Shown piece after piece: positions 1 to 64,000 of a stretch of DNA of 64,000 nt. The DNA comes from Beijerinckiaceae bacterium (lineage in GTDB: Bacteria; Pseudomonadota; Alphaproteobacteria; Rhizobiales; Beijerinckiaceae). The translations under genes and the position numbers were made by a program. The notes beneath the pieces were generated by a model. That model was not told where the DNA came from, did not search any database, and saw only the letters and a program-made list of their open reading frames with translations. Numbering within the stretch: position 1 is the first letter of the stretch; each line of letters opens with the position of its first letter. The stretch spans positions 62,001 to 126,000 of the forward strand of contig CANGTC010000001.1 in NCBI GenBank assembly GCA_947456505.1, written 5' to 3'.

Positions 1-576
1 CAGCAGGGGCACATCCCGCAACCCGTCTATGGTCGTGATCTTCTTCGAAGCCTTCACCCACTGACCGCCACAGATGGGCTGCACGAAACTCTCGAACAAG
101 AGCCTGGCTTCAGTCCCCGGCCAGGCGCCAGAGCCAAGCTGGATGGAGACATCCACATCCGCCCGGCTGAAGTCAGCAGGGGCGAAGCCGGTCTCGATGC
201 TCAGGTGAATGGAGGGGTGAAGGGCGCGGAATTGCGGCAGGCGAGGGATCAGAAACCGCATGCCGAAGGTGGACAGCACACGAATCCGAAGAGGCGTCGA
301 GACCCGGGATTCCTGGATCGCCTGGGTGGCGGAGGTGATCAGGTCGAAGGCGGGCGCCACTTCATTGAAATAGGCCTTGCCGGGGTCAGTAAGGACGTTG
401 GAATGGACGCCTCTGTGGAACAACCGCGCGTCAAGAAAAGCTTCCAAAACAGCTATTTGCCGACTTACAGCCGAAGGCGTGACCCCCAAGGCCTCCGCTG
501 CGGCGGTGAAGTTGCCAACCTTGGCCGCAGTAACGAATACATGAAGCGGATTGAGAGGTGGAACGCTTCGGCTCAC
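1..576 (-). CDS. LysR-family transcriptional regulator (C-terminus beyond window)
   Basis: The minus strand reads through from a GTG start at 576 to the window edge, giving 192 codons of a usual ~300. The first ~60 residues are a LysR winged helix-turn-helix (LHVFVTAAKVGNFTAAAEAL, then TPSAVSRQIAVLE and LFHRG). The start of the effector-binding domain follows. GTG is chosen because an in-frame TAA lies just upstream and the helix-turn-helix begins at the usual distance. It is divergent from the gene at 695, the normal arrangement for a LysR protein and its target, so the hydrolase/Bug genes to the right are its likely regulon (inference). The ligand is unknown. Confidence 0.9.
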   Translation of the reverse strand, partial: MSRSVPPLNPLHVFVTAAKVGNFTAAAEALGVTPSAVSRQIAVLEAFLDARLFHRGVHSNVLTDPGKAYFNEVAPAFDLITSATQAIQESRVSTPLRIRVLSTFGMRFLIPRLPQFRALHPSIHLSIETGFAPADFSRADVDVSIQLGSGAWPGTEARLLFESFVQPICGGQWVKASKKITTIDGLRDVPLL

Positions 577-593
577 AGAAACGCCCCCATTGA

Positions 594-621
594 GTTATTG
601 TCATACCCAGCTAACCATAAC
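594..621. promoter_or_regulatory. Candidate LysR operator in divergent intergenic region
   Basis: The gap between the LysR start and the gene at 695 holds a GTTAT / ATAAC inverted repeat with 18 bases between the arms (594-598 and 617-621). LysR proteins usually bind such interrupted dyads upstream of their own gene. The arms are short, so this is only a candidate. Confidence 0.3.
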
Positions 622-694
622 GAAGTTGCGAGTCAAGTTCCAAACCCCGATCCTTCCCGAAGGGTGAAAACGCGCGCTTGGGAGGCGCTCAGAG

Positions 695-1081
695 GTGGAC
701 GACCTTCTCGCACGCGCGCAAATGCTGCCGCAACTTCTTGGCGCATCACCCTATCTCCAACACCGTGGCCGCTTCGCCAATGGCGCCTTTCTCATGGAGA
801 TCGGCGACGTTCCTTTCCATGCGGAACTGCGCGATGGATCTTTCGTGCATTACGCGCGCGGCCCGGCCTTGATGCGGCCCTGGCGCTTCGCTCTTCGGGG
901 AGATGCTGAGGCCTGGGAGCGCTTCTGGCTCCCCTGCCCGCCGCCGGACTTCCACGACATTCTCGCGCTGACGAAGTTCAAGCGTTTCCAACTGGAAGGC
1001 GACCTCCATCCGTTCTTGAGCAACCTGCTCTTCTTCAAGGATCTCTTCGCCTTGCCCCGCACCCTTGGGGGCGCTCCATGA
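695..1081 (+). CDS. Small SCP2-like hypothetical protein
   Basis: 128 residues from a GTG start, with GGGAGG about nine bases upstream. It overlaps the next gene by four bases (ATGA), so the two are translationally coupled. The protein has no signal peptide. The order of a small beta-rich N-terminus, an acidic/aromatic middle and a C-terminal KRFQLEGDLHPFLSNL segment resembles the SCP2 sterol-carrier fold, in which a similar 'lysine-glycine-D' segment precedes the last helix. That likeness is weak and comes from pattern only. A role in holding a hydrophobic substrate for the adjacent hydrolase is a guess. Confidence 0.6.
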   Translation: MDDLLARAQMLPQLLGASPYLQHRGRFANGAFLMEIGDVPFHAELRDGSFVHYARGPALMRPWRFALRGDAEAWERFWLPCPPPDFHDILALTKFKRFQLEGDLHPFLSNLLFFKDLFALPRTLGGAP

Positions 1082-1926
1082 CTGCGGCGCTCGAGCCCAT
1101 CATCGGCCGTTATCTCAGCCTCGAGGTCGGCGGAACGACGCATCGGATCTATTTTGAGGAGGCGGGCGCCGGAATCCCGCTTCTGTGCCTGCATACGGGC
1201 GGCGCGGACACGCGCCAGTACCGGCATCTGATGCTGGACGAGGCGATCACCGCCCGTTTCCGCGTCATCGCCTTCGACATGCCCTTCCACGGCAAATCAA
1301 CGCCCCCCGATGGCTGGGAGCTGGAGGAATACAAGCTCACGCTGGAAAGCTACACGCAGACCATCCTGGCCTTTTCACAGGCGCTGGGCCTTGATCGCCC
1401 GGTCTTGCTCGGCTGCTCCATTGGCGGACGCATCGTGCTGCATCTGGCGATTTCTCACCCGCAGGCCTTTCGCGCCATGGTCGGAATCGCCTGCGCCGTC
1501 TCAACGACGCCCTGGTATGACACCCAATGGCTGCATCGCCCGGATGTGAATGGCGGCGAAATCTGTGCGGGCATCGTGTCAGGCCTCATGTCGCCTGCAA
1601 GCCCCTCACCGCGTCGGCAGGAGACACTTTGGTCCTATATGCAGAGCGGGCCCGGGGTCTTCAAAGGCGATCTATTCTTCTATCGCCAGAGCCAGGGCCT
1701 GAGCGAAGGCGTCGCCAGCATCGACACGCAAGCCTGTCCTCTCTATCTCATGTCGGGGAACTATGACTTCTCCTGCACCCGCGAGGATATGACACGCACA
1801 GCGGACATGGTCGCCGGAGCCCGTCTCGTGGCGATGGAGGGCGTTGGTCATTTCCCGATGAGTGAGAATCCCGATCTCTTCGCCAGCTACCTCCGGCCCG
1901 TGCTGGACGAGATCTTTTCCCGCTGA
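1078..1926 (+). CDS. Alpha/beta hydrolase
   Basis: 282 residues, cytoplasmic. Nucleophile elbow GCSIGG puts Ser114 in place; the LHTGG strand-turn at 38-42 is the oxyanion region; the acid is probably the Asp in the SGNYDFS segment and the base is in GVGHFP near the C-terminus. The length and lid match the ester/C-C hydrolase group of the family. It is coupled to the SCP2-like gene and followed 48 bases later by a Bug receptor, so import and hydrolysis of one compound is plausible. The substrate cannot be named. Confidence 0.88.
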   Translation: MTAALEPIIGRYLSLEVGGTTHRIYFEEAGAGIPLLCLHTGGADTRQYRHLMLDEAITARFRVIAFDMPFHGKSTPPDGWELEEYKLTLESYTQTILAFSQALGLDRPVLLGCSIGGRIVLHLAISHPQAFRAMVGIACAVSTTPWYDTQWLHRPDVNGGEICAGIVSGLMSPASPSPRRQETLWSYMQSGPGVFKGDLFFYRQSQGLSEGVASIDTQACPLYLMSGNYDFSCTREDMTRTADMVAGARLVAMEGVGHFPMSENPDLFASYLRPVLDEIFSR

Positions 1927-1974
1927 GTACAATGACCCCGGGCGTCACAAACAGGCTGCATAGGAGAGGAAACC

Positions 1975-3030
1975 ATGACGCTGCTTGAAAAGGCCCGTTT
2001 GTGCGGCGCCCTGACGCTGGGCCTTCTGGCCGCCGGAAGCTGCCTCAGCCCGGCATATGCGCAATCATCCGTCGAGGCCTTTTACAAGGGCAAGATACTG
2101 GATCTTTACATAGGTTTCACCTCGGGTGGGACCTACGACACCTATTCGCGTCTGGTCGCCCAGTTCATGGGAGATCATATCCCCGGCAAACCGAAAATCG
2201 TGCCAAAGCAAATGGTGGGCGCAGGCTCGCGCGCCGCAGCCACCCATATTTTCAATATAGCGCCGAAGGATGGAACACAGCTCGCCACCGCCGATCAGGC
2301 GCTGGCCATGCAGCAGGTGCTGAACGACCCCGGCATTCAGTTCGACGCCAACAAATTCATCTGGATCGGCAACCCGATCGCCGACAATAACACCATGGCG
2401 GCATGGACAGAGTCTGGCGTGACCAGCATCGACGAGGCAAAGAAGCGCGAGTTCGTGGTGGGCGCCAATGGCATCACCGCCTCCGCCCAATATCCGCAAG
2501 CCATGAATGTGCTGCTTGGGACCAAGTTCAAGATCATCACCGGCTATCCCGGTGGCACGGACATCAATCTGGCCATGCAGCGCGGCGAAGTGGCGATCCG
2601 GGGCCAGAATTCCTGGTCCTCCTGGAAGTCCCAGCACATGGACTGGATCAAGGCGAAGCAGATCACCATTCTGGTGCAGATCGGCCTGACCAAGGACAAG
2701 GAATTGCCGGAGGTTCCCTTGCTGATGGACCTCGCCACCGCGCCCGATGATCGCGCCGCGCTGAAGCTGCTCTCGGCGCCCACGGCGATTGGACGGCCGA
2801 TTTTCACGACCCCGGGCGTTCCGCAGGAGCGCGTGGAGGCGCTGCGCGCGGCTTTCAACGCGACGATGCAGGATCCCGCCTTTCTGGCGACGGCGGCCAA
2901 GGCCAATATGGATCTGAACCCGGTGAGCGGCGACGAGTTGCAGCGCATCGTCGCCGATCTCTTCGCCACCCCGCCCTCGGCGGTGCAGCGGCTCAAAGAA
3001 ATTCTCGCGCCGCTGGAAGCGGGCCGATAA
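1975..3030 (+). CDS. Bug/TctC-type periplasmic solute receptor (long, divergent type)
   Basis: 351 residues, with a Sec signal peptide ending near AYAQ (residues 27-30). The mature protein opens with FYKGKILDLYIGFTSGGTYD, the characteristic Bug/TctC first strand and glycine-rich loop, followed by IPGKPKIVPKQMVGAGS. Family members bind carboxylates in the periplasm and normally serve the tripartite tricarboxylate transporters, whose TctA/TctB genes are not seen here. A purine-rich GGAGAGGAAACC lies before the ATG. It is co-directional with the hydrolase and converges on the UbiD gene at 3048. Confidence 0.88.
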   Translation: MTLLEKARLCGALTLGLLAAGSCLSPAYAQSSVEAFYKGKILDLYIGFTSGGTYDTYSRLVAQFMGDHIPGKPKIVPKQMVGAGSRAAATHIFNIAPKDGTQLATADQALAMQQVLNDPGIQFDANKFIWIGNPIADNNTMAAWTESGVTSIDEAKKREFVVGANGITASAQYPQAMNVLLGTKFKIITGYPGGTDINLAMQRGEVAIRGQNSWSSWKSQHMDWIKAKQITILVQIGLTKDKELPEVPLLMDLATAPDDRAALKLLSAPTAIGRPIFTTPGVPQERVEALRAAFNATMQDPAFLATAAKANMDLNPVSGDELQRIVADLFATPPSAVQRLKEILAPLEAGR

Positions 3031-3047
3031 AACGGCCGGCCGCCCTG

Positions 3048-4703
3048 TCAGCTTTCCACTGACCGCACGGAAGTCTCCGGCGTCAGCCCGCCGCGACGCC
3101 GCGCCAGGGTTTGCGCGCCGTTCTTCTCCCATTCGCCCGCCGTGGCGTTCTGCGCGAACTCTTCCCAGACATCGTTCCAGTCGCCCAGCGCATAGCCATG
3201 CCAGGGCGCCTGCAGGGTGATCGGAGGAAGCTTCAGCTTGTTCCAAAGCTCCTGCGCGCGTTCCATATAGGGCTTGGCGGGCAAGGCGATGGGGGGCATG
3301 ACATGCTTCAGCGTCGCGTCGATCAGCAGGGTTGAATTGGCCGTGCGCGGATCCGCCTTGCCACCGCCCTTGCGGTCGGAGCTCGGCCCATGGCCGGGAG
3401 AACGGAAGGGCACGACGAGCACATCCTCGATCGGGTTCGACCGATAGGCCATCGACCAGAAGACCGCATTGGCGTTGTTGGGATCGATGTCTTCGCTCAC
3501 AGCAATGACGATCTTGCCGCAATCGGCGATGCGCGAGGAGGCCGCCTGCAACCCGCGCCAGACCTCCGTTCTGGGCGCGCTGGCGGAAAATTGCAGGAAG
3601 ATGAGCGGGCGCAGATTGCTCAGCACCTCATGCATCACCACGCGCTTGATGCCCTTGACCGCGATCTGATCGCGCAGATGGCCCAGAAACAGGGGCTCCA
3701 GCGCCACCTTTCGCATCACGCTCGACTCGCTCGGGGTCACCTGGCTGATGATGGAGGCGAAGACGGGGTTACGCCGATGGGTGATCGCGGTCACCTCCAT
3801 CGACATGTTGAAATCTTCCAGCGCCACATAGCCGGTGCTCTCACCAAAGGGGCCTTCGGGCTCAAGCAATTCCGTGCTGATGAAGCCTTCGATCACGATC
3901 TCGGAGTTGGCGGGCACGAGCAGATCGACCGTCTTGGCCTGCACCATTTCTATGGGTTGCCCCGCGAGCGCGCCAGCGACCGTCGCTTCATCGAAATCCA
4001 CCGGCAGGCGCTGGGGGCCGGTATAACAACACACAGGCGCTGCGCCGACCACGATGGCGACCGGCATGGGCTTGCCCATGGCCTGATATTTGAGCCAATT
4101 CTGATAGCCGCCGGAGCCGCCGATGCGCGAGGCCATGCGCACGCCCAGGCGATTGGCGCTCTTCAACGCCGCCCGGTTCGTGGACATATTGGCCACGCCA
4201 TTCTCGGGATTTTTCGTGACGCAAAGCGTAGCCGTCAGGGTCGGCGCGGCGTCAAAGCCCGGGGTTGAGACAGGCACGGGCAACAGCGCGAGGCCGCCGC
4301 CGGGTTTCGTCAGATCGGCGCCGGTGATGACGACCTCCTGGCAGACGCCCTTTTCCACCACAACAGGGGGAATGGGCTTGGCGATGGCGTCAATCCAGGC
4401 CTGACTGATCTCCGAGGTCGGGCGGCCCATGCCCATGGCGTAGATGTCTGGCGAGGCGGCCAGCGCACCCACGACGACAGGCATGTCATATTTCCGGCCG
4501 GCTGAATCATGAACATTCGTGAACAGAAACGCGCGCCTTTGATCCTCATGCAGTCCGCCCACGAACTGGCAGCGCACGAGGGGGTGAAGCTCCGTGTCCT
4601 TGTTGATGGGCTCATCGACCCGCACGAGCAGACCACGCTTCTCCAGTTCGGCGAGATGGCTCTGCAAATCGAGGCTTACGGTCAGTTTGTTGGCGTCGGA
4701 CAT
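3048..4703 (-). CDS. UbiD-family prenylated-FMN decarboxylase (copy 1)
   Basis: 551 residues, full UbiD length. Recognisable parts are the N-terminal domain (VRVDEPINKDTELHPLVR), the central FMN-binding barrel, and EPEGPFGES, which carries the two acidic residues of the catalytic E-R-E set, followed by TAITHRRNPVFASI and the C-terminal dimer domain. UbiD enzymes reversibly decarboxylate aromatic, heteroaromatic or unsaturated acids using prenylated FMN made by UbiX, which is not in this window. By eye it is most of the way identical to the copy at 26854, apart from an insert rich in Lys/Gly/Asp near residue 455. It lies last in a minus-strand set after the split TPP decarboxylase. Confidence 0.92.
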   Translation of the reverse strand: MSDANKLTVSLDLQSHLAELEKRGLLVRVDEPINKDTELHPLVRCQFVGGLHEDQRRAFLFTNVHDSAGRKYDMPVVVGALAASPDIYAMGMGRPTSEISQAWIDAIAKPIPPVVVEKGVCQEVVITGADLTKPGGGLALLPVPVSTPGFDAAPTLTATLCVTKNPENGVANMSTNRAALKSANRLGVRMASRIGGSGGYQNWLKYQAMGKPMPVAIVVGAAPVCCYTGPQRLPVDFDEATVAGALAGQPIEMVQAKTVDLLVPANSEIVIEGFISTELLEPEGPFGESTGYVALEDFNMSMEVTAITHRRNPVFASIISQVTPSESSVMRKVALEPLFLGHLRDQIAVKGIKRVVMHEVLSNLRPLIFLQFSASAPRTEVWRGLQAASSRIADCGKIVIAVSEDIDPNNANAVFWSMAYRSNPIEDVLVVPFRSPGHGPSSDRKGGGKADPRTANSTLLIDATLKHVMPPIALPAKPYMERAQELWNKLKLPPITLQAPWHGYALGDWNDVWEEFAQNATAGEWEKNGAQTLARRRGGLTPETSVRSVES

Positions 4704-4738
4704 GTCGGGAAAATCCTCATTATCTCGAAAGGCGCGGC

Positions 4739-5329
4739 TCAGCGGGACGCGGCCATGCGCGCCCTGTCTTCAGCAAGGCCCGCCGCGAAGCGCTTGCGCG
4801 CAGCCTCGCCATGGACCAACGCATAATCGATCTCCGGCTTGATGCTGGGCTGCACGAAGAGCGTGGCGAAGCGCGGACCCGGCGCTTCCATGAAAGCGGG
4901 CAGTTCCTGCGCCATGGTCGCGACGTCCCGAAACTCGGTCACGGTCTTGTAGCCTGCCGACCGCGCGAAACCGGCGAAGGAGATCGTATCTCGGCCGGGA
5001 ATGGGATGCTCGCCATTGGCCTCGTAACAGCCATTATAGCCGACGAAGTGGGTGAGATTTTCCGGCGCCACATTAGCGATGGTGATCAGCGTGCCCAGAT
5101 TCATCAGCAGGCTACCATCGCCATCGAGCACAATGATGCGTTTGTCAGGCAGGCCGATGGCGAAGCCAAGCGCATTGGTGGCCGCCTGGCCCATGGCGCC
5201 AACCGCCAGAAAATTGAGGGGATGGGGTGAAATCTCCAGCCACTCGAAGGCCGAGGAATAAACCGCCACCACCAGCGCGTCGCCGCGCAATTTGGCGATT
5301 TCTGCGAGAGCTTGCGCACGAACCATCAT
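4739..5329 (-). CDS. TPP-dependent decarboxylase, TPP-binding subunit (sulfopyruvate/phosphonopyruvate decarboxylase beta-like)
   Basis: 196 residues, a stand-alone TPP-binding (PP) domain. The cofactor motif begins at GDGS (70-73), with Asp71 as metal ligand, and ends at Asn99. The first Asn of the usual NN pair is Tyr here (GYNG), a tolerated change. AMGQAATNALGFAIGLP is the conserved helix before the motif. The gene overlaps the alpha subunit by four bases (ATGA), so the two proteins are made in step and should form a heteromeric enzyme like sulfopyruvate decarboxylase ComDE. The true 2-oxo acid substrate is unknown. Confidence 0.85.
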   Translation of the reverse strand: MMVRAQALAEIAKLRGDALVVAVYSSAFEWLEISPHPLNFLAVGAMGQAATNALGFAIGLPDKRIIVLDGDGSLLMNLGTLITIANVAPENLTHFVGYNGCYEANGEHPIPGRDTISFAGFARSAGYKTVTEFRDVATMAQELPAFMEAPGPRFATLFVQPSIKPEIDYALVHGEAARKRFAAGLAEDRARMAASR

Positions 5330-5850
5330 TGACGCACCCGTGTGCCGAAGAGAATAACGACTGGCCGCGAGACTTCGTAAGCTCGATTGATGGCCGCTGT
5401 GATCTTGGGAATATCCGCGTCCGTCTCGATGACGAGATGGTCGACTTCCATAGCGCGCAATACCGGTTCCACCACGCGGACGGAATACTTCTTCGATTGT
5501 TCCGTAGGCACACCGGGCTCCTTGCCCAACAAGCCCACCAGCATGCAGACGGGATGCTTGTATTCGACGGCTATGCCGCGCACGGCGTTAAGCGAGTCGA
5601 AAAGTCCGGTTTGCTGCATGGACATGATGGCGCGGTGATCGCAATAGGACAGAGCCGAACAGATCGAAATGCCCTCGTCCTCCTTGCACACCCGGACCAG
5701 TCGCAAGTCCTCATCGCGCGATAGCGGCCATAACAGGCCAGCGCTCGTGGTGATGTCGGGCAAAGCGACGACCGTTCGCACCTGCGCCTGCTTGATAGCG
5801 GCGATGATGCTGCTTCCGCTGAGTTGAGACGCAGCCATAACTTGTTCCAC
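5326..5850 (-). CDS. TPP-dependent decarboxylase, PYR subunit (sulfopyruvate decarboxylase alpha-like)
   Basis: 174 residues, a stand-alone pyrimidine (PYR) domain. CKEDEG (about residues 50-55) holds the glutamate that activates the TPP aminopyrimidine ring, and MQQTGLFDSLNAVRGIAVEY is typical of the family. The GTG start is chosen because AAGGAG lies six bases before it; an in-frame ATG four codons later is the alternative. It is preceded by a Bug gene at 33 bases and overlaps the beta subunit. Together with the UbiD gene downstream, the operon would supply two chemically different decarboxylases (inference). Confidence 0.85.
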   Translation of the reverse strand: MEQVMAASQLSGSSIIAAIKQAQVRTVVALPDITTSAGLLWPLSRDEDLRLVRVCKEDEGISICSALSYCDHRAIMSMQQTGLFDSLNAVRGIAVEYKHPVCMLVGLLGKEPGVPTEQSKKYSVRVVEPVLRAMEVDHLVIETDADIPKITAAINRAYEVSRPVVILFGTRVRQ

Positions 5851-5883
5851 TCATAGCTCCTTACCGATATGGGCGAACCCTGC

Positions 5884-6855
5884 TTACAGGCCCGCTTTTT
5901 TTGCCAATTCGCGCCACTTCTCGAAATCCGCACGCATATAGGCTGTGAAGTCCTCGGACGATCTGGTCTCCACCACAATCGCCTGGTTAAAAAGGGTCGC
6001 GCGAATTTCGGGTTCAACTAGAATTTCATTGACCGCACTGTTCAGCCTGTTGACGATCTGCGCCGGAACATTCGCAGGCGCGATCAACCCAAGCCACAAG
6101 GAAGCTTCATACCCGGGCAAACCAGACTCTGAAAGCGTCGGCAAATCCGGGAACTCCGGAACGCGCTTCAAGGTCGTAACCCCAAGGGCGTTCAATTTTC
6201 CTTCACGAATATACTGGTGCGTGGTCGTGAGAATGCCGAATTGGGAATCTATGCGCCCACCAAGCACATCCACAACCGCTTGGGTGGAACTCTTGTAAGG
6301 AACCTGAATCAGCTTGATGCCAGACATATTCGCCAGAAGTTCAGCGGCCAGTCTGGCGAGGCTTGCTTCACCCACGGAGGAATAGGTCAGCGTGTCAGGC
6401 TTTTGCTTTGCGAGCGCGATAAATTCCCCGACTGATTTAACAGGCACGCCGGGATGGGTGACCAGAACATAGGGCGACACACCGACCATCGAGACCGCAG
6501 TAAAGTCCTTCTGGGCCTCATATCCAATTTTCGGATTGAGAATGGGCCCGGTGACAAGGGTCGTAGACGTCGCAATTCCCAGCGTGTAGCCGTCAGGCGC
6601 AGCTTTTGCGACTTCCCGGGTGCCTGTGGCGCCGCTGGCGCCATCCCGGTTGAGCACGATGACGTTTTGCTTGAACCGTTCCTGCAATTTGGCGCCAACC
6701 AGCCTCGCGACCGTGTCGGCGGCGGATCCTGGGGGTAGAGGCACGATGATTTGAATTTGCCGATTCGGCCACGGCCCCTCTTCGGCGGCGGTCGCCAAGT
6801 TCGCCATCGCCAACGCAAAGCCGGCCAGCACGGCCCTAGACCAGCGCCCCTTCAT
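5884..6855 (-). CDS. Bug/TctC periplasmic solute receptor (classical)
   Basis: 323 residues from the ATG at 6855, which has GGAG just upstream; the longer reading frame adds an unlikely 49-residue N-terminus before the signal peptide. Signal peptide ends near ATAA. PWPNRQIQIIVPLPPGSAAD is the classical Bug first strand and loop; GASGATGTREVAKAAPDGYT and PTLSESGLPGYEASLW are further family blocks. It heads the minus-strand set with the split TPP decarboxylase and UbiD, so it probably binds the acid these enzymes act on. It is divergent from the Bug gene at 7155. Confidence 0.9.
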   Translation of the reverse strand: MKGRWSRAVLAGFALAMANLATAAEEGPWPNRQIQIIVPLPPGSAADTVARLVGAKLQERFKQNVIVLNRDGASGATGTREVAKAAPDGYTLGIATSTTLVTGPILNPKIGYEAQKDFTAVSMVGVSPYVLVTHPGVPVKSVGEFIALAKQKPDTLTYSSVGEASLARLAAELLANMSGIKLIQVPYKSSTQAVVDVLGGRIDSQFGILTTTHQYIREGKLNALGVTTLKRVPEFPDLPTLSESGLPGYEASLWLGLIAPANVPAQIVNRLNSAVNEILVEPEIRATLFNQAIVVETRSSEDFTAYMRADFEKWRELAKKAGL

Positions 6856-7154
6856 AATCTCCGCCCTTTCACGTTCCTCTTCTGGGAAAGCTATGGGCGG
6901 GGACAAGTCCGGGCAATGAACAATTCTGCAGGCTGCTATGACTTTTCGGAATGATGGCTCACCGGTTGCTCCTCCACGCGCCCGGAGCGGGGATCCATTC
7001 AACTTGGCCAGGGATCAACGCGCTCGTATTCCGGCGCCTTGCCTTTAAGTGATGAATACCAAAATTGCTGAGCTAGCGTTCGCTGTGGTTCGATTGCCTG
7101 TTTCAGGTAGCGCGCCTAAGCTGTTGGAAAGAACAAAAAGCTAAGGAGGAGCTC
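6856..7154. other. Divergent intergenic region between two Bug genes
   Basis: About 300 bases without a gene. It must hold the promoters of both divergent Bug genes, but I cannot point to convincing -35/-10 boxes or a strong operator. The only clear element is the AAGGAGGAGCTC ribosome-binding stretch in front of the gene at 7155. Confidence 0.5.
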
Positions 7155-8180
7155 ATGTGGGCTGGGTTAAGGCTCGTCACATTGACCGTCATCGCCGTGG
7201 TCGGCCTTTGCGGGGCCGCTGCAAGCCAATCTGGCGTCGCGGATTTTTACCGAGGCAAGACGGTGCGCATCCTCATCGGATTCGGTCCGGGTGGCAGCTC
7301 CAGCTTTTATGGTGAGATTCTCGCCCGTTATATGGGTCGCTATTTGCCCGGCAATCCAACCATGATAACCCAGCATATGCCGGGCGCCGGCGGCCTCACC
7401 GTAGCGAACTATGTCAACTCACGCTCGCCTCGTGACGGGACGGAATTCGCCATCACAAGCCGCAACGCCGTTTTTGAGCCCCTCCTCGGGAACAAAAACG
7501 CAATGTTCGACGCCCTTAAATTGAACTGGATTGGCAACGCCAATATCGAAAACAGCGTTTGTATCAGTTGGCATACAGCGCCCGTCAAACAAGCGGGCGA
7601 TCTCTTGACCACCCAATTCATCGGGGGTGGAACGGGATCCGATTCCCTTGAGGTTTCCATTCCAAAAGTACTCAACCAGATCTTGAATACAAAAATGAAA
7701 GTAATCACCGGCTATTCATCCAGCGTGGACATCCTTCTGGCCATGGAAAAGGGCGAAGTGCAGGGATTTTGCGGCATTGGCTGGACATATATCAAGCTGC
7801 GCAAGGCGGACTGGCTGGCGACGAACAAAATCAATATTCTTTTCCAGATGGCGCTGACCAAACATCCTGATTTGCCGGATGTGCCTCTCGCGCAGGATCT
7901 GGCGATAACGCCCGACGACCGCGCTCTGATTGATTTCCTGCTTACGCCCCAGGACATGGGTCGTCCCTTTTTTGCGCCGCCGGAAGCGCCAAAAGAGCGG
8001 ATCGCGGCGCTCCGCGAGGCCTTCTCCAAAACCCTGAAGGATCCGGACTTTCTTCGCGATGCTGAAAAAGCTGGCGTTGAAATCCAGTTCACCAGCGGTG
8101 AGGAGGTCCAAAGCCTCCTTGAGCGAATTCATAAATCCCCACGCGAGCTCGTGGAGAGAGCGATGGCCGTTTTACGCTGA
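7155..8180 (+). CDS. Bug/TctC-type periplasmic solute receptor (long, divergent type)
   Basis: 341 residues with a very strong ribosome-binding site (AAGGAGG). Signal peptide ends near AAASQS. The mature protein starts ADFYRGKTVRILIGFGPGGSS, close in style to the genes at 1975, 23843, 28541 and 39306 and unlike the classical 323-residue Bug proteins. PGNPTMITQHMPGAGGLTVANY and the late block GRPFFAPPEAPKERIAALR support the family. It is monocistronic and ends 48 bases from the convergent NMT1-type gene. Confidence 0.88.
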   Translation: MWAGLRLVTLTVIAVVGLCGAAASQSGVADFYRGKTVRILIGFGPGGSSSFYGEILARYMGRYLPGNPTMITQHMPGAGGLTVANYVNSRSPRDGTEFAITSRNAVFEPLLGNKNAMFDALKLNWIGNANIENSVCISWHTAPVKQAGDLLTTQFIGGGTGSDSLEVSIPKVLNQILNTKMKVITGYSSSVDILLAMEKGEVQGFCGIGWTYIKLRKADWLATNKINILFQMALTKHPDLPDVPLAQDLAITPDDRALIDFLLTPQDMGRPFFAPPEAPKERIAALREAFSKTLKDPDFLRDAEKAGVEIQFTSGEEVQSLLERIHKSPRELVERAMAVLR

Positions 8181-8228
8181 GCTTATCGGCTGCAAAGCGA
8201 CCGGTGCAGATCCAGCCAATGACGAGAT

Positions 8229-9209
8229 TTACTTCACTACGTAGGGCATTATAGAATCGGACAAATATTCTTCCGCCTTGTGACGAGATTGCAATTCTCC
8301 CATCTCAAACAGCATATCCGCGACACCCTGCCAATGGTCGGGGCGGACGCGATAATCCCACTTGTTGAGCGGCATGGCGCTCAACAACTGTACGGACAAT
8401 CCAGTATATTCGGCCACACCCCGACGGGTTCGCGCTTCGTCAGCGTTCACATAATCAATGGCCTCGCGAATTGTTTTTGCGTAACGCGCGGCGAGATCTG
8501 CATTGGCCTTCACAAAGGCGGCCTTGGCGTACCACGCCCCAATGGGCTGCTCTGCAACCGATTCCACAAAATGCCAAGACAAAACGCGCCCCAGGCCTGA
8601 CGTCTGCAAGATCGTCGTATAGGGATCCACCGTAATGACGGCGTCGACCTGTTTGGACTTCAGCAAGTCCGGTTGGGTTGGCGAGGGAGATTCCATCAGC
8701 TGAATTTTTGAAAGATCGACGCCCGCCCGCTTTAAAACCAACTGCGCGGCTACCGTTTGCTGACCATGCAGGCCGGAAGTGGAGATTTTCTTGCCAGACA
8801 GATCGGCGAGGGTTTGCAAGGGGGAATCTTTCAATACGACAATCGATCCGGAATCGGGACCAACTGCTTTCGCAGTCTCGTTTTGCGCAACCACAACCAG
8901 ATCAAAGCCCCGTTCGTTCGCCTGCATGGCGATGCCGGGGATCAATAAACAAATATCGACTGAATTCGCCTGAACCGCTGCGACGCATTCCTGCCCGTTG
9001 CGGAAATCTGTCAGAGTCGCGTCAATCCCGTTGACGGTGAACATGCCCTTTCGCTCAGCCAACCACAAATCGACTGAGGCGGAAAACTTCAGGTTTCCGA
9101 TCCGCAGTTTCATCAGCGGCGTCTGGGCCGAGGCAGGAACAACCGCCGACAGAAAAGCCACGAAAGCGACAATTCCGATAGTCGCTGGGACAGTCACTGA
9201 TCTCGACAT
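8229..9209 (-). CDS. NMT1/SsuA-type ABC substrate-binding protein
   Basis: 326 residues from the ATG at 9209, which has GGAGG eight bases upstream; an in-frame TTG five codons earlier overlaps that site and is rejected. Signal peptide ends near PASAQ. The pattern LRIGNLKFSASVDLWLAERKGMF followed by NGIDATLTDFRNGQE is typical of nitrate/sulfonate/taurine or thiamine-precursor binding proteins. No permease or ATPase for it lies nearby. It is the last gene of the minus-strand set that begins with the Rieske oxygenase, 114 bases after the glutathione transferase. Confidence 0.82.
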   Translation of the reverse strand: MSRSVTVPATIGIVAFVAFLSAVVPASAQTPLMKLRIGNLKFSASVDLWLAERKGMFTVNGIDATLTDFRNGQECVAAVQANSVDICLLIPGIAMQANERGFDLVVVAQNETAKAVGPDSGSIVVLKDSPLQTLADLSGKKISTSGLHGQQTVAAQLVLKRAGVDLSKIQLMESPSPTQPDLLKSKQVDAVITVDPYTTILQTSGLGRVLSWHFVESVAEQPIGAWYAKAAFVKANADLAARYAKTIREAIDYVNADEARTRRGVAEYTGLSVQLLSAMPLNKWDYRVRPDHWQGVADMLFEMGELQSRHKAEEYLSDSIMPYVVK

Positions 9210-9323
9210 TTCGCTCGCCTCCAATCCTTGGGGTGATGGCCCAGGCGCGAGAGTCCCGTCCGGACCGTCAAAAAGAGGGCGTCATTGGTTTTTCAATGGC
9301 GCCAATCTCGCACGGAGACGTCG

Positions 9324-9947
9324 TCAGCTTTCATGCGGACCCCAGGCGCGCTGGACTGCGGGCCGCTTCTCGATATCGTCATGCCAACGACGCACATGGG
9401 GATAGGCGTCGAGACCGATGTCGTTGACGCCATGCACATGCACATCGGCATACATAGAGACATCTGCAACCGAAAAAGTCCCTGTGAAATACTCATGATC
9501 CGCAAGATGCGTATTGAGCGTCACAAGCATGTCCTTGAGCACTTCCGTATAGTGCTTTTGCGCGAGGGGTACCACATCGGGCGAACGCTTGACCCAGTGC
9601 CCGAATTGCTGGGCCAGGGTGGTGAAGGTGGCGGAGCCATAAAACAACCACTGATCACATTTCAAACGCGACAGAGGGTCGGCCGGATAGAGACCATTGC
9701 CCGCCTTTTCGCCGAGATATTTGAGGATAGCTCCAGATTCACACAAGGAAATCCGATGGCCGCCGGGCCCATCGTGATCAATGATAGCCGGGATCTTGTG
9801 ACCAGGGCTGATCTTCAGAAATTCCGGTGAGAATTGATCGCGGTTACGAATATTGATGATTTTCAACCGGTACGGCAGGCCGGACTCCTCCATCGCCGTA
9901 CGGGCCTTGTAGCCGTTATCCGTGGTCCAGAAATAAAGATCGATCAT
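9324..9947 (-). CDS. Glutathione S-transferase
   Basis: 207 residues. The N-terminal thioredoxin-like domain shows IDLYFWTTDNGYKARTAMEE, PGHKIPAIID (cis-Pro) and LCESGAILKYLGEKAG, where Glu-Ser contacts the gamma-glutamyl group. The C-terminal helical domain has FSVADVSMYADVHVH and PHVRRWHDDIEKRPAVQRAW. The FWTTDNGYK segment resembles the nu-type YfcG/YghU group, which uses Thr and Asn rather than Tyr or Ser. It follows two meta-cleavage-type hydrolases on the same strand. In some biphenyl-degradation operons a GST sits next to the hydrolase, so a role in handling a reactive ring-cleavage product is possible. Confidence 0.88.
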   Translation of the reverse strand: MIDLYFWTTDNGYKARTAMEESGLPYRLKIINIRNRDQFSPEFLKISPGHKIPAIIDHDGPGGHRISLCESGAILKYLGEKAGNGLYPADPLSRLKCDQWLFYGSATFTTLAQQFGHWVKRSPDVVPLAQKHYTEVLKDMLVTLNTHLADHEYFTGTFSVADVSMYADVHVHGVNDIGLDAYPHVRRWHDDIEKRPAVQRAWGPHES

Positions 9948-10018
9948 CGGTTTCTCCCCTTTTTGCTTTCATTGGCAGCAGACTCGCCCAAAGGGCTTCT
10001 GGTCAGAAAATTACGGCT

Positions 10019-10939
10019 TCAGGCATTGGCCCGCACCCAGCCATCCAGCAGACGATTGAAGCCTGCAGGATGTTCGCGATAGACGAAATGACCAGACCTG
10101 TTGAAGATCCGCACTTCCGTCTTGCGTTGATGCTTCATGAAAAGCTCGATCAACTGCTGGCCCGCCTCAAAATCAGCGCCGGGATCATTGTAGCCCCAGG
10201 TGATCAGCGTGGGGCAAGGCATGCCCCTTTCAATCAACCAGCGATGCGTCTGCGTGCGTTGCGCCAGCAATTTTGGCGCGAACTGTTTGAAAAGCAGCCC
10301 GCCCTCATGCATGCGGGAGGCCGCAAACCGGCTCTTCTCCAATTGCGCGATTCTGAGGCTCTCCTTGATCCAGACTTCCGTGACGATGGAGGGATTGTAG
10401 GAATAGCGCTCAAGATACCAGCGAATGCTCTCCGCCGTATCCTCGGGTTGCGGCCGGTTGCGCACCATCACATGGGTCCGCGTCACCCCCGGCGAAAGAG
10501 TGCCTGAGGAGACGCAAACCGTGGATTTGACCAGATCCGGCCTCTCCAGAGTAATTCGCGTCACAATATAGCCGCCGCGCGAATGACCAACGAGATGATA
10601 GGGTTTCTTGCCGAGCTTATCGAGAAAGGCGATGATGTGCTGCACGCTGGCGTGCATGGTGTAGTCATCATCGCACTTGGGATTGTCGGTATATCCCTGC
10701 CCCAGGCGATCAAGTGAGATGCAATTGTGCGCCTGCATCAGCACGGAGAAATTGAGCTCCCAGGAACACGCGTTGCTTGATCCATCCGTGGTTCCCATTT
10801 GCACGCCATGGATGAAAACGATGCGCTCGCCTTCGCCGTCATCGAAATAGCGAGTGCGGACGCCATCCACATCCATCCACTTTTCGGATCCCATATCGAG
10901 CGACACGGGCCGATAGGATTCGATCATCTTACTCGCCAT
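10019..10939 (-). CDS. Alpha/beta hydrolase, meta-cleavage-product type (paralogue B)
   Basis: 306 residues from the ATG at 10939, which leaves an 11-base overlap with the upstream hydrolase; the longer frame would overlap more. HGVQMG is the oxyanion region, GHSRGG places Ser120 as nucleophile, WGYNDP carries the acid and SGHFVYREHP the base. LDRLGQGYTDNP and the GHSRGG elbow are typical of HOPDA/TesD/HsaD-type C-C hydrolases. It is clearly a duplicate of its upstream neighbour, sharing DVDGVRTRYF, HLVGHSRGGY and LITWGYNDP-like blocks. Confidence 0.88.
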   Translation of the reverse strand: MASKMIESYRPVSLDMGSEKWMDVDGVRTRYFDDGEGERIVFIHGVQMGTTDGSSNACSWELNFSVLMQAHNCISLDRLGQGYTDNPKCDDDYTMHASVQHIIAFLDKLGKKPYHLVGHSRGGYIVTRITLERPDLVKSTVCVSSGTLSPGVTRTHVMVRNRPQPEDTAESIRWYLERYSYNPSIVTEVWIKESLRIAQLEKSRFAASRMHEGGLLFKQFAPKLLAQRTQTHRWLIERGMPCPTLITWGYNDPGADFEAGQQLIELFMKHQRKTEVRIFNRSGHFVYREHPAGFNRLLDGWVRANA

Positions 10940-11825
10940 GGGCCACCCCCAGAACAAATTCGCTGACCACGCGATTAAATTCCTCAGCGCGCTCTCGGAA
11001 GCTGAAATGACCGGCCTGATTGAAAATATGAAGACTCGTGCGGGGCTGTTCCTGGGCGATCATATGATAATATCGCAGTCCCATGGAAATGGGCGCCGTG
11101 GGATCGTTATAACCCCAGATCAACAGCACCGGACGCCGGAATCCGTCCCCCTCGATCTTACGATACATATCGTCACGATCATCGACCAGGCGAGGAAGGA
11201 AACGCGAGGCGAGCTGACCTTCCTCCAGCATTTTATGGGTGGCCACATGGTTCTTTGGCAGATCATTGATGGCCTGCTTCATGGCGAGCCAGGCGTCAGT
11301 TACATTCTTCGTTGAATAGGAATAATGTTCGTAGACATAACGCGAGGACTCGAGGGTATGCGGCGCATGGGGGTTGCAGGCGAAAACGACATCGTTCCGC
11401 CCTTCGCCGGGCGCCGCCGAAGCGCTGTCGATGACAATGCAACTCGCCGTCAGCCAGGGATAATCCAGCGCGATGCGGGAGGACACATAACCCCCGCGCG
11501 AATGCCCCACCAAATGATAGGGACCAAGACCCAACTGCGTTAAAAAGGTCGCCACATGCCGCACTGAGGCGGCCATGGTGTAGTCTTCGTCGCGAAGCGG
11601 CAAGTCCGTATAGCCCTGTCCCAATCTGTCGATGGCGATAACGCGGAAGCGCTTCGCCAGTTCGGAGAAATTCAGATCCCAATCCTGCGCGCTTTCCCCG
11701 CCCGCATGGTCGCCCACCTGGCCACCATGGATGAACACCAACCGCGGTCCATCGCCCGCCTCGAAATAGCGTGTGCGGACGCCATCCACCTCCGCCCATT
11801 GGGGTTCATATTCTTGCAGGAACAT
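10929..11825 (-). CDS. Alpha/beta hydrolase, meta-cleavage-product type (paralogue A)
   Basis: 298 residues. The start at 11825 follows GGAGG by seven bases; 16 residues upstream in frame are not needed. HGGQVGDHAG, IDRLGQGYTD, GHSRGG (Ser109), LLIWGYNDP and AGHFSFRERA give a complete catalytic set. Tandem with a paralogue that differs mainly in the cap region, which suggests two related substrates or a hetero-oligomer. It follows MmgE/PrpD by 86 bases on the same strand. Confidence 0.88.
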   Translation of the reverse strand: MFLQEYEPQWAEVDGVRTRYFEAGDGPRLVFIHGGQVGDHAGGESAQDWDLNFSELAKRFRVIAIDRLGQGYTDLPLRDEDYTMAASVRHVATFLTQLGLGPYHLVGHSRGGYVSSRIALDYPWLTASCIVIDSASAAPGEGRNDVVFACNPHAPHTLESSRYVYEHYSYSTKNVTDAWLAMKQAINDLPKNHVATHKMLEEGQLASRFLPRLVDDRDDMYRKIEGDGFRRPVLLIWGYNDPTAPISMGLRYYHMIAQEQPRTSLHIFNQAGHFSFRERAEEFNRVVSEFVLGVAHGE

Positions 11826-11911
11826 GGTCCGGCCTCCCATATTTTTGGGCAGCATAACATGCGACGGGAACATGTTAAGCCTTCTCGCCAGAAAAATACG
11901 CGTGACTTTTC

Positions 11912-13255
11912 CTAGGGGCGAAGGGCCTCAGAGACGTCCATCATCTCCGCAAATCCACCCAGGCGCTTGGCCCATGCGTCTGCGCGCGCGGCGCCCAGCA
12001 CCGGCGTCGCGTTGTCGATCAGCTTGTCCGCCCGCTGCTCCGGGCTGAGCGGGCGCGCCGCATGGCCCCTGCCCGCAATCAGCGATCGTTCAAAGCGGCG
12101 CCCGCCCACCACGATGGCGATGCGCGCAGGCGCTTGCTTCGGCCATGCGGCGGAAGCGGCGGGGTCATCCACCACGCGCACCCTGCGGGTGAGCGCGCGC
12201 ACGGCGGCGTCTTCGATGCCCGCCTCGATGTCGTGGTGATGCACCTGGCCCCGCAGCAGGGCCAGCGCCACCATGAAAGGGATGCTGTGGTCAGCGGTCT
12301 CACGGTTCTCCGGCTCCCAGAGCGCGGGGATCGAGCCCGCCCAATGGATGGCGAAAGCGTGGGTCGCCACCTCGATCTCGTCGATCTCCGCCAGCAACTC
12401 CGCCCCCAGCTCCTCGCGCATCTCCAGCGCGATCTCGCAGGGAGCCTGCGCATGAAAGACCGCCGGAAAGCGTTTGAGATGGGTGTCGCCGCTACGCTCG
12501 CGCATGGGGTCCAGCGCCAGATGCAAATCGCCGCAGACCACCTCCAGAAAGCCCAGCCGCCCCTCGAAAACCGGATCAGGACCAGAGACATCCGCCTTGG
12601 CCAGCGCCGTCACGAAGAGCGCATTGCGAAGGGCCTGCGGGGAGGCGAGGCTGCGCCAGGTCGAGACCTTGGCGGAGCGGGCCAGCAGCATGTTATTGGC
12701 CGCCGTCATCATCGAAATCGCGTGGGCGAATTGCGTGGGGTTCAATCCGCGCAGCAGACCCACAGCCACGGTCGCGGCGATGCCCACATAGGTCGCGTGG
12801 TCCCAGCCCCGCGCCAGCGCATTGGAGCCATCGCACATGTCGAGCATGAGATGCTGCCCAGCGGCGATGGCGCGCAGCACCTCGTCGCCGCTGCAATGGC
12901 GCTCCTCGCCCGCCGCAAGGGCTGCGGCGATGATGTCGGAGGGATGGCCGCCGTTCTTGCCGACATAGGTGTCATTCCAGTCATGGAAGCGCACCATCAT
13001 GCCATTCAGAAAAGCGACGGTGTCCACCGCGCCTTTTCCCATTGTCAGCGCTGTGCAAGGCCCGGCCTCTCCAGTAAAGCCGAGGGCGGCCGCCACGCGG
13101 CGCACCTCCTGGTCCTCGCTGGCGGCGATGGCGCAGCCCAGCATGTCCATGATGCGCGCTGTCAGCGCATCCCGGCGCGGTGAATCCAGCGGGCGTGCGT
13201 AGCTCGCGAAAGCAAACTCCACGATGGCGCGGGTGATGCTGTCCTGCGTCACCAC
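11912..13255 (-). CDS. MmgE/PrpD-family dehydratase/isomerase
   Basis: 447 residues, full length. AFLNGMMVRFHDWNDTY near residues 83-99 and the long helical N-terminal domain with GGHPSDIIAAALA are characteristic of MmgE/PrpD; the C-terminal domain carries TADHSIPFMVALALLRG. The family includes 2-methylcitrate dehydratase, cis-aconitate decarboxylase and less defined isomerases of dicarboxylic or tricarboxylic acids. Start and Rieske stop overlap by seven bases, implying coupled translation. With a ring oxygenase before it and C-C hydrolases after it, a hydratase or isomerase step on a ring-opening product is plausible but unproven. Confidence 0.88.
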   Translation of the reverse strand: MVTQDSITRAIVEFAFASYARPLDSPRRDALTARIMDMLGCAIAASEDQEVRRVAAALGFTGEAGPCTALTMGKGAVDTVAFLNGMMVRFHDWNDTYVGKNGGHPSDIIAAALAAGEERHCSGDEVLRAIAAGQHLMLDMCDGSNALARGWDHATYVGIAATVAVGLLRGLNPTQFAHAISMMTAANNMLLARSAKVSTWRSLASPQALRNALFVTALAKADVSGPDPVFEGRLGFLEVVCGDLHLALDPMRERSGDTHLKRFPAVFHAQAPCEIALEMREELGAELLAEIDEIEVATHAFAIHWAGSIPALWEPENRETADHSIPFMVALALLRGQVHHHDIEAGIEDAAVRALTRRVRVVDDPAASAAWPKQAPARIAIVVGGRRFERSLIAGRGHAARPLSPEQRADKLIDNATPVLGAARADAWAKRLGGFAEMMDVSEALRP

Positions 13256-14520
13256 TTGGCCTTGATCTCGGGCTCGAAGATGGCGCGCCAGTCTTCTCCC
13301 GCCTTCACGAAATTGTCGAAGGGACGCATGCCCCGATGGGTCTGCGGATCTGCGCCCGGCGCCTCGCCGCCTTTCTCCACCGTGTCGATGGCGCGCAGCA
13401 ACATGGCGCGCATGGTGATGATGGCCCGGTCCGTGGAGCCCAGATGTTCGCGGGTGCGGTCCACGATGGGGCCCATGCCCTCCTGCAGGGCGAAGTCCTG
13501 GGTATTGATGCCCACGATGCCGGTGAAGACCTTCTCCTTCTGGAGCTGACGGTCGATCATGTAATCGTTGGCCTTGTTCTTTTTCAACCGATAGGTGCCG
13601 GGGATCATGTCGTCGGGGCCGCGGCCATAGAAGGTCTCGGTGGCGTCCCGATGGGCCTGATCCACCGGCGTCGTATCGTCATAGGTGTGATGCCAGTTGT
13701 AGACATAGGTGGTGTAGTCGTCGATCGGCGCCCAGATATGGCCATCCAGCGCCGGGGACTTACGGCGAGCGCCGCTGAATTCGTGGATGCCGCCGCGCAT
13801 CTGCTGGAAGGGCATGACGTAGTGATAGAGGCGCACATAGGTGTCGCCCCCGCCCATCTGGCGCGTCGAGACATAATTGTAGCCGTAGTCCGTGGGATTC
13901 ACGTCGAGGCGCGGAGACTTGTCAACGAGGCGTGGATCGCTCTTGGCGGACATGTTGTTGTTGTGGGCATAGGAGGAATGGGCGGTGTCGAGCCCGCCCT
14001 CCAGCGCCTGCAGATAGTTGCATTCCTGGTAGGTCTTCGACACGTGCAGGAAGTCGTGTGGCACGCGCGTCCACTCGTAATCCGGCGGCGGGGGCTTGCG
14101 GTCGGGCGGGCCCATATAGGCCCAAACCATGCCGCCCACTTCGACGGTAGGATAGGCCTTGAGCTTGGTCTTCTGCTTCATCACCTCGTTGCCGGGCTCG
14201 GTCGGCATGTCCACGCAGTCGCCGTTGCGGTCGAATTTCCAGCCGTGATAGGCGCAGCGTATGCCGCATTCCTCGTTTCGACCAAAGAACATGGGCGCGA
14301 GGCGATGGGGGCAATAGGCGTCCAACAGCGCGACCACGCCATCGCTGTCGCGAAACGCCAAAAGATCCTCGCAAAGCAGGCGCACGCGCACCGGGGCGCC
14401 ATCCTTTTCGGGGACTTCCTCGGAGAGCACGGCTGGCTGCCAGTAGCGGCGAAAGAGTTCCCCGGCGGGCGTCCCCGGACCGACCCGGACCAGGCGTTCG
14501 TTTTGCTCTCGCGTCAACAC
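13249..14520 (-). CDS. Rieske non-haem iron ring-hydroxylating oxygenase, phthalate 4,5-dioxygenase-like
   Basis: 423 residues from a GTG at 14520, preceded by AGGAG; the ATG a few bases upstream is out of frame and closes quickly. Rieske cluster ligands Cys70, His72, Cys89 and His92 (C-x-H-x16-C-x2-H). Mononuclear iron site Asp178, His181, His186 in EGGLDTAHSSYAH. The N-terminal LVRVGPGTPAGELFRRYW is typical of the phthalate 4,5-dioxygenase oxygenase group. No reductase gene is adjacent, so electrons must come from one encoded elsewhere. The gene is divergent from a Bug receptor at 14739, its probable uptake partner. Confidence 0.92.
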   Translation of the reverse strand: MLTREQNERLVRVGPGTPAGELFRRYWQPAVLSEEVPEKDGAPVRVRLLCEDLLAFRDSDGVVALLDAYCPHRLAPMFFGRNEECGIRCAYHGWKFDRNGDCVDMPTEPGNEVMKQKTKLKAYPTVEVGGMVWAYMGPPDRKPPPPDYEWTRVPHDFLHVSKTYQECNYLQALEGGLDTAHSSYAHNNNMSAKSDPRLVDKSPRLDVNPTDYGYNYVSTRQMGGGDTYVRLYHYVMPFQQMRGGIHEFSGARRKSPALDGHIWAPIDDYTTYVYNWHHTYDDTTPVDQAHRDATETFYGRGPDDMIPGTYRLKKNKANDYMIDRQLQKEKVFTGIVGINTQDFALQEGMGPIVDRTREHLGSTDRAIITMRAMLLRAIDTVEKGGEAPGADPQTHRGMRPFDNFVKAGEDWRAIFEPEIKAKW

Positions 14521-14738
14521 GGCGTTTTCTCCTGCATTTATGTCATTGGTCCTTGTGAAACACCATTCGTCCAGTTTTCCGCCGAGATCAATCCCCGGGT
14601 CTGGGGAGGGCCCTCGCCAAAGGCGGTCTCCAACCTTGCCAAGGGTCAGCATCTGGGCGAAAGGTGGAAGGCTGCGCCAGTTCATCCGTCGGATGTCTGG
14701 TCAAAAGCGGGGAAGCAAGGCAGCAGGAGAAGACAGTC

Positions 14739-15710
14739 ATGCGCAGCATCTTGAGCATAGCCACAGCTGCAACCATGGCGCTCGTGGCCATTACGGCCCA
14801 CGCAACTGCGCAACCTTGGCCCTCCAAACCGGTCAAACTTATTGTTCCCTTTCCGGCGGGCGGCTCGGCGGACACATTGTCCCGCATCCTCAGTCAGGAG
14901 CTTCAGGACAAGCTCGGCCAACCCTTCGTGGTGGAGAACCGCACCGGCGCGGGCGGCAATATCGGAACCGACGCCGTGGCGAAGGCGCCACCTGACGGAA
15001 CCACCCTGCTTCTCACCCCAAGTTCAGTGGCGATAGCGCCCGCGCTTTACCCCAAGCTGAGCTGGGATCCGGTCAAGGACTTCGAACCTATCACCTTGAT
15101 TGGCTCTATTCCCATGGTCGCCGTGGTGCATCCCGCCTTTCCCGCAAAGTCCATGAAGGAATTGGTCGCCGAAGCCAAAACACGACCTGGGCAAATCAAC
15201 TATGCGTCAGGAGGCAATGGAACCACCAACCATCTGGCCGTGGAATTGTTCAAGGCGCAGACGGGAATCGACATGGTGCACGTGGCTTATCGTGGCAATC
15301 CCCTGGCCATGGTGGACGTGATTGGTGGGCACGTGCCGGTATTCTTCGACTTCGTGCTCACGGGGGCCCCGCATGTACGTAGCGGCGCTGTGCGCGCTCT
15401 GGCGACGACTGGCGCGCAACGCTCCAGCATCTTGCCGGATTTGCCCACAGTTATGGAAGCCGGCATCTCCGGATTTGAGGCCAGCACCTGGTTTGGCGTC
15501 TACGCGCCCGCCGGCACGCCAAAAGACATGGTGGCGCGGATGAGTGATGAGATCGCCGCCATCCTCGGCTCGCCCACGGTCAGGAAAAGGCTCGCGGAGC
15601 TAGGGGTTGAGCCCATGCAGGGAGGCCCCGCCGCTCTTGGCGAACTGACCAAAAGCGACCTGGCGAAGTGGGGACCGGTAATCCAAAAAGCCGGCCTCAA
15701 ACTCGAATAG
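14739..15710 (+). CDS. Bug/TctC periplasmic solute receptor (classical)
   Basis: 323 residues from the ATG at 14739, preceded by AGGAG; 25 upstream residues in frame are rejected because the signal peptide begins at MRSILSIATA. Mature start QPWPSKPVKLIVPFPAGGSAD and the blocks VVENRTGAGGNIGTDAVAKA and PTVMEAGISGFEASTWFG are textbook Bug. It is divergent from the Rieske oxygenase and converges on the hydrolase at 15742. Confidence 0.92.
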   Translation: MRSILSIATAATMALVAITAHATAQPWPSKPVKLIVPFPAGGSADTLSRILSQELQDKLGQPFVVENRTGAGGNIGTDAVAKAPPDGTTLLLTPSSVAIAPALYPKLSWDPVKDFEPITLIGSIPMVAVVHPAFPAKSMKELVAEAKTRPGQINYASGGNGTTNHLAVELFKAQTGIDMVHVAYRGNPLAMVDVIGGHVPVFFDFVLTGAPHVRSGAVRALATTGAQRSSILPDLPTVMEAGISGFEASTWFGVYAPAGTPKDMVARMSDEIAAILGSPTVRKRLAELGVEPMQGGPAALGELTKSDLAKWGPVIQKAGLKLE

Positions 15711-15741
15711 GCGTCGCGCAATCCGCAAAACGGCCTGTCGC

Positions 15742-16650
15742 TCAGGGCTTGCTGAGAAACGCCTCCACAATGCGGGCGACTTCGGCAGGTCTGTCGTGAT
15801 GCAGATTGTGGCTTGTGTCCAGGACCCTGTCGCAAACGACGTGCTTGACCAAAGCCGCTCGGGCGGCGAGCCCGCCGGGTTCAGCATCGATCCGCGACTT
15901 GCGGTCGGACGCGAGCCATAGAACGGAGGCCTCGATGCGCTTCATGCAAGCGGCCCACTCGGCCTTGCGGTGCGCGATGGCGAAGGGCGCGCGATGCATG
16001 GGGTCAAAGGCCCATTCCAACCGACCATCGGGACGTCTACGCGAAGATTCGGCAGCAAGGAACAGCGCCTTGTCCATGGTCAAACGTTGGTTCGTCTGCC
16101 GCAGACGCTCAGCCATCTGGGACAAGGCATCATAGGGTCGCGAAGATTCCGGCCCCTCGCGCCATGTGTCGATGAATTGGGCCAATCTGTCCGGCGCCTC
16201 CTCTGGATCGCTGTCAATCAGGCCAAAGGAGTCCAGCGCGACCAGTTTCGAAACACGCGATGGTCGAACGCCAGCATAGATCCCCGCGACATGCCCGCCC
16301 AGTGAATGCCCGACAAGTGTCGCGGGATTTCCAGGAACAAGGGCTTGGAGCATGAGGTCGAGATCGACGAGATAATCCTGAAACCAATAGCCCTGCGGGT
16401 TCCAGTCCGTGCGTCCATAACCACGCCAGTCCGGCGCAATGAAATGGTGGTCGCCCGAAAATTCATCAACAAGAAATTGAAACGTCGCCCCGCAATCGCG
16501 CGATCCGTGCAGCAGCACTACAGGCGGCGCGTCCGCCGGGCCCCATCGGCGCACATGACATTTCAAGCTGCGGATCTCGATGAATTCACAGAGGGCGGTT
16601 TTGCGAGGCTTGTACGAGGCAATATCCGTCATCGCGCAGTCAACTCCCAT
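15742..16650 (-). CDS. Alpha/beta hydrolase
   Basis: 302 residues. VVLLHGSRDCG is the oxyanion region, GHSLGG gives Ser116 as nucleophile, an Asp follows in LWLASDRKS and the histidine is in TSHNLHHDRP. APDWRGYGRTDWNPQGYWFQDY is typical of epoxide-hydrolase and haloalkane-dehalogenase relatives. Two ATGs are possible, at 16650 (AGGGA six bases upstream) and at 16632 (GGAG eleven bases upstream). It stands alone on its strand, divergent from the flavin monooxygenase gene at 16828. Confidence 0.85.
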   Translation of the reverse strand: MGVDCAMTDIASYKPRKTALCEFIEIRSLKCHVRRWGPADAPPVVLLHGSRDCGATFQFLVDEFSGDHHFIAPDWRGYGRTDWNPQGYWFQDYLVDLDLMLQALVPGNPATLVGHSLGGHVAGIYAGVRPSRVSKLVALDSFGLIDSDPEEAPDRLAQFIDTWREGPESSRPYDALSQMAERLRQTNQRLTMDKALFLAAESSRRRPDGRLEWAFDPMHRAPFAIAHRKAEWAACMKRIEASVLWLASDRKSRIDAEPGGLAARAALVKHVVCDRVLDTSHNLHHDRPAEVARIVEAFLSKP

Positions 16651-16827
16651 CCCAATCCCTGAGCGGCCGTCGCAGGGACCGTCATCAGTGGGGCCCTCGG
16701 GATCGCCAGCACCATATCCATCCGCCTTGCTTGATGGTTTTTTTACCGTTACCTTCCCTTATAGGCGCTTGACCTTATCTGGTCCATCATCGCCAATGAC
16801 TGAAAAAAGGACGCGGGAGATAAAGGC

Positions 16828-18075
16828 ATGAATTTCCTATGGTTTCATTTGATGCCTTACATGGATCTGCCCGCCGATTTCCGGCAAAAGAACCCATCGG
16901 TCTGGGTCAATATCGATCCTGCGCTGTTCAACCCCGAACGCGCCCACCAGATGTACAATGACTATTTCGATGAACTGGAATACGCGGCGGAACTGGGCTT
17001 CGACGCTGTCTGCGTCAACGAGCATCACTCCAACGCCTACGGACTGATGCCCTCGCCCAATCTCATCGCCATGGCGCTGGCGCGCCGCACCAAGGACACC
17101 AAGATTTGCGTTCTGGGCAACTCCATCGCCCTGTATAATCCGCCAACGCGCGTGGCCGAAGAGTTCGCCATGATCGACTGCGTCTCCGGCGGGCGGCTGA
17201 TTGCGGGCTTTCCGGTGGGTACGCCCATGGACACATGTTTCGCCTATGGCACGAACCCCAGCCAACTGCGTCAGCGCTACATGGAGGCGCATGACCTGAT
17301 CATGCGCTCATGGACCGACCCGAAACCCTTCGCCTTTAACGGCCGTTTCACCCAGCAGGCCCATGTCAATGTCTGGCCCCGCCCGGTGCAAAAGCCACAT
17401 CCGCCCATCTGGATTCCCGGTGGCGGCTCCGTGGAGACCTGGGAATGGTGCGTCCAGAATGACTATGTCTACTGTTACCTCTCCTACGGTGGCTACAAGA
17501 TCGCGCAAGGCACCATGGAGGGTTTCTGGAACACGGTTGAGAAACACGGCAAGGAGAAGAACCCCTACCGCGCCGGGTTCCTCCAATTTGTCGGCGTCGC
17601 CGAGAGCCGCGACGAAGCCATGGATCTCTACACCGAGCCCGCTGAATATTTTTATGGGCGCTGCCAACATATCGATCCGCGCTACGCAGGCCCGCCCGGC
17701 TACACGACGGAGGCGACGCAACGTGCTGGGCTCGAAGGCCAGGTGACGCGAGTGGCGGATCGCTCGAAGCGCGTGCGCGCGACCGAGATGAAGGAAATTG
17801 TCGATCTAGGTTATGTCGTGATCGGCAACGCCAATGACGTGGTCGAGCAGATCCGTGAAGTAGCGCGCTCGCTTCATGTTGGCCAGTTGATGCCCCTGCT
17901 CCACTTCGGCAACATGAGCAAGGATGTCACATTCCGCAATACGAAGCTCTTCGCCGAAAAAGTCATTCCCAAATTAAAGGGAATGTTCAGCGAATATGAG
18001 GATCACTGGTGGCCCAAAGCCATGGACGCAAGCCTCCGCGCGCAAGCGGCGTCGCTGGCGCCCGCCGCCGAATAA
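16828..18075 (+). CDS. LLM-class flavin-dependent monooxygenase (copy 1)
   Basis: 415 residues, a bacterial-luciferase-like TIM barrel. MNFLWFHLMPYMDLP at the start, FDAVCVNEHHSNAYGLMPSPNL (flavin-site strand and the EHH motif), VAEEFAMIDCVSGGRLIAGF and RPVQKPHPPIWIPGGG identify the family. These enzymes use reduced flavin from a separate reductase to oxygenate, desulfonate or cleave small molecules. The hydrolase gene starts 34 bases downstream. The pair is repeated in reverse order at 49800-51751, so monooxygenase plus hydrolase-fold partner is a recurring unit here. Confidence 0.9.
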   Translation: MNFLWFHLMPYMDLPADFRQKNPSVWVNIDPALFNPERAHQMYNDYFDELEYAAELGFDAVCVNEHHSNAYGLMPSPNLIAMALARRTKDTKICVLGNSIALYNPPTRVAEEFAMIDCVSGGRLIAGFPVGTPMDTCFAYGTNPSQLRQRYMEAHDLIMRSWTDPKPFAFNGRFTQQAHVNVWPRPVQKPHPPIWIPGGGSVETWEWCVQNDYVYCYLSYGGYKIAQGTMEGFWNTVEKHGKEKNPYRAGFLQFVGVAESRDEAMDLYTEPAEYFYGRCQHIDPRYAGPPGYTTEATQRAGLEGQVTRVADRSKRVRATEMKEIVDLGYVVIGNANDVVEQIREVARSLHVGQLMPLLHFGNMSKDVTFRNTKLFAEKVIPKLKGMFSEYEDHWWPKAMDASLRAQAASLAPAAE

Positions 18076-18109
18076 TGTGGCGGATATTAGAGAAAGACGG
18101 AGCCAGGCA

Positions 18110-18892
18110 GTGAGTGAACCTGTTGAAACAACCATCGACCTCGATGGCCAGCCCATGCGCGTCTGGACCAAGGGCAGCGGACCAAAAATCGGCTACTTCG
18201 CGGGCTATGGCGGACTACCCCGTTGGATCCCTTTCCTCGACGCCCTGGCGGAACATCGCACCGTGATAGCGCCCTCGCTCCCGGGCTTTCCCGGAGGCGG
18301 GCGCGCGCAGCTCATGCTCGATTCTCATCTCGATTGGATTGTCGCCACACGCCGTATTTTCATGAGCGCCGGACTTGAAGGCGCGGATCTCATCGGGTCC
18401 AGCGTCGGCGGAGGCCTAGCAGCTGAACTCGCGGCGCTATGGCCGCAGGAGGTGCGACGCCTCGCTCTGATTGCGCCGCTGGGCCTGTATCGCGAAGAGG
18501 AGCCGCCAACCGATATTTTCGCCCAGCGCGCAGATGAATATGCAGCTCTTCTATGCGCTGAGCCCGACAACTATCGCGCGCTGAAACAGGCGCCCAACGA
18601 TGTCAATGCCGGCGAATGGGACATTGAACAATCACGAGCTGCTGAGGCCGCAGCCCGTTTGCTATGGCCTATCGCCAACACCCGATTAGACAAGCGGCTG
18701 CCGCTCATCCAACAGCCAACGCTGATCGCCTGGGGCGAGAAAGATGGCGTCATGCCCCGTTCCTATGCGCAATTCATCGCAAACACGATCGCCGGCGAAT
18801 CCCGGATCGAGATCATCGAGGGCGCCGGTCATTTAGCCGAACTGGACAGACCGCGCGCACTTGCAGGTGCGATCCTGGCGTTTACGCAATAA
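18110..18892 (+). CDS. Alpha/beta hydrolase paired with flavin monooxygenase
   Basis: 260 residues from a GTG at 18110 with GGAG eight bases upstream; the longer frame overlaps the monooxygenase and has no ribosome-binding site. Nucleophile elbow GSSVGG (Ser98), acid in LIAWGEKDGVMP and base in GAGHLAEL are all present. The oxyanion HG is replaced by AGYGG (31-35). It follows the monooxygenase and precedes the dihydroxyphthalate-decarboxylase-like gene, probably in one transcript. Related to the nucleophile-less protein at 50960, but this copy looks active. Confidence 0.85.
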   Translation: MSEPVETTIDLDGQPMRVWTKGSGPKIGYFAGYGGLPRWIPFLDALAEHRTVIAPSLPGFPGGGRAQLMLDSHLDWIVATRRIFMSAGLEGADLIGSSVGGGLAAELAALWPQEVRRLALIAPLGLYREEEPPTDIFAQRADEYAALLCAEPDNYRALKQAPNDVNAGEWDIEQSRAAEAAARLLWPIANTRLDKRLPLIQQPTLIAWGEKDGVMPRSYAQFIANTIAGESRIEIIEGAGHLAELDRPRALAGAILAFTQ

Positions 18893-18925
18893 AAGCGGCC
18901 GTGCGACCTGCATCAGGAGAGAACC

Positions 18926-19900
18926 ATGGCGCGCGAAATCACCCTTGCGATGGATCGCTACGACCGACACTTCCCGTTCTTCGACGGCACGGTGAAAGCG
19001 CCAGAGGGCTTCAGCTACAAGGCCCTTCAGGTCGGCCAGTCAGACATGCTGCGCGATGGAACCTCTCGCCATGAACAGATGATCCACCACAATCGGTTCG
19101 ACGTCGCCGAATTCTCCATGTCCACCTTCCTCATGGCGATTGATCGCGGCGTTCCCTTGATCGGCATCCCCGTTTTTCCACGTAGACTGTTTTCGCAAAG
19201 CTGCATGTTCGTCGCAGCGGACAGCGATATCGAGGCTCCATCGGACCTTATCGGTCGCAAGGTTGGCCTCTCGTCCTTTCAGACAACGCTTTCCCTGCTC
19301 GCCAAAGGCGATCTCAAGTTTGAATATGGGACGCCTTGGGAAGAGATCAAATGGCTTTTGACCACCGCCGAAAAAGTGAAATTTGATCCGAAACCTGGCG
19401 TATCCCTCGAATATGCGGCCAAGGGTGTGGACCTCGGCCTCTTGCTGGAGAAAGGCGAGATCGACGCCATTTTCATGCCCCACCCACCCCAATCCGTCAT
19501 GAAGGGACAAGTGAAGACACGCCGGCTCTTCCGCGATGCGGAAGCTGAGGAAAAACGCTACTTCGACAAGCTGGGCTATTGGCCTATCATGCACATTGTC
19601 GCCATGGCGCCGTCGCTTGCTCAAGACTATCCTGAACTACCGGGCGCACTGATGGATATGTTCGCAGAGGCTCATCGTATCTGCGATGATTATTATTCTG
19701 ATCCGAACTGGTCGCGCCTGCCCGGCATTCGCCACCTCTATGAGGCCTTGCGAGAGAGATTTGGAAATCCCTGGGTAAATGGATTTTCCCGTAACAAAAA
19801 AAATCTGGAACGTTTTATTCAATATTCCCATGATCAGGGGTTGATCAGCCAGCGCTTCGCCCCTGAGAAATTGTTCGTAGCGTCAACGCTCAATACGTGA
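18926..19900 (+). CDS. 4,5-dihydroxyphthalate decarboxylase-like protein (NMT1/THI5 fold)
   Basis: 324 residues with no signal peptide. MAREITLAMDRYDRHFPFFDG at the start and DMLRDGTSRHEQMIHHNRFDVAEFSMSTFL then GIPVFPRRLFSQSCMFV match the 4,5-dihydroxyphthalate decarboxylase group, a cytoplasmic branch of the periplasmic-binding fold. Good GGAGAG ribosome-binding site. The window also encodes a phthalate 4,5-dioxygenase-like Rieske protein, but the genes are 4 kb apart on opposite strands and the dehydrogenase that would connect them is not seen. It could instead bind a ligand without catalysis. Confidence 0.75.
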   Translation: MAREITLAMDRYDRHFPFFDGTVKAPEGFSYKALQVGQSDMLRDGTSRHEQMIHHNRFDVAEFSMSTFLMAIDRGVPLIGIPVFPRRLFSQSCMFVAADSDIEAPSDLIGRKVGLSSFQTTLSLLAKGDLKFEYGTPWEEIKWLLTTAEKVKFDPKPGVSLEYAAKGVDLGLLLEKGEIDAIFMPHPPQSVMKGQVKTRRLFRDAEAEEKRYFDKLGYWPIMHIVAMAPSLAQDYPELPGALMDMFAEAHRICDDYYSDPNWSRLPGIRHLYEALRERFGNPWVNGFSRNKKNLERFIQYSHDQGLISQRFAPEKLFVASTLNT

Positions 19901-19954
19901 CCGCCTGAGGGCGCCAAGAATTTTAAGATCTCAATTGCAAAGATTAAACGGTTT

Positions 19955-19987
19955 GAATGCAACGCATCGCCAGAACCCGTTGCATTC
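19955..19987. terminator. Inverted repeat between convergent genes, probable bidirectional terminator
   Basis: Perfect 10-bp arms (GAATGCAACG at 19955-19964 and its complement at 19978-19987) with a 13-base loop, immediately before the stop of the TPR gene and after the gene ending at 19900. A long T run is missing, so termination efficiency is uncertain. Confidence 0.6.
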
Positions 19988-22153
19988 CTAACATTCCGCA
20001 ACAAGCTCCTTCGCCATACGATCAAAAACACCATCCCAATCGCCAGGCCTCTCCTGACGAAAAAGTCGCATGGTAGGATACCAGGGCGTGTCTTCGCGAT
20101 CTAGCAACCAACGCCAATCCGGCACAAACTGCAATGCGAGCCAGGTCCGCACCCCAAGAGCGCCAGCCAGATGGGCGACCGAGGTATCGGATGTGATGAC
20201 AAGATCACAACATTTCATGACAGCAGCCGTATCAAGAAATGCCTGCGGTCCAGCGTCGAATTCATTTCCAAGAACCTCGACCGCCATACCCGATGGCAAG
20301 TCCACCACCTGCATCTCTCCGTCACCCTTGTGAAGGCTGATCAGACGAACATCAGAAATTTGCGAAATTGGGTAAAACTGGACCAAGGGAAATGATCGCC
20401 CGCGATCAATCTTGTTTTTGCTTCCCTGCCAGCAAACGCCTATTTTGAACCCACGCCGTCCGAGTTTTTCCCGCCAATGCTCGATGCGGTCTTTGTCGGC
20501 GCTTAGATAAGATGTTTTTGCGGGTATGGTGGCCAAATCGGTTTTGAGCGCCATCGGCAGGCTGAGTAAGGGAATATGATAATCAAACGCTAGAGAGGGA
20601 TCATTTTCATCGACTATTTGAAACTCCCCATCAAGACCCGCCATCAAGGACCTGAGGTTTGCGCGCGGAGCGAATAAAACTTTCTCGGACAGATGATTGA
20701 GGCTCGCGACATATCGCGAGAACTGAATGGCGTCACCAAGGCCTTGCTCTGGATGTATCAAAATCGATTTTCCTGTCAGGTCTTCCCGCCCTAGCCAACA
20801 GGGCTTCGGAAAGAGACGGTGACCTTGAGGAACTTTTTGCTTTTTACGCCACTCATATAAATTCAACCCTTTTTGAAAATCTCCAATCAAAAGACATGCA
20901 ATCGCCTTGTTCCAGTATGCATCCACATAGTCAGGGTCAATGGAGATTGCTTTTTCATAGCTGGCGATTCCTTCTGCAATGCGTTTCATGGCGACCAATG
21001 GAATGCCGCGGTTAGAATGAGCCTCGGCATAGTCGGGGTCCAGACGGGTCGCCGCATCATAGCTCGCGACGGCCTCGTCCATTCGCATGAGATCGACAAG
21101 AGAGACGCCCCGATTATTGAATGCTTGCGGATAATCCGGTTTCAGGGATAGCGCCATATCATAGCTCTTGACCGCCTCTTCCTGCTCATTGGTGACGCTG
21201 AGGGCGTTTGCATAATTGTAATGAGCCTCTGCATAATCAGGTTTCAGAAAAATGGCTTGCCGATGGCTCGCCAACGCCTCCTCCAGTCGATCCAGCCTCT
21301 TCAAGACATCGCCACGATTTGAATAGGCTTCCGCATAATCAGGCCTCAGCGCAATAGCCTGATCGTAACTGATGACCGCTTCGTTCAAGGCCTCCCGTTC
21401 CTGGAGTACATTGCCCAGGCCACAAAACGCGTCCGATTGGTCCGACCTGATCGCAAGGGAATTTGCGTAACTTCTTATAGCTTCGTCTAACCTCTTTTGA
21501 TCTCTGAGTGCGTTCGCCAGATTTAAATGCGCCTCAGCTAAAGCAGGCTCAAGGATGATCGCCGTTTCATAGCTCAAGATGGCCTCATCGATTTTCTTGC
21601 CCCGTCTGAGCGCTACGCCACGATTTGAGAAAGAAAGCGCATAGGCCGGATCAAGCGAGACAGCTTTATCATAACTGTCAACCGCATCCTCATAGCGCCC
21701 CAGTTCCTGAAGAACGCCGCCCTGATTATTATAGGTTGAAGCCATATCCGGCATGATGGCGATTGATTGTTCATAACTGGCCAGCGCATCATCCAAGCGT
21801 TTCATATCGCTCAGCAAATGACCACGTTCACAATAAGCGTCCGCATCCATGGCGCCGAGCAGACGAGCTACGTCATAGCAGGCTAGCGCATCGTCAAAAC
21901 GTTTCAGATCATGAATGGCCCGTGCGTAATTTATGTAAACTTGCCCAAAATCAGATTTGACCACTATTGCTTTTTGGAAAAACTGCTCCGCTTCAATCAG
22001 GTCTCCCGACCCGTGCGCAGCAAGGGCCGACAGATGCAAGACATCAAAATGCGTCGGATCGTTCAGGAGAATGGTTTTATAAATCACCCTCGCCTCTTCC
22101 AGGCGCCCCTGCTGATGCAGCGCAAAGGCGCGCTCCAAGATCTGTTTGGTCAT
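19988..22153 (-). CDS. TPR-repeat protein with C-terminal glycosyltransferase-like domain
   Basis: 721 residues from the ATG at 22153, where the first TPR helix begins (MTKQILERAFALHQQGRLEEA). About eleven to twelve 34-residue TPR units fill residues 1-430, many ending in ALKPDYAEAYSNRG-like turns. The C-terminal third (ILIHPEQGLGDAIQFSRY, KIGVCWQGSKNKIDRGRSFPL, DLVITSDTSVAHLAGALG, FVPDWRWLLDREDTPWYP) is the GT9/heptosyltransferase-like domain often fused to TPRs in alphaproteobacteria, probably acting on surface sugars or glycoproteins. No signal peptide. Base use is visibly AT-richer than the neighbours, and the gene is unrelated in role to them, which suggests separate acquisition. Confidence 0.88.
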   Translation of the reverse strand: MTKQILERAFALHQQGRLEEARVIYKTILLNDPTHFDVLHLSALAAHGSGDLIEAEQFFQKAIVVKSDFGQVYINYARAIHDLKRFDDALACYDVARLLGAMDADAYCERGHLLSDMKRLDDALASYEQSIAIMPDMASTYNNQGGVLQELGRYEDAVDSYDKAVSLDPAYALSFSNRGVALRRGKKIDEAILSYETAIILEPALAEAHLNLANALRDQKRLDEAIRSYANSLAIRSDQSDAFCGLGNVLQEREALNEAVISYDQAIALRPDYAEAYSNRGDVLKRLDRLEEALASHRQAIFLKPDYAEAHYNYANALSVTNEQEEAVKSYDMALSLKPDYPQAFNNRGVSLVDLMRMDEAVASYDAATRLDPDYAEAHSNRGIPLVAMKRIAEGIASYEKAISIDPDYVDAYWNKAIACLLIGDFQKGLNLYEWRKKQKVPQGHRLFPKPCWLGREDLTGKSILIHPEQGLGDAIQFSRYVASLNHLSEKVLFAPRANLRSLMAGLDGEFQIVDENDPSLAFDYHIPLLSLPMALKTDLATIPAKTSYLSADKDRIEHWREKLGRRGFKIGVCWQGSKNKIDRGRSFPLVQFYPISQISDVRLISLHKGDGEMQVVDLPSGMAVEVLGNEFDAGPQAFLDTAAVMKCCDLVITSDTSVAHLAGALGVRTWLALQFVPDWRWLLDREDTPWYPTMRLFRQERPGDWDGVFDRMAKELVAEC

Positions 22154-22454
22154 ATTCGAGGCCCCGAGCTTCGGTGGAAGGATGTCGCTTTGGACAGCAC
22201 GATCAACGCCACGCCTTCGAACAACTATCATGAACTACTGGTGACAGGCCCCTTCTCTTGCAGCGCGTCAGGGACGCTACCCAAGCAGCTCCAGAAAATG
22301 GCGCGCAATCCTCAATCCTTACAAGAAAAATGCTCAGCAATCCAGCCATTTAGGCGTCGCGGGGATCAAGACGCTCTAAGAGCGCTTCGAGCGTCTCAGA
22401 TCGGCCGCGACATCCGGGACCAGCCCGTCACCAATATCAAAAATGATGAACTGG
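22154..22454. other. Intergenic region upstream of the TPR gene
   Basis: About 300 bases between the TPR start and the stop of the Bug gene, both on the minus strand. Apart from the hairpin at 22369-22396 I see no gene or clear promoter in it. Confidence 0.5.
22369..22396 (-). terminator. Hairpin downstream of Bug gene
   Basis: Arms of 8 bp (AGACGCTC and its complement) at 22369-22376 and 22389-22396 around a 12-base loop, about 60 bases after the Bug stop on the minus strand. There is no T tract, so it may be a weak terminator or a leader structure for the TPR gene. Confidence 0.4.
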
Positions 22455-23426
22455 CTATTCCTGCAGGCCAATTTTCGCGTCGCGAACGATGCGTTTGAAA
22501 TTGTCGACTTCGTTCTTGTAAAAAGCCGTGAATTGTTCGCTGCTGGAAAAGACATTCGCCAGCGCATAATTCTCCACGCGCGCCTGCATGTCAGGTCCCT
22601 CAAAGGCTTTTTTCGATTCGATCTCGATGCGCTTGACAATGTCGCCAGGCGTTTTGGCTGCGACAAACAACCCCTGCCAGCCGCCCGCATCGAAGTCCGG
22701 GACGCCTTGCTCGGTGACCGTTGCAACATCAAGTCCCTTGGCGCGTCTGGCGGCGGTGACTGCAAGGCTGCGCAAGGCGCCGGCCAGCACATGTTCCTTG
22801 CCAGTCACCACAGGCACGACCGCGACATCAACATCGCCGGTGAGAAGTGCATTGATGATTTCGCCATCACTTTTGTACGGCACCATCTGTATGTCCACGC
22901 CCGTGCGCAGTTTCAAAAGCTCCATCGTCAGATGCAAGGGATTGCCAACGCCTGATGATCCATAGTTCAGCTTACCCGGCCTAGCCTTGGCGAGCGCCAC
23001 CAACTCCTGCAGGTTTGTGGCCTGCACCTTCATATTGGCGGCCAGCAGAAGGTTGGAGGAAAAGAGCTGGGTGACCGGAATGAAATCCCTGAAAGGGTCA
23101 AAGGGCAGGGATTTATAGGTCGCCGGGGATATGGCTTGCCCGTTTGTGTTGTATAGAATTGTATAGCCGTCAGCGGGTTGTTTGGCGACATAGTCCGCGC
23201 CCAGGTTGCCTCCCACGCCCGGCTTGTTCTCGACGATGACCGGCGATTGCAAGGAGTCCTGCATTTTGGCGCCGAGCAATCGCGCCATCACATCAATGGC
23301 GCCGCCAGGCGCAAACGGAACGATGATTCGGATGGTTTTGCTGGGCCAGGTCTGTGCGCAAGCCGATCCGGCCAGACCCACAAGCAGGAGCGCAGCAGCA
23401 ATAGTCTTTGTAAAAAAACCTGACAT
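22455..23426 (-). CDS. Bug/TctC periplasmic solute receptor (classical)
   Basis: 323 residues from the ATG at 23426, with GGAGAAGG upstream; 47 extra N-terminal residues in frame are rejected. Signal peptide MSGFFTKTIAAALLLVGLAG to ACAQ. QTWPSKTIRIIVPFAPGGAID, PVIVENKPGVGGNLGADYVAKQ and VTEQGVPDFDAGGWQGLF are classical Bug blocks. It appears to be a single-gene unit, divergent from the operon at 23843. Confidence 0.92.
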   Translation of the reverse strand: MSGFFTKTIAAALLLVGLAGSACAQTWPSKTIRIIVPFAPGGAIDVMARLLGAKMQDSLQSPVIVENKPGVGGNLGADYVAKQPADGYTILYNTNGQAISPATYKSLPFDPFRDFIPVTQLFSSNLLLAANMKVQATNLQELVALAKARPGKLNYGSSGVGNPLHLTMELLKLRTGVDIQMVPYKSDGEIINALLTGDVDVAVVPVVTGKEHVLAGALRSLAVTAARRAKGLDVATVTEQGVPDFDAGGWQGLFVAAKTPGDIVKRIEIESKKAFEGPDMQARVENYALANVFSSSEQFTAFYKNEVDNFKRIVRDAKIGLQE

Positions 23427-23842
23427 GACGATCCTTCTCCCCACTGTAAAATTTGCACGCTCTTGTTTTATGGAAAAGCGCTTTGATCTGTTCATTTCGG
23501 CGGCGCAATGTTCGCGTAAGGCATAGCGCATTGTCAACGTCCGGCTTTCCGCCCGACGCAATTTCATCAGTTGGCTCAGGCTGTTCGAATTCGCAGCGGG
23601 CGCGCCATGACTACAGCGCTCGCGGTCAGGGGGGCAATTTCATTTGGGTTGAGAAGAATTGTAAGGTAATCTGTAAATCGCTCCATCTCTTTGTTCGTTC
23701 TCAAATGGTGGGCGAAAGCTTGATTTGCGGAAGACAGGGGATTTCCGGGGTTTTGGGCGCTTCATCCCTCCATCCATAGAGGGCTGTGGCTCCAAACCGG
23801 GAAGGATGACCTGCTTCATGCGCGTGGCGAGGGGTATGCAAA
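23427..23842. other. Divergent intergenic region
   Basis: About 415 bases between the minus-strand Bug gene and the plus-strand operon at 23843. It should hold both promoters. Short reading frames cross it but none has a credible ribosome-binding site or recognisable protein, and I see no strong repeat. Confidence 0.5.
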
Positions 23843-24937
23843 TTGGCGTTTGATTTAAATAGACGGGCGAAAATGAGCGTCATCGCGGTGACGGCCGCTT
23901 TTTGCTCTGTCGTCCCCCTTGGAGATTGCTTTGCCGAAGAGAACGGCGCTGAAGGCGCAGAAGCGGGCTTCAAGGGCAAGGCTGTCAATTTCATTGTGGC
24001 CCTGGCCGCAGGCGGAGGCTACGACCAATATGCCCGCACTCTGGCCCGACATCTGGAGCGCCACATTCCCGGCAATCCCAATGTGGTCGTGCAGAACATG
24101 ACAGGCGCAGCCGGCATGCGCGCCACCAATTGGCTTTATAACAGCGCCCCCCGCGACGGGCTCACCATCGGCATCACCCAGCGGTCAGTGTTGGTGGAGC
24201 CGCTGCTGGGGACCAAGGAGGCCCGCTTCGATCCCACAAAGTTCTCCTGGCTCGCCAGCCTCAACGATGAAGCCTTCATCGCCGTGACCTGGAAAGATCG
24301 GGGCATCGACAGCATCAGTGATGCGCAGGCGAAGGAATTCGCCGTCGCCGCCGATGGCCCGGCCTCCGACGATTACATCTGGCCCGCCGTCCTCAACGCC
24401 ACCATCGGCACGAAATTCAAGATTGTGTCGGGCTATACGGGCAAGGCAGAGGAGCGCCTGTCCGTGCGGCGGGGCGAGACCGTGGGGCTGATCGGCTGGA
24501 GCTGGGCTGCGCTCCAGACGCAGGAGTGGGATGACTATAAGGCGGGCAACTGGCGCATCATCGCCCATCTGGGCAAGGGCAAGCATCCCGAATTCGATGC
24601 GCCCTCCATTTACGACTTCGCTGCGACCCAGGAGGCGCGGGAAACCTTTGATTTCCTTGACGCCACCCTCGCGCTTGGGCGCCCCGTCTTCGCCCCGCCC
24701 GGAATTCCTAAAGAGCGGGAGGCTGCGCTGCGCGCTGCGCTGGCGGCGACCCTCAAGGACCCCGCCTTCCTCGTGGAGGCGCAGAAGCAGAAGCTTGACA
24801 TAAGCCCGGCCTCCGGCGAGGAGCTTGCCGCGCGTGTGGAGCGCCTTTACCGCACCCCCATGGCCGTGGTCGAACGCACCCAGGCGGTCCGCAAGCAGGC
24901 TCTTGGGCTTGGCGCTGGCGGCCCGGGCGCACCCTGA
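23843..24937 (+). CDS. Bug/TctC-type periplasmic solute receptor (long, divergent type)
   Basis: 364 residues from a TTG with GAGGGG eight bases upstream; the ATG ten codons later (23873) is the alternative. Signal peptide ends near GDCFAEE. FKGKAVNFIVALAAGGGYDQYARTLARHLERHIPGNPNVVVQNM is the long-type Bug pattern (given here in pieces: first strand AVNFIVALAAGGGYD, then IPGNPNVVVQNMTGAAG). The C-terminus has an extra Gly/Ala-rich tail. It opens the operon Bug > TauD-like > sulfurtransferase > UbiD > Bug. Confidence 0.87.
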   Translation: MAFDLNRRAKMSVIAVTAAFCSVVPLGDCFAEENGAEGAEAGFKGKAVNFIVALAAGGGYDQYARTLARHLERHIPGNPNVVVQNMTGAAGMRATNWLYNSAPRDGLTIGITQRSVLVEPLLGTKEARFDPTKFSWLASLNDEAFIAVTWKDRGIDSISDAQAKEFAVAADGPASDDYIWPAVLNATIGTKFKIVSGYTGKAEERLSVRRGETVGLIGWSWAALQTQEWDDYKAGNWRIIAHLGKGKHPEFDAPSIYDFAATQEARETFDFLDATLALGRPVFAPPGIPKEREAALRAALAATLKDPAFLVEAQKQKLDISPASGEELAARVERLYRTPMAVVERTQAVRKQALGLGAGGPGAP

Positions 24938-25027
24938 TCAAGTTTCATTCACCCGCTTGACGCGCGGGGGCGCGTGGAGCAAATCTACATCTTAGCCATC
25001 GAAGCTTCACCAGAAAGGCCCCGCCAA

Positions 25028-25900
25028 ATGTCAGGAAACGCTCCAGTCCGGCTCGTGTCCGAGTCCACCATGCCCGCAGGCGTGCGCGTCACCCAGTTGC
25101 AGCCCGCCGTCGGCTCGCTGGTGTCGGGCCTGCGCTTCGATGGCAAGTTGCTCGGCGAGGAAGCGCGTGTGGCCATGCGCCATCTGCTGCACAATCGCGG
25201 CCTGGTGGTTTTCGAGCCAGGCACCGTCACCGCCGAGAATTTCACCGCCTTCGCGGGATTTCTGGGCGAGTTTTTCCACTACGCCGGCCCCCACACGCCG
25301 CGCGCGCCCGAGAATCCGGACGCCACGATGATCGATTCCAACAAGGACAAGAATCTGCGCAACCATATCTGGCATGCGGATGGGGGCTTCCGCCCGGACG
25401 CTCCGGCCTTCACGGCTCTTTTTGCGCAGCAGCTCCCCGAGTTCGGCGGCGACACGATTTTCAGCAACACGGCCTGGGTCTACGAGCAGCTCGACCCGCT
25501 GTTCGCGGCCTATCTGGAGTCCCTGACCGTCATCCAGTCCGCCGACGCCACCGGCCATATCACCGACCGCTATCTGGACGCCGAGGAGGCCACCAAGGCC
25601 CGCATCCGGATGCCTCCCTTTGAAATGCCGCTGGTGCGCGTGCATCCCGAAACGGGCCGCAAGTGGATCGCGGTGAACGAGTCCTATGCGGGCTATATCA
25701 AGGGCGTCAGCCGCATCATGAGCCAGAACATCCTTGGCATCCTGTTCGACATGATCAAGTCTCCCGAGGCGACCGTGCGCTACAGCTGGACCAAGGGCGC
25801 GCTGGCCGTCTGGGACAACCGCGTCGTGCAGCACAAGGGCATCAAGGACTATGCAGGCGGCGGACGGCGGGTGCTCTACCGCGCCACCATGACAGCCTGA
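25028..25900 (+). CDS. TauD/TfdA-family 2-oxoglutarate and Fe(II)-dependent dioxygenase
   Basis: 290 residues from the ATG at 25028. The iron ligands are His116 and Asp118 (WHADGGF) and His269 (VVQHKG); the 2-oxoglutarate-binding Arg is in GGGRRVLYRAT near the end. LQPAVGSLVSGLRFDGKL is the usual TauD/TfdA opening. The family hydroxylates taurine, alkylsulfates, aryloxyacetates and related acids, releasing sulfite, sulfate or a phenol. The next gene is a sulfurtransferase 13 bases away, which hints at a sulfur-containing substrate (inference). Confidence 0.9.
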   Translation: MSGNAPVRLVSESTMPAGVRVTQLQPAVGSLVSGLRFDGKLLGEEARVAMRHLLHNRGLVVFEPGTVTAENFTAFAGFLGEFFHYAGPHTPRAPENPDATMIDSNKDKNLRNHIWHADGGFRPDAPAFTALFAQQLPEFGGDTIFSNTAWVYEQLDPLFAAYLESLTVIQSADATGHITDRYLDAEEATKARIRMPPFEMPLVRVHPETGRKWIAVNESYAGYIKGVSRIMSQNILGILFDMIKSPEATVRYSWTKGALAVWDNRVVQHKGIKDYAGGGRRVLYRATMTA

Positions 25901-25913
25901 GCGAGGTCGCGGC

Positions 25914-26756
25914 ATGAGCGAGGCGCGGTCAAGAACCCTCATCTCCGTCGCCGGTCTGGCTGATCTGCTGGCGGCGGGCGGCCCTGTCGTCCTGCTCGAC
26001 GTGCTCGATGAGAAGGGCGCCGCGCCGACCGATCGTCCGCGCATTCCCGGCGCCCTGTCCGTCCACCTGGCGACGGATTTCTCGGGCAAGCCCACGAAAA
26101 CCTCAGGCAAGCGCCCTTTGCCTGAAATCATGGACCTGCAAGCCGACGCGCGGCGCTGGGGGATCAACCCCGGCAGCACGGTCGTCGTCTATGACAATAC
26201 GGGCGGCGCCCAGGCCTCGCGCGCCTGGTGGACCCTGCGCTGGGCGGGCTTCGCCCATGTGCGGATCCTCGACGGCGGTTTCGCCGCGTGGAAGGCCTCC
26301 GGTCGCCCAGTATTCCATGACCATCTGGAAGCTGCAGACAAGGCGGGCGTTGTCGTCCTGCGGTCAGGCCATATGCCGACGCTCACCGCCTCGCAGGCCG
26401 CCGCCCTGGCCCGTGAGGGCGTCCTGCTGGACGCCCGTGGCCGGGCAGCCTATCTGGGCGAGCCGGGCAAGGCCGGAACCGGTCATATCCCCGGCGCCCT
26501 CAGCGCCCCCTCGGGCGACAATCTGACCCCCGAAGGCGCTTTCCAGAGCGAGGCTGATCTTCGTGCGCGCTTTGCAGCGCTGGGCGCCCATGGGGCGCAG
26601 AAGATCGGCGTCTACTGCGGCAGCGGCAATGCGGCGGCGCACGCCATTGCGGCCCTTAGCGTCGCAGGCATCGAGGCGCCCCTCTATGTCGGGTCCTGGA
26701 CCGCCTGGACCACCGATCAGTCCCGCCCAGCGGCGACCGGCCCCGAGCGGGGCTAA
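25914..26756 (+). CDS. Two-domain rhodanese / 3-mercaptopyruvate sulfurtransferase-like
   Basis: 280 residues with two rhodanese domains. The first (about 1-135) is inactive in appearance and has VVVYDNTGGAQASRAWW; the second carries the active-site loop YCGSGNAAAHA with Cys235. CGSG, rather than the CRKG of thiosulfate sulfurtransferases, points to the 3-mercaptopyruvate group, though the usual CGSGVTA is altered to CGSGNAA. It has no signal peptide. Position between the TauD-like oxygenase and UbiD in one operon suggests it deals with sulfur released from the imported compound. Confidence 0.88.
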   Translation: MSEARSRTLISVAGLADLLAAGGPVVLLDVLDEKGAAPTDRPRIPGALSVHLATDFSGKPTKTSGKRPLPEIMDLQADARRWGINPGSTVVVYDNTGGAQASRAWWTLRWAGFAHVRILDGGFAAWKASGRPVFHDHLEAADKAGVVVLRSGHMPTLTASQAAALAREGVLLDARGRAAYLGEPGKAGTGHIPGALSAPSGDNLTPEGAFQSEADLRARFAALGAHGAQKIGVYCGSGNAAAHAIAALSVAGIEAPLYVGSWTAWTTDQSRPAATGPERG

Positions 26757-26768
26757 GGCGACGACCCT

Positions 26769-26793
26769 ACGCGGGGGCTTGTGGCTCCCGCGT
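26769..26793 (+). promoter_or_regulatory. Hairpin between sulfurtransferase and UbiD genes
   Basis: A 10-bp stem with one G-T pair (ACGCGGGGGC against GGCTCCCGCGT's last ten bases) and a five-base loop lies 12 bases after the sulfurtransferase stop. No T tract follows. It may lower read-through or protect the upstream mRNA, changing the ratio of the two halves of the operon. Confidence 0.45.
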
Positions 26794-26853
26794 TCCCTGC
26801 GTGCTCCCGCATGGCCCGCGCGCCCGACATTCCCCACCTTCAGAGACAACATC

Positions 26854-28488
26854 ATGACCGGAAACGCCCGCACCCACGCGCCCCTCGATTTGCGCGAACA
26901 TCTCGCAAGGCTCGAGGCCAAGGGCCTGCTGACGCGCATCAATGAGCCCGTCAACAAGGACACCCAGCTTCATCCGCTGGTGCGCTGGCAATTCACCGGC
27001 GGCCTGCCCGAGAGCGCGCGCCGCGCCTTCATGTTCACCAATGTGTATGGCGCTGACGGACGCAAGTTCTCTTCGCCGGTCGTGGTGGGCGCGCTGGCCG
27101 CCAATCCCGAGATCTACGCCACCGGCATGGGCGTGAGCGTCGAAGAGATCGGCGATGTCTGGACCCGCGGCATCGCCTCGCCCATCGACCCCGTGAAGAT
27201 CGACAACCCGCCTTGTCAGGAGGTGGTCATCACTGGCGCTGATCTGCGCAAGCCCGGCGGCGGCCTCGCTTCGCTGCCGATCCCGGTCTCGACCCCGGGC
27301 TTCGATTCCGCCCCCTATTTCACCGCCACCCTTTGCACCACCAAGGATCCCGAGACCCACGTTCAGAACATGGGCACCTATCGGGCGGGCCTGAAGGCGA
27401 CCGACCGGCTTTGCGTGCGCATGGCCACGCGCCTGACGGGCGCAGGCGGCTACCAGCACTGGCTGAAATACAAGGAGCTGGGCCAGCCCATGCCCATCGC
27501 CATCGTGGTGGGCGCTGCGCCCATCGTCCAATATACCGGCCCGCAGAAGCTGGCGACCGACCTCGACGAAATGGCTGTGGCGGGCGGCCTCTCCGGCGCG
27601 CCCATCCGCACCTGCCGCGCCCTCACCGTCGATCTTGAGGTGCCTGCGGACGCGGAAATCGTGGTGGAGGGACTCATCGACACCGATTGCGTCGAGCCCG
27701 AAGGCCCCTTCGGCGAGAGCCACGGCTACATCGCCCTGGAAGAATTCAACATGTCCATGCGGGTGACGGCGATCACCCACCGGCGCGACCCCATTCTGGT
27801 CTCCATCGTCAGCCAGGTGACGCCCAGCGAATCCAGCGTCATGAAGAAGGTGGCCTATGAGCCACTCTATCTCCAGCACTTGAAAAAGACCCTGAACGTC
27901 AAGGGCTTGACCGGTGTCGTCATGCACGAGCCCCTGTCCAACCTGCGCCCCATCATCTTCCTGCAATTCGCCCCCAAGGCGATCCAGTCGGAGGTCTGGC
28001 GGGGATTGCAGGGCGCCTCCACCCTGCAGGCGCAATGCGGCAAGATCGTCATCGCAGTGACCAATGACGTGGACCCCCGCAATGCGGATGCGGTCTTCTG
28101 GTCCATGGCCTATCGTTCGAACCCCATCGAGGACCTTCTTGTGGTGCCCTATCGCTCTCGCAGCCATGGGCCAAAGTCCGAGAGCGGCGCCGCCAATTCG
28201 ACACTGCTCATCGACGCCACCGCCAAGAGCGTCATGCCCCCGCTGGCCCTGCCCGCCCGCCAATATATGGACGAGGCGCGCGAGATCTGGGAACGCATCG
28301 GCCTGCCGCCGCTCAGTCCGCAAGCGCCCTGGCATGGTGTGCATCTGGGCGACTGGGACGACCGCTGGGAGCGTTTCGCCCAGGCCGCCGCCAAGGGCGA
28401 ATGGGAACGCAACGGCGAAAACTCATTCCAGCGTCGCCGACCGGATGTGGCGCCAGAAACGCCGGTGCGTCGCGTCGAAAAGAACTGA
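26854..28488 (+). CDS. UbiD-family prenylated-FMN decarboxylase (copy 2)
   Basis: 544 residues from the ATG at 26854, matching the N-terminus of the copy at 3048; the long upstream frame is GC-rich shadow over the sulfurtransferase. LTRINEPVNKDTQLHPLVRW, TCRALTVDLEVPADAEIVVEG, EPEGPFGESHGY (catalytic acids) and SQVTPSESSVMKKVAYEPL align with copy 1 nearly block for block, so the two probably act on related acids. No ribosome-binding site of note precedes the ATG. Followed after 52 bases by a Bug gene. Confidence 0.92.
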   Translation: MTGNARTHAPLDLREHLARLEAKGLLTRINEPVNKDTQLHPLVRWQFTGGLPESARRAFMFTNVYGADGRKFSSPVVVGALAANPEIYATGMGVSVEEIGDVWTRGIASPIDPVKIDNPPCQEVVITGADLRKPGGGLASLPIPVSTPGFDSAPYFTATLCTTKDPETHVQNMGTYRAGLKATDRLCVRMATRLTGAGGYQHWLKYKELGQPMPIAIVVGAAPIVQYTGPQKLATDLDEMAVAGGLSGAPIRTCRALTVDLEVPADAEIVVEGLIDTDCVEPEGPFGESHGYIALEEFNMSMRVTAITHRRDPILVSIVSQVTPSESSVMKKVAYEPLYLQHLKKTLNVKGLTGVVMHEPLSNLRPIIFLQFAPKAIQSEVWRGLQGASTLQAQCGKIVIAVTNDVDPRNADAVFWSMAYRSNPIEDLLVVPYRSRSHGPKSESGAANSTLLIDATAKSVMPPLALPARQYMDEAREIWERIGLPPLSPQAPWHGVHLGDWDDRWERFAQAAAKGEWERNGENSFQRRRPDVAPETPVRRVEKN

Positions 28489-28540
28489 GCCCTCGCCAAG
28501 GCTTGCCATCGCCCCTGTGTCACATTGTCCGGAGCCGCCC

Positions 28541-29596
28541 ATGACCAGAGAGCCTGAATCAACAGGGCGCGCGAAAGCGTGGGTGAGCACGCTGGGCGCG
28601 GCCCTTCTTGTCGCAGGCGCACTCACGGACAAGGCGACGGCCCAGGGCGCCGAAGACCCGACCAAGACCCTCACCATGTTGGCGAGCCATGCGCCGGGCG
28701 GCGGCTATGACGCCTATGCGCGACTCTATGCGCGCCATGTCGGCCGCTTTCTGCCGGGCCAGCCCAACGTCGTCGTGCGCAACATGCCGGGGGCGGCGGG
28801 GGTGGTGATGGCGAATTTCGTGGCCTCGCAGGCGCCCCGCAATGGTTCGATGATAGGGCTGGGTCCCGGCTCGATGGCCACAGCGGCCCTGCTGGGTTCG
28901 CAGGGGGCGCGCTATGACTCACGCGAGTTCACCTGGGTAGGCAGCCTGAACAATGACATCTCCGTCACCGTCAGCCGCTCTGACTCGGCCGTCAGCACGC
29001 TGGAGGAGTTGTTCACCAAGGAATTGGTGGTGGGCGGCGCAGGCGCCTCCGACAATAGCGTTGTCTTCGCCACGATCCTGTCGCGCATGTTCGGCGCGAA
29101 GCTGAAACTGGTCGCTGGCTATAACGGCAGCGGCGACACTGTGATGGCGCTGGATCGCGGCGAGGTGCAGGGCATCGCCGGCTGGAACTATTCCTCCATC
29201 ACCACCATGCGGCCCGACTGGCTGCGCGACAAGAAGATCAACATCCTCCTGCAAATGTCGCTGACGCGCCATCCCGAACTGCCGCATGTCGCCACCATTC
29301 TGGAACTGGCGCGCGATGACCGCCAGCGCGAGATCCTGCGACTGATCTTCGCCCAAAGCCAGATGGGCCGCGTTGTCATGGGCCCGCCCGGAATTCCAAA
29401 AGCCATGGTGGAGGCCCACCGCACCGCCTTTGATCGCGTCCTGAAGGACCAGGAGTTCATCGCCGATGTGGAGAAGGTGCGGCTCGAAGTCAGCGGCCCA
29501 ATGACAGGCGCCGAAGTCGACCAATTGGTGACGAGCCTCTACCGGGCGACGCCGGACCGCATCAAAGAGGCGGGGGTTCTGCTGGGCGGGAATTGA
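28541..29596 (+). CDS. Bug/TctC-type periplasmic solute receptor (long, divergent type)
   Basis: 351 residues from the ATG at 28541 with GGAG seven bases upstream. Signal peptide ends near ATAQ. TLTMLASHAPGGGYDAYARL and LPGQPNVVVRNMPGAAGVVM are the long-type Bug blocks, very like the first gene of the same operon; the operon thus encodes two receptors of one subtype, possibly for two related acids. GPPGIPKAMVEAHRTAFDRVLKD is the usual late block. The operon ends here. Confidence 0.88.
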   Translation: MTREPESTGRAKAWVSTLGAALLVAGALTDKATAQGAEDPTKTLTMLASHAPGGGYDAYARLYARHVGRFLPGQPNVVVRNMPGAAGVVMANFVASQAPRNGSMIGLGPGSMATAALLGSQGARYDSREFTWVGSLNNDISVTVSRSDSAVSTLEELFTKELVVGGAGASDNSVVFATILSRMFGAKLKLVAGYNGSGDTVMALDRGEVQGIAGWNYSSITTMRPDWLRDKKINILLQMSLTRHPELPHVATILELARDDRQREILRLIFAQSQMGRVVMGPPGIPKAMVEAHRTAFDRVLKDQEFIADVEKVRLEVSGPMTGAEVDQLVTSLYRATPDRIKEAGVLLGGN

Positions 29597-29725
29597 GCCG
29601 AGTTCATCCACGCATGGAACGCTGCGATCCATCACAGAAACAGACGAACGGATTGCGGCCATCGCCCGTGACAAGAAGAGCTAACAGAGCGTCCGCGCAG
29701 CAAATGCCTGACCCTCAGACAAAAA

Positions 29726-29745
29726 GACGCCTGTGACTGGGCGTC
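29726..29745 (-). terminator. Possible intrinsic terminator, minus-strand orientation
   Basis: GACGCC and its complement (29726-29731, 29740-29745) around an eight-base loop. On the minus strand the stem is followed by TTTTTGTC, which is terminator-like; on the plus strand it is followed by A residues. It may block antisense transcription from the island. Confidence 0.4.
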
Positions 29746-29806
29746 AAAAACCCTCAACCGCTTTTACCTGTCACACTCCTTGAACAATTTTGTTACTCCG
29801 TCAAAA

Positions 29807-29877
29807 CCATCGAACGCCTCCTGCGCAGACAGGTATGATAACCCCACTTGCGCATGTACGGGCGAGGCGTTCGATGG
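29807..29877. repeat. 14-bp perfect inverted repeat with nested palindromes
   Basis: Arms CCATCGAACGCCTC at 29807-29820 and its exact complement at 29864-29877, separated by 43 bases. Inside, TGCGCA occurs at 29822-29827 and 29849-29854 and can pair to extend the hairpin. It lies 84 bases before the RuvB-like gene. Possible identities are a structured leader RNA, an operator, or the ends of a small mobile repeat. A second genomic copy would favour the last. Confidence 0.7.
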
Positions 29878-29960
29878 ACAGGCCTTCTGAGAAATCGCTT
29901 GCTAAGGCCATTCCTCCTAGGTTAACTGATTAACTTGTTGGGATGCCTCAGGAAGTACCG

Positions 29961-30728
29961 ATGTCCGCCGTAAATTTTGTAGGTCACTTCATCGAAGAAT
30001 GGTCTCGATCCCGGCATCATTGTCGCAATATTCTCATTGCGGGCGTTTTCGATGATCGCGCTTTGAAGAAAATCATCAAAAACACAGGTCAAACAAACAT
30101 TGTTTTTGTTTCGGGCGCCAGCTTAAAAAAATCAGTCGATATTGGCGTCGTATTAGCTGATATGGAACCAGACCAACTGCTGATCATTTCCCGACTCGAA
30201 GATGTTCCACAAGCAGTTCTGGATATTTTTATCGCGCTTTTCACCGGGAACAAAATCAATCTTCAGGTTGGCGATCCTCCGCGAGATGTGACAATCGACC
30301 TGCCGCATTTTTCGCTAATCTGCACGATTGGATCTAATTACAAATTTTCACGAGAAATATTTGAGATGTTCGATGTAAAGGTGCTCCTCGGAAATAACGT
30401 TGAGATTTCGACGGCTGTGAGCAAACCGGTCGAGACGAGCGGTACCAAAGTGCGGACTGACAAGTCCTTGACGCCAAAAATTTCCTTGGACTTCACCGTA
30501 ATTTCTCACGAAATGTCCATTATTCTTCGGATCGACTCCTATTTGGGCGAAAACCCCGACTGGTATCAAAGTATTTCTTACACCCCGGCAGATGAGCCCG
30601 GGGGAACCTACTCCGTTCTTGTGCGGGGCGGCACAAAAGATTTGGCGCAGGTCGTTTACGACAAGTTCAAATGGATTGGCCATCTGGCGATCGAGCATGA
30701 TGGCAAGGTCTTTATCGGTGGACTTTAA
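29961..30728 (+). CDS. Degenerate RuvB-like ATPase-domain protein with unknown C-terminal domain
   Basis: 255 residues from the ATG at 29961, with AGGA about ten bases upstream; an in-frame ATG six codons earlier has no such site. Residues ~10-140 follow the RuvB large ATPase domain in order: strand [31 protein letters not shown] (given in RuvB as [25 protein letters not shown]), then [23 protein letters not shown] (RuvB [25 protein letters not shown]). Walker A GPPGLGKTT is GVFDDRAL here, Walker B FIDEIH is IISRLE and the arginine-finger segment is REIFEMF, so ATP hydrolysis should be lost. Residues ~165-255 are not RuvB and I do not recognise them. The gene is AT-rich and stands alone. Confidence 0.8.
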   Translation: [255 protein letters not shown]

Positions 30729-30747
30729 TCGCAATCAGCGTTGCGAT
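30728..30747 (+). terminator. Hairpin at the end of the RuvB-like gene
   Basis: ATCGCAA and its complement around TCAGCG, starting at the last base of the stop codon. A second weak stem (30762-30777) followed by AGCTTTT lies just after. Together they could end the transcript. Confidence 0.45.
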
Positions 30748-31028
30748 GAATCTTGCTGATCCTTGCATCGGGGCAAGAGCTTTTGGGCAAAAAATTAGCT
30801 TGTATGTTTCGCCGACAGACCTGTCTCCCTTCATCAGTCGGCCCATCGCCGTCGATTGAACCTGCCTTACCTTGAGAACCGACGCTGGCGAGCGCCCATC
30901 CTGTTAGTTCATGACGCCTAGCGCGATCACCCATCATGAAGTAAGATTCGAAGCATACCAGCGGCGGCGGCGGATCAGCCAAAAGACTGACGGCCCCAAA
31001 ACGCCAGAACAGCTGGACAGGAGGGGAT
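30748..31028. other. Intergenic region before Bug > UbiD unit
   Basis: About 280 bases without a supported gene. A minus-strand frame crosses it but has no credible start or family. The only clear element is AGGAGGGG directly before the ATG at 31029. Confidence 0.5.
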
Positions 31029-32021
31029 ATGCCATTTCCACGCGTTAGACCGTTCGCTTGCGCTGCGCCAGCGGTGTTCGTAGCCTTTCTGGTGGCGTCC
31101 ATGGGCGCGGCGCTGGCGCAAAATTTTCCGACAAGGCAGATCAATGTGATTGTTGGGACCGCTCCCGGGGACCCCGGCGATATGGTAGCCCGGTTAATCC
31201 AGAATCGCATGGTTGAGCGCCTCGGCCAGTCCTGGGTTGTGGACAATCGGGCGGCCGCCTCCGGGAAGATAGGCTCCCAGGCCGTCGCCCGTTCCACGCC
31301 CGACGGGCATACCCTGCTTGTGGTTCTTTCAGCCCATGCGGTCAATCCTGCGGGGGCCATGGAATTGCCCTATGACACGGCGCGCGATTTTGCGGGCATT
31401 TCGCTCATTGCGCGCCAACCGATGATCGTGGCGGTGCATCCCTCCGTCAAAGGCGCCAACCTCAAGGAATTCATTGCGGCCGCGCGCGCCAATCCCTCGG
31501 CGAAGATCGCCTATTCGTCGCCGGGCGTCGGCACGCTCAGCTTTCTCGTCGGCGAACAGATTGTGCGACGCGGCGGAATCGAGATGCCGCATGCGCCCTT
31601 CCGGGGCGGCGCGCCTGCGGTCCAGGCGTTGCTCGCGAACGAAGTCCAACTCACCGCCCTGATCCCGGCGATCCTGATGCCCCATATCAACTCCGGCGCC
31701 ATACGCCCCATCGCGGTCACGTCTGACAAGCGCCTGCCAGACCTCCCGGATGTTCCGACCCTGCGGGAAATGGATTTCGACATCCCGGCGATTTACAACT
31801 GGATCGGCTTTTTCGCGCCCGCTGCGACCCCGCCAGCCACGATCAACCATCTCAATGCGGAAATCAACGCCGCCTTGAAAGAACCTGCGACAGCCAAATG
31901 GCTGGCGGACTCCGGGTTTGAAACCGTGGCTTCCTCGCCTGCGGAACTTGATCGGTTCGTGGTCAACGAAATCGACCGTTGGCGCAGCTTCGCCCGGGAA
32001 TTCAACGTGCGTTTTGACTGA
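31029..32021 (+). CDS. Bug/TctC periplasmic solute receptor (classical)
   Basis: 330 residues with a strong AGGAGGGG ribosome-binding site. Signal peptide ends near AALAQ. FPTRQINVIVGTAPGDPGDM is a slightly altered Bug first strand and loop (VGTAPGDPGD in place of VPFAPGGxxD), so the carboxylate pocket may differ. VVDNRAAASGKIGSQAVARS and PTLREMDFDIPAIYNWIGFF are family blocks. A UbiD gene follows after 137 bases on the same strand. Confidence 0.9.
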   Translation: MPFPRVRPFACAAPAVFVAFLVASMGAALAQNFPTRQINVIVGTAPGDPGDMVARLIQNRMVERLGQSWVVDNRAAASGKIGSQAVARSTPDGHTLLVVLSAHAVNPAGAMELPYDTARDFAGISLIARQPMIVAVHPSVKGANLKEFIAAARANPSAKIAYSSPGVGTLSFLVGEQIVRRGGIEMPHAPFRGGAPAVQALLANEVQLTALIPAILMPHINSGAIRPIAVTSDKRLPDLPDVPTLREMDFDIPAIYNWIGFFAPAATPPATINHLNAEINAALKEPATAKWLADSGFETVASSPAELDRFVVNEIDRWRSFAREFNVRFD

Positions 32022-32106
32022 TCAGCCGGACCGCTCAAATCTGTCGAAGCTGCGGCAGGACTTTGCAGGGAGCTTTGAGACCTATAGTGTCTGGCGAATA
32101 ATTAAT

Positions 32107-32132
32107 GCGCCGCCCGCACCTTCGAGCGGCGC
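32107..32132 (+). promoter_or_regulatory. GC-rich hairpin upstream of UbiD copy 3
   Basis: GCGCCGC and its complement (32107-32113, 32126-32132) around a 12-base loop, 26 bases before the UbiD ATG. It may be an intercistronic mRNA structure or a weak terminator of the Bug gene. Confidence 0.35.
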
Positions 32133-32158
32133 GACAACTTCAGCGATAGGGTGGAAGC

Positions 32159-33769
32159 ATGAGCGGGACTGGAATGCTGGGGCGTGAGTTCGATTTTGAG
32201 AAATTCCGCCTGCGCAAATTCGTCGATCGACTGATCGACTTGGACGAGGTGGAAGTCCGCACCGAACCAACGCCGCTGACGGCACTGAGCGAAATCATCG
32301 AGAACACGCAGAAGGCCGTGTTGTTTAAACAGGCTGGCCCGGAGCGCGTCGAACTCATCGCCAAAGCGGCGGGCAGCCGCAAGCGGCTCATCGCAGCCTT
32401 CGATTCGACGCCGGAGAAGGTTTACGAGGAATTCCTCAATCGCTCCGCGAACCCAAAAAAATCAGTGGAGGTTCCTTCCGACGAGGCGCCGGTCCACGCC
32501 ATCAAGATCACCGGCAAGGACGTCGATCTCACGAAGCTGCCGTTTCATCCCCAACATGAATTCGATGGAAGCTGCTACATCAGCTCCGGCATCGATTATG
32601 TGATCGACCCCGCCACGGGCCGCTCCAACGTGGGCAGTCGTCGCTTGTCCCTGCGCAATCGCTACCAGACCGGCACGAACATCACCGCGCCGTCGGATCT
32701 GAAACGCATCTATGAGGCCTGCGCCAAAAGGGGCGAAAGGCTTCCGGTCACCTTCACCATCGGCTCGCATCCGCTCGATTTCATCGCCGCGACCACCCGT
32801 CTTCAAGGCGACGAACATCATATGGTCTCGACCATGCGCGGAGAATCCGCGCCTCTTGTGAAAAGCCTGACCAACAACGTGCTCGTGCCTGCCGACGCTG
32901 AAATCACCCTCGAAGGCTATTTTGACGAGCGCGGCTATTGTGAGCCAGAGGGTCCCTTTGGCGAATACATGGGCTATTATGGGGCCATCCATATGGACCC
33001 CGTGTTCACATGCACCGCGATCACGATGCGCAAGGACGTGATGCACCAGACCCTGCAGCACGGAACGGCTTTCGCTCTCGACCAGACGGACGCCGCCTGC
33101 ATGACCGAACTGCGCGTCGAGGCGACCGCCATGCGCATTCTCAAAACTGTCTGCCGCGAACCTATCGCCGTGAGCTCGCGTTCACTTTCAGGCGGCTCGG
33201 GTACGCTGCGCGTTTCCATGCGTCAGCATAGCCACGGCGAGGCCCGCAACGCCATGCTCTCGATTTTCGGCGCGATCCGTCAGATCAAGACGATTTACGT
33301 TTTCGATGAAGACATCGACATTCACAACGAAAGACAGATCGAGTGGGCCATGGGCACCCGTTTCCAGGCTGATCAGGACATCGTGATGGTGCAGGGCATG
33401 ATGGGCATGCCCATGGATCCCTCGCTTGATGGTCGGCGCACCGGCGCCAAGGTGGGCTTTGACTGCACGCGTCCCTTCGGCAAGGGCCACGAGATCATCC
33501 ATACCCGCTGCGCCGCCAAGGCCTTCCGCGGGCAAGCCCGCTACCAGACTGTCGAGCAGGCTCTTGAGGCGAGTCCACTATTTTATTCCCATATTGTTGA
33601 GGCCGTGGGCAGCACGGACGGCCGCGAAGTCGCCGCGGCGCTCGACGACTTGCGAAATCAGGGGAAACTTGGGCGTGACCGGGATGGCCGTTACCATCTC
33701 GCCAAGGCGACGCCGGGGACGACCGGCATTGTCGGAGACCTCTATCACGATCCCAATCACGGAACCTAG
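32159..33769 (+). CDS. UbiD-family prenylated-FMN decarboxylase (copy 3, divergent)
   Basis: 536 residues, complete. SSGIDYVIDPATGRSNVGSRR, TFTIGSHPLDFIAATTRL, EPEGPFGEYMGYYG (catalytic acids) and VFTCTAITMRKDVMHQTL show a UbiD fold, but the sequence differs clearly from copies 1 and 2 throughout, for example in the N-terminal KFRLRKFVDRLIDLDEVEV. It therefore belongs to another UbiD subgroup and should take a different acid. Its Bug neighbour, at 31029, is also of a different type from those beside copies 1 and 2. Requires UbiX from elsewhere. Confidence 0.9.
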   Translation: MSGTGMLGREFDFEKFRLRKFVDRLIDLDEVEVRTEPTPLTALSEIIENTQKAVLFKQAGPERVELIAKAAGSRKRLIAAFDSTPEKVYEEFLNRSANPKKSVEVPSDEAPVHAIKITGKDVDLTKLPFHPQHEFDGSCYISSGIDYVIDPATGRSNVGSRRLSLRNRYQTGTNITAPSDLKRIYEACAKRGERLPVTFTIGSHPLDFIAATTRLQGDEHHMVSTMRGESAPLVKSLTNNVLVPADAEITLEGYFDERGYCEPEGPFGEYMGYYGAIHMDPVFTCTAITMRKDVMHQTLQHGTAFALDQTDAACMTELRVEATAMRILKTVCREPIAVSSRSLSGGSGTLRVSMRQHSHGEARNAMLSIFGAIRQIKTIYVFDEDIDIHNERQIEWAMGTRFQADQDIVMVQGMMGMPMDPSLDGRRTGAKVGFDCTRPFGKGHEIIHTRCAAKAFRGQARYQTVEQALEASPLFYSHIVEAVGSTDGREVAAALDDLRNQGKLGRDRDGRYHLAKATPGTTGIVGDLYHDPNHGT

Positions 33770-33844
33770 GGACTGTCCTCGGTCAACGCCAGCGCCGCAA
33801 CTGACTGACGAGGCTCAGATCACGGTGGATCAGCGACTGCCGGG

Positions 33845-33862
33845 AGGGTCTTGAAGGACCCT
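33845..33862 (+). terminator. Weak hairpin after UbiD copy 3
   Basis: AGGGTC and its complement around TTGAAG, 75 bases after the UbiD stop, without a T tract. It is in the right place for a terminator but structurally weak. Confidence 0.3.
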
Positions 33863-34007
33863 TCGGGATTGCAGGGCGTCCAGTGGTCCGCCTCTATTTC
33901 AGGCATTTGCCTTCCCCGACCTCAGCCATCCGCCAGCGAAGCATGAATTTCGCGCTTGCGCCATACAGGTTCGTTTGCAACCCTGCCCGGCAGGAAGGGG
34001 ATTCTTG

Positions 34008-35348
34008 ATGCGTGAATGGATCAAATCGCCGCTGGCCATTCTGGCGCAGGGCGCCGAAGGCGGAGTGGTCGTCGATCATGGCGTGATTGTGGAACTGGTG
34101 CCCTCTGGCGGACGCCCTTTGGCGCCCGTGGACGCCACCTTCGACGCCTCACGTCACGTGGTGCTGCCTGGGCTGGTGAACACCCATCACCACATGTTCC
34201 AGACCATGACGCGGGCCCATCCCCAGGCGATCAACAAGGAGCTGTTCCCCTGGCTTCAAGCGCTATTTCCCATCTGGTCCCGCCATGTGAACCCGCACAA
34301 TTTCCGTCTCGCCACACGGCTGGCGCTGACGGAGCTTTTGATGTCCGGCTGCACCTGCGTCTCGGATCATCAATATTTCTTCCCCCCGGGCCTTGAGTCC
34401 GCCATGGACATTCAGGCTGAGGAGGCGGCGGCGCTGGGCATCCGGATGACGCTCACGCGCGGGTCCCTCAATCTGACTGTGGAGGAGGGCGGCAATGCAG
34501 TGGCCGGCTCCGTGCAGGATCAAGATGCGGTTCTGGCGGATTGCGAGCGGGTGATCGGACGCTACCATGACCGGTCGCCGGGTGCGATGCTTCAGGTGGC
34601 GCTGGCCCCATGCGCGCCGTTCAACGTCACCAAAAGCCTCATGATCGAGACGGCGGCGCTGGCGGAAAAGCATGATTGTCGGCTGCATACTCATCTGGCT
34701 GAAACCCGTGATGAGGTGGACTATTGCCGCTCCAAATTCCAGTGTCGCCCGGTGGATTATCTGGAGGATGCGGGCTGGATGAATGAGCGCGTCTGGCTGG
34801 CCCATGGCATCCATTTCAATGACGATGAGGTGAAGCGATTGGGCAAGGCGCGGGTGGGCGTATGCCATTGCCCGACCTCCAACATGGTGCTGGCCTCAGG
34901 CCAATGTCGCACTCGGGAGCTTGAAGCGGCGGGCTCGCCTGTGGGCCTGGGCGTCGATGGCTCGGCCTCCAATGACAATTCCAATCTCATGGAAGGCTTG
35001 CGCCACGCCATGATGATCAACCGGCTCACCTATGACGCCACCGTCACGCATTTCGACGCCTTTCGCTGGGCGACCGAGGGCTCGGCCGCGTGCCTTGGCC
35101 GTGACGACATTGGCGCCATAGCAGTTGGCAAACAAGCGGATCTGGCCTTCTACACGCTGGACGAGTTGCGTTTCTCCGGTGCGGGCGACCCGCTGGCGGC
35201 CCTCGTTCTCTGCGGCGCCCACTCTGCCGACAGGGTCATGATAAAAGGCGCATGGCGCGTCGTGGACGCACTGCCAATTGGCGTCGATCTCGCCCGTCTG
35301 CGGCGCGAGCATGGGGAAGCCGCCAAGGCGTTTCTGGAGCTTCTTTGA
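34008..35348 (+). CDS. Amidohydrolase, 8-oxoguanine deaminase / TrzN-AtzA group
   Basis: 446 residues from the ATG at 34008, with AGGAAGGGG upstream; the longer frame begins at a TTG without support. Metal ligands are His60 and His62 (NTHHHMFQTMTR), a later His in LHTHLAET, another in LAHGIHF and the Asp in GLGVDGSASND. This pattern is that of the subtype III amidohydrolases that deaminate or dechlorinate purine, pyrimidine and triazine rings. HHMFQTMTRA is close to characterised 8-oxoguanine deaminases. Cytoplasmic. It may give nitrogen from a heterocycle. Monocistronic as far as can be seen. Confidence 0.88.
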   Translation: MREWIKSPLAILAQGAEGGVVVDHGVIVELVPSGGRPLAPVDATFDASRHVVLPGLVNTHHHMFQTMTRAHPQAINKELFPWLQALFPIWSRHVNPHNFRLATRLALTELLMSGCTCVSDHQYFFPPGLESAMDIQAEEAAALGIRMTLTRGSLNLTVEEGGNAVAGSVQDQDAVLADCERVIGRYHDRSPGAMLQVALAPCAPFNVTKSLMIETAALAEKHDCRLHTHLAETRDEVDYCRSKFQCRPVDYLEDAGWMNERVWLAHGIHFNDDEVKRLGKARVGVCHCPTSNMVLASGQCRTRELEAAGSPVGLGVDGSASNDNSNLMEGLRHAMMINRLTYDATVTHFDAFRWATEGSAACLGRDDIGAIAVGKQADLAFYTLDELRFSGAGDPLAALVLCGAHSADRVMIKGAWRVVDALPIGVDLARLRREHGEAAKAFLELL

Positions 35349-35565
35349 TGAGGTTTCGCGCGGCTGAGGGTGGCGGGCTTTAGCGGTCGCCATTCCAGCG
35401 TCGCCCGACGTGGGTGGGATGACGCGGGTCGATTGCGTTCAGGTGGACGGCTATTTGCGATGAAGCGCAAGGGGCGGTAACCGGGTTACGCTCTTTGTTG
35501 ACAACGGCTCCCCCTTCGGCGACCTTCTCGGGAAACACGCGCTGGATGAGCGCCTGCGGGGGGAT

Positions 35566-35868
35566 ATGGAGATGATCGGATTCAGGGCCGGAGCCCTATT
35601 GCTCACACTGACGTGGAGCGGCGCCGCTTTCGCTCAGTCAGCCAGCGCAGGCGCTGAAATTTACGAAGAAAATTGCGCCACTTGCCACGGCGAGCGATTG
35701 CGCCCGACGGGGGCCGCGCCTGATCTCAAAAAGCTCACGGCTGACCGCAAGGACTTCTTCGAGAAGATGGTCAACGATGGCAAGGGTCAGATGCCTGCCT
35801 GGGGCGGTGTCATCACTGACGAGCAGCGCGAAGCGATCTGGGCCTATATCCGCTCGCGCGCTGGCTGA
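35566..35868 (+). CDS. Small periplasmic c-type cytochrome
   Basis: 100 residues with a signal peptide (cleavage after AFAQ, residue 24). One haem site, Cys37-Cys40-His41 (CATCH), and a likely axial Met in GQMPAWGG. The mature protein is about 76 residues, a minimal class I cytochrome. It converges on the PQQ dehydrogenase gene rather than sharing its operon but is the obvious electron acceptor for it. Confidence 0.9.
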   Translation: MEMIGFRAGALLLTLTWSGAAFAQSASAGAEIYEENCATCHGERLRPTGAAPDLKKLTADRKDFFEKMVNDGKGQMPAWGGVITDEQREAIWAYIRSRAG

Positions 35869-35880
35869 AATAACGAGATG

Positions 35881-35904
35881 GCTGAGCCCCATGCGGGGCT
35901 CAGC
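35881..35904. terminator. Bidirectional terminator between cytochrome and PQQ dehydrogenase
   Basis: Perfect 10-bp stem GCTGAGCCCC / GGGGCTCAGC with an ATGC loop between two convergent stops (35868 and 35913). It is strong and symmetric, so it can serve both directions despite lacking long T runs. Confidence 0.8.
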
Positions 35905-35912
35905 CCTGGGCC

Positions 35913-37676
35913 TTAAGGCAAAGCGAAGACGTAGATCGCGTTAAACCCACGAACCGCTTTGGGCATGGTCTTTTGCGTGAGGCTCAGAGGACCGGCGGAG
36001 ACCGATTGGCCCTCGCCCGTGAAGACCATCATATATTGCTTGCCATTGACGGAATAGGTCACGGTGCTGTTCATCACCATGCCGCCGACAATGGTTTCCC
36101 AGAGCACCTTTCCGCTATCGGCGTCGAAGGCGCGCAGGCGACGGTTCTGGTCGCCCCAGAAGACGAGATCGCTGCCCGTGACGAGCGCTGACCCCGTTCC
36201 CGCCTGTGGTTGCGAGTGCAGAATCTTCATCTGCCCGGTGGCGAGATCCACCTTGGCGAGGTTCATGTATTTGTTGGGATCAATGCCCGGGCGCATGACG
36301 CCGGACCTTGGGCCCCAGCCCACCTTGGTCTTCAAATTCGCCGTCATCGACAGGCATTGGTCCTGAAACGGGATATAGAGCGCATTCTTGAAGGGATGAT
36401 AAGCGATGGACCAGAGGGCGCGCGTATTGTGATAGCAGCCCAGGATCTTCTGCCCATCGGTCTTGAACAGCTTGTCCGGATTGACCTTCGACAGGCCTGT
36501 CTTGGGATCGATGCCGCCCATGTTGATATTGGGATCATCATAGGGGAAGGGATGCGCCCAGAGGAACTTGCCCGTATCGCGCTCGACGACAAACATACCG
36601 CCGCCTTCGCCAACGGTGACGACGACTTCGCGCTCCTGCCCACGCGGCAGGCTGTCGCTGATCCATTTGACGTGTTTGGGATCAGGATTGAGCATGGTCT
36701 TCGTCAGAATGCGTTCCTGATTGTGATCCGCGTCCCAATCATCCCCCGGCAGTTCCTGATAGTACCAGGCCAGTTTCCCGGTGGTCACATCCAGAGCGAC
36801 CGTGGAATTGCTGTAGAGGTTGACGGGAGAGACAAAGGGCACCGCATCATATCTGCCGTGGCGTGACAGGCGGGTATAGGGATCCGGATTGGCGATGCCC
36901 CAGTAGAGCATCTTGCGCTTGGGATCATAGGATCCCGGCAAGCCCCAGGGGCTGGCGGCGCGCTTGTTGGTCTCCATGTCGGCCCAGGTGTCGCCTCCAG
37001 GCTCGCCCGCCGCCGCCGTCGTATGGAAGCGCCAGACTTCCTTGCCGGTTTTTGCGTCATGGGCGGCGATGAAACACTGCGGACGCGTGCCTTCGATGCA
37101 GGTGCGGTTGGTGATGACCTTGCCATCGGCGACGAGAATGCCGCCAGCGGTCTGCCCGCCATCGTCAACCTTTGTCGCCCAGCGCTCCTTGCCGGTCTTC
37201 ATGTCGATGGCCACCAGAAACCCGTCCGGCGCTGCGAAAAAGATCATGTCCTCGTAAATGCCAAGGCTCTTGTTGCGCGCAGCCTGCGGATTCACGCTGT
37301 TGGGGTAGTCGCGGATATATTCCCAGAGAAGGTCGCCATTGGTGGCGTTCACCGCCTGAATCGAGGCGCCTGGAGCATAGAGATACATCACGCCCTGATA
37401 GATGATCGGCACGGATTCCTGCGTGCCGTTGGGCAGGCCGCGCGACCAGGCCATGCGCAGTTTCGAGACATTGCTTTTGTTGATCTGCTTCAATGGGCTG
37501 AAACGCTGCTGATCGAAGGTGCGATTCAGCATCAGCCAGTCGCCTGGATCCGGGTTGAGGAGCACCTGCTCGGTGACAGGCTTGAAGGGCGGGACCTGGG
37601 TTTGAGCCACTGCGCCCGATGAAACGGCTGCCACCAGAAGCGCAGCTCCAGACACCACAATAGATGAAATTTTCAT
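35913..37676 (-). CDS. PQQ-dependent alcohol dehydrogenase (quinoprotein), WDxD type
   Basis: 587 residues with a signal peptide ending at AVAQ (25) and the eight-bladed propeller of methanol/ethanol dehydrogenases (repeated W-motifs such as GKERWATKV and GKEVWRFHT). The catalytic region reads GDDWDAD: Asp315 is the base and Asp317, two residues on, is the extra acid seen in lanthanide-dependent XoxF-type enzymes, where calcium enzymes have Ala or another residue. No haem domain and no vicinal Cys-Cys pair. It oxidises an alcohol in the periplasm and passes electrons to a cytochrome c. Last gene of the minus-strand set starting at 43136. Confidence 0.88.
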   Translation of the reverse strand: MKISSIVVSGAALLVAAVSSGAVAQTQVPPFKPVTEQVLLNPDPGDWLMLNRTFDQQRFSPLKQINKSNVSKLRMAWSRGLPNGTQESVPIIYQGVMYLYAPGASIQAVNATNGDLLWEYIRDYPNSVNPQAARNKSLGIYEDMIFFAAPDGFLVAIDMKTGKERWATKVDDGGQTAGGILVADGKVITNRTCIEGTRPQCFIAAHDAKTGKEVWRFHTTAAAGEPGGDTWADMETNKRAASPWGLPGSYDPKRKMLYWGIANPDPYTRLSRHGRYDAVPFVSPVNLYSNSTVALDVTTGKLAWYYQELPGDDWDADHNQERILTKTMLNPDPKHVKWISDSLPRGQEREVVVTVGEGGGMFVVERDTGKFLWAHPFPYDDPNINMGGIDPKTGLSKVNPDKLFKTDGQKILGCYHNTRALWSIAYHPFKNALYIPFQDQCLSMTANLKTKVGWGPRSGVMRPGIDPNKYMNLAKVDLATGQMKILHSQPQAGTGSALVTGSDLVFWGDQNRRLRAFDADSGKVLWETIVGGMVMNSTVTYSVNGKQYMMVFTGEGQSVSAGPLSLTQKTMPKAVRGFNAIYVFALP

Positions 37677-37915
37677 ATTCCCCCCTGTAACCGATTATCT
37701 TGATCGGTCTTCACGCCGACTAGCCGATTAGATCAGAGGAACCCGCCCTTGCGCAAGCAAGATCCTGAGGGTCTGGCGCGCTGCGCTACGCCGTCGCGAG
37801 GTCTCAAAAATCAAGTCCAGAGAGGGAGGACGCCACGGCCAAAGCCATTGGAGACGGCGCCAGAGTTGTGGCGACCGTCAGCGGCGACGAACGTACCGAT
37901 CACTGTCTCCTGATG

Positions 37916-39187
37916 CTAGCGCACCGCAGGGGGCTTTGGCGTCACCTTCATGATGTAATTGGTGGCGCTCTGGTGGATCAGAAGGCTCTGCCCGTCCCGC
38001 GTCACATGCCCATTGCGGTGGATGCCTGCATAGATATTGCCGGACGCGATGGGGAAGCTCTGGAAGGTCTCGGTTTTGGGATCAAAGCGCACAAGCGTGT
38101 CAGGCCGCACGCCAGATTCATTGTACCAGATGATTCCTTCCATCACATTGATGCCATAGGGATGCGAATCCGGACCGCTCGGCGAGTCCCATTCCGTCAT
38201 CTTGCCTGTTTCGGGATCGTAAACGCCAAGTCTTCCCTTGCCGGAGTTGACGTACCAGATGCGCCCGTCTTCGGCGACATCGATGCGGCGCACCGTTGTT
38301 CCGGGCAGCGGCAGCTTGACCTCGGTCAGCTCCATCGTCTTGCGGTCAACCTTGTATAGGCATGCCGCTCCATTGCAGGCCACCCATGGCGTGCCATCGC
38401 TGGTGAACTTGATCCCATAGGGCTTGGCGTTTTTTTTCGTTTTGACGAGCTTGGTTTCGCCCGTCGCAGGATCAAAGCGACCTATCATGTCCGACTGCTG
38501 CAAGCTGAACCAGAAGACCCCGTCGTTGTCGAACTCGCCGGTGTGTGGATCCTTGGCGTCCGGCAGAGGCATCTTGAAGACTGTGCTTTTGCCTGTGGCG
38601 GGATCGAATTTCCCGATGGTCCCATTGCCGTTGCCAAGGAACCAGACGCCGCCCGATTTATCAATCACCACCGAATGGGGGAACGAGGCCTGCGGCAGAT
38701 CCCATTCCTGAACCTTGTCGGCGGCCGGATCAATGCGACCGATCACATTGCCCCACTGGCCCACATACCAGATCATTCCGTCGGGCGCTTCAACGGGATC
38801 ACGAGCGCGCTGGCCGAGTTTGATCGTCTTCCAAACCTTGGTGTCGATCTGGTAGGGACCGGGAATGATCTTCGCAGGACGTCTGGCGCTGGGCGGAAAA
38901 TTCTGAGCCAGATAATCAAGGACTTGATTGTGCTGGTCTGGCGCCGCCTTCATGTCGATCATGGAGGAGGTGAGTTCGTTCCAGCCCTCGCGCGTGTAGC
39001 CCAGGCTGCGCTGGATCTCGCGGACTTGATGGCAGCCGGAGCATATGCCTTGCACGAGGTCCTTGCCCGGACCATCCGGCAGGCCGGAACGTTCGGCGTT
39101 ACCAGAGGGCGATTGCGCCAGCGCGAGCGAGGGGGCGCTCAACAGCGCCATCAGGCTTGCAGCTCGAAGAATCGAACTTTTCTTCAT
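37916..39187 (-). CDS. Cytochrome c domain fused to Vgb-like beta-propeller
   Basis: 423 residues. The second of two adjacent ATGs (39187) is chosen because GGAGG lies six bases from it and only three from the first. Signal peptide ends at ALAQ. Residues ~35-100 form a cytochrome c domain with CSGCH (49-53). Residues ~115-415 are a propeller of the virginiamycin B lyase/streptogramin lyase type with repeated units such as GRIDPAADKVQEWDLP, GKFDPATGKSTVFKMP and GRFDPATGETKLVK. The fusion is probably a periplasmic redox partner or carrier for the PQQ dehydrogenase located downstream in the same direction, not a lyase. Confidence 0.85.
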   Translation of the reverse strand: MKKSSILRAASLMALLSAPSLALAQSPSGNAERSGLPDGPGKDLVQGICSGCHQVREIQRSLGYTREGWNELTSSMIDMKAAPDQHNQVLDYLAQNFPPSARRPAKIIPGPYQIDTKVWKTIKLGQRARDPVEAPDGMIWYVGQWGNVIGRIDPAADKVQEWDLPQASFPHSVVIDKSGGVWFLGNGNGTIGKFDPATGKSTVFKMPLPDAKDPHTGEFDNDGVFWFSLQQSDMIGRFDPATGETKLVKTKKNAKPYGIKFTSDGTPWVACNGAACLYKVDRKTMELTEVKLPLPGTTVRRIDVAEDGRIWYVNSGKGRLGVYDPETGKMTEWDSPSGPDSHPYGINVMEGIIWYNESGVRPDTLVRFDPKTETFQSFPIASGNIYAGIHRNGHVTRDGQSLLIHQSATNYIMKVTPKPPAVR

Positions 39188-39305
39188 CATTTGCCTCCGG
39201 GTTTCCTCTCGTCCGCGGACGTCCCGCTCCTTGTGTAAACTTACCATAATCGTCCGGGGAGGGAAGTCTGGGCGCCCTGGGGCTTTGGCTAACGGTTTGC
39301 GGGGG

Positions 39306-40313
39306 TCAATCTCCGGCGATATCCCTCGCCCGCGCAATAACCTCCGGCGGCGCCGCATAGATATCAACAATGCGTTTGGCGACTGTAGCGCCGTCATCGG
39401 GAGCGATCAGCAGGCGCTGCTTCTCTGCATCGGCCAGAAATTCTGGATCTTTCATCGTAGCGTCAAATGCGCCACGCAGCGCATTCACCCGGTCTGCGGG
39501 CACAGCCCTGGAGACCAGGAACGGGCGGCCAATTTCCGCGCCCGAAACCAGCAAGCGGAAGGTCTGCTTCTTTGTTTCGCTATCGAGAAAATCGGGGGCC
39601 CATGGAATATTCTGGGGCATGTCGGCGGGAACGGTCTTTGAAAAGCGCACGTGAATGTCGATTTTCTTCTCGCGCAGCCAGTCCTGCGGCAAGCTGGTCC
39701 ATGAGCCGCAATCACCATCGAGTTCGCCGCTTTCGATGGCGATCTTCTTGTCGGCGGACCCGGGATAGCCCTGCACCATCTTCAACTTCACGCCGAACAG
39801 CATCAGCAGCATACGGTCATCAAGATAGGCTGAGGTGCCAGCTTCCGTGTTGCCGAACACAACGGCGTCACTCGCGAGAAAGCTCTTCCAATCATGCATG
39901 CCTCTCGCATTCCAGGTAAAGCAGACCCGCACATCCTCGCTGATATTGCCGATCCAGGAGAAATTGCGAAAATCGATGGGCGTCTTATGCGGCGCGGTGA
40001 GGGACCCGAGGATCAATCCGGGATTGAAAGTCACCATCGTCGTACCGTCAGGGGCTGCGCCTGAATCAAGATATTGCAGAGATTTCAGGCTCGCGGCGCC
40101 GGGCATGTTCTGCACCATCACATTGGGGGCGCCGGGAATATGTTTGCCGATATGCCGGGCGAGTAGGCGGCCATATTGATCATAGCCCCCGCCAGAGGAG
40201 AAGCCGACGATGATGCGCGCTTGTTTACCGCGATAGAAACTTTCAACATCCTGCGCCAAAGCCTGCCCGACGAGGCCCATGAGAAAAGTCGAAACGATCA
40301 ACAATGCGCGCAT
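39306..40313 (-). CDS. Bug/TctC-type periplasmic solute receptor (long, divergent type)
   Basis: 335 residues from the ATG at 40313, which begins a clean signal peptide (MRALLIVSTFLMGLVGQALA); 87 upstream residues in frame are rejected. VESFYRGKQARIIVGFSSGGGYDQYGRL and IPGAPNVMVQNMPGAA (shown partly) are long-type Bug blocks. It sits inside the oxidation gene set between the molybdenum subunit and the cytochrome-propeller fusion, suggesting it binds the acid formed by, or fed to, that set. Confidence 0.87.
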   Translation of the reverse strand: MRALLIVSTFLMGLVGQALAQDVESFYRGKQARIIVGFSSGGGYDQYGRLLARHIGKHIPGAPNVMVQNMPGAASLKSLQYLDSGAAPDGTTMVTFNPGLILGSLTAPHKTPIDFRNFSWIGNISEDVRVCFTWNARGMHDWKSFLASDAVVFGNTEAGTSAYLDDRMLLMLFGVKLKMVQGYPGSADKKIAIESGELDGDCGSWTSLPQDWLREKKIDIHVRFSKTVPADMPQNIPWAPDFLDSETKKQTFRLLVSGAEIGRPFLVSRAVPADRVNALRGAFDATMKDPEFLADAEKQRLLIAPDDGATVAKRIVDIYAAPPEVIARARDIAGD

Positions 40314-40446
40314 CCCGGCTAAACTTCCCCTCCAGAAGGTTGCTTTTATTCGTCTAAGAACGCCGCCCGGCGGACCACCACCGGGTCCAAGCGAACAATC
40401 GCAGGCATTACGCCTGCGACGTCCCATCTCTGTCATTGAGTTCGGG

Positions 40447-42663
40447 CTATCCCGCTTTCGTTCCGGTCCCCGCCATCGCGGCCCGCACCCTCTGCGGGGT
40501 GAAGGGGGCGTTGCGCAGGCGCACGCCCGTGGCGTCGAAGACTGCATTGGCGAGGGCCGCAGCGACTGGCGCAATGGCGGCTTCGCCGGCGCCTACGGGG
40601 GGCTGGTCGGGTCTGTCGATGAGCGCGATGTTGAGTGCGGGCACATCGGGGAAGGTGATGACCTGATAGCTCGACCAATCCACGGCGGTGATGCGCTCGC
40701 GGTCAAACCGGGTCTCTTCAAACATGGCGCGCGACACGCCCTGGATGATGCAGCCCTCGATCTGCGCCTTCACGCTGTCCGGCGAGATCACCTGCCCGCA
40801 ATCATGGGCGCAACTGACACGGGTGACGCGAATCGCGCCGCTCGCCCGATCCACTTCCACATCCATGGCCATGCCCACATAGGTCTCGTTGCCCTTGTAG
40901 TGGGTGAAGGCGACGCCGCGCCCCTTGCCATCCCGGCGAGGCTCGACGCGCGCCTGCCAGCCATGCAGTTCGGCGGTCTTTTTCAGCACGTCAATGGAGC
41001 GCGGATCCCTGAGATATTCGAGACGGAAGGCGAGAGAGTCCTTGCCCGCCGCAAGCGCCAATTCATCCATCATGGTTTCCACGGCCATGAGATTGACGAG
41101 CTTGCCCGGCGCGCGCAGGGGTGCGGTGCGCGCTGGCGTGTCCTTGACATAATGCAACACGGTTTCCATATTGGGGATGTCGTAGGTCGGTATGGCCCCC
41201 ACATTGATCGAGCCCGTCGCGATGCCCTCCATCTGCGGCAAACCAGCCAGTTGCGGCGACACCAGCGGCACATTCGCCAATTTGGGGGTGAGGCGCGGGA
41301 TCCACATATGCGCCCGCCAGGCGGAGATCTTGCCCTCCTTGTCGAGGCCGGCTTCGATGGTCAGGGTCTGCGGGGGGCCCTTGGGGTCCCAAGCCAACTC
41401 ATCGGCGCGCGACCATTGCACCCGCACGGGCTTGCCCACAGCGCGCGATAGGATGGCGGCGTCCATCGCCGCATCGTCATGTCCGTTCATGCCATAGCAA
41501 CCGGCGCCGTCGAGATAGATCTGCCGCACCTTGCCCTTGGGCAATTGCAGAATGCTCTCGAAGGCCTCAGCGAATTTGTGGGTGCCCTGGGAGGCCGTCC
41601 AGATCGTCGCCTCGCCCTCCCGCACATCGGCGATGGCGCAGGAAGGGCCGAGGGAGGCGTGCGACTGCATGGGCCAATAAAAATCAGCCGTCAGCTTTTT
41701 CGCCACATCCGGCCAGGCCTTGTCAAAGTCGCCTTTCTTTTCGGCGATTTCATCCGTGTCGCGGGGGCCGGAGGTGCGCAGATAGGTCTGCGCCTCCGCG
41801 CTGGTGGTGACGATGCCGCCACCCTCCCACTGGGCCTTCAACTGGCGTGCGGCCTTTTCCGCATGCCATTCGCGCTCGGCCACCACTCCCAGATAATCCT
41901 TCACGCGGACAACCTTCACGCCGGGGATGTCGGCGATGGAGGCTTGGTCCACGCTCACCAGCTTTGCGCCGGGGCGCGGCGGATAGACCGAACGGCCATG
42001 CAACATGCCGTCGACGGCGAAATCATGCATCCACACATGGCTGCCTGTCGCCTTGGCCGGCATGTCCGGGCGACGCACATGTTTGCCCACATATTTGTAT
42101 TCGCTGGGCTTGCGGCGGGGCGCCTTCGGATCGAGCTCCAGATTGAACTGGCGGTCGGCGAGCAGGGCCGCGAAGGTGACGCCCGCGCCACCTTTCTTTG
42201 GGCGCACTTCGCCCTCCGCCGTATCAAGCTCCGCTTCGGCAAGACCTAGTTTCTGGGCGCCCAGCTTGATCAGCGCCGCCCGCGCGGTGGCTGCGGCCTG
42301 GCGGGTCTGCACGCCCCCGCGCATCATGCCGTTGGAGCCTGAGGTGGACCCCTGGTCCGGCGTCAGATGCGTGTCGCCCTCGATCATGGTGATGCGTTCG
42401 ATCTGGACGCCCAGTTCGTCAGCGACGATCTGCGGCAGGGCGATGCGGTGGCCGGTGCCAAGATCGACCTTGCCGGAATAGAGCATGACGCCCCCATCCG
42501 CCTTGATCACGAAGTAGGAATCGACCTGTTTGGCGTCGACGCCCCGGCTTTTCGGCGGCGCGCCCGCCAGGTTTTGGGCTGTGGCGGGGCCATGCATGGC
42601 GTAGGCGACGACGAGGGCGCCGGAGCTGGAGAGGAACGAGCGGCGGTTGAGCGACAGGTTCAT
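40447..42663 (-). CDS. Molybdopterin-binding subunit of periplasmic xanthine-dehydrogenase-family oxidoreductase (IorB-like)
   Basis: 738 residues from the ATG at 42663, with GGGAGG upstream. The N-terminus has a Tat signal (NRRSFLSSSGALVVAYAM), so the folded enzyme is exported. GSNGMMRGGVQTRQAA, GRSVYPPRPGAKLVSVDQAS and the catalytic Glu694 in VGAGEAAIAP identify the Mo subunit; it resembles the beta subunit of isoquinoline 1-oxidoreductase and the aldehyde dehydrogenases of acetic acid bacteria, which lack a FAD subunit and pass electrons to cytochromes. Separated by 11 bases from the 2Fe-2S subunit. Probably oxidises an aldehyde or N-heterocycle. Confidence 0.92.
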   Translation of the reverse strand: MNLSLNRRSFLSSSGALVVAYAMHGPATAQNLAGAPPKSRGVDAKQVDSYFVIKADGGVMLYSGKVDLGTGHRIALPQIVADELGVQIERITMIEGDTHLTPDQGSTSGSNGMMRGGVQTRQAAATARAALIKLGAQKLGLAEAELDTAEGEVRPKKGGAGVTFAALLADRQFNLELDPKAPRRKPSEYKYVGKHVRRPDMPAKATGSHVWMHDFAVDGMLHGRSVYPPRPGAKLVSVDQASIADIPGVKVVRVKDYLGVVAEREWHAEKAARQLKAQWEGGGIVTTSAEAQTYLRTSGPRDTDEIAEKKGDFDKAWPDVAKKLTADFYWPMQSHASLGPSCAIADVREGEATIWTASQGTHKFAEAFESILQLPKGKVRQIYLDGAGCYGMNGHDDAAMDAAILSRAVGKPVRVQWSRADELAWDPKGPPQTLTIEAGLDKEGKISAWRAHMWIPRLTPKLANVPLVSPQLAGLPQMEGIATGSINVGAIPTYDIPNMETVLHYVKDTPARTAPLRAPGKLVNLMAVETMMDELALAAGKDSLAFRLEYLRDPRSIDVLKKTAELHGWQARVEPRRDGKGRGVAFTHYKGNETYVGMAMDVEVDRASGAIRVTRVSCAHDCGQVISPDSVKAQIEGCIIQGVSRAMFEETRFDRERITAVDWSSYQVITFPDVPALNIALIDRPDQPPVGAGEAAIAPVAAALANAVFDATGVRLRNAPFTPQRVRAAMAGTGTKAG

Positions 42664-42674
42664 GGCGGCCTCCC

Positions 42675-43136
42675 TCACTTGGCGCTGGCGGCGCGCAGGG
42701 CCGCTTTCACGATACGATCATGGGCGCCGCACCGGCAGACATTGGCCGTCAGCGCATCGCGCACCTGGCCGGAAGACGGCGCCTTTGTTTTCTCCAGAAA
42801 GGCGGCCGTGGTCATCACCATGCCATTGGTGCAATAGCCGCATTGGGAGGCCTGCTCCTCGATGAAGGCGGCTTGCACCGCATGGGGCTTTTGCGGCGTG
42901 CCGAGCCCCTCGATGGTGGTGACCTTGCCCTTGACGGCGGACACAGGCGTCAGGCAAGAGCGCACCGCCTCTCCATCGATGATCACTGTGCAGGCGCCGC
43001 ATTGGCCAAGGCCGCAGCCATATTTGGCGCCGGTCAGGCGCAGGTCGTTGCGCAACACATAGAGCAGGGGCTCCTGGGGATCGTGAACATCGATGGATCT
43101 GGACTGTCCATTCACGTCAAGCACATATCTGGCCAT
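42675..43136 (-). CDS. 2Fe-2S subunit of the molybdenum oxidoreductase (IorA-like)
   Basis: 153 residues. N-terminal plant-type ferredoxin cluster: Cys41, Cys46, Cys49, Cys61. C-terminal helical cluster: Cys99, Cys102, Cys134, Cys136 (CGYCTNGM and CRCG). No signal peptide, so it would be carried out of the cell with the Tat-tagged large subunit. First gene of the minus-strand set that continues through the Mo subunit, Bug, cytochrome-propeller and PQQ dehydrogenase genes. Confidence 0.93.
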   Translation of the reverse strand: MARYVLDVNGQSRSIDVHDPQEPLLYVLRNDLRLTGAKYGCGLGQCGACTVIIDGEAVRSCLTPVSAVKGKVTTIEGLGTPQKPHAVQAAFIEEQASQCGYCTNGMVMTTAAFLEKTKAPSSGQVRDALTANVCRCGAHDRIVKAALRAASAK

Positions 43137-43362
43137 TGGCGTCCTCCCGATTTTTCTTCAGTTTAGCTCTCCGTTGAGCCGAAACAAGGGACGTGAGGGC
43201 ATGCAAGTAAATTTGATTGGGTATTGCAGGCGCTCAAGTTCTATCTTCGCGGGCACATAGGCGTTGCCTCAAATCATTTGATCTTTATCTTCTCGAAAAC
43301 CCCATCTGATCGCCCATGGGCGCTGAGGCGGGTCACAGTCCCTGTCAAACCGCGAGGCCGTC

Positions 43363-44366
43363 ATGTCCGCATCCAAACGCCGCCGCATTTGCCTGATGAT
43401 GGGCCCCGGCACCCTGCCCAGCCAGGGGCGCGACCGGATGGATCTCACCCATTACAACGCCAAACTCAGCGGCAAGCCGCGCCTTACCCCGCGCGAAATG
43501 GTCGCCGCCTTTCCCGAGATCGAGGAGATTGCGCAGATCGTCCATGACGATGACGGCGCCAATGAGCAGGCCACCCATGAGGATCTGCGGCGGTTGTCCC
43601 GCAAGATCAATGGCGTTCTCGCCCGCGGCGATGTCGATGGCCTCGTCTATATCCAGGGCACGAATACATTGGAGGAGACCGCCTATTTCCTCAACCTGAC
43701 TTTGCGGAGCGATAAGCCCATGGTGGTGGTTGGCGCCCAGCGTCCCTTCACCGCCATCAGCACCGACGCCCATCTCAATCTCGTTAACGCCATTCGCGTG
43801 GCGGCATGCGAGGAGGCGCGCGGCAAGGGCGTCGTCACCGTCACCAACAGCGAGATCAACGCCGCGCGCGACGTGACGAAGACCTCGACTTATCAAGTGC
43901 AGACCTTCCAGAGCCGGGACCTCGGCGTGCTGGGCTACGCCGACGCTGACCGAATCGTGTTCTATCGCGCGCCGCTGCGCCGCCACACCACCCAATCGGA
44001 ATTCGACATCATGGCCATCGAGGCCCTGCCAGCGGTGGAGGTGCTCTACCCCCACACCGGCAGCAACCCCGGGCTTCCGCGCGCAGCAGTGGCCCTTGGA
44101 GCGCGGGCGCTCGTCATCGCAGGCGTCGGCGCCGGGGCGCTGGGGTTTTCACCGAGGAACTGAAGGCCCTGGTGGCGGAGGGCGTCATCGTCGCCCGTAG
44201 CGCCCGGGTCGGCGAGGGTCGGGTGCTCGCCATCGGCAACACCCATGAAGAGGGCATGATCGCCACCGACAACCTCAACCCGCAGAAAGCGGCGGTCCTT
44301 CTGGCGCTGGCCCTGACGAAGACGCGGGACCCCCAGAAGTTGCAGCGGTTTTTTGATGAATATTGA
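43363..44366 (+). pseudogene. Asparaginase-family protein broken by a frameshift
   Basis: The first frame (43363-44163) gives 266 residues: GPGTLPS with the nucleophile-position Thr17, QGTNTLEETAYFL (100-112 region, where the usual catalytic Asp of GTDT is Asn101), and ARDVTKTSTYQVQTF. It stops early. The last 70 residues continue one frame away (FTEELKALVAEGVIVARSARVGEGRV to KLQRFFDEY, ending at 44366). The break is in GGGGTTTT at 44142-44149 and one extra base there restores a normal ~330-residue asparaginase. Either a real loss of function or a sequence error; the surrounding codons look undecayed, which favours a recent event or an error. Confidence 0.85.
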
Positions 44367-44371
44367 GGCAC

Positions 44372-44393
44372 TGCGGTCGTTTAGCTGACCGCA
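44372..44393. terminator. Hairpin between convergent asparaginase and ABC operon ends
   Basis: TGCGGTC and its complement (44372-44378, 44387-44393) around an eight-base loop that contains the stop of the ABC ATPase gene. Probable shared terminator. Confidence 0.55.
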
Positions 44394-45356
44394 TCCGCCT
44401 TCTTTAAATGGCACGCCACCGCATGCCCCGGCGCGATCTCCACCAATTCCGGCTCGGCCTGACGGCAGATCGCCTCCGCCAGGGGGCAGCGGGTGTGGAA
44501 GCGGCAGCCTGAGGGGGGCGCGATAGGGCTGGGGGTTTCGCCCGTGATCAGGGTGCGGGTCCGGCGGCGGGTGGGGTCAGGAACCGGCACCGCCGAGAGC
44601 AGCGCCTGGGTATAGGGATGGGCGGGCGCGGCGAAGAGGGTTTCGCGCGCGGCCACCTCCACCATCTTGCCCAGATACATGACCGCGACCCGGTGGGAGA
44701 TGTGCTCCACCACCGAAAGGTCATGGGCGACGAAGAGATAGGCGAGGCCGAGATCCCGTTGCAGGTCGCTCAGCAGATTGATCACCTGCGCCTGAATGGA
44801 GACGTCCAGCGCGCTGACGGGCTCATCGCAGACGATCAGGGCCGGGTTCACCGCCAGCGCCCTGGCGATGCCGAGGCGCTGCCGCTGGCCGCCGGAGAAC
44901 TCGTGCGGGAAGTTGCGCATCTGCTCGCGCCGCAGGCCTACCCTGTCAAAAAGCGCCGCCACCCGCCGGTCCAGTTCGGCGCCCTCCGCGAGGGCGAAAT
45001 TCACCAGCGGTTCGGCCACGATGTCGCCCGCGCGGTGGCGCGGGTTGAGGGAGGAAAAGGGGTCCTGAAAGATGATCTGCAGATTGCGCCGCAGGGGCCG
45101 CATCTGGCTCTCGGGAAGATGGGCGATGTCTTCGCCGCGCAGTTCGATGCGCCCGGAGGTAGGTTCGTTGAGGCGTACGATGCAGCGCGCCACGCTCGAC
45201 TTGCCGCAGCCGCTCTCCCCCACCAGACCCAGCGTCTCGCCAGCGGCGATGTCGAAGGACACCCCATCGACCGCCCGCACGAAACGCTGCGGCTCCAGAA
45301 AACCGCGTGACGTCGGATAGTATTTGACCAGGTCTTTGACGGCGAGGAGCGGGGCG

Positions 45357-45367
<11 letters not shown>
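44381..45367 (-). CDS. Dipeptide/oligopeptide-type ABC transporter ATPase, DppF-like (system 1)
   Basis: 328 residues from the ATG at 45367, overlapping the previous ATPase gene by 11 bases; the much longer frame is shadow. Walker A GESGCGKSS, signature FSGGQRQR, Walker B LIVCDEPVSALD, H-loop VAHDLSVVEH. The C-terminal oligopeptide-transporter extension is present with its cysteines (SGCRFHTRCPLAEAIC and AVACHL). Last gene of a seven-gene operon. Substrate may be a peptide, but family members also take glutathione, nickel chelates and opines. Confidence 0.92.
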
Positions 45368-46381
<1,014 letters not shown>

Positions 46382-46382
<1 letters not shown>

Positions 46383-47257
46383 CAGCGTCGCCCCGCCATG
46401 CGTGGATCCAGCGCATCGCGCAACCCATCGCCCAGCAGGTTGATGGAGAGCACCGTCAGGCCCAGCATCATGCCGGGGCACAGCAGGATCCAGGGGGCGT
46501 TACGGATGAAAGTGCGGCCCCCCGCCATCATGTTGCCCCAGCTCGGCGTTTCCGGCGGCGTGCCGACCCCGAGGAAGCTCAGGGACGCCTCCAGAATGAC
46601 CGCCAGCGCACAGATGAAGGTGCCCTGCACGATCAGGGGCGCCAGCACATTGGGCAGCACATGGCGCACCAGCAATTTGAGGGGCCGCGTGCCCACGGCG
46701 ATGGCGGCCTCCACATAGGTCTGCTCGCGCACACTCAAAACGACGGAACGCACCACGCGAACCACGCGAGGAATTTCGGGCAGGGTGATCGCCACGATCA
46801 GGGTCATGGCGCCGGGCTTGTTGATGGACACCAGCGCCACGGCGAGCAGGATCCCCGGGATCGACATGATGGCGTCCATGATGCGCATGACAATCGCATC
46901 GACCCGCCGATAAAAGCCCGCCACGATGCCGATGGTGAGGCCGAAGAGGGTGCTGAACAGGGTGACGCCCAGACCCACCAGCAAGGACACCTGTCCGCCA
47001 TGGATGGCCCGGCTGAACACGTCGCGGCCGAAGGAATCCGTGCCGAATGGATGCTCCCACGAGGGCGGCCGCAAGCGTTGGATCGGCGCCATGGCGAGGG
47101 GGTCCGCCAAGGGCAACAGGGGCGCACACAGCGAAGCCAGCGCCACAATGAGCACAAAGGCCCCCGCCGCCGTCATAACCCAGTTGCGCGCCAGCGCCCG
47201 CCGCAAACCGGACTGGCGCGGGACAGGACTCGCAACGGCTTCAGAAAACAGGGACAA
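46382..47257 (-). CDS. ABC transporter permease, DppC-like (system 1)
   Basis: 291 residues with an N-terminal membrane segment, the periplasmic HPFGTDSFGRDVFSRAIHGG motif of DppC proteins, several further helices and the EAA-type loop VGTRPLKLLVRHVLPNVLAP. It contacts the ATPases in the inner membrane and dimerises with the DppB-like permease, from which it is 9 bases away. Confidence 0.93.
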
Positions 47258-47266
47258 GGGGCTTCC

Positions 47267-48208
47267 TCAATAGCGAATGCGCGGATCGAGCGCGAGATAG
47301 GCGAGGTCGATGGCGAGGTTCAGCATCACATAGACGAAGGAAAAGAACAGGATCAGGCCCTGAATGACCGGGTAGTCATGGGCGAGGATGGCGTCGACCG
47401 TGAGCCGACCGAGGCCAGGAATGGAGAAGACGCTTTCCGTGATCACCGCACCCCCGATCACCAGCGCGACGCCTACGCCCGCCGTGGTGAGGATCGGCAC
47501 AGAAGCGTTCTTCAGCGCATGGACGAAGAGCACCGCCGATTGCGGCAAACCCTTGGCGCGGGCGGTGCGAATATAGTCCTGCCGCAGGATCTCCAGCATG
47601 GTAGCCCGCGTCATGCGCGTCAGCAGCGCCACATAGGCGAGGCCCAGCGTTACGGTAGGCAGCGCTATATGGGACAGGAAGGGGCCAAGCCCCTCGCCGA
47701 TGGGTTTGAATCCCTGCACGGGAAACCACCGCCACTGGATCGCGAAGAGCCATACCAGCAGATAGCCAGTGAAGAAAACCGGAAAGGAGAAGGACATCAC
47801 CGAGCCGATCATCACCATCCGGTCGGCGATGGCGCCCGACCGGGAGGCGGCGAAGACGCCCAGCGGCACCGACACGCAAAGCGCGAAGATCATGGTGGTG
47901 ATCGCAAGGGAAATGGTTGGCTCCAGCCTTTGCAGGATCAGTTGCGTAACCGGCAGGTTCGACAGCACCGAATGGCCCAGATCGCCCTGCGCCAATTGAC
48001 CGATCCAGATCACGAATTGATCCAGAAGCGGCTTGTCCAGCCCCAAAGCCATGCGTACGCGTTCGATGTCTTCCTGCGTGGCGGAATCACCCGCGATGAG
48101 GCTCGCCGGATCCGTCGGGCTTAGCCGCAGAAGCAGGAAGACAAAGGTGACCACGGTCGCCGCCACCGGGATAACGCCGAGGATGCGCTTGAAGACATAA
48201 CCCAGCAT
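47267..48208 (-). CDS. ABC transporter permease, DppB-like (system 1)
   Basis: 313 residues, six predicted membrane helices. LGYVFKRILGVIPVAATV start, the GLDKPLLDQFVIWIGQLAQGDLG segment, EAA loop RTARAKGLPQSAVLFVHALKNA and SIPGLGRLTVDAILAHDYPV near the end are characteristic. Starts six bases after the binding-protein gene stop. Confidence 0.93.
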   Translation of the reverse strand: MLGYVFKRILGVIPVAATVVTFVFLLLRLSPTDPASLIAGDSATQEDIERVRMALGLDKPLLDQFVIWIGQLAQGDLGHSVLSNLPVTQLILQRLEPTISLAITTMIFALCVSVPLGVFAASRSGAIADRMVMIGSVMSFSFPVFFTGYLLVWLFAIQWRWFPVQGFKPIGEGLGPFLSHIALPTVTLGLAYVALLTRMTRATMLEILRQDYIRTARAKGLPQSAVLFVHALKNASVPILTTAGVGVALVIGGAVITESVFSIPGLGRLTVDAILAHDYPVIQGLILFFSFVYVMLNLAIDLAYLALDPRIRY

Positions 48209-48214
48209 GGCGCC

Positions 48215-49789
48215 TCAGCCGCCCTTCTCCATGCCCCAGTAAACCACAAGCGGGGTTTGCGAAATATTCGTGATCGCCTTGCGATGCGCCATCCAGGTGG
48301 AGGTTTGCATGACCGGCACATAGGGCACGAATTCCACGGCCCTCAGCTGGATCTTCTCCGCGACCGCTTTGCGCTGATCCATGGTCGCAGCCCTGGCGAA
48401 GTCATCCTTCAACCGCTCGATTTCGGCGTCGCAGGGCCAACCCGCCGCCGCCTGGTCGCAGTTGGAGGCGAGATAGATATTGGTCATGGGCGAGGCTACA
48501 TCGACGCCGAAGTTGCCGGAATGCGCCAGATGCCAGCCGCCTTGGCCGGGCGGCTCCTTCTTGTTGCGACGCGTCAGCATGGAGTTGTAGTCCATGCCCT
48601 GCAATTCGACATTGACCCCGATCTTGCGCAACTGCGACGCCGTCACCAGAGTGGCGCCGTCGAAAGCTGGCTGATTGGTCGGCTCAAGAATGACGATCTT
48701 TTCGCCTGCATAGCCCGCTTCCTTCATCAGGGCGCGGGCCTTTTCCAGATCCGGTTTGACGGCGCCTGCGGTCGATCCATAGATGGAGCCGCACATCAGA
48801 TAGGCAGGGCAAACCGAATAGAGCGATTTGTCGCCCGCGACCGCCTGCCCATAGAGCTCCTGGTCCACCAGATAGAGCAGCGCTTGCCGCGCCTTGGCGT
48901 TGTTGAAAGGCGGATGCAGATGGTTCATGCGCAAATAGGGCTGATTGCCCGTCACATCCGTGGCGCGCACGACCAGCTGGGAATCGCTTTTCAACTGGGG
49001 CATCACCTCGAAGGCGAGGCTCTCGATCAGATCGATTTCGCCGGCCGCAAGGGCATTGGCGGCTGTATTGACATCGGGCATGCTGATCCACTCGACGCGG
49101 TCGAGCTTGACCACCTTGGCGCCAGCCATGCCGTTCGGAGGATCGTTGCGGGGCTTGTAGTCCTTGTTTCGCTCGTAGACGCTCTTGACGCCCGGCTGCC
49201 AAAGGTCCTTGCGGAACACGAAGGGGCCCGAGCCAATGGGTTCGAATTGCGGGGAGCCATCAGGCAGGTTGGCGATCCGCTCCGGCAGCATGAAGGGCGC
49301 GTTGCCGCTGGGCTTGGCGAGGGCGTCGAGCACAAGCCCGAAGGGCTCGCGCAGCTTCAGGATGATGGTTGTCTCGCCCTCTGCCGACAGGCCGTCCATA
49401 GCCGCCGCCAGTTTGGTTCCAAGCCCGTCCTTGCGCAGGAAACGCTTTAATGATGCGACGCAGTCGGCCGCCGTCACCGGCTTGCCATCATGCCAGCGCA
49501 GGCCCTCGCGCAGGGTGAAGCGCCATGTCAGCTTGTCATCGGACTGGGACCAGTCGCCCACCATCTGGGGCTTGGGCTGACGCTGCTCGTCAAGGGCGAA
49601 CAGAGTTTCATAGATCAGGTGTCCATGGTTGCGCGTGCCATAGTTCGTATTCACGAAGGGATCGAGAATACGCACTTCAAGCTGCGGTACGGAGCGAATG
49701 ATCTTGTCGGCGGCCTGCGCTGGAAGCGCGAGGCCAAGGGTTGCGCTCAAGGCGAGGCCAAGGCTGCGAAGGCGGGAGACGTTTCCCAT
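48215..49789 (-). CDS. Family 5 extracellular solute-binding protein (system 1)
   Basis: 524 residues from the ATG at 49789 (a GTG directly before it is in frame); GGGGGAA lies upstream. Signal peptide ends at PAQAA. IRSVPQLEVRILDPFVNTNYG and TWRFTLREGLRWHDGKPVTAADCV are the family 5 hallmarks. It delivers the substrate to the BCDF complex encoded next. It is not especially like the two binding proteins at 51975 and 60562. Follows the flavin monooxygenase by ten bases, so import and oxygenation are likely co-regulated. Confidence 0.92.
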   Translation of the reverse strand: MGNVSRLRSLGLALSATLGLALPAQAADKIIRSVPQLEVRILDPFVNTNYGTRNHGHLIYETLFALDEQRQPKPQMVGDWSQSDDKLTWRFTLREGLRWHDGKPVTAADCVASLKRFLRKDGLGTKLAAAMDGLSAEGETTIILKLREPFGLVLDALAKPSGNAPFMLPERIANLPDGSPQFEPIGSGPFVFRKDLWQPGVKSVYERNKDYKPRNDPPNGMAGAKVVKLDRVEWISMPDVNTAANALAAGEIDLIESLAFEVMPQLKSDSQLVVRATDVTGNQPYLRMNHLHPPFNNAKARQALLYLVDQELYGQAVAGDKSLYSVCPAYLMCGSIYGSTAGAVKPDLEKARALMKEAGYAGEKIVILEPTNQPAFDGATLVTASQLRKIGVNVELQGMDYNSMLTRRNKKEPPGQGGWHLAHSGNFGVDVASPMTNIYLASNCDQAAAGWPCDAEIERLKDDFARAATMDQRKAVAEKIQLRAVEFVPYVPVMQTSTWMAHRKAITNISQTPLVVYWGMEKGG

Positions 49790-49799
49790 CACGTTCCCC

Positions 49800-50963
49800 C
49801 TATTCGGCTGCGGCGCGCGGGGTCTGGGGCTGCCGATCGCGGAAATAGGGCAGGATCTCCTCTGCGATGGCGATCTGATTTTCCGTCACCAGCGCGTGCG
49901 GCATGGTGCCGAACTGGGTTTTGGTGAGGGAAATATTGAAGCGCGCGCGATCCTGACAGGCCGCGAGTTTCTCGCGCACCGTGTTGGGGCTGCCCACGAT
50001 CACCATCCCCTTCTCGATGATCTCCTCAGCGCTTTGCCGACCGCCACGAACAGCCTTGATGGCGCGCACGCGTTTGATGGACTCCACGCTGGAATAGCCG
50101 GGCGGGCTCATCATGGCCGGGTTGCGGGTCAGGAACTCGTTCATATAGGCCTCAAGATGGGGCCGCACGTCGCGCATGGCCTTCTCGTCGGTCTCGCGCA
50201 CGAAGATCGCGTTGGACCAGGCGAGCTGATCGGGCGAGGCCTCATAACCCGCCTTGTCTGCCTCCTGCCGGTAAAGATCGAAGGTGCGGGCCACGGCATC
50301 AAAGGGCGCCAGGGTCTGACAATAGGTGTAGCGCTTTTGCGCCGCCCAGCGGATCGTGCTCAGGGAGCCCGACGAGGGAATGAAGATCGGCGGATGGGGC
50401 TGCTGATAGGGGCGCGGCCAGGGATTCACATATTTGAACTTGTAATATTTGCCCTCGTAGGCGAAGGGCCCGGGCTCGGTCCAGGCGCGAATGATCAGGT
50501 CATGAGCTTCGGCGAAGCGCTCCTGGGATTCCGCCGGATTGGTGCCGAAGCTGTGATACTCCGCGCCGATGCCGCGCACGAAGCCCGCGATGAAATTGCC
50601 GCGCGTGATATTGTCCAGCATGGCGTATTCTTCCGCTACGGTGAGCGGGTTGTTGAGCAGCGGCAAGGCGCGGCCCAGCACGGCGAGCTTGCCGTTCTTG
50701 ATACGCCGCGCCAGCGCGCCCGCCATCACGCCGGGCGTGGGCATGAGACCATAAGCGGTTTGATGGTGCTCGTTCACCACCAGGCCATCGAAACCCAGCT
50801 GGTCCGCAAATTCCATCTGGTCGAGATATTCGTTGTAGAGTTCGGCGCCCTTGATGGGGTCGTAATGCTTATTGGAGAGCGTCACCCAGGCGCTGCCCGC
50901 CTCACGGATGGCGTCAAGGTCCATATGCGCATAGGGCATGAGGTGAAAATGAAAGATCTTCAT
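49800..50963 (-). CDS. LLM-class flavin-dependent monooxygenase (copy 2)
   Basis: 387 residues from the ATG at 50963, coupled to the hydrolase-fold gene by an ATGA overlap. MKIFHFHLMPYAHMDL, FDGLVVNEHHQTAYGLMPTPG, VAEEYAMLDNITRGNFIAGF and RPYQQPHPPIFIPSSG align with copy 1 at 16828. It lies at the head of the ABC operon, so its substrate is probably what that transporter brings in. A reduced-flavin donor must come from elsewhere. Confidence 0.9.
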   Translation of the reverse strand: MKIFHFHLMPYAHMDLDAIREAGSAWVTLSNKHYDPIKGAELYNEYLDQMEFADQLGFDGLVVNEHHQTAYGLMPTPGVMAGALARRIKNGKLAVLGRALPLLNNPLTVAEEYAMLDNITRGNFIAGFVRGIGAEYHSFGTNPAESQERFAEAHDLIIRAWTEPGPFAYEGKYYKFKYVNPWPRPYQQPHPPIFIPSSGSLSTIRWAAQKRYTYCQTLAPFDAVARTFDLYRQEADKAGYEASPDQLAWSNAIFVRETDEKAMRDVRPHLEAYMNEFLTRNPAMMSPPGYSSVESIKRVRAIKAVRGGRQSAEEIIEKGMVIVGSPNTVREKLAACQDRARFNISLTKTQFGTMPHALVTENQIAIAEEILPYFRDRQPQTPRAAAE

Positions 50964-51751
50964 GATGCGGCCCTCTCGATAGACTGGAACGTGTCGACAA
51001 GCCCCGTGAAAGCGGCGGGAGCCTCCAATTGCGGGGCATGACCGCAATTGGGCAACATCTCCAGCCGGGCGCCGGGAATGAGCCTGCGCCATTCCTCCCC
51101 ATAGGGTTTTGGAAAGAGGCGGTCTTCCGCGCCCCAGATGATCAGGGTCGGCTTGGCGATCCGATGCAGCCATTTGCACAGATCCGGATCATGCAGCCGC
51201 GGCTGCCAGGTGAGCCGGGCGTTGACCTCATAATTCTGCAGTCGGGCGTCTTCCAGCTCCGGCGTCATAACCTCGGCGACGATGGGTTCGGCGAGCGCGG
51301 CGTCGTGGAAGAGGCTACGCACGACCTCCTCCTCGCTCATCAGGAATGGGTCGATCTGCGCAACCCCATTAATATGGAGGCCCGCGGCCGCGCTCAGGAT
51401 CAGGCTGTCGACGCGGGCAGGATTGCGCGTCGCCAGATCCGCCGCGATCCAGCCGCCGCAACCCAGACCCAGCAGCTTGACGTGATCGATGTTCAGGACA
51501 TCGAGGAAGTCGAGGTAGAAATTCGCGAGGTCGGAGACATTGTCGAGCCAATCCGGCAGCGCTTGCCCACCAAAGCCAGGATGCTCTGGCAAAAGGACCT
51601 CATGGGTCTGCGCCAGCTCGTCCATAAAGGGTCGCCATGTCTGGGGACCGACGAAATCATTGAGGATCAACAAGGGCTGCCCGCGCCCCGCCCGCGACAA
51701 ACGAAGCTTGTAGCCCCGCACGTCCAAACTATCTTCCGACGGCGCCTGCAT
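50960..51751 (-). CDS. Alpha/beta-hydrolase-fold protein lacking the nucleophile Ser
   Basis: 263 residues from the ATG at 51751 (GGGGG five bases upstream; another ATG lies 15 bases earlier). The fold is clear: LLPEHPGFGGQALPDW, a strand-helix elbow, LIIWGAEDRLFP with the acid, and NCGHAPQLEAP with the base. The elbow reads LLGLGCGGW, so the position of the Ser in G-x-S-x-G is Gly and the next residue is Cys; the usual oxyanion HG is also changed (LNDFVGP). It is therefore probably not an ordinary esterase. First gene of the operon with the monooxygenase and ABC system 1. Confidence 0.85.
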   Translation of the reverse strand: MQAPSEDSLDVRGYKLRLSRAGRGQPLLILNDFVGPQTWRPFMDELAQTHEVLLPEHPGFGGQALPDWLDNVSDLANFYLDFLDVLNIDHVKLLGLGCGGWIAADLATRNPARVDSLILSAAAGLHINGVAQIDPFLMSEEEVVRSLFHDAALAEPIVAEVMTPELEDARLQNYEVNARLTWQPRLHDPDLCKWLHRIAKPTLIIWGAEDRLFPKPYGEEWRRLIPGARLEMLPNCGHAPQLEAPAAFTGLVDTFQSIERAAS

Positions 51752-51974
51752 TGTTTCCCCCAACATGTGCTTTTGATCAGGCTAGAGCGCGCCGGCGCCG
51801 CCTGTCAACCGCCGACGAGGGTTGCCAGCGCTGTTAAAGACCGGCTGGCGTAATGCTGAATTTGCAAGCGGGGCGCGAGGCGAGGCGTATGAGCGTCTTT
51901 CGTCCCGCCGGTTGCATGCGCGAGGTCCGGACCGCGACCGGAGGCGATGATCCAGTCCTGACCTCAACGTTCCA

Positions 51975-53501
51975 TCAACGCATTTTCACGTCGAGCCACC
52001 AGGCCTCGCCAGATGGATCGTTCGGCCATTCGATGTTCGAACGGACGCCATTGATGAGCCTATGGGACCACAAGAACTGGGCCGGCGCCTCTTCGGCGAG
52101 CTTTTCCGAAACCTGCCGCAGGATTTCGCACCGCTTTTCAGGCTCGAAACTCGCTCTGGCCTTCTGGAACAGAGCGTCGACATCCGGGTTTGAATATTTG
52201 ATGCGTGGCGACACGCCGGTTTCGAAATATTGAGACAGGGCGACCGCCGGATCGGCGACCTGCCCGCGCCCCATATAATACATCGGGACCTTGCCGTTGC
52301 GCACATCAGCCCAAAGGTTCGCCCATTCGGGCGTTTTCAGCGTCACCTTGAACCCGGCCTGGGTCAGCATCTGAGCGATCGCTTCGGAAATTTGCCGGTC
52401 CGAAATATAGCGTCCTGTGGAGGAATAATACTCAATCTCGGGACCGCCGTTTGCATAGCCCGCCTCGGCGAGAAGCGCCTTCGCCTTCTGCACATCATAA
52501 CGCGCGGCGGACTTCGCGTCGCCCTGATAGCAGAATTGATTGGGCCCGAGCGGGCCATTCAGCGGATCGGCGTAGCCGAGCAGCAATCGTTGCATGATCG
52601 CATCACGATTGATCGCATGGGCTGCGGCTCGCCTGACGCGCGGGTCATCCCAGGGTTTCGCCGAAGGGCTCATCGCCAGGAACATGATTTCGACAGAACC
52701 AGTCTGCACAACCTTGACGTCCGCACCGTTCTTGAGCCTGTCAACAAGTTGCGGCGGCACAAGGCGGGCGACCTGGATCTCATTGTTCAGCAACGCCGTC
52801 ACCCGTTGCTCCGGCTCTCGCATCTGCCGATAGACGACCACGTCCGGAGCCTCGGGCCGCGCTTCCGGCCAAAGGGGATTTTTGCGGATCACATAGCGTT
52901 GATCGACGGCGAAATCCTCGAATTTGTAAGGTCCCCATCCATGGGGATGGGTCCTGTAAGCCTGTTTGCCATGCTTCTCGAACAATTCCTCGCTGGTGAT
53001 GGCGAATTGTCCGAAAATATCCGCAGGCAGCTGAGAGCTGGGCGAGGTGGTGTTGATGTCCACGGTCTTGTCGTCAACGGCGACCACATCTTTCACGGAC
53101 GAGAACAGGAACCGTTGCTGGCTTTCCGGATCGGTCATGATCCGCTTCCAGGAGTGGACAACGTCTTTCGCCGTCGGCGCCGCGCCGCCATCGCTGCGCT
53201 TCAGATCAGTCCGCAGCGTGAAGCGCCAGGTATTGCCATTGTTGATGACTTCCCATTTCTCAGCGAGCATTCCCACGAATGCTTTTTTCTCATAGTCGAG
53301 ACGTCCAAGGCAGCCGTAGACCTGACACCAGATAAAATAGAGTTGGGATTCGCTCTCGGCGTAGGGATCCATGGTTGTGATGGTGGAGGCCGATGACACG
53401 TTCAGCACCCGGTCGGCCGCCTGCGACGCGGCAGGCGTGAAACCCAAAGCGAGCGTCGCCAAAGCGGCGGCGAAAGACGCGCGAGCCTGGATCTTCAACA
53501 T
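51975..53501 (-). CDS. Family 5 extracellular solute-binding protein (system 2, receptor a)
   Basis: 508 residues from the ATG at 53501, with GGAG upstream. Signal peptide ends near ASQAA. LNVSSASTITTMDPYAESES, YFIWCQVYGCLGRLDY and RTDLKRSDGGAAPTAKDVVH are shared in order with the protein at 60562, including the paired Cys in CxxYGCLGR, so the two are paralogues. No permease is adjacent on its strand; the nearest BCDF set (55419-59067) probably serves both. Divergent from the amidohydrolase at 53742. Confidence 0.9.
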   Translation of the reverse strand: MLKIQARASFAAALATLALGFTPAASQAADRVLNVSSASTITTMDPYAESESQLYFIWCQVYGCLGRLDYEKKAFVGMLAEKWEVINNGNTWRFTLRTDLKRSDGGAAPTAKDVVHSWKRIMTDPESQQRFLFSSVKDVVAVDDKTVDINTTSPSSQLPADIFGQFAITSEELFEKHGKQAYRTHPHGWGPYKFEDFAVDQRYVIRKNPLWPEARPEAPDVVVYRQMREPEQRVTALLNNEIQVARLVPPQLVDRLKNGADVKVVQTGSVEIMFLAMSPSAKPWDDPRVRRAAAHAINRDAIMQRLLLGYADPLNGPLGPNQFCYQGDAKSAARYDVQKAKALLAEAGYANGGPEIEYYSSTGRYISDRQISEAIAQMLTQAGFKVTLKTPEWANLWADVRNGKVPMYYMGRGQVADPAVALSQYFETGVSPRIKYSNPDVDALFQKARASFEPEKRCEILRQVSEKLAEEAPAQFLWSHRLINGVRSNIEWPNDPSGEAWWLDVKMR

Positions 53502-53741
53502 AAGCCTCTCCCCCAAAGTCGCGTTTTTTTCTCGCGATGCATCGCATTAAGCCAGAAATTTCGCGAAGATCAAGTTACTTCGAGATATGGCGTTTATGTG
53601 CGCCGACGCACCCTGCCGCAATCTTGCGCAGCCCATCCGCGTGAACTCGTGGCGGTCCCTGCCCCCGTTGCGGGCCAGCACAGGAGATCTTGCCTCTCCC
53701 CGAAGTGATTGTTACGCTTCGACGCCCATGGGAGGTACAAG

Positions 53742-55403
53742 ATGCACGCAGCGATCGCACCGGATCTCATCCTCACGAATGGGCGCATCCTGACCTCCGA
53801 TGCGGACAATACGGAGGCGGAAGCTGTCGCGGTGAAGATGGGGCGCATTCTGGCGGTTGGCTCCAGTCGCGAGATCATGGCGCTGAGGGGGTCGGCGACG
53901 CAGGTTCTGGACCTTCGCGGCCGCACAGTGCTTCCCGGCCTCACCGATCCCCATGTGCATCTGGCGGACGACGGCGCCGCCTCGCTCCACAACATCGACG
54001 TGCGGGACTTCAACACCAATGTGCGCTCCATCGACCATATTCTGGAGGTGGTGCGGGCGCAGGCGCGCGAGGTTCCGCCCGGGACCTGGATCGTCGGCAC
54101 GGGCAGTCCCATGCAGGACTTCCGCATGCCGGAAAAGAGATTTCCGCGCCGCGAGGAGCTGGATCTGGTGGCGCCCGATCACCCCGTCTACATCGGTTTT
54201 GGCGCCCATGTGACCATCGCCAACAGCAAGGCGCTGGAGCTGGCCAAGGTCACCAAGGAGACGCAGGCGCCGGGCGGCGGCGCCATCGAGCTGGACGCCA
54301 TAACGGGCGAGCTGACCGGCAAACTCGTCGAGCGTGCGCAATATCTCGTCAAGAGCGCCAAACCCCCTTTCACTTATGAAGAGATGAAAGAGGGCATTGT
54401 ATTTGCAACCAAGCGAGCTTTGCGGCGCGGCGTAACGACGATCCACGATGTCGTCACCAACAACGAGACCATCCGCGCCTATCAGGAACTTGCGGCGGAA
54501 GGCCGTCTGCCCGTGCGCGTGAGCATGATGATCCGCATCATCGAGGCCAAGGTGACGCCCGAGAGCATGCTGAATCTCGGGCTCAAGACGGGCTTTGGCA
54601 ATGACTGGATCCGCATCGGCGGCGTCAAGATGTCCATTGACGGGGGCATCACCGGGCGGGTGGCGGCCTTCAGCCAGCCCTATGCGGACGATCCATGCCG
54701 CTGCGGCCTCATCCGCATTCCCAGAGAGGAGCTGGATTCGACGGTGGACGCCTACCATCGCGCGGGGAACCGGGTCTGCATCCACGCCATCGGCGACACG
54801 GCCATGGACATGGCGCTGGATGCGGTGGACAAGGCGCTCACCGCCAATCCGCGCGAGGATCACCGCCACCGCATCGAACATCTCGGCAACTGGATGATCA
54901 CCCCCGAGCGCCTCGCGCGCATTCGCAAGCTGGATGTGCTGCCGGTGCCTAACGTGCCCTTCCTGCACTATATCCACGATTCCCTGATGGAATGTATGGG
55001 TCCGGAGCGACTGGAGGGCGCTTTTGGCGTCCGCACCATGCTGGAGTCAGGCATCAAGCTGACGTCCGGCTCTGATGGTCCGGGCTACTGGCCCGCTGAT
55101 CCCCTGCGTGACATATGCACCTCGGTCTCCCGCAAGATCTGGAGCGGCGCCACGGTGGGTCCTGAAGAGGCGATCTCCGTGGAGCAGGCTTTACGCATGT
55201 TCACGATCAACGCCGCCTATAATGGCTTCGATGAGCGCATCAAGGGCTCCATCGAGCCGGGCAAGCTGGCTGACCTGGCGGTGCTGGCTGAAAACCCCTT
55301 CACGGTGGAGGCGGAGAAGATCAAGGACATTCCGGTGGATATGACCATCGTCGATGGCAAGGTCGCCTTCATGCACGAACAGGCGGTCGATCTGCATCAT
55401 TGA
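53742..55403 (+). CDS. Amidohydrolase, YtcJ-like
   Basis: 553 residues from the ATG at 53742, with GGAGG seven bases upstream. Metal ligands begin with His71 and His73 (GLTDPHVHL); a later histidine is in HAIGDTAMDMALD, another in HRIEHLGNW, and SGSDGPGYWPADP carries the terminal Asp. The large inserted domain and length are those of the YtcJ/amidohydrolase-3 group, which cleaves N-acyl and formamide-like bonds. It is cytoplasmic, divergent from a binding-protein gene and convergent with the ABC ATPases, consistent with hydrolysis of an imported amide. Confidence 0.9.
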   Translation: MHAAIAPDLILTNGRILTSDADNTEAEAVAVKMGRILAVGSSREIMALRGSATQVLDLRGRTVLPGLTDPHVHLADDGAASLHNIDVRDFNTNVRSIDHILEVVRAQAREVPPGTWIVGTGSPMQDFRMPEKRFPRREELDLVAPDHPVYIGFGAHVTIANSKALELAKVTKETQAPGGGAIELDAITGELTGKLVERAQYLVKSAKPPFTYEEMKEGIVFATKRALRRGVTTIHDVVTNNETIRAYQELAAEGRLPVRVSMMIRIIEAKVTPESMLNLGLKTGFGNDWIRIGGVKMSIDGGITGRVAAFSQPYADDPCRCGLIRIPREELDSTVDAYHRAGNRVCIHAIGDTAMDMALDAVDKALTANPREDHRHRIEHLGNWMITPERLARIRKLDVLPVPNVPFLHYIHDSLMECMGPERLEGAFGVRTMLESGIKLTSGSDGPGYWPADPLRDICTSVSRKIWSGATVGPEEAISVEQALRMFTINAAYNGFDERIKGSIEPGKLADLAVLAENPFTVEAEKIKDIPVDMTIVDGKVAFMHEQAVDLHH

Positions 55404-55418
55404 TGCAGGAAAGCGCCG

Positions 55419-56246
55419 TCAGATGCGGGGCACCGCCGACAGCAGACCTTTCGTGTAGGGGTGTTGCGGGCTCCCGACGACCTGCGCAGTAGGCCCGCGC
55501 TCGACGACCTCGCCCTTCGACAGAACGATGACCTGATCACACAGATATTCCACCACACCGATGTTATGCGTGATGAAAATCACCGCCAGGCCAAGCTTGT
55601 CGCGGATATCGAGGATCAGATTGAGCACCTGCATCTGCACGGATACGTCCAGCGACGACACCGCCTCATCCGCCACCAGAATGGAAGGCTCCACAACGAT
55701 GGCGCGGGCGATGCCAATGCGCTGACGTTGTCCACCGCTGAACTGATGGGGATAGCGGTCCATATCCTCCCGCCGCAGGCCCACCAGATCAAGCGCGGCG
55801 GCGATGCGCTCGCGCCTCTCCCGAGCGCCCACGCCAGCCAGCTGCAATCCCTCGCCCACGATGGCGGAGACTGTCATGCGCGGATTGAGCGACGAATTAG
55901 GATCCTGAAAAATCATGCCTATGCCCCGCTGGGCGGCGGGCGTGAAAATGCGGTTCGCGGTATCGACGAGGGGCTTGGGGCCCTTGCGGATCCATCCGGC
56001 GTCCGGCGTCTCCAGCCCGACGATCAGACGACCAAGAGTGGTCTTGCCGGACCCGGATTCGCCAACCACGGCCAGGATCTCCGATGATTTCAGATTGAAG
56101 GAAACATCCGACAAGGCGACGGTGCGCCGCTCACGGGACCACATGGCCGCGCGGCTTACGAAAACCTTCGACAAACCGGAGGCTTCGATGGCGAGGCTCG
56201 TGAATGAGGGCGGCGGAGGCGCGATCAGGTCATCGGATAGAGACAT
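55419..56246 (-). CDS. Dipeptide-type ABC transporter ATPase, DppF-like, short form (system 2)
   Basis: 275 residues from the ATG at 56246 with AAGGAG six bases upstream, overlapping the previous ATPase by 22 bases. Walker A GESGSGKTT, signature FSGGQRQR, Walker B ILVADEAVSSLD (Ala for the usual Pro). It ends directly after HPYTKGLLSAVPRI, so the cysteine-containing C-terminal extension of DppF proteins is missing, unlike in system 1. Confidence 0.9.
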   Translation of the reverse strand: MSLSDDLIAPPPPSFTSLAIEASGLSKVFVSRAAMWSRERRTVALSDVSFNLKSSEILAVVGESGSGKTTLGRLIVGLETPDAGWIRKGPKPLVDTANRIFTPAAQRGIGMIFQDPNSSLNPRMTVSAIVGEGLQLAGVGARERRERIAAALDLVGLRREDMDRYPHQFSGGQRQRIGIARAIVVEPSILVADEAVSSLDVSVQMQVLNLILDIRDKLGLAVIFITHNIGVVEYLCDQVIVLSKGEVVERGPTAQVVGSPQHPYTKGLLSAVPRI

Positions 56247-57202
56247 CGCACGCTCCTTGTCTCGCTCATCGGCGCCAGCGAAATCGGCTGGGCTGTGCAG
56301 GCCGCATCGCTCCTGGAACAACGCGGCGCAAAGCGGCAGCCGGTGAACCAGTTGTCGATGCGCGGCACGCTGCCTTCAATGCCAACTTGCCGCTGACCGC
56401 CGACGCGCGCGCGCGGCATGCAGGACAGCAGGGCCGAAGTATAGGGATGGGCGGGAGCGCCAATCACCTGCGCAGTGGAGCCCTGCTCCATCAGGACGCC
56501 GCCATAGAGCACGCCGATGCGGTCCGCATATCGGTTCACCAGAGCGAGGTCATGGGAGATGAAGAGCACGGCCAGACGATGGCTCTCGCGCAGCCGGGCG
56601 AGGATCTCCATGATCTCCTGCTGGATCGTCACGTCGAGCGCAGTGGTCGGTTCATCAGCGATCAGCAGCAAAGGATCGTTGGCGAGCGCAATGGCGATCA
56701 TCACCCGTTGGCGCATACCGCCGCTCAGTTCATGGGGATAGAGGCTGGCGACCCGCGCAGGATCGTCGAAACGCACCTCTGATAGAAGACGCGCGATTTT
56801 CTCTTTGCGGGCGGTGGCGCTCTCAGAACCATGAACCGCCATGGCTTCGTCAATTTGCTGCTCAACAGTCATGATCGGGTTGAGGGAGGTCATCGGCTCC
56901 TGAAAGATCATGCTGACGCTCTTGCCCCGCAGCGCCTGCATCTCCGCTTCCGGAGCCTTGGCGATGGAATGGCCGGTCAGCGTCAACGAACCTGAAATCA
57001 CCAGCCGGGTCTGCGGCAGCAATCGCATGATGGCGCGAGCGATCATGGTTTTGCCCGAGCCGCTTTCTCCGATAAGGCCGTAGAATTCTCCCTGGCGGAT
57101 CGTGAAGCTGACATCATCGACCACGCGCAAAAGCGAATGGCCCTGACGAAGCTGAAGACCCAGCCCCTGAGCTTCGAGCACGATTTCATTGGTGCCGACC
57201 AT
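56225..57202 (-). CDS. Dipeptide-type ABC transporter ATPase, DppD-like (system 2)
   Basis: 325 residues. Walker A GESGSGKTM, Q-loop [13 protein letters not shown], signature LSGGMRQR, Walker [13 protein letters not shown] and the C-terminal Cys region [16 protein letters not shown]. Starts nine bases after the permease stop. Together with the short DppF-like partner it forms the nucleotide-binding pair. Confidence 0.92.
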   Translation of the reverse strand: MVGTNEIVLEAQGLGLQLRQGHSLLRVVDDVSFTIRQGEFYGLIGESGSGKTMIARAIMRLLPQTRLVISGSLTLTGHSIAKAPEAEMQALRGKSVSMIFQEPMTSLNPIMTVEQQIDEAMAVHGSESATARKEKIARLLSEVRFDDPARVASLYPHELSGGMRQRVMIAIALANDPLLLIADEPTTALDVTIQQEIMEILARLRESHRLAVLFISHDLALVNRYADRIGVLYGGVLMEQGSTAQVIGAPAHPYTSALLSCMPRARVGGQRQVGIEGSVPRIDNWFTGCRFAPRCSRSDAACTAQPISLAPMSETRSVRCLYPMT

Positions 57203-57211
57203 GGGACGCCC

Positions 57212-58051
57212 TCAGACCAGATTCAGATCGTCCTTGGGATCAAACTGGTCGCGAAGCCAGTCGCCAAGGTAGTTAAGGCCGAGAACGGTGATGAATATGC
57301 CAAGGCCCGGGAAGACGGCGAGCCACCAGGCCCGGGTGATATAGGAGCGTCCATCTGCGAGCATGCCGCCCCATGTCGGCGTCTCCGGTGGCACGCCAAG
57401 GCCCAGAAAGCTCAAACTCGCCTCAGCGATGATGGCCGTCGCCATGCTGAAGGTGGCGATCACCACCGCCGATGCGAGCAGATTGGGGATAATGTGCCGC
57501 CGCAGGATCCAAAGGGTGCCGCCACCCATGATCTTCGACGCCGAGACAAATTCCCGCGACCGCAAGGTGAGCGCCTGCGCACGGCACAGGCGCGCATAGG
57601 GAATCCAGCGCTGAAGGGTGAGGGCGAGAATGAGATTGGTCAGCGTCTGTCCAAAGAGCGCGACGATGGCGATGGCCAGAAGGATCGGTGGAAAGGCCCA
57701 GAAGGTCTCGACGATTTTTTGCAACAACATATCGCGCCAACCACCCCAGTAACCCGAGAGGGCGCCGACCAGCACCCCGATGAAGCCGGAAATGGCCACA
57801 ACCGACCCTGCGATGGCCAGCGATACCCGCGCACCCGACACCATGCGCGCAAGAATATCGCGGCCGAGTTGATCCGTGCCCAGATAATAGCCTTCCGTCC
57901 AGTCGAAGGGGGGTTGCAGGGAGTTCATCAAGCTTTGGTCATTGGCGTCATGCGGCGTCAGAAAATTCCCGAAGGCCGCCAGAAAGACCACCAGCGACAG
58001 GCATGTCGCGCCAACGACGAACTTCGGTTTAAGGAATGCCTGCGGGCTCAT
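57212..58051 (-). CDS. ABC transporter permease, DppC-like (system 2)
   Basis: 279 residues. YYLGTDQLGRDILARMVSGA is the DppC periplasmic motif; membrane helices follow, with the coupling loop SREFVSASKIMGGGTLWILR and LSFLGLGVPPETPTWGGML near the end. Overlaps the DppB-like stop by four bases (ATGA). Confidence 0.93.
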   Translation of the reverse strand: MSPQAFLKPKFVVGATCLSLVVFLAAFGNFLTPHDANDQSLMNSLQPPFDWTEGYYLGTDQLGRDILARMVSGARVSLAIAGSVVAISGFIGVLVGALSGYWGGWRDMLLQKIVETFWAFPPILLAIAIVALFGQTLTNLILALTLQRWIPYARLCRAQALTLRSREFVSASKIMGGGTLWILRRHIIPNLLASAVVIATFSMATAIIAEASLSFLGLGVPPETPTWGGMLADGRSYITRAWWLAVFPGLGIFITVLGLNYLGDWLRDQFDPKDDLNLV

Positions 58052-59067
58052 GCCTTCATTCCTCCGGCCGCGCGCACCCGGGGGTCGACGATAAAGTAGA
58101 AGAGATCAATGCAGACGTTCAGCAGGATGAAGAGCATCGTGTAGACGATCACAACGCCGGTCGTCAGAGGCGTATCGCGCACGCTGACCGCCTGATAAAG
58201 GAGCGTCCCCACGCCCGGCCATGAAAAGACCACCTCGGCGATGATCGTGCCGCTGATCAAAACGCCAAGTTCAAGTCCGATAATCGTGCTGATGGGGATC
58301 GCAGAATTGGGCAGAAGATGCCTGCGCACGATGGCGCGGCGGGTCAGTCCCTTGGCGACCGCCGTATAAATGAAGTCTTCCTGCCCCACATCCACAATCG
58401 CCGAGCGCGTGATGCGCGCGATAATGCCGACCATGCCAAGCGCGAGCGTGATGGCGGGCAGCGCCAGATGCAAAGCCACCAGACGCATGGTGTCGAACCT
58501 GCCTTGAAGGAGGCTATCGAGGAGAAACAAACCCGTCCCGGGGTCCAGGGGCGTTCCATAGGGCAGCCGCGATCCCGACGGCAGCAGGTGGAGTTCCGCC
58601 GAGAAGAAAAGCACGAGCAGAATGCCGATCCAGAAAGACGGAGCGCTGACGCCAGCGATGGAAATGAACGACACGACGCCGTCAATCCATTTGCCCTTGT
58701 TGAGCGCCGCCGCCATGCCCATGGGAACGCCGATCGCCGTCGCGATGGTCAGCGTCACCAGAGCGAGCTCGAGAGTGGCTGGCAGACGCGCGGCGATGAG
58801 GTCGATCACCGGTTGCTGATAGCGCAAGGAATTGCCGAAGTTGAATTGCGCAGCGTTGACGAGGAAGCGCCAGAGCTGAACGAGCAAGGGCTGGTCCAGC
58901 CCCCACATGGCGCGCAAACGGGCAACCTCGGCAGGTCCCGCCTCATCCGGCGCAAGCAGGGTCGCCGCATCTCCCGGCGCCAGATGGATCAGCGCAAAAA
59001 TACCGCATGTCACCATGATCAGCACGGGAACAGCGCCGCCAAGACGGAAGAGGATTGCTTTCAGCAT
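58048..59067 (-). CDS. ABC transporter permease, DppB-like (system 2)
   Basis: 339 residues from the ATG at 59067, where the first membrane helix starts (MLKAILFRLGGAVPVLIMV); 40 upstream residues in frame are rejected. LAPGDAATLLAPDEAG, MWGLDQPLLVQLWRFLVNAAQFNFGNS and WPGVGTLLYQAVSVRDTPL identify it. First gene of the BCDF set, divergent from the hydrolase at 59235. Confidence 0.93.
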   Translation of the reverse strand: MLKAILFRLGGAVPVLIMVTCGIFALIHLAPGDAATLLAPDEAGPAEVARLRAMWGLDQPLLVQLWRFLVNAAQFNFGNSLRYQQPVIDLIAARLPATLELALVTLTIATAIGVPMGMAAALNKGKWIDGVVSFISIAGVSAPSFWIGILLVLFFSAELHLLPSGSRLPYGTPLDPGTGLFLLDSLLQGRFDTMRLVALHLALPAITLALGMVGIIARITRSAIVDVGQEDFIYTAVAKGLTRRAIVRRHLLPNSAIPISTIIGLELGVLISGTIIAEVVFSWPGVGTLLYQAVSVRDTPLTTGVVIVYTMLFILLNVCIDLFYFIVDPRVRAAGGMKA

Positions 59068-59234
59068 TGAAGACTTCGATCCGATCCATCGCGCTTCGCC
59101 GCGGAGAATGTGGGCCAGGCTTGCTCCGCCTGTCAAGCAATCGCCCGCCCGGGGGAGAATGCGAACTATTGCCTGCAGCCGATCCACGGCGCAAAGTATC
59201 CTCTGGAATGCGCGTTAGCGGAGATTGAACCGAT

Positions 59235-60545
59235 ATGCCCAACACTGTCTGGGAGCCGCCCGCTCTGATAACCCGAGACGCCATCGTCGCCGCCTCTGGT
59301 CAGGTGCTGGGCCGCCCTGATCGCGAGGTGAGCGAGACGAGCCATATCTTCACGCTCCATGAACTCGGCCTCGACTGGGACATTGGCTATACGGTCTACC
59401 AGCCCGTGGAGACTGATGGGGCTCCTCTCGATCCCTCTGGTAAGGGCGCCGGCTTCTTTCTGCTGCACGGGGGCTCGTCGGATTATCGCTTCATGACGCC
59501 TCTTGCGCGGCTCCTCGCTCGAAAATTCGGATACAAAGTCACGAGCATGACTTATCCAGGGCGCCTCAATTTCGATGCGCCGAACCACGATTGGCCCGGG
59601 GACACAATCAATCCGGACGGATCCATCCGCATGCCCCTCTGGCTACGCGGCGAGGTCATTACGTCTGATCAGGTGGAGATCGTCATGGATACTTCGCTGC
59701 GCGCCCGATATGGCACGCGCACAAGCGCACGCGCCTTGCCGGGAAGTCGTTTCTATGACCGGATGGCCGCCTGGCCAGCAGCTTTTGAGAGCGCGATGAA
59801 AGCGATTTGCGCGCGCGAGTTTCCCGTCGACTTATGGTCCGTTCATGTGCATGGACATTCCACTGGCGGGCCTTTCGTTCACATGCTCACACAGCGGGTG
59901 GCCAATGTGGTGGGTGTCGCGGGGATCGAAAATTCGCCATTTGGCTCCATCTATCAGAAGATGATTGGCATTGAATGGCATGGTCCTTTCAATGATCTGC
60001 TCATCCGGACCTGGCGAGACATCGCGCGTTACGCTGGCGCCGAGGCCTTCCATCAGGAGGGAGCGGCGGCCCTGATGCGGCTGCCATGGCTGATGGAGGA
60101 GGTGCAGGAGCGTTGGAACCGATCACGCGCCAAGCCCAATTTCAAAGCCGAATATCCCCTGCATTATGGTTGCGTGCCAGCGATGACGGCGGCGGCGCAT
60201 GCGGTCGCCGCACGCTTGTCGTTGAGCGACGCTGAGACGGCGGCTTTGGTTGAGCGATATACCGGCTATATCAGGGAATTGAGCGGACCAGGCGTTAAAC
60301 CGACGCCGCCCATTCTGCTGGGCGTCGCCAAATTCAGCCGGGATCACCGGCCCGAGATCTACGAAAACGTGGTCCTTCCGGCATTCGCCGCCATGCAGCC
60401 TGCGCCAAAGGTGCGCCTGATCCGCTTCGATGCGGGAACTCATGACTATGAGCGCCCGGAGCCGGACCTCCCCATGGGCCTCGTCCCCGCCGTCACAAAG
60501 CTCTGGAGCGAAGCAATCGCTGGAGGATTCTACACATCCGCCTGA
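59235..60545 (+). CDS. Large alpha/beta hydrolase (esterase-like)
   Basis: 436 residues, about 150 more than the simple hydrolases in this window. FFLLHGGSSDYRF (78-80 HGG) is the oxyanion region; GHSTGG gives Ser209 as nucleophile; RFDAGTHDYERPEPD near the end holds the histidine. The insert before the nucleophile (LNFDAPNHDWPGDTINPDGS) suggests a large cap. No signal peptide. It lies alone on the plus strand between the BCDF set and its second binding protein, so it may act on the imported compound. Confidence 0.82.
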   Translation: MPNTVWEPPALITRDAIVAASGQVLGRPDREVSETSHIFTLHELGLDWDIGYTVYQPVETDGAPLDPSGKGAGFFLLHGGSSDYRFMTPLARLLARKFGYKVTSMTYPGRLNFDAPNHDWPGDTINPDGSIRMPLWLRGEVITSDQVEIVMDTSLRARYGTRTSARALPGSRFYDRMAAWPAAFESAMKAICAREFPVDLWSVHVHGHSTGGPFVHMLTQRVANVVGVAGIENSPFGSIYQKMIGIEWHGPFNDLLIRTWRDIARYAGAEAFHQEGAAALMRLPWLMEEVQERWNRSRAKPNFKAEYPLHYGCVPAMTAAAHAVAARLSLSDAETAALVERYTGYIRELSGPGVKPTPPILLGVAKFSRDHRPEIYENVVLPAFAAMQPAPKVRLIRFDAGTHDYERPEPDLPMGLVPAVTKLWSEAIAGGFYTSA

Positions 60546-60561
60546 ACGCGTCTGTAGGCTC

Positions 60562-62094
60562 CTATTTCATCTGGGCTTTCGGCAGCCAATATTCGCCGGA
60601 CATGTCGATCTCCATGTCGATATTGGCGCGCATGCCCGTGACGAGCGTATGGGTCCACATGAAGTGCATGGGCGCATCGTCAATCATGATCTGGTTCAAC
60701 TGGCGCCAGATCTGGCAACGTTTGTCGGGGTCCGCTTCCGCGTATTGCGCCGCGAGCAACTCATCGAATTTCGGATTGGAATATTGCACGCGCGGCGACC
60801 CGCCTGTGGCGAGGAACTGGCCCGCCGCGTCAGATGGATCAAAGACCGATCCACGCCCCATGTAATAGAAGGGCGATTGACCCTTGCGCACATCGGCCCA
60901 GAAGTTGGCGTATTCGGGCGTGTTGAGTTTCACCTTGAAGCCTGCTTGCCGCAGCATCTGCGCGACGGCTTCAGCGATCTGACGGTCGGAGACGTAACGG
61001 CCGACGGCAGTATTGAACTCGATTTCAGGCCCGCCGTTGGAATAACCAGCCTCCGCCAGAAGGGCCTTGGCCCTGGCGAGGTCATAGCCGTTGGTGCGGT
61101 CGGCAGGGCCGGTGTAACAGGACTGATTGGGGCCCACGAGCCCATCCTGCACCTTGCCATAGCCGCCGAGCAACCGATCCACGATCAACTGACGGTTGAT
61201 GGCCAAAGCGGCGGCGCGGCGCAGGCGAATGTCCGTCCAGGGCGCGAGTTTATTGTTGAAAGCGAGAAACATCACCTCGATGCCTCCAGTCTTCAGCACC
61301 TTTACACCCGCCTGCCCTTCAATTCGCGACACCAGCTGCGGCGAAACTGATTTGGCGACCTGCACCTCGCCATTGAGAAGCGCGTTCACCCGCTGCTCCG
61401 GCTCGCGCATCTGCTGCAGGATAACCAGATCGGGTGAAGTCTTCGTGTCGCCACCATCCGGTTCGATCCAGTCGGAGTGTTTGCGCATCACCACGCGGCG
61501 ATCCGCCAGATATTGCTCCAGCTTGTAGGGCCCCCAGCCAAAGGCGAATTTCTTGTCGGCTTCACGTCCGTGCTGCTTGTAAAGCTCGGCGGAGGTGACG
61601 GTGAAGCGGTCGAACAAAGCGAAGACCAGATTGACCGCCGGCGCCTTGGTCTTGATGTCGAAGGTCAGATCATCGACCGCCACGATCTTGTCAATCATGG
61701 CGACGAAGGAGCTTTGCACGCTCTCGGGGTCGGTGCGGATTCGGTTCAGAGAATGGATCACATCCTGCGAGGTTGGACCGGGGCCTCCATCGTGACGTTT
61801 GAGATCCTTGCGCAGGGTAAAGCGCCAGGTGGTCGCGTCAATGGCCTCCCACTTCTCAGCAAGGATGCCAATGGGCTTGTTACGCGCGATGTCATAACGC
61901 CCCAGACAGCCATAGGTATGACACCATAGTGAATAGACCGGCGCGGAAGAATCCCCGTAGGGATTATCGGTCGTCATCGGCTCCGTCGCCGTGATGGTCA
62001 TAGTCCTCGTTTGCGCTAAGGCATCGCCCAGAGCCGAGGCAAGCAAGGCCGCCATGACAACGATCAGCCGCTTACTTTTTGAGTTCACCGCCAT
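60562..62094 (-). CDS. Family 5 extracellular solute-binding protein (system 2, receptor b)
   Basis: 510 residues from the ATG at 62094, with GGAGAGG upstream. Signal peptide ends near DALAQ. MTTDNPYGDSSAPVYSLWCH, TYGCLGRYD, ILAEKWEAIDATTWRFTLRK and MREPEQRVNALLNGEVQVAK align with the protein at 51975. The pair probably share the BCDF transporter and widen its substrate range. The M20 gene precedes it by 41 bases on the same strand. Confidence 0.9.
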   Translation of the reverse strand: MAVNSKSKRLIVVMAALLASALGDALAQTRTMTITATEPMTTDNPYGDSSAPVYSLWCHTYGCLGRYDIARNKPIGILAEKWEAIDATTWRFTLRKDLKRHDGGPGPTSQDVIHSLNRIRTDPESVQSSFVAMIDKIVAVDDLTFDIKTKAPAVNLVFALFDRFTVTSAELYKQHGREADKKFAFGWGPYKLEQYLADRRVVMRKHSDWIEPDGGDTKTSPDLVILQQMREPEQRVNALLNGEVQVAKSVSPQLVSRIEGQAGVKVLKTGGIEVMFLAFNNKLAPWTDIRLRRAAALAINRQLIVDRLLGGYGKVQDGLVGPNQSCYTGPADRTNGYDLARAKALLAEAGYSNGGPEIEFNTAVGRYVSDRQIAEAVAQMLRQAGFKVKLNTPEYANFWADVRKGQSPFYYMGRGSVFDPSDAAGQFLATGGSPRVQYSNPKFDELLAAQYAEADPDKRCQIWRQLNQIMIDDAPMHFMWTHTLVTGMRANIDMEIDMSGEYWLPKAQMK

Positions 62095-62135
62095 GGACCT
62101 CTCCATTCCCTTGGATCGGGGAACCGCACACCGCT

Positions 62136-63584
62136 TCAGCTGAATTTGGGACGATCCTTGAGATAATGTGGTCGCATCAACGGACGATATCGCTCCATCA
62201 TCGCGCGGTTAAGCTCAAGCGGCGGCTTTTGATCGGGTGGAAGCATGCTGAAATAAGCGGTGTCTTCAATCTCGGCTCGAAAGGTCGCCTTCGCCTCGGC
62301 AACGACCTGCGGATTACGGAAACATTCGATGATGGAGGCCGCCAGCACCTTTGCGCCGGAGACAACGCCCTTGTGCGCGATGCTTGTCGCCAGCGCGACG
62401 CCTGCGGCCCAGTGGTGGAAACTGATGTTGGGAATATTCGAGGGGAAGTAGATCTTCGCCATCGGCACCTTCCATGATACGTCGCCCGCGTCATTCCCTG
62501 CGGTTTTTTGCGCGGCGGGACCCTTGACCTTCAGAGTCGAGTGGCTAAGGCCCTCCACCTTGACACCGGCCTTGGCCTGCAGCGCACGGGCGAGCGCGTC
62601 CTCTTCGGCGGTCCAGTCTGGAGCGCCCAGACCCTCGTATTCGGCCTGCACGAGTTCGGCGAGCGTCTGGTTGCCGCGCACTGGCCAGACCGCGCTTTGC
62701 AAGTCGACGTCGAACGTCGTGTTGGTCATCAACGCCGCACCTTCCGCGATCTTCTTGGCGCGCTCATAGACCTGCATCGCCAGTTCCGCCGACGAGCCAC
62801 GAAAATACCACCAAACCGAGGCCATCTTGGGGATGACGTTGGGCTGGTTGCCGCCATGGGTGATCACGCGCTGACACTGCATTGTCGGCATCATGTGCTC
62901 ACGATATTCAGCCATGCCGACATCCATGAGAATGACCGCATCCAATGCGTCACGGCCCTTCCAGGGCGCGGTGCCGGCATGGGCGGTCTCGCCATGAAAG
63001 GTGAAGATGGCCGAAATGATCGAGCTCTGAATCAGACCATAGCCAACCCCATGTTGATGGCCGACATGCGGTGTGAGAGCAACGTCCACATCATCGAACC
63101 AGCCATCACGTACGAAATACGGACGGCTGATGAGCTGTTCTTCGGCAGGCGCCCCAAAGACCTTAAGCGTGCCTTGCAAGCCAAACTTGACCATCGCGGC
63201 CTTGGCGGCGAGCGCCGCAGCAATCATCACCGCGCCATTGCAATTGTGCCCTTCGCAATGGCCGGGCGCGCCCTCTACAATGGCCACCGCCTGCGCAACC
63301 CCAGACTGCTGTGAATTGTCTGGATTGGCGTCATACTCGGTATGAACTGCGACCACCGGCGAGCCAGAACCCCAGGTGGCGCAAAACCCGGTGGGAAAAC
63401 CAGAGATGCCGCGATGGACCGTGAAACACGCCTGCTCAAGCAACTCGGTCATCAGACCCGCGGTCTCGAACTCCTGCATGCCAAGTTCGGCAAAATAGAA
63501 AATATTGTCATTTAGAAGCGCAATTTCCGCTGCGTTTCTATCAATAAAATCGAAAGCAAACGCCTTTTCAATCGGGAAAGCCAT
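62136..63584 (-). CDS. M20-family amidohydrolase, AbgB-like
   Basis: 482 residues from the ATG at 63584, with GAGGG upstream; 23 extra residues in frame are rejected. Metal-site blocks are GHCEGHNCNGAVMIAAALAA, GAPAEEQL (catalytic Glu pair) and TPHVGHQHG; VVAVHTEYDANPDNSQQ matches the VAxxAEYDALP of p-aminobenzoyl-glutamate hydrolase subunit B. GETAHAGTAPWKGRDALDAV lies in the dimer domain. Cytoplasmic. Operon with the binding protein downstream suggests amide or peptide-like substrates. Confidence 0.9.
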   Translation of the reverse strand: MAFPIEKAFAFDFIDRNAAEIALLNDNIFYFAELGMQEFETAGLMTELLEQACFTVHRGISGFPTGFCATWGSGSPVVAVHTEYDANPDNSQQSGVAQAVAIVEGAPGHCEGHNCNGAVMIAAALAAKAAMVKFGLQGTLKVFGAPAEEQLISRPYFVRDGWFDDVDVALTPHVGHQHGVGYGLIQSSIISAIFTFHGETAHAGTAPWKGRDALDAVILMDVGMAEYREHMMPTMQCQRVITHGGNQPNVIPKMASVWWYFRGSSAELAMQVYERAKKIAEGAALMTNTTFDVDLQSAVWPVRGNQTLAELVQAEYEGLGAPDWTAEEDALARALQAKAGVKVEGLSHSTLKVKGPAAQKTAGNDAGDVSWKVPMAKIYFPSNIPNISFHHWAAGVALATSIAHKGVVSGAKVLAASIIECFRNPQVVAEAKATFRAEIEDTAYFSMLPPDQKPPLELNRAMMERYRPLMRPHYLKDRPKFS

Positions 63585-63834
63585 ATGCGCACCCTCGCTA
63601 AATTCTCGCCCCGGACCCGGATATTTATCGCCCGCGATAAAATAGGGTGTCAAGGCGGCGGCTCGATCTGAATAAAAAGGCTAGCCCAAAATCTGCTTAG
63701 GCCCTAGCATCCCTGACGACCTGCCACTTGTACTATTCATCCAATTCGGAGATGGACCCGTGATGAACGCCATCTTCGTGCCGGCAAGAGAGAATGCAAT
63801 GCCCTGAAATTTCCGCTGATAAAGGAGGACCGTC

Positions 63835-64000
63835 ATGAGTCTCTATCATCTGCTTGCGAGCGCATTCGCCTTGATCTGCCTGTGCGGCAACGCCAACGCA
63901 CTCGACAAGGTTCTCATCGGCAATACCGGCAGCGCCTCATCCTTGCAGTGGCCATCACATATCGCCATCATGAAAGGATTTTACAAGGACGCTGGAGTTG
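63835..64000 (+). CDS. NMT1/SsuA-type ABC substrate-binding protein (N-terminus only)
   Basis: 55 codons to the window edge. Start supported by AAAGGAGG eight bases upstream. A signal peptide (MSLYHLLASAFALICLCGNA to NALD) is followed by KVLIGNTGSASSLQWPSHIA and MKGFYKDAGV, the first strand and helix of nitrate/sulfonate-type binding proteins. Divergent from the M20 gene. The rest lies outside the window. Confidence 0.75.
   Translation, partial: MSLYHLLASAFALICLCGNANALDKVLIGNTGSASSLQWPSHIAIMKGFYKDAGV

Follow-up and report, generated by a model that had tools for sequence, protein, structure and literature searches.

Within the window, by which we mean the whole 64 kb stretch of DNA that was analyzed, there is a pair of genes encoding an α/β hydrolase-fold protein (P0001) and a luciferase-like (LLM) flavin monooxygenase (P0003), together with a transport gene cluster and a second hydrolase-LLM pair (Table 1). 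The stop codon of P0001 and the start codon of P0003 share 4 bp (ATGA, 50960-50963). P0001 comprises 263 amino acids when read from the ATG at 51751, or 268 if translation begins at the upstream in-frame ATG at 51766. It matches the Pfam profile Abhydrolase_1 (2.5e-21, 76.9 bits against a cut-off of 25.8), and an AF2 model calculated with 76 homologues as input has a mean pLDDT of 96.5 and a pTM of 0.94, with the whole α/β hydrolase fold. Given the profile match and the high-confidence full fold, P0001 is a genuine hydrolase-fold protein rather than a chance reading frame, and on profile and fold (AF2, Foldseek) it belongs in the α/β hydrolase superfamily. The window comes from a genome (G000) of 4.39 Mb, 88% complete and divided into 325 contigs.

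Table 1. Positions of genes and active-site elements in the window.
Feature	Position	Strand	Basis or remark
α/β hydrolase-fold gene lacking the nucleophile Ser (P0001)	50960..51751	-	ORF, Pfam, AF2
Nucleophile elbow G-L-G-C-G-G-W (within LLGLGCGGW)	51449..51469	-	Gly97 codon GGT at 51461-51463, at the Ser position
Oxyanion position Asn31-Asp32 (ILNDF), replacing His-Gly	51656..51661	-	Sequence
Asp210, triad acid (GAEDRLFP), retained; Asn in L061 and L068	51122..51124	-	Alignment
His238, triad base (NCGHAP), invariant in 76-sequence alignment	51038..51040	-	Alignment
Partner LLM flavin monooxygenase (P0003)	49800..50963	-	Pfam Bac_luciferase, 1.9e-42
Family-5 ABC solute-binding protein, downstream of the pair	48215..49792	-	Pfam SBP_bac_5; common to G420 and G431
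Two ABC permease genes (47267-48208, 46382-47257), same cluster	46382..48208	-	ORFs
Two ABC ATPase ORFs (45357-46481, 44381-45766), starts not fixed	44381..46481	-	ORFs; homologues in G420
Ser-bearing paralogue P0002 (GSSVGG), the window's other pair	18107..18892	+	LLM gene 16828-18075 just upstream

The sequence-only reading had described a hydrolase fold with Gly in place of the nucleophile Ser, the acid and base motifs kept and the oxyanion His-Gly changed to Asn-Asp, and the sequence reads exactly so. Degenerate DNA encoding the elbow has a single match in the window and no match in 100 shuffles. Of the features of a canonical Ser hydrolase, P0001 has the acid and the histidine, and lacks both the GxSxG serine and the oxyanion His-Gly. 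With the serine gone and the oxyanion site altered, classical acyl-enzyme hydrolysis of esters would be excluded for such a protein. No named NCBIfam family reaches its cut-off against P0001; the best named profiles are PcaD (8.9e-27) and HsaD (6.7e-23), far under their curated cut-offs. A cofactor-free dioxygenase of the HOD/QDO type would be recognized by a substrate-activating His, an Asp after strand 6 and oxygenase activity. P0001 has AAAG at 121-124 with no acid after strand 6 and no profile points to an oxygenase. The earlier suggestion of a cofactor-free oxygenase-like enzyme has nothing specific in its favour.

Two other genomes of the genus have homologues of the ABC permeases: G420 (L131) has both, in unchanged order, and G431 (L149) has a homologue of the first. 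Two more family-5 solute-binding proteins and an Amidohydro_3 enzyme lie around the pair (51975-55403 and 60562-62106), which suggests peptide- or amide-like substrates. Near the cluster there is a two-gene molybdopterin/2Fe-2S dehydrogenase of the xanthine dehydrogenase type (MoCoBD, Fer2; 40447-43136, minus strand), and at 43363-44163 (plus strand) an asparaginase with a whole N-terminal domain and 36 of the 114 positions of its C-terminal domain, a possible frameshift or truncation. The related gene previously placed at 18110 does keep its serine; this is P0002, which lies beside the window's other LLM gene, yet here too the oxyanion His-Gly is altered (FAG). Throughout G000 there are 19 hydrolase and 46 LLM matches, with at least a dozen hydrolases adjoining an LLM gene, and this unusual expansion of LLM genes and hydrolase-LLM pairs recurs across the genus. 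One G000 paralogue (L039:1486-2307; G000:C4:50389-51141) has Thr at the nucleophile position (GATLGG, codon ACG) and stands in tandem with a second hydrolase-LLM pair.

Among 51 genomes of the genus we found 19 orthologues of the partner LLM, counting that of the window, with 74-98% identity to P0003 and a clear gap before the next match at 57%. Their hydrolase partners form a single clade (SH-aLRT 100), in which the nucleophile position is Gly in 14, Ala in one (L063) and Ser in four (L071, L072, L075 and L076). No loss of the hydrolase is known beside any of the 19 LLM orthologues; the G431 pair is interrupted by a contig end, so that hydrolase and LLM lie on two contigs. It had been proposed that homologues all carrying Ser would point to a local mutation. 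Instead 15 of the 19 orthologous partners lack it, so the loss of the serine is old and conserved. Mean pairwise identity among the 15 Ser-less loci is 52.5% for the hydrolases and 79.8% for the LLMs, and with hydrolases so much more diverse than their partners the Gly cannot merely reflect recent common descent. All 15 Ser-less hydrolases are full-length open frames.

The alignment reveals what the Ser-less members hold in common. His238 is invariant, Ser-less members included, and Asp210 is retained in 13 of the 15, with Asn in the two others, L061 and L068 (GAEN, GEKN). At the elbow the conserved pattern is G-x-G-x-G, and not the G-L-G-C-G that had been thought possibly conserved; position 98 may be C, A, L, M or V, with Cys only in the window protein and an 86%-identical sister (GLGCG in both). 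Clade A has x-D/E as its oxyanion motif, clade B has R-G and the Ser subclade Q-G, so that an acidic residue (D/E) is present at position 32 in all eight clade A members and absent in clade B. In total 44 of 263 columns are invariant among the 15, and no new catalytic residue is common to all of them.

Serine is encoded by TCN in 96 of 97 paired homologues, including TCG in all four members of the Ser subclade, and glycine at this position by GGN. Conversion of TCN to GGN takes at least two substitutions. The intermediate would be Ala (GCN) or Cys (TGY), and each of these is found in the wider family. The LLM tree places the Ser subclade as sister to clade B (96/95) and hence nested, and forcing all Ser-less rows into one clade is marginally rejected (p-AU 0.041). 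Trees and codons favour two losses, with the ancestral serine retained in the Ser subclade, as the simplest account. Reversion from Gly to Ser would be less likely than retention because the codon there is TCG and not the one-step AGY. Over the tree of the whole paired family there are at least nine changes between Ser and non-Ser states. The latter include Thr (L039), Cys (L042, L186, L198 and L199) and Ala (L086 and L194), of which those seen in a single genome may include assembly errors, as the main clade cannot.

In five independent close pairs of Ser-less hydrolases dN/dS is 0.08-0.25, inside the range for Ser-type pairs, and with values this low the gene is maintained by purifying selection with no sign of decay. 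The ratio of hydrolase to LLM dN is higher for Ser-less pairs (4.5-10.8, median 6.7, n = 5) than for Ser-type pairs (median about 2.6, n = 26; Mann-Whitney P = 0.003), partly as a result of a slower LLM. Relaxed selection in the Ser-less members was rejected on these two grounds, the matching dN/dS and the contribution of the LLM to the difference in ratio. The largest ratio among pairs is 40, for L117/L118, where the hydrolases are 84% and the LLMs 99.5% identical.

The hydrolase-LLM unit is conserved while its flanking genes vary, and the window's ABC genes are shared only with G420 and G431. In 12 of the 15 Ser-less loci the LLM gene is immediately followed by the gene for a second esterase, BD-FAE (PF20434), whose GHSAG is intact. 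A BD-FAE fragment at a contig end in G420, beyond the ABC genes, brings the linked total to 13 of 15. The clade's four Ser loci have no BD-FAE, nor does any of 76 further Ser-type pairs for which 300 nt or more is available downstream; one tabulated match at a Ser-type locus belongs to a neighbouring Gly pair. A Fisher test of linkage within the clade gives P = 0.004, a value that ignores kinship among related loci and so overstates their independence. No BD-FAE lies near the window pair anywhere in the 64 kb, and a linked copy is also absent in the sister genome G431. G000 has a BD-FAE on another contig, about 51% identical and with no LLM or ABH gene within its 11.7 kb stretch, and in the tree this groups with unlinked copies that genomes of the Ser subclade also carry. 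Clade A and clade B do not have their BD-FAE copies in one clade, in a tree with some moderate supports and a fragmentary G420 copy. A single origin for both is unsupported, and the tree suggests that BD-FAE was recruited more than once, which makes the association more telling.

P0001 belongs to a wider family of hydrolases paired with LLMs, in that it adjoins an LLM gene and is codirectional with it, and it contains all the residues invariant in that family (L46, P58, G59, D74, G99, W101, G124, W182, P184, L191 and H238). Genomes of the genus have up to 16 hydrolase matches each (51 genomes, including a MAG deposited as 'Rhizobium sp. Q54'), and in one genome-contig scan close relatives of the window pair occur at one locus only. 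The nearest pairs outside the genus, on Neorhizobium plasmids and in other alphaproteobacterial genera (12 of 12 pairs), have the same gene order and families, and their hydrolases, 43-48% identical to P0001, keep the serine. The Gly clade was found only in the window's genus, within a partial sample of 398 order, 298 family and 385 class genomes, and may reach further. Elsewhere in the family L186:2247-3038 and L199:1264-2136 have a Cys nucleophile (GQCxGG), Asn as the acid (WSEGN, WGRDN) and an altered His context (AAH, CAH), and are another case of active-site remodelling. A subgroup of L086, L087, L088, L089, L191 and L194 has the oxyanion sequence LASE or LAGE, and its close relatives switch between Ser and Ala (GFSLGG and GFALGG).

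RutD (TIGR03611) of the E. coli rut operon, reportedly described by Knapik et al. in 2012 as lacking a canonical nucleophile, provides the closest parallel. Like P0001, whose gene overlaps a Bac_luciferase gene by 4 bp, it is a hydrolase-fold protein whose gene accompanies that of an LLM-fold FMN monooxygenase (RutA). However, P0001 scores only 49.9 bits against the RutD cut-off of 238.5 and is therefore not filed as RutD; in the present case Gly replaces Ser, and the loss is limited to a single clade in a family whose members mostly bear Ser. The remaining rut genes (rutB, rutC, rutE-G) were not seen beside the pair among the subset of window genes scanned. Growth tests show RutD to be dispensable, and the reaction that it is believed to accelerate also proceeds on its own (PMC8113886); by analogy RutD is the nearest working counterpart of P0001. 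In ABHD5/CGI-58 the GxSxG serine is likewise replaced (Asn153) with Asp and His kept, and the protein activates another enzyme, so that a Ser-less hydrolase fold can act as a coactivator (PMC9694394). ABHD5 is eukaryotic, however, and acts with patatin-type lipases at lipid droplets, and we claim no orthology. A survey of the fold lists Ser-less D/E-H dyads and cofactor roles (PMC11878206). The closest solved folds are those of meta-cleavage product hydrolases (CumD, BphD, CarC and DxnB2; Foldseek E 2e-19, TM about 0.8), but these and PcaD need a Ser-Asp-His triad and are only about 20-25% identical. Serine-less hydrolases are thus known already from RutD and ABHD5. What is new here is that 13 of the 15 Ser-less pairs have a second, intact esterase linked to them. 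Our literature search, which covered only a minority of subscription papers, found no pair of an LLM with a disarmed hydrolase.

We give close to an even chance to the explanation that P0001 is a retained, non-hydrolytic partner of the monooxygenase, with ester cleavage delegated to another enzyme. The family, widespread in Alphaproteobacteria, would have begun as Ser-dependent hydrolases. Since LLM monooxygenases are capable of Baeyer-Villiger reactions giving esters (PMC12239570), the ancestral hydrolase would most simply have cleaved an ester- or lactone-type product of its partner. In the window's clade two or more substitutions then replaced the serine, the oxyanion site was remodelled, and hydrolysis would have passed to another enzyme, usually the linked BD-FAE; it is the linkage that is observed, and the function would follow from it. 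The Ser-less protein may bind the monooxygenase or a labile product, and may hold, shield or pass on that product, with His238 possibly acting as an acid or base. The fixed loss of serine, low dN/dS, conserved pairing, linkage of BD-FAE and loss of the acid in two members are all consistent with such a partner, as are the two-step codon change, the likely repeated recruitment of BD-FAE and the precedent of ABHD5. Against it, the window and G431 have no linked BD-FAE and the nearest copy is unlinked. The invariant His238 and near-constant Asp210 exceed what a pure scaffold would need (though 44 columns are invariant anyway), and a hydrolase that diverges faster than its LLM (dN ratio 4.5-10.8) is unusual for a tightly packed subunit. 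Of the three roles first put forward, that of a chaperone or subunit for the monooxygenase fits best, on the conserved pair, purifying selection and BD-FAE in 13 of 15 loci, with the physical interaction itself presumed.

Somewhat unlikely, in our estimate, is that the protein is still an enzyme and works without a nucleophile, the Asp210-His238 dyad serving as general acid/base on a labile monooxygenase product, as has been proposed for RutD. It might hydrate, deaminate, decarboxylate or isomerize, and clade A perhaps adds the acidic residue 32. Such a His/Asp mechanism is possible because the histidine is invariant in 76 sequences and the aspartate present in 13 of 15. The complete AF2 fold, D/E at position 32 in all eight clade A members, the RutD precedent of a reaction that is also spontaneous (PMC8113886) and a weak similarity to TIGR03611 are also in keeping with it. 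It accommodates less easily the change of acid to Asn in L061 and L068, the missing acidic residue in clade B and the lack of any new catalytic residue common to all 15, and other hydrolase families outscore RutD, itself at 49.9 of the required 238.5 bits. The gene could alternatively be a relic in transition, its esterase function moved elsewhere and the gene persisting mainly through translational coupling to the LLM on the way to being lost. The recurrent independent changes of nucleophile (at least nine), the drift of oxyanion and acid and the higher dN ratio (6.7 against about 2.6, P = 0.003) would agree with this. We consider it improbable in the face of full-length frames in 15 of 15, a dN/dS no different from Ser-type, a ratio partly due to the slower LLM, 44 invariant columns and no LLM among the 19 orthologues known to be without its hydrolase.

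The suggestion that the adjacent Cys98 took over, making a shifted Cys hydrolase, takes its support from the window protein and its sister. It is very unlikely for them and is rejected for the family, as the other 13 Ser-less members have A, L, M or V at this position and other paralogues (L042, L186, L198 and L199) have a true Cys nucleophile one residue earlier, at 97. In this fold, moreover, position 98 supplies the oxyanion NH from the elbow's helix side (PMC11878206). A local mutation or assembly error might be thought of in a source of 325 contigs and 88% completeness, and can be dismissed almost entirely. In 15 of 19 orthologues, from different genomes and with several Gly codons, this position is likewise Gly or Ala; being fixed in orthologues and at least two nucleotide changes from TCN, Gly97 is no sequencing slip.

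We return to the retained non-hydrolytic partner. In its fullest form an esterase would have been repeatedly disarmed and yet have remained an obligate partner of the LLM, and hydrolysis would fall to a second esterase from another subfamily, newly recruited to the cluster, with all the stages preserved in one genus. This may be so, and we hold it tentatively.

Disarmed hydrolase-fold partners of oxygenases have been known from single cases such as RutD, and their role is still disputed. Here the fixed loss in 15 of 19 partners, mostly with an intact esterase linked to the pair, suggests that the Ser-less hydrolase is kept for something other than cutting esters. For such pairs the fold alone should not yield an annotation of 'monooxygenase + esterase'. 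One genus provides Ser, Ala and Gly versions of the partner beside much the same monooxygenase, and a replacement esterase is linked to some of these pairs and missing from others. With this series of variants it becomes testable what a non-hydrolysing hydrolase-fold partner does for a flavin monooxygenase.
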